The translations under genes and the position numbers were made by a program. This document shows, piece after piece, positions 1 through 21,445 of a stretch of 21,445 bases of DNA. The notes below the pieces were generated by a model that ran no database searches, was not told the origin of the DNA, and saw only the letters and a list, made by a program, of their open reading frames with translations. Source of the DNA: a virus. Location of the stretch: IMG/VR virus record IMGVR_UViG_3300034190_004097, positions 1-21,445 of that record. The stretch is one strand, 5' to 3'. Position 1 is the stretch's first letter, and each line of letters begins with the position of its first letter.

Positions 1-507
1 ACAATCTCAGCAGCGCCTTTGATGAGGATAAAGTTTGGCAATCTTATACAGGGCTCGAATAACGAGGGTTTGTTGGGATATATAAATGTTGTCAATACTG
101 CTCCGAATTTTGAGCACGGTTTTTTGATAGAGGAAGATGGGTCTATATATCCAAAAGCCTACACCATGAATGCAACATTCAATGTTCTTCACGAGCATGA
201 GCTTGGATGGTATAAGGACGGACCAAATTGGAAATGGCGTGGTGATAAGAACGGACAATACCCATACACAAACAATTTACCAGATGGCGCTTACTTTCAA
301 AGACCCGCAGGCTCTGCCCCGACCATGGCTGAATTGAATGCTACCAACAACCAGACAGCTACCCCAAGCACGGATGCCACCGCCGATGGCGCTTCGCCTG
401 ATAGTAAAAATAGAAAAGCTGATAAGATTAAGGCAGCCAAAAAGAATAAGGTTACAAGCTCAGCACTAACCCCAGGTGGTCGTGTTGGCCTAACTCGACC
501 AGAGTAA
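1..507 (+). CDS. Baseplate/tail-tube-associated structural protein, C-terminal part
   Basis: The reading frame is open from base 1, so the gene begins upstream of the window; the TTG at 19 and ATG at 22 are probably internal. About 168 codons are visible. The segment from APLMRIKFGNLI to NVLHEHELGW resembles the conserved C-terminal region of phage tail-tube initiator or baseplate tube-cap proteins (the T4 gp48/gp54 role), judged by eye. The last 50 or so residues are low-complexity, rich in Ala, Thr, Asn and Lys, and probably disordered. A gp53-like gene follows 16 bases downstream, which supports a baseplate role. The exact family is uncertain; the structural-protein assignment rests mainly on the neighbours. 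Confidence 0.5.
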   Translation, partial: TISAAPLMRIKFGNLIQGSNNEGLLGYINVVNTAPNFEHGFLIEEDGSIYPKAYTMNATFNVLHEHELGWYKDGPNWKWRGDKNGQYPYTNNLPDGAYFQRPAGSAPTMAELNATNNQTATPSTDATADGASPDSKNRKADKIKAAKKNKVTSSALTPGGRVGLTRPE

Positions 508-523
508 GATATAGGAGGCAGTA

Positions 524-868
524 ATGAAGAATAGATATTTCCAGAGAGAAGTCATTATCAACGATGATGAAAACTATAAAAGAGAATTTCTAGATAACAA
601 GCGTGACGCTAAAGTAATCAATCATTACGACACTCCTGTATTCAGATATCCAGATACTGATGAGATAGCCCAGCTTCAGATAATAGAGGTTATCTGGGAC
701 TCAAGGTCCAGACTATTCAATCTAGCTAATAAATATTATAATGATCCCACACTGTGGTGGGTCATCGCTTTGTTTAATCAAAAACCAACAGAGGCTCATT
801 TTGTGTTGGGTGAGACAGTTTATATACCCTTACCATTGGAACAAGTCTTAAGAATTATGAGGGCATGA
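524..868 (+). CDS. Baseplate wedge protein, gp53-like
   Basis: A 114-aa protein. The central signature RLFNLANKYYNDPTLWWVIA, followed by a basic/polar stretch and GETVYIPLP, is the LysM-like pattern of T4 gp53-type baseplate wedge proteins and related tail proteins (DRLDxIAxKYYGDxxLWWVIAxxN, then a loop and a terminal beta strand). Such proteins sit in the baseplate wedge and help join it to the hub. A strong ribosome binding site, AGGAGG at 513-518, lies 5 bases before the ATG. The gene is sandwiched between two other tail genes, with 1 base to the next start. No signal peptide or membrane segment is visible. The fold assignment is fairly secure; the exact T4 equivalent is inferred. Confidence 0.75.
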   Translation: MKNRYFQREVIINDDENYKREFLDNKRDAKVINHYDTPVFRYPDTDEIAQLQIIEVIWDSRSRLFNLANKYYNDPTLWWVIALFNQKPTEAHFVLGETVYIPLPLEQVLRIMRA

Positions 869-869
869 G

Positions 870-3530
870 ATGGCCAGCAACGATAAACAAGATAGTGCGA
901 TACTGAGAGGTAATATCCAGGCTTACTTAATAAACAGCCTGAAGGTTTTAGAGCCAGCGATGCATAAGACTCGTGGCACTAAATTTACTAGACATCTTGT
1001 CCATACGAAATTTGATCCTTGCGAGCTTGTATCACAATTTAATAAAACTACGGGCATTGAGGCTTACATGAGAGCTTTGCCAGCACAGTTGAGTGGTCTG
1101 ATGCCAAAAATAAGAATATACTTGAGACAGGGTGAGGGCACTGATGGAAAGCCAAAACCTGATATACCTGTTCATTTTAGTGGGCATACGTCAGCCACAT
1201 ATAGCCAAGCAACTCAGGGCGGAAATCTAGATATATTTGCTAGTCAAGCCAAAGGTCGGGATGTGGGCATCACTAGATTCCATGTGTCGATTGACAATAA
1301 ATTTAAGTTTAAGTCAGTACAAGCTAGCATGGAGCTATACTTCAAGAATATGGCAGACCTTTCACAGGGTCCTTATTTGCATTTGATAAAGTTGATGAAG
1401 AAGAACCAGCCCTATAATAAAGGTGGTCAGGACAACCCTAAGACAAAAATGCAAGCTCTGGCTCAAGAGCGCAAAGCAATGGCAGCCAGACTCAAGGTAG
1501 ACAAGGCGGGGAGAGTACAGTTAGGACCAGCGGAGAAAGTAAGACCCGTCGCTAAGCGCCTCGACCCAGCACCACTTAAAGCTGTAATCGGCTGGGCAAC
1601 AAACAAAGGTGAAGATTTACCACAAGATCGTACTGGTAATGTGCCAACTAGAAACTTATATAATTTCTTAGAAAGATCAGCCTTGACACTGTTGCTTAAT
1701 GTTAATAAGTATAGTATTGACTTTGGCGATCAGGGTGAGATAAAATTATCTATAGAGATGACTGGTTATGCAGACGATAGTATGTCTGCAAACGATGCCA
1801 ATATATTTATGAATCCGTGGAAAGTTCAGCGATCAACACCGCACCCTAATGTTAGAAACCGCACAGGCAATCCAATTGGTGTAACTAACACAAAAACAAA
1901 AAACATGCTACGGATTACGGAAATATTTGGTAAACCAATTCATGAGCTTGATCTCAATGCTTTGCCAAGGCTTAGAGGAGCGAAACTAAAAGATGGATAT
2001 TTTTACAGCCTCCTACAGCAAAAAAAGGTAGCCTTGCAGAGTGCAACAGTGCTGTCGAAAAATAAAGCCAGAATAAGATTAGACCCTGAGATTACTAAGC
2101 ACTTAATCGCTATCACTCAGAAGGACATTGAAATAGTTAAATTACAATCATCAGCAGACGGCGGCAAAGAACTCAACAAGCTTCGTGAAAATCTGAGCAA
2201 GCTTAAAAAGATACACAAACTAATTGGTGATGCTATTAAAGGGAACGTTTACAGGAATTTTCTAGAACGCCTCGAAGCAACTAAAGGAGTAATGTCATTC
2301 CAGGTCCCTGCCACGGAGCTTGGGATTACTGCTGAACTTAGCGATGAAAATACAGATAAGGAGTCAGTATCTACTTCTGTTGATGCGTCGGCATCAAGAG
2401 GGCGTGGGTTATCTAGCCCGCCAAATTTTGTAGCGGCACAGATCAGTTCGGCGACTTTCGACGCTGCTGGTGCGTCAAGCAAGGAAGCGAGAAAAGACCA
2501 AAGAGGCGGCTTGGCTTCCTCACAGCCATTTACTGTGTCACCCGCAGCAGCCAAGAATAAGGATAAAGATGGAAATAGTAATTTCCTGGTACCGATTACA
2601 TTTGTACGAGTTGGGGACATAATAGACACAGCATTTCACAGTTCAGGATTCTTTACTCATAATATCAACAAAAAGGAGGGTACATTTAGGGTTGTCCTAG
2701 ATAGCGTTCTCATCGACCTACCAAAAGAGGGGGTTACCTCGTTTAGCTTAGCAGACATTCCGATCCAACTGTCTGCATTTGAATACTTCTTTTTTGAAAA
2801 ATATGTAAAGAGAAACGTAACCAATGTGCCTCTTCGTGGATTCTTGGATGACTTTATGAAGTTCGTTGCCGCTGAGATGTCAAATGCGGGACTCACTGGA
2901 GAGGGTACTTCTCAATTTGAGCCATTCATTGTCCCATTCACAGCGCCTAATATTAATGGCAAACCGCTGAAGCCAGGAAAAGAATATACAAAAACATCAG
3001 TAGAATTCAATACCAGCACATCAAGCCCAAGAGGCTTTTCGGTTAAGAGAGAAGCTGAGAGTAGTATCAACATGGAAGATTTGAACAACTACATAATTTT
3101 ATCAATGGTTCAAAATCCGTCACTCCCAGGAGAAGCGAAGGTAGATAACGGCAGGGGTATTTATCACCTGGTGCTTGCGGCAGGCAGAGGACCCGTTAAA
3201 TCGATCAAGTTCAGCGAGATGGATGTGTCGGAGCATATCAGGACAATGAATATCCGTGATGGTTCAGCAGACTTTCCAACAGTGCCACAAAATGCCACGG
3301 TCGATCTAGTCGGTGCTCCACATTTTTGGCAGGGTCAGATGGTATATATCGATGCCGACTACGCTATGGAAAACGCATCCATAAATATTGGCATTGGTGG
3401 GTATTATTTTATTACAAAAGTAACTCATGATCTCAATGAGGGTGATTTCAAAACAACGCTCGATTGCCGATGGCAGGCATATAAAGAGGTTGCTCCAAAA
3501 AGCGCCAGCAAGAGGAGTAGTAATAAATGA
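870..3530 (+). CDS. Large baseplate hub-like structural protein
   Basis: An 886-aa protein with no signal peptide or membrane segment. The C-terminal 110 residues contain a hub-type pattern: SEHIRTMNIRDGSADFPTV, then FWQGQMVYIDAD, then GGYYFITKVTHDLNEGDFKT ending in a Trp. I associate this with baseplate hub or tail spike-base proteins of contractile phages, where the last strand reads GYYxVTKVxHxxxxGxFxTxLxxxW. A Lys/Leu-rich helical stretch around residues 410-450 may be a coiled coil, and residues around 480-570 are Ser/Ala-rich and probably a linker. No lysozyme or peptidase motif was recognised. It starts one base after the gp53-like gene and overlaps the next gene by 4 bases (ATGA), so all four virion genes are probably one transcript. 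Confidence 0.55.
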   Translation: MASNDKQDSAILRGNIQAYLINSLKVLEPAMHKTRGTKFTRHLVHTKFDPCELVSQFNKTTGIEAYMRALPAQLSGLMPKIRIYLRQGEGTDGKPKPDIPVHFSGHTSATYSQATQGGNLDIFASQAKGRDVGITRFHVSIDNKFKFKSVQASMELYFKNMADLSQGPYLHLIKLMKKNQPYNKGGQDNPKTKMQALAQERKAMAARLKVDKAGRVQLGPAEKVRPVAKRLDPAPLKAVIGWATNKGEDLPQDRTGNVPTRNLYNFLERSALTLLLNVNKYSIDFGDQGEIKLSIEMTGYADDSMSANDANIFMNPWKVQRSTPHPNVRNRTGNPIGVTNTKTKNMLRITEIFGKPIHELDLNALPRLRGAKLKDGYFYSLLQQKKVALQSATVLSKNKARIRLDPEITKHLIAITQKDIEIVKLQSSADGGKELNKLRENLSKLKKIHKLIGDAIKGNVYRNFLERLEATKGVMSFQVPATELGITAELSDENTDKESVSTSVDASASRGRGLSSPPNFVAAQISSATFDAAGASSKEARKDQRGGLASSQPFTVSPAAAKNKDKDGNSNFLVPITFVRVGDIIDTAFHSSGFFTHNINKKEGTFRVVLDSVLIDLPKEGVTSFSLADIPIQLSAFEYFFFEKYVKRNVTNVPLRGFLDDFMKFVAAEMSNAGLTGEGTSQFEPFIVPFTAPNINGKPLKPGKEYTKTSVEFNTSTSSPRGFSVKREAESSINMEDLNNYIILSMVQNPSLPGEAKVDNGRGIYHLVLAAGRGPVKSIKFSEMDVSEHIRTMNIRDGSADFPTVPQNATVDLVGAPHFWQGQMVYIDADYAMENASINIGIGGYYFITKVTHDLNEGDFKTTLDCRWQAYKEVAPKSASKRSSNK

Positions 3531-4810
3531 CCAGACCAGTATCTTTTGGAAACAATTCGCTTGGCTCATCAGATAGCTTCAGGGAGAAAAAGGTTTACTA
3601 TGAACAGGTTTTCCCTGAGGACCTCATTCCAAATCACATATCTCTATGGGATGACAACAGGTTATATGGTAGAGTAAATATGGATAATGAGATTATAACA
3701 CTTAGAGAAAGTACTCTTTCACCACTAAAGGCAACTAAAAACAACGCTGCTATGTTCGCACCAAACTTTATAGCCGATGCTTTCGGTGATTTAGTTGATA
3801 AACTGGATGCTTGCATGAAAGAAGGCAAAATAGTACCTAGAGGTCCATTTGCTAACTTGGAAGTGGTCCGTGGGTGGAGCAGTGTCAACCAAGAGTACGA
3901 TAGATTCATGAAAGATCAAATTTTTAGCGTATTTGTAGAGCAATTCCTTATTTTTAGCAAACAAAACGAAAGAATAAAAGGCTTTTCTGGATTTTTAGAG
4001 GTTTTTGGCGGATTTTCAAAGCATTTAGGTAAACTATTGCCGCTTACGAGAACTGGATTTGTTGAGAGCACTTATTGTACTCCATATACTACAGGATTGG
4101 TGATTGATATAGGTAGGGGAGACTATTCGGATGATTTTGAGAAATCTGCAACCTACATCAATGATCCAAACTTTTTATTTTTCGCTGATACGGCAAAACA
4201 ATTTGGATTTTTTGTTGATAGGAACGCCCCTTGGCGTTTGATTGCTAATTTGGGCTCCGCTGCTATGCAACGCTATGCAGCAAAAAGCGGTATTGTGCTG
4301 ACAGACAATATACTAGAAAACATTGCAATAATTCAGGATTCGATGTATAAGATAACTAGCCCTGTTGATATGAACATCCTAGCAGCCTATCTAAAGGATA
4401 TGTATAATGCGTATGTCGAGAGAAATCCATACTTGTTTGAGCAGATTATGAAAGAAGACCACAAGTGTGGTTCAGTTAGTAGAGTATACGAAAGAGATCA
4501 GATTGGCGATGCAGTGATGGATGAGTCGTTTGTGACTGGTGAATACAAATACCGCTGGGCAGTGAGAAGTCACTATTATATGAGAATGTTTGAACGGGGC
4601 ATTAAAATAGATCTTCATAAGGATAAGAAAAGGCTTCGCCACTTATACAACATCATGGATGCAATGACGCCCAGTCAGGCACCAAGCATTGAGGGATATA
4701 GGGAAGCTGTTAGAACTATAGAAAATGAGATAATTGGACCCTTTGCTCCATTGCCCAGGGGTATGCAGGATGAAGATGATGACCTATTTTCACCGATTCC
4801 GAACTATTAA
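3527..4810 (+). CDS. Conserved-looking phage structural protein, function unknown
   Basis: A 427-aa soluble, aromatic-rich protein that I do not recognise with confidence. Distinctive segments are FADTAKQFGFFVDRNAPWRL, RAVRSHYYMRMFERGIKI (written here from the end of the preceding Trp-Ala run) and an acidic C-terminus (MQDEDDDLF). It overlaps the hub-like gene by 4 bases (ATGA), so translation is probably coupled, and it is the last gene before the replication block. Position and coupling favour a virion or baseplate-assembly role. No enzyme motif, membrane segment or signal peptide was seen. An alternative is a tail completion or head-tail connector protein; the sequence alone does not separate these. 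Confidence 0.4.
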   Translation: MTRPVSFGNNSLGSSDSFREKKVYYEQVFPEDLIPNHISLWDDNRLYGRVNMDNEIITLRESTLSPLKATKNNAAMFAPNFIADAFGDLVDKLDACMKEGKIVPRGPFANLEVVRGWSSVNQEYDRFMKDQIFSVFVEQFLIFSKQNERIKGFSGFLEVFGGFSKHLGKLLPLTRTGFVESTYCTPYTTGLVIDIGRGDYSDDFEKSATYINDPNFLFFADTAKQFGFFVDRNAPWRLIANLGSAAMQRYAAKSGIVLTDNILENIAIIQDSMYKITSPVDMNILAAYLKDMYNAYVERNPYLFEQIMKEDHKCGSVSRVYERDQIGDAVMDESFVTGEYKYRWAVRSHYYMRMFERGIKIDLHKDKKRLRHLYNIMDAMTPSQAPSIEGYREAVRTIENEIIGPFAPLPRGMQDEDDDLFSPIPNY

Positions 4811-4821
4811 TATTGAACAAA

Positions 4822-4834
4822 ACATATTTTATGT
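4822..4834. promoter_or_regulatory. Short palindrome between virion and replication genes
   Basis: ACATA-TTT-TATGT is a perfect 5-bp hyphenated palindrome in the 38-base gap before the family A polymerase gene. It could be an operator half-site pair. It is short and AT-rich, so chance is a serious alternative. No convincing terminator is present in the gap. Confidence 0.2.
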
Positions 4835-4848
4835 GGTAGAAAGGGATT

Positions 4849-6066
4849 ATGTTATTCCAAACCATAGACGATAAAAAAGAATGTTCTGGCATCTTTCACG
4901 GTGGCAGTATGACCTACAACCCAGAAGAGTTCCCTGATGACCTGACCAGAACATGGAAGTATACAGCATCCATGGAAGGTTACAGAGGGGTTGACTATGC
5001 GGAGATATATGCTCTAGGTAAGACACTCGATGAGATATGCCCAGAGCACTTACAGGATGAGTGGAAGATTGTTAAAGAAAGAATGCAGGCTTTCTTTAAG
5101 GCAAATGCCACTGCCAAGATCAGCACATCGCAACATTGTTTGTTTGAATTGATCCCAGAGAAGTTTCTAAAAGACCTGTGTAATATGAAAAACCTGATCA
5201 GTGACTGGGTTATCGAGAACACAAAACGACCACCAAATTATAAACACTTGCTATCTACTTTGGAAATGCTTCGTGATGTTGAAGCTTACGATATTAATAT
5301 TGATCCCCTAAAGGTTCGTGCCATTAAAAATGAGCCAACTGCTAGATTGGTACTTGATAGACTCAGCAGAGGTTACACAAAAATTAAATACAACCTGTTT
5401 TCCACCAGAACAGGTAGGCTAACTTGCACACAAAGATCCTTCCCAATATTCACCTTAAAGAAGCAGCATCGTGAAATCATCGTGCCTTCAAATGATATGT
5501 TTGTTGAATTGGATTTTAACGGTGCTGAGTTGAGGACTCTGCTAGCTCTTAGCGGACAGGAGCAACCAACTGGTGATGTGCATGATTGGAATGTAAAAAA
5601 CGTTTTTGATAGCCAGGTTTCACGAGAAGAATCAAAAGTATTATTCTTTTCGTGGCTGTATGGGTCTGGCTCGGAAGAATTGAAAAAGTGGAGAAGTTCA
5701 CTGTCGAAGGTTTATAACACTAGGACGCTAAAATCCAAACATCTGGATGTTGATATGATTATGACCCCATATCATAGAGAGATCGCAGCCAGCGAGCGTT
5801 TGTTTATCAACTATCTAATCCAATCGACGACGGCTGATTTGTGCTATGAGCAGTTTAGGAAAGTTTGGGATATCATCAGGGGCACCAACAGCGAGGTGGC
5901 TTTTGTTCTGCATGATGCGATTGTTGTTGATTTATCCCTGAGTGACAGACCGTTGCTAGAAAAAATGATGAATGTCATGGCGCAAACTAGGTATGGTCAG
6001 TACGGCGTCAATGTTAGCATTGGTAAGAACTATGGCGATATGAGGAAGACGAAACTTGGCTTATAG
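4849..6066 (+). CDS. Compact family A DNA polymerase (polymerase domain only)
   Basis: A 405-aa template-directed DNA polymerase. Motifs in order: STRTGRL (185-191, the Arg equivalent to E. coli Pol I R668); motif A, VELDFNGAELR (219-229, Asp222 and Glu227); the O-helix, R259-K263-F267-Y271-G with exact Pol I R754/K758/F762/Y766 spacing; a Q-helix, NYLIQSTTADL, with Gln325; motif C, VLHDA, with Asp356; and a C-terminal VSIGKNYGDM like the Pol I end. The catalytic Asp pair is intact, but the usual Glu of HDE is Ala. The 180 residues before motif 1 show no DxE 3'-5' exonuclease motifs, and Pol I is more than twice as long. AAGGG at 4841-4845 is the likely ribosome site, though spacing is tight. 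The stop overlaps the next gene. Probable role: gap filling or Okazaki maturation, or main replicase. Confidence 0.85.
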   Translation: MLFQTIDDKKECSGIFHGGSMTYNPEEFPDDLTRTWKYTASMEGYRGVDYAEIYALGKTLDEICPEHLQDEWKIVKERMQAFFKANATAKISTSQHCLFELIPEKFLKDLCNMKNLISDWVIENTKRPPNYKHLLSTLEMLRDVEAYDINIDPLKVRAIKNEPTARLVLDRLSRGYTKIKYNLFSTRTGRLTCTQRSFPIFTLKKQHREIIVPSNDMFVELDFNGAELRTLLALSGQEQPTGDVHDWNVKNVFDSQVSREESKVLFFSWLYGSGSEELKKWRSSLSKVYNTRTLKSKHLDVDMIMTPYHREIAASERLFINYLIQSTTADLCYEQFRKVWDIIRGTNSEVAFVLHDAIVVDLSLSDRPLLEKMMNVMAQTRYGQYGVNVSIGKNYGDMRKTKLGL

Positions 6067-6886
6067 AATATTGGGTATCGGTACCGCAGCGTGCAAAACA
6101 GCAGAAGCCTTCAAGAGGGAAAAGAATTATCTAGTTGACGTGATTGACGATGAGACCCTTGGTGCTCATGCAGATATGGAGACGTATGAAAAGAAGTTCG
6201 ACTCTAAAAGTCTAGCCAAGGTATTCAAGAAGTATAGGAAGAACGACGAGGTACTAATAATAGTCAGCGGCTCGTCGGCATCTAACGGCAGCTTGTTGCG
6301 AATCGCTGAAATGATAAAACGTTGTTCATGTTCAATTCTTTACTTATACCCAAGCATAACTTGGTGCAGCCCAACAGAAAAAATTAATAATAAGATAACT
6401 TTTGGTGTTCTGCAAGAAATGACTAGATCTGGTCAATTTGAGCGTTTCTACATTATTTCAATGGAAGAAATGGAAAAGCATATAGATAAAGTAACTCTCA
6501 AGGAGGTGGAGTCGGAACTAAACAACAAGATATACTCCTTGGTCAGTATGCTGATATACATGGATCATGTAACCCCAGACCGAACAAATTATGAAGCTAC
6601 TCGACAGTCCACTAGAATTGTTAGTCTAGGGTACTTCTCAGACTCTGGAGAAGACCACCTTCTTTATCCCATTGACGAAGAAGATGTAAAAGAGAGAATT
6701 TATTATTTTGGGATTCCAGAGGATGAATTTACAACCACAGCCCTAATGGAGATAAAGAACCATCAAACGCTCAAGCTCGCTCAAAATTCAAGTACATATT
6801 TTAAGGCTTACTCAATGAAGGGAGAGATCAGCGTTAGATATTCTTTGTACTTAACGGACATTCCACAATCCACACCCTATTTATAA
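6056..6886 (+). CDS. Putative divergent FtsZ/tubulin-fold protein
   Basis: A 276-aa soluble protein. The start is TTG at 6056, with GAGGAAG at 6042-6048 seven bases before it, inside the end of the polymerase gene. The element order resembles the FtsZ GTPase core: strand plus glycine loop RILGIGTAACK (4-14) like FtsZ VIGVGGGGGN; a hydrophobic strand then SGSSASNGS (71-79) where FtsZ has GGGTGTG, followed by a helix LLRIAEMIKR and strand SILYLYPS as in FtsZ VVAEIAKE...LTVAVVT; FERFYIISMEEME (128-140) like VDTLIVIPNDRIL; then a long helix and LGYFSDSGEDH (191-201), like the FtsZ GTG-ASGEDR turn. The GTP signature loop is degenerate, so nucleotide binding is doubtful. This is a by-eye comparison; another Rossmann-like protein is the main alternative. 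Confidence 0.45.
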   Translation: MAYRILGIGTAACKTAEAFKREKNYLVDVIDDETLGAHADMETYEKKFDSKSLAKVFKKYRKNDEVLIIVSGSSASNGSLLRIAEMIKRCSCSILYLYPSITWCSPTEKINNKITFGVLQEMTRSGQFERFYIISMEEMEKHIDKVTLKEVESELNNKIYSLVSMLIYMDHVTPDRTNYEATRQSTRIVSLGYFSDSGEDHLLYPIDEEDVKERIYYFGIPEDEFTTTALMEIKNHQTLKLAQNSSTYFKAYSMKGEISVRYSLYLTDIPQSTPYL

Positions 6887-6926
6887 AAGAACGAGAAGTT
6901 TCAATATATAAGGGGGTGAAGTAATA

Positions 6927-7340
6927 ATGGAAAGAGGAGTTTTACTGGCTACATTTGTTCGTGGCGAAGAAGAAGAAATAGAGAAAGCAATAAATAAAAT
7001 ACTAGACACAGTAACTCTAACTAATAAATTCATTTTTGTACTATCACAGAAGTCCGACCCAAAGAAAAAAATTATAACATATAACTCATCCCTACAAGGG
7101 CAGGCAATTATAAAGAACGAGTATTACACCATTAGGGTGCACCGCAAAAAGAAAACCAATACTCTTTATACAATCAACGGACTCAATCTAGCAATTGAAG
7201 CAGAGCATGACGGTCAGCGTGGCAAACACCTAAAACTTGACTGGGAAAAATACAGAAGTCATGTTATAGTATCGCACGGGAACACCCTAAAGGCGATACC
7301 AGTAATACTTGAGAAGATCCTCGAAATCAAATTCGACTAA
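6927..7340 (+). CDS. Hypothetical phage protein, 137 aa
   Basis: I do not recognise a characterised family. The protein is soluble, Lys-rich and mixed alpha/beta. An N-terminal strand (GVLLATFVRGEEEEIEKAI) and a strand-forming FIFVLSQKSDPKKKIITYN precede a basic patch, RVHRKKKTNTLYTINGLN (about residues 71-88), then DWEKYRSHVIVS. The basic patch could contact nucleic acid. AGGGGGTGA at 6911-6919 is an unusually strong ribosome binding site, 7 bases before the ATG, predicting high translation. It lies between the tubulin-like gene and a small membrane protein gene. A partner role with either neighbour is possible but unsupported. Confidence 0.5.
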   Translation: MERGVLLATFVRGEEEEIEKAINKILDTVTLTNKFIFVLSQKSDPKKKIITYNSSLQGQAIIKNEYYTIRVHRKKKTNTLYTINGLNLAIEAEHDGQRGKHLKLDWEKYRSHVIVSHGNTLKAIPVILEKILEIKFD

Positions 7341-7348
7341 AATATTTC

Positions 7349-7377
7349 TTTACAAAGAGAATAACCTGAAGTATACT
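7349..7377 (+). promoter_or_regulatory. Sigma-70-type promoter
   Basis: TTTACA (7349-7354), a 17-base spacer, and TATACT (7372-7377): five of six matches in each hexamer at ideal spacing. The predicted transcription start falls at about 7384, exactly on the ATG of the next small gene. It probably opens the early transcription unit leading into the SSB gene. Confidence 0.6.
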
Positions 7378-7383
7378 TACTGT

Positions 7384-7593
7384 ATGGAAAATGGTAAACT
7401 GACAAATCGAGCCATGGCATTTCTTAGTGGGTATTATTTTATACTTATTTTCTTGACAGCCTGCATTTTTTATGACATAGTAGTAACTGAAGTCACAGGA
7501 TTCACTTTTGGATATATCTTTGCCATATTCTATTTTATATACAGGCTCAAGGCTGTGCGTCAGCTTCTTGAAGACAACGATCACTACAACTAA
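7384..7593 (+). CDS. Small two-helix membrane protein
   Basis: A 69-aa protein with two hydrophobic segments, about residues 14-34 (LSGYYFILIFLTACIFYDIVV) and 39-54 (FTFGYIFAIFYFIYRL), followed by a charged tail ending in DNDHYN. It is probably an inner-membrane hairpin. Nothing identifies a function; small phage membrane proteins of this kind include lysis, superinfection-exclusion and host-takeover factors. The frame is open further upstream, but ATG 7384 lies just after a good promoter, so the message could be leaderless. An alternative start is the ATG at 7414. Neither has a clear ribosome binding site, which lowers confidence in the exact N-terminus. The long antisense reading frame here is not credible because it runs into the SSB gene. 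Confidence 0.5.
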   Translation: MENGKLTNRAMAFLSGYYFILIFLTACIFYDIVVTEVTGFTFGYIFAIFYFIYRLKAVRQLLEDNDHYN

Positions 7594-7630
7594 CTGCATT
7601 GCCAGTAAAAACAAAAAAGATTTTAAAAGC

Positions 7631-7659
7631 ATTACACACCGTAAAAAGTGTGCTAATAT
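7631..7659 (+). promoter_or_regulatory. SSB promoter overlapped by an inverted repeat
   Basis: ATTACA (7631-7636), 17 bases, then TAATAT (7654-7659) preceded by an extended -10 TG (7651-7652). Superimposed on it is an inverted repeat: CACAC (7635-7639), an 8-base loop, then GTGTG (7648-7652), extendable to ATTA...TAAT with one extra C. It could be an operator at DNA level or an mRNA hairpin if transcription comes from 7349. The gene served is the SSB gene, which begins 37 bases downstream. Confidence 0.45.
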
Positions 7660-7696
7660 GGTCTCAAGGTCAACTAACCAGTAAAGGAGAAATACA

Positions 7697-8446
7697 ATGG
7701 GTATTGACTTAAGTAAGATGCGGCAGAAGCACTCTGCCTTGACTAATAAGGGTGGCGGCTCAAACGACACCTTTTGGAAACCAGAAGAGGGGACACAGAC
7801 TATTCGTATCGTTTGTCCGAAGGATGGCGATCCATTCCGTGACTACCTCTTCCATTACCGCATGGGCGCTGATAACAACACCAGCATGATTAGCCCACGC
7901 ACCTTTGGTCGGGTCGATCCGATCGCTGAGTTCGGCAATCAGTTGTGGAACGAAGGCACGGAAGCTTCCAAGCAAGAGGCTCGGAACTTCTTCCCTCGTA
8001 TGCGAGTATTTGCACCCGTCGTCGTTCGTGGCGAAGAGGACAAAGGCGTTCGCATCTGGGGCTTCTCGAAGACCACTTATGAGTCTTTGCTAAACATCGT
8101 TCTCGATCCTGAGTACGGTGATATCACTGACCCACACACGGGCACTGATATTCGTTTGGAGTACGGTAAAAAGGCTGGACAGATGTATCCAACCACCGAG
8201 CTTCGCCCAATGCGTAAGGCATCTAAGCTTTCTAAGACCGATAAGGAAATCGATACGATCTTAGAAACTATGCCCGTCTTCAGCGAAGTATTCCCTGAGA
8301 CCACGACCGAGGATGCACAAAAGCTACTCGATCAGACTCTTGAGGGCGGCTCCACCGATGTTTCAGAAGGTACAGCCAAGTATGGCGGTAAAGCTGAAGC
8401 AGAAACCAATGACATCGACAAAGCGTTTGATGATCTACTGGCGTAG
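7697..8446 (+). CDS. Single-stranded DNA-binding protein, gp32-like
   Basis: A 249-aa protein that would coat ssDNA at forks and in recombination. The N-terminal MGIDLSKMRQKHSALTNKGG resembles the basic cooperativity arm of gp32-type proteins. The core has RIVCPKDGDPFRDYLFHYRM, then NFFPRMRVFAPVVVRGEE, then VRIWGFSKTTYESLLNIVLD PEYGD, a pattern I associate with T4-superfamily SSBs. The C-terminus is acidic and ends in DIDKAFDDLLA, the usual docking tail for replication partners. The Cys/His zinc cluster of T4 gp32 is not visible; only one Cys is present. AAAGGAG lies 8 bases before the ATG. Its codons look more GC-rich and optimised than the neighbours, which fits heavy expression. Helicase, RecA and nuclease genes follow. 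Confidence 0.85.
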   Translation: MGIDLSKMRQKHSALTNKGGGSNDTFWKPEEGTQTIRIVCPKDGDPFRDYLFHYRMGADNNTSMISPRTFGRVDPIAEFGNQLWNEGTEASKQEARNFFPRMRVFAPVVVRGEEDKGVRIWGFSKTTYESLLNIVLDPEYGDITDPHTGTDIRLEYGKKAGQMYPTTELRPMRKASKLSKTDKEIDTILETMPVFSEVFPETTTEDAQKLLDQTLEGGSTDVSEGTAKYGGKAEAETNDIDKAFDDLLA

Positions 8447-8466
8447 TTGACCTTCGCTAATCCGCA

Positions 8467-8503
8467 GGGAGGCACGGGATTACAGGTGCCTCACCCTTCG
8501 GGG
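8467..8503 (+). terminator. Tandem RNA hairpins after the SSB gene
   Basis: GAGGCAC (8469-8475) pairs with GTGCCTC (8486-8492) around a 10-base loop. It is followed at once by CCC-TTCG-GGG (8494-8503), a C(UUCG)G tetraloop hairpin with a 3-bp stem, and then ATAATATTTTA. There is no clean U-run, so this may be a weak or partial terminator, or an mRNA 3'-end stabiliser that separates abundant SSB message from the downstream gene. Confidence 0.4.
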
Positions 8504-8531
8504 ATAATATTTTATAAAGGAGAGTAGCATA

Positions 8532-8951
8532 ATGACTACCAACAAAACACTTAGCGTCCATTATGTGGGCACATTCGATGACGGCACTGTATTTGATGAT
8601 TCCAAGAGCCGTGGCGATGCCTTGCAAGTTCAAGTAGGCGCTGGACAACTAATCCCTGGCTTCGAGCAGGCTGTATCGGAGATGGAGGTTGGACAAACTA
8701 AAAAGATCCGCCTACGTCCAGAAGACGCCTATGGACCAACTAACCCCACGCTCATTCAGGAGGTTGGCAAAGAGGCATTTGATGAAGGCTTCAACTTTCA
8801 GGTTGGTGAGTATGTTTCTGGTCAAGGAGAGAATGGAGAGCCTGTAACTGCACAGATTGTCAACGTTGAAGATACTAAGATAACTCTTGACTTCAACCAC
8901 CCAATGGCGGGCAAGAATCTTAACTTTGAAATTACAGCAGTAGAATCTTAG
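8532..8951 (+). CDS. SlyD-like FKBP-type peptidyl-prolyl isomerase
   Basis: A 139-aa cytoplasmic prolyl cis-trans isomerase and chaperone. The FKBP half-domain is clear: LSVHYVGTFDDGTVFDDS, then VGAGQLIPGFEQAVSEMEVG and KKIRLRPEDAYG. It is followed by an insert of about 50 residues in the place of the SlyD insert-in-flap chaperone domain (about 67-115), and then DFNHPMAGKNLNFEITAVE, which is near-identical in pattern to the SlyD NHPLAGKxLxFxVxVxxV end. It lacks the His-rich metal tail of E. coli SlyD. AAAGGAG at 8516-8522 precedes the start. Placement between SSB and RecA genes suggests that it helps fold phage replication proteins; this is inference. A phage FKBP is uncommon in my experience. 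Confidence 0.9.
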   Translation: MTTNKTLSVHYVGTFDDGTVFDDSKSRGDALQVQVGAGQLIPGFEQAVSEMEVGQTKKIRLRPEDAYGPTNPTLIQEVGKEAFDEGFNFQVGEYVSGQGENGEPVTAQIVNVEDTKITLDFNHPMAGKNLNFEITAVES

Positions 8952-8959
8952 TGTATAAT
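8931..8959 (+). promoter_or_regulatory. Sigma-70-type promoter for recA
   Basis: ATTACA (8931-8936), a 17-base spacer and a perfect TATAAT (8954-8959) that continues TATAATAT as in the promoters at 19429 and 20409. It overlaps the end of the SlyD-like gene and lies 20 bases before the recA start. The -35 hexamer matches consensus at four of six positions. Confidence 0.55.
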
Positions 8960-8978
8960 ATCAGTACTAGGAGGAATG

Positions 8979-10076
8979 ATGGCAAAAACTAATGCACTTG
9001 TAAGTGACTTGAGGAACTCCCTCAACAAGCAAGCAAAACACACAATCGCTTATGACTTGCACGGTGAAAACCCTACAGAAGTCAAGACTTGGATCTCAAC
9101 TGGCTCTACTGTGTTGGACCTAGTGATTTCAAACCGACAAGATGGCGGTATCCCTGTAGGGAAAATCACCACTATTGCAGGTGAGTCACAAAGTGGCAAG
9201 AGTTTGATCGCTACGCATATCTTGGCTAACACACAGAAGAAAGGCGGGATTGCTATCTATATTGATACTGAGAACGCCAGCGACCCTGGGTGGATGGTTA
9301 ATCTAGGACTCAGCACTGATGAAGATTTCTTGTACTTGCAAACGCAAACCCTGGAGGATACCTTCCAAGCAATCGAGAATGTTATTGCCAATGTAAGGCA
9401 GAAAGCACCAGATCGTTTGGTGTGTATCGTTTGGGATAGCGTTGCGGCAACCCCAGCACGGGCAGAGGTCGAAGGTAGTTATGATCCTAACTCACAGATC
9501 GGCGTGTCGGCACGAGTTATCGCTCGTGGTCTACGCAAGATCACAGAGATGATTGGGCAACAAAAGATCGCTCTTGTACTAACTAACCAACTCAAAACAA
9601 ACATTGGTCAGATGTTTGGAGACACAAGAGTTGAGCCAGGCGGCAAGGGACTACCTTATCAGGCTTCTGCCCGTGTATGGTTGACACGGCACACAGGTAA
9701 AGCCAATGGGGTTATTACTAACGACCAGGGTCAGCTTATTGGCTACAGGACCTCAGCCCAGATTGTGAAGAATCGCTTCGGACCACCTAACAGGACTTGT
9801 GAGTTCGATGTGTTATTCGACCTGGCAAATAACAAGGTTGGCGTCGATGATGAAGGTTCGTGGCTTAAGGTTATTGCAGGGTCAGATAACTGCCCCAGAG
9901 CAGGCGCATGGTATACTCTAAAATATGATGACGGGGAAGAAAAGAAGTTTCAAAAAGCAGACTATCCTCGTCTGATTCAAAATGAGAAATTTCGCAGTAG
10001 AGTCCTTGACATTCTACACAATGAGCTTATTATAGGATATGATCAAAGTGTAGATGGCGATGTGTCGGCAGAATAA
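8979..10076 (+). CDS. RecA/UvsX-like recombinase
   Basis: A 365-aa ATP-dependent strand-exchange protein for recombination-dependent replication and repair. Walker A is GESQSGKS (68-75). DTEN (96-99) places the catalytic Glu at 98. Walker B is VCIVWDSVAA (149-158). A RecA-type L2 region follows LVLTNQLKTNIGQMFGDT and the EPGGKGLPYQASAR segment. The length is close to RecA and UvsX. Two ATGs sit in tandem at 8976 and 8979. AGGAGG at 8969-8974 is 1 base from the first and 4 from the second, so 8979 (MAKTNAL) is the better start. The 3' end overlaps the deaminase gene by 23 bases in another frame. It is bacterial-RecA-like in length and motifs, not a long UvsX, so UvsX equivalence is by role. 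Confidence 0.93.
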   Translation: MAKTNALVSDLRNSLNKQAKHTIAYDLHGENPTEVKTWISTGSTVLDLVISNRQDGGIPVGKITTIAGESQSGKSLIATHILANTQKKGGIAIYIDTENASDPGWMVNLGLSTDEDFLYLQTQTLEDTFQAIENVIANVRQKAPDRLVCIVWDSVAATPARAEVEGSYDPNSQIGVSARVIARGLRKITEMIGQQKIALVLTNQLKTNIGQMFGDTRVEPGGKGLPYQASARVWLTRHTGKANGVITNDQGQLIGYRTSAQIVKNRFGPPNRTCEFDVLFDLANNKVGVDDEGSWLKVIAGSDNCPRAGAWYTLKYDDGEEKKFQKADYPRLIQNEKFRSRVLDILHNELIIGYDQSVDGDVSAE

Positions 10077-10470
10077 GTTCCTTAGCGCAGCTATCAGAAA
10101 GATAGACTCTTCCAACTCTGACTATAGCGTCCAGCATAGACACGCTGCCGTTATTGTCAAAGGGGGAAGAGTTTTATCTTCTGGGGTGAATAGGATCAAA
10201 ACACACCCTAAAGCTGTTGTCGAGGATGAAGACGGTGAAATGATTTGTAAATCAATTCATGCAGAGATGGATGCTATCTCAAGAGTTAAGAATAAAGAGC
10301 AACTTAAAGGGGCTACTATCTATGTTGCCAGAAAAGGCAGAAGTGATCAAGTTGGAATGTCTTTGCCATGTACAATGTGTCAGCGAGCACTAAGAGAGCA
10401 TGGCTTAAATAAAGCTATATTTACAACAGAGCATGATCATGGGGTGATATATTTTGGAGGGGAAGAATGA
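10054..10470 (+). CDS. dCMP/cytidine deaminase family protein
   Basis: A 138-aa zinc deaminase. The motif HAEMDAI (69-75) supplies a zinc His and the catalytic Glu71. PCTMC (105-109) supplies Cys106 and Cys109. The order, and the preceding HAAVIVKGGRVLSSGVN, are typical of the deoxycytidylate/cytidine deaminase superfamily. In a phage with its own RNR, the likely reaction is dCMP to dUMP for dTMP synthesis; the substrate cannot be fixed from motifs. The first start, ATG 10054, lies inside recA; the in-frame ATG 10060 is an alternative, and neither has a strong ribosome site, so coupling to recA translation is likely. Its stop overlaps the next small ORF as ATGA. Confidence 0.85.
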   Translation: MAMCRQNKFLSAAIRKIDSSNSDYSVQHRHAAVIVKGGRVLSSGVNRIKTHPKAVVEDEDGEMICKSIHAEMDAISRVKNKEQLKGATIYVARKGRSDQVGMSLPCTMCQRALREHGLNKAIFTTEHDHGVIYFGGEE

Positions 10471-10628
10471 AAGGTTTTATTATGATGGAAATGCCAAAGA
10501 GAATTAAGATAGCTGTTCCAATTGAGGATGACGGCGGAATCTGTGCATTCACTTTGAAGAACATGAGAGATCGAGCCTGGGGCATAGTGGCAGATATGGA
10601 ATACGAAGATGACCGACGTGACGCATAA
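10467..10628 (+). CDS. Small hypothetical protein, 53 aa
   Basis: It reads MKGFIMMEMPKRIKIAVP, then IEDDGGICAFTLKNMRDRAW, and ends in an acidic EYEDDRRDA. It overlaps the deaminase stop by 4 bases (ATGA) and the 5'-nuclease start by 20 bases, and so bridges an otherwise 138-base gap. GGAGGGGAAGA at 10456-10466 gives a ribosome site immediately before the ATG. No family is recognised. The end-to-end coupling and sensible amino acid composition favour a real gene over chance. The nuclease would then start inside this frame, so translation of the two is probably linked. Confidence 0.55.
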   Translation: MKGFIMMEMPKRIKIAVPIEDDGGICAFTLKNMRDRAWGIVADMEYEDDRRDA

Positions 10629-11589
10629 AAGACTTTTACTGATTGACGGTATGAATAACTTCCTCAGGTCCTATGTGGTAAACCCTAGCCTAGACGCTAA
10701 TGGTTCCCATATTGGCGGCATGGTAGGGTTTATTAATTCACTAAAAAAAGCTATGACAGAGACCAAGCCCGATGCTGTAATCATAGCATGGGAAGGCACT
10801 AATGGCTCTCGCAAGCGGAAAGAGATAAACAAAAATTATAAGGCAGGACGCAAACCGCCACGTCTCAACCGAGAGTATGAGTTTACTGCTGAGGAAGAAG
10901 CAGAGAATAAATTACAGCAACTCATTATGCTGATTGACCATCTAGAGAAGCTACCTGTGTTGCAGTTGTCGTTAGATGAAGTGGAGGCAGATGATGTTAT
11001 TGCTTGGGCTACAAAGTCCAATCATTATGCAGATTATCAAAAAATTATCTATTCTAATGACAAAGACTTCCTTCAGTTGTGTGACGACAAGACTATCCTG
11101 TATCGTCCTACAGCTAAACAGGTTCACAACAAAAATTCTATTATAGAAGAATTTAAAATCCATCCTCGAAACTTCGCTATTGCTAAAGCAATCGCTGGTG
11201 ATAAATCAGATAATATTATTGGCGCACCACGAGTTGGTTTGACCACGGTGGCTAAAAGGTTCCCGTTTCTATGTGAGGATAAAGATTATATTTTACAGCA
11301 AGTCTTCGACTTTTGCGAGGAGAAGGTAAAACAAACTAAGAAACCACCACAGGTTTATAATTCTGTGCTAGAGTGCTCAGGGACACTAAAAGATAATTAT
11401 GATATCGTTCAGTTGTACGAGCCCATGATCTCCTTGCAGGGTCAGCAAAGACTGTCTGAAGCAGTGAACGGCTTTACGCCACAACTACAGAAGAATGATT
11501 TTAGGATGTCTTTAATGAAGCACGGTATCAGCGGCATCAGCGTAGATAATTTATTCCAATCTTGTATGCAAATTGTAGTAAACAAATAA
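10609..11589 (+). CDS. 5'-3' exonuclease/flap endonuclease (PIN/FEN-type, RNase H-like role)
   Basis: A 326-aa structure-specific nuclease of the T4 RNase H / Pol I 5'-nuclease family. Metal-binding acids are seen in order: LLLIDGMN (Asp13), EVEADDVIAW (Glu126, Asp128, Asp129), IYSNDKDFLQL (Asp151, Asp153), and GDKSDNIIGAPRVG (Asp198, Asp201), which also gives the helix-hairpin-helix DNA contact. The arch contains RKRKEINKNYKAGRKPPR, a basic stretch for threading 5' flaps. The likely job is RNA primer and flap removal during lagging-strand maturation. The upstream family A polymerase lacks nuclease domains, so the two may together replace host Pol I. The start lies inside the 53-aa ORF, with only a weak ribosome site. 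Confidence 0.88.
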   Translation: MTDVTHKRLLLIDGMNNFLRSYVVNPSLDANGSHIGGMVGFINSLKKAMTETKPDAVIIAWEGTNGSRKRKEINKNYKAGRKPPRLNREYEFTAEEEAENKLQQLIMLIDHLEKLPVLQLSLDEVEADDVIAWATKSNHYADYQKIIYSNDKDFLQLCDDKTILYRPTAKQVHNKNSIIEEFKIHPRNFAIAKAIAGDKSDNIIGAPRVGLTTVAKRFPFLCEDKDYILQQVFDFCEEKVKQTKKPPQVYNSVLECSGTLKDNYDIVQLYEPMISLQGQQRLSEAVNGFTPQLQKNDFRMSLMKHGISGISVDNLFQSCMQIVVNK

Positions 11590-11598
11590 TAGTGTTTA

Positions 11599-11621
11599 GG
11601 GTATTGTAGCATACCCAGGAG
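11599..11621 (+). promoter_or_regulatory. mRNA hairpin abutting the helicase ribosome binding site
   Basis: GGGTAT (11599-11604) and ATACCC (11611-11616) form a perfect 6-bp stem with a 6-base loop (TGTAGC). The stem ends directly against AGGAG (11617-11621), the ribosome site 6 bases before the helicase ATG. This geometry is typical of a translational operator, or of a hairpin that keeps the ribosome site exposed. Confidence 0.5.
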
Positions 11622-11627
11622 AATAGC

Positions 11628-13151
11628 ATGACCGATCAAAGGTTGACAGAAGAAGATAGCTTTTCTAAGTTTGGCAAAAGCTTTCAAGAGAAATTGGGTA
11701 AGTTGATCTTACTTGATCGCTCATTCGCTAATCAGATGACTGAAGTGCTGGATATCAAGTTTCTAGAACTTCGATATTTGCAGGCATTTGTAGAACTCAT
11801 TTTTCAGTACAAAGAGAAGTACAGTGTCCACCCAACATTTGAAACAATGGTTTCGGTTATTAGAACTGAGATGGATGACTATCCCGATGTAGTACGCAAG
11901 CAGGTGATCGAATACCTTTCTAAGCTGAAAACTAATCAAATAAGTGATGAAGATTCTGATTTTGTCAAGGAGAAGTCGTTAGACTTCTGCAAGAAGCAAA
12001 AACTCAAAGAAGCCATCCTTAAATCCGTGGGCTTGTTGCAGACGTCATCCTTTGACGAGATCCATAAGGTTATTGATACAGCCCTCAAGCTTGGTCTGGA
12101 TGATAGTCATGGTCATGATTTTGTCCAAGACTTTGAACAAAGATATATTATGAAGGCTAGAGATCCTGTGATTACAGCATGGCAAGAGGTTGACAAGATT
12201 ACACGAGGTGGTCTTGGCAAGCGAGAGCTTGGTGTAGTTATTGCTCCAACTGGAGCGGGCAAATCAATGGCTCTGGTACACCTTGGCGCTATGGCAGTTG
12301 CTATGGGTAAGACTGTCATGCACTATACTTTGGAGCTAGCAGAAGGAGTGGTGGGAATGCGTTACGATTCTTGTCTCACTACGATCCCTCTGTCGAACCT
12401 ACACGACCATAAAGATAAGATCAAAGAAAAAATTACTACCCTAGATGGGCAGCTAATTATTAAAGAATATCCTACAAAGTCTGCAACTACAAAGACTTTG
12501 GAGTCGTCGCTAGAGAGGCTTCGACAAAGAGGCATTGAGCCCGACATGGTTATTGTCGATTATGCTGATCTGTTGCGCCCTGTAGCTACTAATTACAGGA
12601 GCGAGCATCGCCACAATCTTGAGTCAATTTATGAAGAGTTGCGAGGCATTGGACAGAAATTTGACCTACCAGTTTGGACAGCCAGCCAAACTAATAGAAG
12701 TGGGTTGAATGCGGAGGTTATTACTATGGAATCAATCAGCGAGGCTTTCAACAAATGCTTTGTAGCTGATTTCATTTGCACAATCTCCAGAACAGCAGAA
12801 GATAAAGTTGAAGGCGGTGGTCGCATGTTTATCGCTAAGAATAGAAACGGACCCGATGGCATCGTCTTTCCAATGGAGATCGACACTAGTAGAGTCAAGT
12901 TGAGGGTTTTGCAACCAGAGGCTGGCTCGGACCTAAACTCGGTAGTCTCTAGAACCCAGCAGGAACAGAAAGAACACTTGCAGCAAAAGTATCAAAAGTA
13001 CAAGAATAAGAAACAGAAGATGCAGGACACAAACAACAACCAGAAGGCAGCAAGTTCGCAGCTTAGTGGATTAAACAAAGAAGAATTTAGAAAGCTCGCC
13101 CAAAAGCAAGCTAACCAACAAGAACAAAAGGAGACTAACGTCAATGTCTGA
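11628..13151 (+). CDS. DnaB/gp41-like replicative helicase
   Basis: A 507-aa hexameric 5'-3' DNA helicase of the RecA-like SF4 family. The N-terminal helical domain is about residues 15-160. Walker A is APTGAGKS (206-213). The catalytic Glu follows in MHYTLE (236). Walker B is VIVDYADLL (308-316). The sensor segment is WTASQTNRSG (350-359), and the KNRNGPDG motif (404-411) carries the likely arginine finger. After residue 440 there is an unusual Gln/Lys/Asn-rich charged tail of about 65 residues, probably disordered and a docking site. A hairpin abuts its ribosome site. The stop lies 8 bases inside the RNR gene. The N-terminal length and no fused primase suggest that a separate primase gene lies outside the window. 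Confidence 0.9.
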   Translation: MTDQRLTEEDSFSKFGKSFQEKLGKLILLDRSFANQMTEVLDIKFLELRYLQAFVELIFQYKEKYSVHPTFETMVSVIRTEMDDYPDVVRKQVIEYLSKLKTNQISDEDSDFVKEKSLDFCKKQKLKEAILKSVGLLQTSSFDEIHKVIDTALKLGLDDSHGHDFVQDFEQRYIMKARDPVITAWQEVDKITRGGLGKRELGVVIAPTGAGKSMALVHLGAMAVAMGKTVMHYTLELAEGVVGMRYDSCLTTIPLSNLHDHKDKIKEKITTLDGQLIIKEYPTKSATTKTLESSLERLRQRGIEPDMVIVDYADLLRPVATNYRSEHRHNLESIYEELRGIGQKFDLPVWTASQTNRSGLNAEVITMESISEAFNKCFVADFICTISRTAEDKVEGGGRMFIAKNRNGPDGIVFPMEIDTSRVKLRVLQPEAGSDLNSVVSRTQQEQKEHLQQKYQKYKNKKQKMQDTNNNQKAASSQLSGLNKEEFRKLAQKQANQQEQKETNVNV

Positions 13152-15015
13152 GCCAGAACTATCAAACAAGATCCTATCTGATATAACAGTTTATATGAAA
13201 TATGCCAGGTTTTTACCTGAAGAGCAGCGCAGGGAAACGTGGTCAGAATTAGTAACTCGTAATATGAACATGCACATCAAAAAATACCCCAAGCTGGAAA
13301 CGGAAATCCGTGAGAAATATCAGCTTGTTTATGATAAGAAGGTACTCCCTTCGATGCGCTCCATGCAGTTCGGCGGAAGACCGATTGAAATCGCCCCCAA
13401 TAGAATTTTTAATTGCGCCTATCAACCTATCAACGATTGGCGTGCATTTGGTGAAACCATGTTTCTTCTTTTGGGCGGAACTGGCGTCGGCTTCTCCGTC
13501 CAGAATCATCACATCGAAGAACTACCAGAAATTCGTAAACCTAATCAGAAAAGAACTCGGAGGTACTTAATCAATGATAGTATTGAAGGATGGGCTGATG
13601 CCGTTAAATATCTTATGCGTAGCTACTTCTATGGCGGCTCGAAGCTACGATTTGATTTTAGTGATATTCGCCCTAAAGGTGCTCGCCTTGTAACCTCTGG
13701 TGGCAAAGCCCCAGGACCTCAGCCCTTGCGTGAGTGCCTGGTGAAGATCGAGGGCTTACTAAGCGAAAAAAGCGATGGTGACAAGCTAAGCTCAATTGAG
13801 GTGCATGATATTATTTGCCATGTGGCTGATGCTGTCTTGGCTGGCGGCATCCGAAGAGCCGCTTTGATTTCCCTGTTTTCAGCCGACGATGATGAAATGA
13901 TTGCAGCCAAGTCGGGCAACTGGTGGGAAACCAGCCCGCAGAGAGGCAGAGCAAACAACTCAGTCGTCTTGTTACGACACAAGGTTGATGAAGAGTATTT
14001 CATGAATCTTTGGGAGAGAATTAAGGCATCGGGAGCAGGCGAGCCAGGCTTTTATCTGTCGAATGATAAGGACTGGGGTACGAACCCATGCTGTGAAATT
14101 GCCCTTCGCCCACACCAATTCTGTAACCTGACTGAGGTCAATGCTAGCAACATTACTAGTCAAGAGGATTTGAATGAAAGAGTTGAAGCGGCTTCCTTCA
14201 TCGGTACCCTACAAGCGGGCTACACAGACTTCCATTATCTGCGCCCAGTTTGGCAGCGAACAACTGAAAGAGACGCACTTGTTGGAGTTTCTCTAACTGG
14301 TATCGCATCTGGTCGTGTGCTGGCAGATGGAATTTCCTTGAAAGAAGCATCCCAGAACGTAAAGAAGGAAAATGTTAGAGTGTCTGAGCTTATTGGGATT
14401 CGCCCAGCATCTCGGACTACCTGTGTTAAGCCAGCGGGCACAACGTCCCTTACCCTTGGGACGTCAAGCGGTATTCACGCCTGGCACAATGATTATTATA
14501 TTCGACGTCTGCGTGTAGGTAAGAACGAGGCAATTTACACACACCTATCGATTCATCATCCCGAACTTGTAGAAGATGATTACTTTAGACCTCATGATAC
14601 AGCCGTGATCGGGATTCCCCAGAAAGCCCCTGACGGCTCGATCCTAAGAACAGAGTCGGCTTTAGACTTGCTGAAAAGGGTTAAGAAGGTCACGAAGGAG
14701 TGGATTCGCCCAGGTCATCGAACGGGGCAAAACACCCACAACGTCTCAGCCACTATCTCGATCAAGGATGATGAGTGGGAAGAGGTTGGAAAGTGGATGT
14801 GGAAGAACAATGTTAGCTACAATGGACTTAGCGTGCTTCCTGACGATGGTGGCACTTATGTTCAGGCACCGTTTGAGAATTGCACCAAGGAGCAATACGA
14901 AGAGATGGTCAAGTCCCTGTCCTCTTTGGATCTTAGCACCATTGTGGAATTTGATGATAACACTGACCTCAAGGGTGAAGCTGCTTGTGCTGGCGGAGCT
15001 TGTGAAATAACTTAA
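13144..15015 (+). CDS. Adenosylcobalamin-dependent ribonucleoside-triphosphate reductase (class II)
   Basis: A 623-aa monomer-type class II RNR that makes dNTPs from NTPs using B12 chemistry. All residues expected from the Lactobacillus leichmannii enzyme are visible. Cys91 lies in RIFNCAYQP. NPCCEIALRPHQFCN holds the Cys316/Glu318/Cys327 set, with the same 11-residue Cys spacing as C408/C419 there. The C-terminal CAGGAC pair (615, 620) has the 5-residue spacing of C731/C736. TTCVKPAGTTSLTLGTSSGI is the usual barrel motif. It is about 115 residues shorter than the 739-aa bacterial enzyme. AGGAG lies about 10 bases before the ATG, inside the end of the helicase gene. It needs cobalamin from the host or medium and works with or without oxygen. 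Confidence 0.93.
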   Translation: MSEPELSNKILSDITVYMKYARFLPEEQRRETWSELVTRNMNMHIKKYPKLETEIREKYQLVYDKKVLPSMRSMQFGGRPIEIAPNRIFNCAYQPINDWRAFGETMFLLLGGTGVGFSVQNHHIEELPEIRKPNQKRTRRYLINDSIEGWADAVKYLMRSYFYGGSKLRFDFSDIRPKGARLVTSGGKAPGPQPLRECLVKIEGLLSEKSDGDKLSSIEVHDIICHVADAVLAGGIRRAALISLFSADDDEMIAAKSGNWWETSPQRGRANNSVVLLRHKVDEEYFMNLWERIKASGAGEPGFYLSNDKDWGTNPCCEIALRPHQFCNLTEVNASNITSQEDLNERVEAASFIGTLQAGYTDFHYLRPVWQRTTERDALVGVSLTGIASGRVLADGISLKEASQNVKKENVRVSELIGIRPASRTTCVKPAGTTSLTLGTSSGIHAWHNDYYIRRLRVGKNEAIYTHLSIHHPELVEDDYFRPHDTAVIGIPQKAPDGSILRTESALDLLKRVKKVTKEWIRPGHRTGQNTHNVSATISIKDDEWEEVGKWMWKNNVSYNGLSVLPDDGGTYVQAPFENCTKEQYEEMVKSLSSLDLSTIVEFDDNTDLKGEAACAGGACEIT

Positions 15016-15040
15016 CGATCTAATCAGAGTAAAGTAATAT
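15012..15040 (+). promoter_or_regulatory. Weak promoter candidate before the 76-aa gene
   Basis: TTAACG (15012-15017), 17 bases, and TAATAT (15035-15040), followed by further AT-rich sequence. Four of six match in each hexamer. It lies at the RNR stop, 25 bases before the small Cys/His gene. The AT-rich run also resembles a T4 late-type TATAAATA only loosely. Confidence 0.25.
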
Positions 15041-15064
15041 ATAAAATATAGAAAGGAGCCCATC

Positions 15065-15295
15065 ATGGCTACCCTAAATTTTATTATGCCTAAAAGCCTG
15101 AAAGACGGCTTTTGCGCACGTCAACCTAAACAGAATAAGGTCAAGCATAGCTGGTTACCCTCAGGACAGACCCGTGCCCTCCCAGGAGGTAGTGTTGCCA
15201 TAGAGTGCTACTGTAGGCATTGCAACGAGCGTGAGTGGAGCACAGTAACAAAAGTAGAGTTCGTAAAACTTACAAAACAATGGAGCGAGTTATAA
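15065..15295 (+). CDS. Small Cys/His-rich protein, possible zinc-binding
   Basis: A 76-aa protein. Cysteines at 17, 48, 50 and 53 with His28 and His52 (ECYCRHCNEREW) could form one zinc site, for example Cys17/His28 with Cys50/Cys53. It is basic, without membrane segments or signal peptide. GAAAGGAG at 15050-15057 is a strong ribosome site about 7 bases before the ATG. The stop and the next start overlap as TAATG, so it is coupled to the GroES-like gene. No family is recognised. It may be a small nucleic-acid-binding or adaptor protein; that is speculation from composition. Confidence 0.55.
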   Translation: MATLNFIMPKSLKDGFCARQPKQNKVKHSWLPSGQTRALPGGSVAIECYCRHCNEREWSTVTKVEFVKLTKQWSEL

Positions 15296-15552
15296 TGAAG
15301 CCAGTAAACAGAAGACTAATGGTCGAGCCCTATGAAGAGGAGCAGGACAAAAGCTCTTTCATCATTCCAGAGGAGTACCAAGAAAAGTCACACATAGCTT
15401 ATAAGATTACAGCCACTTCTAATGATTGCAGCTTGGGTTTAGACGTAGGCGATATAGTGGTTGCACACAGCACAGACCCAGAGATTATCCACTATGAGGG
15501 TAGGCAGTATCATCTGTTGTTAGAAAATCGTGTGGTTTGTGTGGCTAGCTAG
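15295..15552 (+). CDS. Compact GroES-like co-chaperonin
   Basis: An 85-aa protein that matches GroES in layout: MKPVNRRLMVEPYEEE for the first strand, SFIIPEEYQEKSHI in the place of the mobile loop and IVL-type tripeptide, LGLDVGDIVVAH for the KVGDxVLF strand, and EGRQYHLLLENRVVCV for the closing strand. It is about 10 residues shorter than GroES, mainly in the mobile loop, which has lost the usual Gly-Gly. In T4, gp31 replaces GroES so that GroEL can fold the capsid protein; a similar role is likely here. GGAGCGAG lies 5-13 bases before the ATG. Earlier in-frame starts in the preceding gene are unlikely because this ATG has the ribosome site and the family N-terminus. Confidence 0.8.
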   Translation: MKPVNRRLMVEPYEEEQDKSSFIIPEEYQEKSHIAYKITATSNDCSLGLDVGDIVVAHSTDPEIIHYEGRQYHLLLENRVVCVAS

Positions 15553-15553
15553 C
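15544..15553. other. Palindrome holding the stop codons of two convergent genes
   Basis: GCTAGCTAGC carries the TAG stop of the GroES-like gene (15550-15552, plus) and the TAG stop of the VWA gene (15549-15551, minus). There is no intergenic space and no terminator hairpin, so the two transcripts must overlap as antisense RNA unless other control exists. Confidence 0.85.
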
Positions 15554-16802
15554 CGCCTATACACAGGTCCTCAAATATTTGCCTGATTTGCAAAAACACT
15601 GTTTCTGAATTGGCGGTTGGGGTGAATAGCCTTCTTTGTTCTGCATGTACGCACATGAGGAATGTATTGTGGTGTTCTTGAAGGGCGAAGACAAAAAGTT
15701 CATATCCTCCTGTGATAGCAAAGTTGCTTAACTCATTGCAGGACATCCCGATTTCTGTCTGAGCTTGTTCGTCGGTCATGGTAATGATAACCTTTTGTGC
15801 TCCTGACCTCCAAGAGAAAGGGTACTGATTCATGGTCCAATACATAGCATCTATCGTAGGCTCAAGCCCTGCGCTGGGGGCGTGCCGAGCATCCTCTAGA
15901 ATTTGTAAAAACTCATCAGCCCCTACAAAGTTGCTAATAAATTGAGCGTGTCTATGGTGAACTACAATATCCTCATCTCCACGGGTGCCCACGATAACTA
16001 GTCCAAATCGGAATGTACTAGTGATGGGATCACTCAGCAGTGGCTCAATGCCTCTTATCATTGACTCTATTTCATCATCAAACGAACCAGAAATATCGAG
16101 AACAAAAACTAAATCTACACCCCGAGAATCAAAACCCTCATCAACTTCCCCATCACAATCATTGTCTAGATTATCGCACACTTCTTCTTGGGGGATAATT
16201 TGCCTATCACAGGGTCCATCAAAGCCACCGTTAGTGCAGTATCGGACACCAGCACGACACTCCCCAACACCCATTGTTCCAGCGGGTCCTTCATAGCAAA
16301 CGATAGCAGTAGAATTTGCTATTCCCTCATCTATTGACCCATCGCAGTTGTTGTCTAGTCCATCGCATATCTCATCAGACGGACCAATGTGTCCGCTACA
16401 GTACACAGCGCCGTTATCGCAGGTCATAACTCCTGGGGTGCAGACCCCAACCCCATAAGAAGTACCCTCTACAAATCCACACAACTGATGCTTTTCTGGG
16501 TATGATTCGTCTATCTCGCCATCGCAGTCATTATCAATTCCATCGCATATTTCTTCGGAGGGACCTTTGGCACCCGTACACTCTGACCAGCCTTGAAAGT
16601 CGCAGGTTCTTAGTCCATAAGAGCACTGCCCTGGTCTTGCGGGTGGTGGATCTGTGACACCGTTAGGAAAATCTAATCCCTCGTGGTTGCACAATATTTG
16701 CTCACCTGGACGGCACTCAAGCGGCACAAGCTCCTCATCATCAGTACACGACTGACAAAAGACTAGTAAAACAATTATTAATAGCTTGGTTATCTTGTCC
16801 AT
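15549..16802 (-). CDS. MopE-repeat and VWA-domain surface lipoprotein
   Basis: A 417-aa exported protein. The N-terminus MDKITKLLIIVLLVFCQSC is a lipoprotein-like signal with the probable lipidated Cys at 19; the lipobox is imperfect. Three MopE-type repeats follow: EICDGIDNDCDGEIDE (84-99), a copy at 144-159 and another at 207-222, each rich in Asp and Cys and likely to bind calcium with disulfides. Residues about 229-415 form a von Willebrand A domain: MIDAS DISGS at 236-240 and the second-metal TD at 343-344. Such proteins are usually on the cell surface and in adhesion. The start at ATG 16802 gives a clean signal; a TTG 21 bases upstream does not. It overlaps the upstream gene by 13 bases. 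It has no known virion or replication role, so it looks like a host-derived cargo gene. Confidence 0.85.
   Translation of the reverse strand: MDKITKLLIIVLLVFCQSCTDDEELVPLECRPGEQILCNHEGLDFPNGVTDPPPARPGQCSYGLRTCDFQGWSECTGAKGPSEEICDGIDNDCDGEIDESYPEKHQLCGFVEGTSYGVGVCTPGVMTCDNGAVYCSGHIGPSDEICDGLDNNCDGSIDEGIANSTAIVCYEGPAGTMGVGECRAGVRYCTNGGFDGPCDRQIIPQEEVCDNLDNDCDGEVDEGFDSRGVDLVFVLDISGSFDDEIESMIRGIEPLLSDPITSTFRFGLVIVGTRGDEDIVVHHRHAQFISNFVGADEFLQILEDARHAPSAGLEPTIDAMYWTMNQYPFSWRSGAQKVIITMTDEQAQTEIGMSCNELSNFAITGGYELFVFALQEHHNTFLMCVHAEQRRLFTPTANSETVFLQIRQIFEDLCIGG
16137..16184 (-). repeat. MopE-type Cys/Asp repeat 3
   Basis: It encodes EVCDNLDNDCDGEVDE just before the VWA domain, 63 residues after repeat 2. 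The conserved Gly after the first CD is Asn here. Confidence 0.8.
16326..16373 (-). repeat. MopE-type Cys/Asp repeat 2
   Basis: It encodes EICDGLDNNCDGSIDE, the closest copy to repeat 1, with small changes at the variable positions. Confidence 0.8.
16506..16553 (-). repeat. MopE-type Cys/Asp repeat 1
   Basis: It encodes EICDGIDNDCDGEIDE, the canonical putative metal-binding repeat. The next copy is at a spacing of 60 residues. Confidence 0.8.
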
Positions 16803-17257
16803 TCGGCTACGCTCTCTAAGCAAGCCTTCTGATCATGAAAAAGTTTCATCTTAAACATCTCGCTACCAAGCCAGCTAAAAGATAATTGTTTTGCTGGTAG
16901 GTCATCGGGAATGTCTGCACTTAATATAATGGGAGGGTTCGCCTCCCTGCCTGGCATTGCGAATGCTAAAAGTAATTGATTTCCTTTTGAGGTCTGAATC
17001 ACGCCTCTGATCACGCCAACTCTATTAGCTGCGGGTATGCCTATGGCAATACGAGTCATAGAGTTAGGATTATTATCTAAGGTGTCTAACGTTTGGATAA
17101 CCCACAAGCAATTACGTTTTTGACCTTGTAGGTAGTAGGTTGTTTGCTTGGGTATTATGATTTGCGGCGAAGGCTCGGCAAAAGCAAAAAAAGATATTAT
17201 AGCAACAAGAGAGACTAATGAAAGTACAGAAGCTAAGACTATAGTTCTTTTGCGCAT
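16790..17257 (-). CDS. Exported or membrane-anchored hypothetical protein
   Basis: A 155-aa protein. A basic start (MRKR) is followed by a hydrophobic segment of about 20 residues ending FFAFAEPSP. This is either a signal peptide cut after AFA (about residue 28) or an N-terminal anchor. The remainder is beta-rich and resembles a small periplasmic domain, with two cysteines that could pair. No family is recognised. It overlaps the downstream VWA lipoprotein gene by 13 bases and follows another exported protein by 9 bases, so the three form one minus-strand operon. It probably acts in the envelope with the VWA protein; an accessory or partner role is inferred only from linkage. Confidence 0.6.
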   Translation of the reverse strand: MRKRTIVLASVLSLVSLVAIISFFAFAEPSPQIIIPKQTTYYLQGQKRNCLWVIQTLDTLDNNPNSMTRIAIGIPAANRVGVIRGVIQTSKGNQLLLAFAMPGREANPPIILSADIPDDLPAKQLSFSWLGSEMFKMKLFHDQKACLESVAEWTR

Positions 17258-17266
17258 CCTTGCATA

Positions 17267-17563
17267 TTACTTTGCTTCCCCAGCATAGGTCACGAAAGGA
17301 AGCTTAGTTATCTCCTTGTATAGGGGCTTTTGAGTTTCCATGTCCATGAACTTTACGCCCTTTACAAGAGTAACTAGGACTTGCTTGGTAATATTTACGT
17401 CGTCTTTGGTATATTTCCATCGACCCTCAGTAGCTTCTTTCCAAGCCTGCTGTATAACAATTGAGGCTTGCTTCTGGCTCTCATTATTGACCTCGCCCCC
17501 AAAAGAAGCTGAAGGAGATAGTAGTAAAAACGATATTGTTGCGATGATTGTTAGAATTTTCAT
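17267..17563 (-). CDS. Small secreted hypothetical protein
   Basis: A 98-aa protein with a Sec-type signal peptide, MKILTIIATISFLLLSPSASFG, probably cut before GEVNNES. The mature part is about 75 residues, helical and charged, without cysteines, and ends in KLPFVTYAGEAK. It is the first gene of the minus-strand envelope operon, starting 70 bases from the divergent protease gene. No ribosome site of good quality precedes the ATG. No family is recognised; a periplasmic location is the only firm inference. Confidence 0.6.
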   Translation of the reverse strand: MKILTIIATISFLLLSPSASFGGEVNNESQKQASIVIQQAWKEATEGRWKYTKDDVNITKQVLVTLVKGVKFMDMETQKPLYKEITKLPFVTYAGEAK

Positions 17564-17583
17564 AACTTATTAGAATCCCACCT

Positions 17584-17600
17584 TTGACAATGAAGTGTCA
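17584..17600. promoter_or_regulatory. Hyphenated palindrome in the divergent intergenic region
   Basis: TGACA (17585-17589), 6 bases, TGTCA (17596-17600), within the 70-base gap between two divergent envelope operons. A TTGACA hexamer (17584-17589) is included, but no -10 at the right distance follows on either strand. It could be an operator controlling both directions. Confidence 0.3.
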
Positions 17601-17633
17601 TAAACATTCGTAACTAGTCAACAAAACACCAAA

Positions 17634-18530
17634 ATGCCTCATATTTACTACATGAGAGTAAAATTACCGATCCTAAGATTAGCCACTCTGCTGGTGTTAT
17701 TACAAATGGGCTGCATGGGTGGATGTTATTCCACCAAGCAAGTGGTCAAGAAAGATGACAAGCCACACGAAAGGATGCCCTTCGCATCTTTTGTACGAAT
17801 TGAGGCAACTCATGCTATCCAGGCATGTCAAACTATAACTGACAAAGATGGCAAAGAGGGCGAGCGATGCACAGTAGGTGCCGTTAGGTATACTTCGTCA
17901 GGAGCCATCATCGGTCATAGCGAAGTAGACCCTACAATCGCATACGCTTTGACTGCGGGACATTCTTGCCAAAAGAAGATAAAGAATAAGAAAATGGCAG
18001 GGTTCTCCTTGAACACGGTGGCTAGCACTTATGTCACTTTGTCCTATCGAGGCGTGTTGAAGGCAGCAGAGATAGTTGCATATGAGATGACTTCGGATGT
18101 GTGCATACTCAGAGTGACTGGCTACAAGGCTAAGAAGCGCCCCAAAGTAATTCCAATTTCTAAAAAGATGCCAAAGATGGGCGAGAAGGTATACAACCCC
18201 GCCGCACCCAGAGGTATTTTTGGTCCAGGGATGTTGCTTATGTTTGACGGTTATTATGCAGGTGTTGGATATAAAAACTATATGTTCTTCACGTTACCAA
18301 CAAAGCCAGGCTCAAGCGGCTCGCCTATTTTGAATGAGAAGGGAGAGCTAGTATCGATGATATTTGCAGGATTCCCAGCCATGGAAAACATCGGGCTAGG
18401 CTCAAATCTAAACGCAGTTCGTACATTTGTAGCCGAGACAATTGTGATATCAGAGATGGACCTGTGGGCGAAAAAGAATATGAACTTAGATTCTACTGAA
18501 TCGAATACCATAGAGCCACCGAAACCGTGA
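17634..18530 (+). CDS. Trypsin-like (S1 family) serine protease lipoprotein
   Basis: A 298-aa exported protease. The N-terminal hydrophobic signal ends at LLQMGCMGGC, giving two possible lipidated cysteines (27 or 31); the in-frame ATG at 17652 (MRVKLPILRL) makes a more usual signal and may be the true start. The catalytic triad is visible: His110 in YALTAGHSC (like TAAHC), Asp155 in SDVCILRV, and Ser228 in KPGSSGSPIL (like GNSGGP). No PDZ domain follows; the C-terminus is Pro/Ser-rich. No ribosome site is evident. Its stop and the next start overlap as TGATG, coupling it to a single-pass membrane protein and a site-2 protease, which invites comparison with DegS and RseP. A role in phage-directed envelope proteolysis is an inference. 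Confidence 0.85.
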   Translation: MPHIYYMRVKLPILRLATLLVLLQMGCMGGCYSTKQVVKKDDKPHERMPFASFVRIEATHAIQACQTITDKDGKEGERCTVGAVRYTSSGAIIGHSEVDPTIAYALTAGHSCQKKIKNKKMAGFSLNTVASTYVTLSYRGVLKAAEIVAYEMTSDVCILRVTGYKAKKRPKVIPISKKMPKMGEKVYNPAAPRGIFGPGMLLMFDGYYAGVGYKNYMFFTLPTKPGSSGSPILNEKGELVSMIFAGFPAMENIGLGSNLNAVRTFVAETIVISEMDLWAKKNMNLDSTESNTIEPPKP

Positions 18531-19003
18531 TGCCTCCAGCAAATCAGCGGGAGCGTGAAGCATATCAGAGAATTAAAGAGAACGCATATAACGCCATGCA
18601 CGAGCCGCAGGTCTACGACGTAACACCAGAGGCTATGCCTAAGACGAATTATCTGTCTGGCTTGGTGTGGACTTCTATGGTGGCAACATTAGTTTGTGCT
18701 ATTTTCATGGGCTTTTTATTATATCTTTATAATCAGATAGATTTAGAGGGAAGCCTACAGAAAGCTACCAATCATGCAGTGGTCAACCTTGAGCGGGTTA
18801 TCTCTAAGCAGAGCGAAGAAATAAACAATCTAAAAGAAGAAAACAAAAAGATTCATAATCATATAAAGTTTTGGACGCCCATAGATTGCAAGCCTAAAGA
18901 AAAATGGGTGATACCAGGCATCGGCTTGCCAGAGATACCAATCCAGCGCCAAAGCAGAAATAAAATACAAAGGTATGGTGACTTCCAATGCTTCTCTTAT
19001 TAG
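18530..19003 (+). CDS. Single-pass membrane protein with periplasmic coiled coil
   Basis: A 157-aa protein. Residues 1-42 are polar with Arg/Lys-rich helices (RERE, RIKENAY). Residues 43-67 (LSGLVWTSMVATLVCAIFMG onward) form one transmembrane helix, and about 74-113 form a charged coiled coil (NLERVISKQSEEINNLKEEN). The last 45 residues are basic with two cysteines (120, 154). By the positive-inside rule the N-terminus is likely cytoplasmic. The start is ATG 18530, overlapping the protease stop (TGATG); a GTG at 18527 is also possible. It overlaps the site-2 protease gene by 16 bases. The topology is that of an anti-sigma-like intramembrane protease substrate, but an i-spanin-like or scaffold role is equally possible. 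No family is recognised. Confidence 0.6.
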   Translation: MPPANQREREAYQRIKENAYNAMHEPQVYDVTPEAMPKTNYLSGLVWTSMVATLVCAIFMGFLLYLYNQIDLEGSLQKATNHAVVNLERVISKQSEEINNLKEENKKIHNHIKFWTPIDCKPKEKWVIPGIGLPEIPIQRQSRNKIQRYGDFQCFSY

Positions 19004-19788
19004 TAATAATATTATCATTAGTTTTTATTCATGAGCTTGGGCATTATGTCGTCGGTCGTTTGTGCGGCGTCGGCATCCAAGAATTCTCAGTGGGCTTTGG
19101 ACCGAAAATTTTTTCATTCAACGCATTTGGCAACAAGTGGTCTCTCGGTCTACTGCCTCTCGGCGGCTATGTAAAGTTCGAGGGTGAAGAAGATTATAAT
19201 AATACAACACGAAATCCTAAGTCTTTTTGGGCAGCACATCCACTAAGGAGAATGATAATAGCCCTAGCAGGACCAGCTACAAACCTAGCTCTACCTTATG
19301 CTATATTTTTCTTTTACTTGTGGGGTATGCCTTGGTCAGATGTTAAAGCACCCGATGGTTCAAATGTTGGCACGGTTAGTGCCCCATGGGCTTGGAAGGG
19401 AAGTGTTGACACAACACATAAAATGTATTATAATATATACAAATCAATAGACATCATAAAAGACAGGGGAGTATCAGTAAAGGACGTCGGCGGACCCGTA
19501 GCTATCTACGAGATCACAGAACAGGCACAGGCAAGATCAACCCAAACTAAAGACAACGGCTTTATTTATCAGTGGATAGCTTTCTTGAGTATCAACTTGG
19601 GAATAATTAATTTACTACCAATCCCTTTACTAGATGGCGGACATGTGGTATTCTCTATAGCAGAGACAATAATGGGACGTAAAGTTAAGTACAGGACTCG
19701 TGCTTGGCTATCCTATGTTGGTTTGGCATTTGTGGTAGGAATAATGGCGTTAGCAATCACTTCAGATATAGGAAGGTTGATAGGATAA
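18988..19788 (+). CDS. Site-2 protease (M50 family), PDZ-less
   Basis: A 266-aa intramembrane zinc metalloprotease. HELGH (15-19) in the first helix gives two His ligands and the catalytic Glu. GPATN (95-99) corresponds to the GPxxN motif. NLLPIPLLDGG (208-218) gives the third ligand, Asp216, in the C-terminal core helix. The LPLGGYVKF segment and a KSFWAAHPLRRM loop are typical of RseP-type enzymes. At 266 aa it is much shorter than RseP (about 450), and between the second core helix and the DGG helix there is only about 100 residues with no recognisable PDZ repeat. All catalytic residues are kept, so it should be active. It overlaps the upstream coiled-coil gene by 16 bases. A perfect sigma-70-like promoter lies inside it. 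Confidence 0.9.
   Translation: MLLLLVIILSLVFIHELGHYVVGRLCGVGIQEFSVGFGPKIFSFNAFGNKWSLGLLPLGGYVKFEGEEDYNNTTRNPKSFWAAHPLRRMIIALAGPATNLALPYAIFFFYLWGMPWSDVKAPDGSNVGTVSAPWAWKGSVDTTHKMYYNIYKSIDIIKDRGVSVKDVGGPVAIYEITEQAQARSTQTKDNGFIYQWIAFLSINLGIINLLPIPLLDGGHVVFSIAETIMGRKVKYRTRAWLSYVGLAFVVGIMALAITSDIGRLIG
19406..19434 (+). promoter_or_regulatory. Perfect sigma-70 promoter inside the site-2 protease gene
   Basis: TTGACA (19406-19411), exactly 17 bases, TATAAT (19429-19434), with ATA following. All twelve consensus bases match. It would transcribe the last part of the M50 gene, the 78-aa and 120-aa genes and, with the 20386 promoter, the DnaE gene. Confidence 0.7.
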
Positions 19789-19789
19789 C

Positions 19790-20026
19790 ATGGACATCGG
19801 AGATGTTGTTTGGCAGGACCATAACGGTTTATTGAGACTCGGCATAATTAAAAGTATTGCAGAGGGCGATGACTCATGGTCTAGCCTTAGGATAGATTGG
19901 GTGGAAGACGATATGTATGAGTATTGGAATCAGCCCGAACACAGGAAAGAAATTTACCGAGGAGATGAGGTCAGAACAGTTTGCAAGAACAGATTAAACA
20001 AAATCGTTACCGCTGCTTTGATCTAG
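19790..20026 (+). CDS. Hypothetical protein, 78 aa, possible SH3/Tudor-like fold
   Basis: A small acidic/aromatic protein: MDIGDVVWQDHNGLLRLGII, then SIAEGDDSWSSLRIDWVEDD and a charged EYWNQPEHRKEI segment. The pattern of short beta strands (DVVW, LRLGII, SSLRIDWV) suggests a compact SH3- or Tudor-like barrel, which is a guess from composition. It begins one base after the M50 stop, with AGGA at 19782-19785 as a weak ribosome site. It is expected to be transcribed from the internal promoter at 19406. Function unknown; proximity to the DnaE gene hints at a replication-time role. Confidence 0.5.
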   Translation: MDIGDVVWQDHNGLLRLGIIKSIAEGDDSWSSLRIDWVEDDMYEYWNQPEHRKEIYRGDEVRTVCKNRLNKIVTAALI

Positions 20027-20045
20027 ACCCATGGAGGAAATAAAA

Positions 20046-20408
20046 ATGTCAGATGAAGAAAATAAAGTATCAGACGAAGAATTGCCAGATGACTTAATTC
20101 CTAAGCCACCTTCAAAATTGGCACCTAGAGGGATTACTAGTTTCACGGTATATCGCCAGGCAGATGAAACAGGAGTCTCAGGCGAAGGCGTTGTGATCGA
20201 AGGTGTGAAGATGGCAACGGGTCAGTGTGTGGTGCATTGGCTCTACCCACCACCTCGTGGTGGTATCGCTATCTTTGATAGTATGAGTGACTTTGTAAAG
20301 GTACACATCGAGCCACACCCAGCCAATCAGACGATCATCACATATCAGGATGGCACCAAAGAAGTCTTCGGTAAAAAAGAAGAGCTTGACAAATCCGAAG
20401 AAGAATAG
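20046..20408 (+). CDS. Conserved-looking phage hypothetical protein, 120 aa
   Basis: The start is set at ATG 20046 because GGAGG (20033-20037) lies 8 bases before it and inside the longer alternative that begins at 20031. The N-terminus is acidic (SDEENKVSDEELPDD). The core, TSFTVYRQADETGVSGEGVV and ATGQCVVHWLYPPPRGGIAI followed by a KVHIEPHPANQ strand, forms a compact beta-rich domain. The C-terminus is again acidic (KKEELDKSEEE). I have an impression of similar unnamed phage proteins, but cannot name a function. The DnaE promoter's -35 lies inside its last codons. Confidence 0.6.
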   Translation: MSDEENKVSDEELPDDLIPKPPSKLAPRGITSFTVYRQADETGVSGEGVVIEGVKMATGQCVVHWLYPPPRGGIAIFDSMSDFVKVHIEPHPANQTIITYQDGTKEVFGKKEELDKSEEE

Positions 20409-20414
20409 TATAAT
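20386..20414 (+). promoter_or_regulatory. Perfect sigma-70 promoter for the DnaE gene
   Basis: TTGACA (20386-20391), 17 bases, TATAAT (20409-20414), with ATAAAA following. All twelve consensus bases match at ideal spacing. The -35 lies inside the 120-aa gene and the -10 begins right after its stop codon. The DnaE ATG is 27 bases downstream, so the leader is short. Confidence 0.8.
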
Positions 20415-20440
20415 ATAAAAAAGCAAAGTAAAGGTTGCAC

Positions 20441-21445
20441 ATGACAAAACGAATCGAGAGCAAGATTCCTTTTGTGGGACTCCACGCCCACTCAGGACTT
20501 TCCCCGTTTGATGGCTTAGGTATGCCAGGCGAACATATGGACTTCGCCTTTGAGAATGGGATGAATGCCCACTCGCTTACCGACCACGGACACATGAATG
20601 GCTTATCCTTCCAGGTTGAGCACCTAAAGAAGATGAGGGCAGATGGAAAAGACTTCAAAGCAATCTATGGTTGTGAAGCTTACTTTATCAAGTCACACAA
20701 GAAGTGGCGTCAACAGTACGAAGAACACAAAGCCAGTAGCAAGCGGCAAAAGAAAGAAGAGTTTGCTATGGTTGTTGAGGATGAGAACCGCCAGAAGAAG
20801 TTCAACCCTCTAAACATCCGCAGGCATTTGGTTCTATTGGTTCAGAATCAGGTTGGATTGAGCAACCTCTTCAAGCTTGTATCGGACAGTTACCGTCCCG
20901 AGAATTTTTATCGCTACCCCCGTATCGACTTTGAGATGTTGGACAAATACAACGAGGGCTTGCTTGTTAGCAGTGCTTGTATGTCAGGTCCGCTCTTTGG
21001 GGACTTTTGGAAGCACCGTGATCCAGTCACTCACGAGTACGACGCAGACATGGTTTTAGCATCGATGCGGCAGACGATCGGGGAGTTCCAGGATATCTTT
21101 GGCGACAGGTTCTACGGGGAGATCCAGTGGAACGACATTCCAGAGCAGCACATTGTCAATGACCTAATCATCCAAGCCTGTACCGAGATGGGCGCAGAGG
21201 TTATCAGTACATCCGACAGCCATTACCCACGACCAGAATTGTGGAAGGACCGTGAGATGTACCGCCGTATTGGGTGGGCGGGCAAAGCTCCTTATGAAGA
21301 TCAGGACGCTCATAGGCTGCCAGAGTCGGTAGAAGAGATCGGCTATGAGTTATATCCTCGCAACGGGGATCAGATGTGGGATGCCTACAAGAAGTACGCA
21401 GGTCGATCTAAGGTAGAGTATGATGATGACTTTGTGTTGGCTAGC
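20441..21445 (+). CDS. dnaE: DNA polymerase III alpha subunit (DnaE, family C), PHP domain; 3' truncated by window
   Basis: Only the first 335 codons are present; the frame is open to the window end. The visible part is the PHP domain of bacterial-type DnaE. FVGLHAHSGLSPFDG gives His15/His17/Asp24; SLTDHGHMNG His49; IYGCEAYF Glu79; RRHLVLLVQNQ His129; SSACMSG Cys180; and STSDSHYPRP Asp259/His261. All nine metal-ligand positions are filled, as in DnaE proteins whose PHP domain proofreads. A basic insert of about 40 residues (85-125) lies between the Glu79 strand and the His129 strand. AAGG at 20431-20434 precedes the ATG, and a perfect sigma-70-like promoter sits just upstream. Probably the phage's main replicative polymerase; the polymerase palm lies outside the window. 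Confidence 0.92.
   Translation, partial: MTKRIESKIPFVGLHAHSGLSPFDGLGMPGEHMDFAFENGMNAHSLTDHGHMNGLSFQVEHLKKMRADGKDFKAIYGCEAYFIKSHKKWRQQYEEHKASSKRQKKEEFAMVVEDENRQKKFNPLNIRRHLVLLVQNQVGLSNLFKLVSDSYRPENFYRYPRIDFEMLDKYNEGLLVSSACMSGPLFGDFWKHRDPVTHEYDADMVLASMRQTIGEFQDIFGDRFYGEIQWNDIPEQHIVNDLIIQACTEMGAEVISTSDSHYPRPELWKDREMYRRIGWAGKAPYEDQDAHRLPESVEEIGYELYPRNGDQMWDAYKKYAGRSKVEYDDDFVLAS

Follow-up and report, generated by a model that had tools for sequence, protein, structure and literature searches.

Two stripped-down envelope-stress proteases, one coupled to a small membrane protein, in large uncultured bacterial viruses

The window (the whole of the 21,445-base virus record IMGVR_UViG_3300034190_004097) contains three intact plus-strand open reading frames between positions 17634 and 19788. 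The first, TRYP (17634-18530), encodes a trypsin-like predicted lipoprotein protease of 298 amino acids with an HtrA/Deg-type fold and no PDZ domain; the second, MID (18527-19003, GTG start), encodes a single-pass membrane protein of 158 amino acids; and the third, M50 (18988-19788), encodes an RseP-family site-2 protease of 266 amino acids which lacks PDZ domains. TRYP and MID overlap by 4 nt and MID and M50 by 16 nt (18988-19003, plus strand), the latter overlap being suggestive of translational coupling, and the original prediction of three consecutive, overlapping genes is thereby confirmed. For the pairs tested, dN is far below dS in all three genes, indicating purifying selection: between the window and its relative L022, pN and pS are 0.076 and 0.695 for TRYP, 0.157 and 0.742 for MID, and 0.043 and 0.405 for M50. 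TRYP, MID and M50 are real genes and not a chance arrangement of reading frames.

Divergently from TRYP, on the minus strand, lie three genes for exported proteins. These are P98 (17267-17563), a predicted secreted protein of 98 amino acids; P155 (16790-17257), a protein of 155 amino acids with an N-terminal hydrophobic span; and a predicted lipoprotein with VWA/MopE motifs (15549-16823). The trio accompanies TRYP in 18 of 18 contigs, and the stretch it occupies in the window (15549-17563) is arguably the more constant feature of the locus. Its VWA/MopE gene also provides a hint of the host. At E 1e-20 it matches 18 of 77 genomes in the phylum of a Myxococcaceae MAG and 0 of 80 in the phylum of a Methylobacterium; at 1e-10, two of the five genomes tried were matched, a third Myxococcales MAG being without a match. 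The matches listed fall within residues 34-247, which is the motif-repeat part of the protein and lies outside the VWA domain. The MopE-type motifs may therefore point, weakly, to a Myxococcota host. A second MopE-type lipoprotein (681 amino acids; L171 573-2618) and a prepilin-like protein (L175 8738-9157), both named by eye, are encoded on a 174-kb contig among the relatives. Elsewhere in the window are genes for an FKBP-type isomerase (8532-8951), a relative of B12-dependent ribonucleotide reductases (13144-15015) and a GroES-like protein (15235-15552). A further window protein of 276 amino acids (6056-6886), for which Pfam, PHROGs and NCBIfam gave no match within the limits set, is possibly like a protein of contig G017 (188189-189211; L189 8189-9211) bearing a GGGGGTG motif, which we take to resemble that of tubulin/FtsZ.

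TRYP matches Pfam Trypsin_2 (E 3e-11), and the catalytic residues His110 (17961-17963), Asp155 (18096-18098) and Ser228 (18315-18317) are invariant in 11 of 11 aligned sequences, in keeping with its original description as a trypsin-like protease with an intact triad. An AlphaFold model (pLDDT 77.6, pTM 0.71) aligns with DegP (3otp_A), DegQ (3stj_A) and DegS-deltaPDZ (2qf3_C) with Z scores of about 23 and rmsd values of 2.1-2.6 over 187-191 residues. TRYP thus has the Deg-type protease fold, with its His/Asp/Ser triad, that characterises the DegS/HtrA proteases. It is the fold comparison, unlike the sequence search, which places Deg proteases at the top; by sequence, the PDB matches are led by the Staphylococcus Spl proteases, with plant Deg1 also present. 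The C-terminal PDZ domain is absent, since the chain stops 15 residues past the last predicted helix, and no PDZ domain is found among the Pfam matches up to E 0.1. A search of BFVD returned many trypsin-like viral proteins, PADLOC gave only a weak match (E 0.001), and the INPHARED phages contained none (E up to 0.01). TRYP had also been called a lipoprotein, and here the support is mixed: the first lipobox, LLQMGC, departs from the usual pattern, but its cysteine is present in all 11 rows and distant relatives have LLTSC or SATGC, so a lipoprotein is likely.

M50 matches Pfam Peptidase_M50 (E 6.5e-57) with no other Pfam domain, and scores 191.9 bits against the NCBIfam RseP model TIGR00054, for which the cut-off is 147.55. 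The HELGH motif lies at 19030-19044 and Asp216 at 19633-19635. Residues H15, E16, H19 and D216 are invariant across the 19 rows of our alignment A5, and all 19 rows contain the HExxH and NxxPxxxLDG motifs of the RseP family (rows L024, L025, L051 and L064 begin one codon late, leaving M1 uncounted, and the conclusions are unaffected). The site-2 protease with HELGH and an Asp ligand is borne out on this basis and, together with the fold of TRYP, so is the analogy that had been drawn to DegS and RseP.

What M50 does not retain is the region between the two catalytic segments of RseP. The alignment breaks at the PDZ block, with RseP residues 12-137 corresponding to profile positions 5-123 and residues 307-443 to positions 123-264, such that residues 138-306 of the solved RseP are skipped. 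The distance from HExxH to NLLP is measurable in 27 of the 29 contigs with M50 (the gene is broken or cut off in the other two), and is 193 residues in 25 of them, 194 in one and 196 in one. Among the 80 loci returned from cellular genomes, the same distance is at least 261 residues in 71 of 73 measurable homologues. Loss of the block is not unique to phages, since two rare cellular RseP homologues (L091 from a Clostridia MAG and L158 from a Margulisbacteria MAG) are also without it. Group I site-2 proteases have at least one PDZ domain and M50 has none, so we describe it as the core of an RseP-family protease from which the group I domain is missing. Judged by its sequence, M50 is an RseP-family enzyme from which the PDZ block is missing and which is predicted to be proteolytically active.

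A quick maximum-likelihood tree, built from 19 phage and 72 cellular rows (91 in all), places the phage M50s on one side of a branch with SH-aLRT support of 99. Within them the copy at locus L061 is outermost (81), followed by the clade of the window (99) and a clade in which TRYP lies elsewhere (99). One copy is split into two reading frames in the otherwise near-identical contig 3300032085_001218 (L003/L020), reflecting either a sequencing error or a real loss. Among the INPHARED phages, 22 records matched M50 at less than 60% identity, and in none did a single stretch cover 80% of the query; those annotated probably represent host RseP carried along.

With PDZ domains absent from both enzymes, the phage could be running a form of the DegS-RseP pathway that lacks a sensor. 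In the cell the PDZ domains sense stress and restrain cleavage; without them the two proteases would, once infection has begun, cut host anti-sigma factors or other N-in membrane regulators at will, and MID would serve as the phage's gate or timer. We consider this unlikely.

MID contains one hydrophobic span and matches no Pfam family above its cut-off. Helices are predicted at residues 5-22, 42-71 and 73-116 in a low-confidence model (pLDDT 69, pTM 0.27), the second being approximately the span (18650-18739) and the third a helix or coiled coil (18743-18874). The charge bias flanking the span is modest and the N-in topology that it suggests is plausible. In these respects the protein resembles what was originally proposed, namely a single-pass, N-in protein with an outer coiled coil. 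The mean majority fraction is 0.73 in the span, 0.68 in the coiled coil, 0.56 in the cytoplasmic part and 0.47 in the tail, and close to the N-terminus an RER motif hardly varies. Because the span and coiled coil are better kept than the cytoplasmic part, conservation fits a role in the membrane and periplasm better than one in which a freed cytoplasmic piece acts as a message. Compared with Pfam and NCBIfam, the cytoplasmic part gave no match to a DNA-binding or anti-sigma family, in a search by which a segment of only ~41 residues could be missed. Relatives of MID were found neither in the INPHARED phages (E up to 0.1) nor in a cellular collection of 84,980 species genomes, where the search rested on two short conserved patterns and a divergent homologue could therefore escape it. 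The PDB matches are to the coiled-coil protein geminin, with E 0.29 or worse.

A membrane-anchored coiled coil in a phage raises the question of a spanin, and the original prediction had named an i-spanin as the alternative. Like lambda Rz, as described in the available parts of PMC6139136, MID would be N-in with a periplasmic coiled coil, and the Rz-like spanin family phrog_739 of PHROGs matches seven of eight MID members (E up to 0.1, best 7.3e-5). This profile is unspecific, however, with matches in 14 of 14 control genomes too. Furthermore, no lipoprotein gene of 35-250 amino acids was found on the strand of MID within the readable 2.5 kb in 32 of 32 contigs, a distance beyond which an o-spanin could still lie; as a positive control, the same scan recovered TRYP in 12 of 12 cases. 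Separate pairs of a small membrane protein and a coiled-coil protein exist in two of the large contigs and are other candidates for lysis. In G001 the pair lies upstream of a gene that by eye resembles a large terminase, and has no match to a spanin family in PHROGs; in G017 the coiled-coil protein of a similar pair does match spanin families (5 of 15 rows, best 1.6e-4). We therefore find it very unlikely that MID is an i-spanin or other lysis protein.

Profile searches of IMG/VR yielded 27 MID loci and 27 M50 loci, and the resulting table comprises 32 contigs and the window. These 33 are partly redundant: in these proteins the window shares 99-100% identity with three of the contigs, L006-L009 are close to one another, and L051 and L052 share the same coordinates. 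MID is present in 32 of the 33. M50 directly follows and overlaps it in 28 of the 31 MID contigs with readable downstream DNA, the overlap being 4-28 nt from the aligned start or 16-40 nt from the first start codon. L045 ends after MID, and in three contigs (L028, L029 and L039; 12-33 kb and probably fragments) no M50 follows. L028 and L039 were read and searched whole without finding M50, and L029 was scanned with profiles with the same result. The place of M50 is taken by a phytanoyl-CoA-dioxygenase-like gene (named by eye) in L028 (8404-9348) and L039 (8478-9356). As an observation on the flanks of MID-M50, leaders like MKKLLTEWRKFLKE or MKITKSQLRKIIKEE are common to many unrelated proteins in L010, L011, L012, L027 and L036; we presume these to be possible capsid-targeting sequences.

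The relationship of TRYP to this pair is looser. TRYP was found in 18 contigs and adjoins MID-M50 in 12 of them, and it is adjacent in only 12 of the 28 contigs where MID and M50 overlap. Twenty contigs were searched whole, giving TRYP in 11, MID in 19 and M50 in 17, figures in which absences carry little weight because many contigs are fragments. All eight contigs of at least 118 kb contain TRYP. In five large contigs (G003, G007, G010, G014 and G016) it lies 61-112 kb from MID as measured along the linear contig, and in the first four of these, which make up half of the eight contigs just mentioned, 62-111 kb separate TRYP from M50; in G016 the distance to MID is 77 kb and the M50 region is cut off. 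In G017 (235,681 bases; locus L061), TRYP and M50 are separated by 1.9 kb, in which the VWA, P155 and P98 genes lie, and MID is absent. The search for the three-gene order thus gives a divided answer: the order is kept in the clade of the window, where the M50s are 64-91% identical to that of the window (near-identical contigs apart), and TRYP is elsewhere in other relatives. There are two modules, MID-M50 and TRYP with its divergent trio, which adjoin in one clade. A three-gene cassette was rejected as the conserved unit, given the distant TRYP in five large contigs and the missing MID in G017, and the original claim of one cassette with MID as its substrate is not supported. Relatives exist in which the middle gene is lacking and others in which the proteases are far apart, both of them outcomes that the original prediction had named as refuting it. 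Neither MID nor M50 strictly needs the other, since M50 occurs without MID in G017 and MID without M50 in three contigs.

These arrangements bear directly on the cascade that the gene order suggests, in which TRYP would make a site-1 cut in the outer domain of MID, M50 a site-2 cut in the span, and the N-terminal piece would carry the signal. The parts resemble those required, with a DegS-like fold in TRYP, an RseP-family M50 and a MID which resembles a type II single-pass protein. All three genes co-occur in G001, G002, G003, G007, G010 and G014, the order persists in the clade of the window, and TRYP and M50 are again near each other in L061. The proximity in L061 and the clade of the window may be ancestral, which would favour some link between the proteases, albeit one for which MID is not needed, as L061 has both proteases without it. 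The would-be signal, moreover, is less conserved than the span and coiled coil (its RER motif excepted) and, short as it is, matches no family of the expected kinds, and in five large contigs the site-1 protease is encoded far from its presumed substrate. With the two gene groups only sometimes side by side, we judge the cascade improbable.

A different use of the same parts follows the SpoIVB/SpoIVFA/SpoIVFB logic: MID would inhibit M50 until removed by TRYP, and the true substrate would be another phage or host protein. The succession of MID and a PDZ-less site-2 protease is what this predicts, and SpoIVB does cut SpoIVFA, helping to free SpoIVFB, according to the portion of PMC9042235 available. 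Yet M50 has no CBS domain in Pfam and belongs to the RseP family instead, TRYP is unlinked in clade B, and three contigs have MID with no M50 downstream, making this a rather unlikely account. We give about the same low weight to M50 as a membrane housekeeper which clears signal-peptide remnants or small membrane proteins left by exported phage proteins, with MID structural and unrelated. RseP is described as removing signal peptides and degrading small membrane proteins (parts of PMC8144685, PMC10470546 and PMC4597795), and the phage encodes several predicted exported proteins, but the near-constant overlap of MID and M50 would be left unexplained.

The large uncultured bacterial viruses examined here carry two stripped-down envelope-stress proteases, one of which is coupled to a small membrane protein. 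The reading we tentatively prefer, while granting it somewhat less than an even chance, pairs an ungated phage site-2 protease with MID, which would be its partner in the membrane, whether as gate, as adaptor or as first substrate. This reading draws on the overlap in 28 of 31 contigs set against the far less regular adjacency of TRYP, on the missing PDZ block, and on the span and coiled coil as the best kept parts of MID; an RseP without PDZ domains beside an overlapping single-pass gene fits control of the SpoIVFB type. Module 1 would then consist of an RseP-type enzyme that has lost its PDZ gate and is made together with MID. M50 would most likely cut the spans of N-in single-pass proteins without a fixed prior site-1 cut, and MID would most likely sit on it through the conserved span and coiled coil, in the manner of SpoIVFA with SpoIVFB, which likewise has no PDZ domain. 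In the end the enzyme may be aimed at regulators in the host membrane or at other small membrane proteins. Module 2, made up of TRYP and the trio, would be exported as a set of its own and may supply module 1 where the two adjoin. The genes, their catalytic residues, the loss of PDZ domains, the pattern of linkage and the purifying selection are observed, whereas translational coupling, physical partnership, targets and purpose are what we infer. Counting against the partnership are the M50 of G017 without MID, the three contigs with MID and no M50, the low confidence of the MID model, and the 1.9-kb spacing in L061, which favours a protease link that this reading underplays.

Published work gives the loss of the gate some meaning. 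The available parts of three papers (PMC10202637, PMC4597795 and PMC9042235) report that E. coli RseP no longer requires site-1 cleavage in order to cut RseA once its PDZ domains are disrupted, that the PDZ tandem of RseP is thought to be a size filter, and that SpoIVFB, which has no PDZ domain, is controlled by partners in the membrane, including one that SpoIVB cuts. Loss of PDZ domains need not equal loss of control, if we follow the title of Hizukuri and Akiyama 2012, as cited in PMC4597795, by which sequential cleavage of RseA can proceed without PDZ domains. Among the papers listed for the open-access literature, preprints aside, none reports a phage-encoded site-2 protease pathway, and the portions available of PMC7824862 and PMC10013915 contain nothing on phage M50. 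If M50 works as its sequence suggests, a natural gateless RseP is kept in a phage group, and would allow the purpose of the PDZ gate to be tested directly. Phages would then be acting on their hosts through intramembrane proteolysis, and MID, if indeed the partner, would offer a simple case for studying the way in which site-2 proteases are held and directed.

Four known systems invite comparison. A viral M50 gene has been described as an auxiliary gene with 99% amino-acid similarity to the copy of its Patescibacteria host (available part of PMC12993620); M50 genes lie on viral contigs in both cases, but by that description the copy there is host-like, whereas ours stand as a group apart in the quick tree. 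With the Rz/Rz1-type spanins MID shares one span, a plausible N-in orientation and a periplasmic helix resembling a coiled coil, and it differs in having ~41-45 residues before the span, no o-spanin within 2.5 kb, and a coupled protease gene. Compared with RseP/DegS/RseA, M50 has the catalytic motifs, core and C-terminal part of RseP and passes the TIGR00054 cut-off, and TRYP has the protease fold of DegS; however, both are without PDZ domains, TRYP is a predicted lipoprotein, the ~41-residue part of MID matches no anti-sigma family, and the genes are split into two modules. In the SpoIVF operon, the gene for the single-pass protein SpoIVFA precedes that for SpoIVFB. The SpoIVFA-SpoIVFB/SpoIVB system of Bacillus subtilis is similar in that a PDZ-less site-2 protease is encoded directly after a single-pass protein and, in one phage clade, a serine protease gene lies upstream, although the 266-residue M50 is of the RseP family and has no CBS domain, and TRYP has no PDZ domain.
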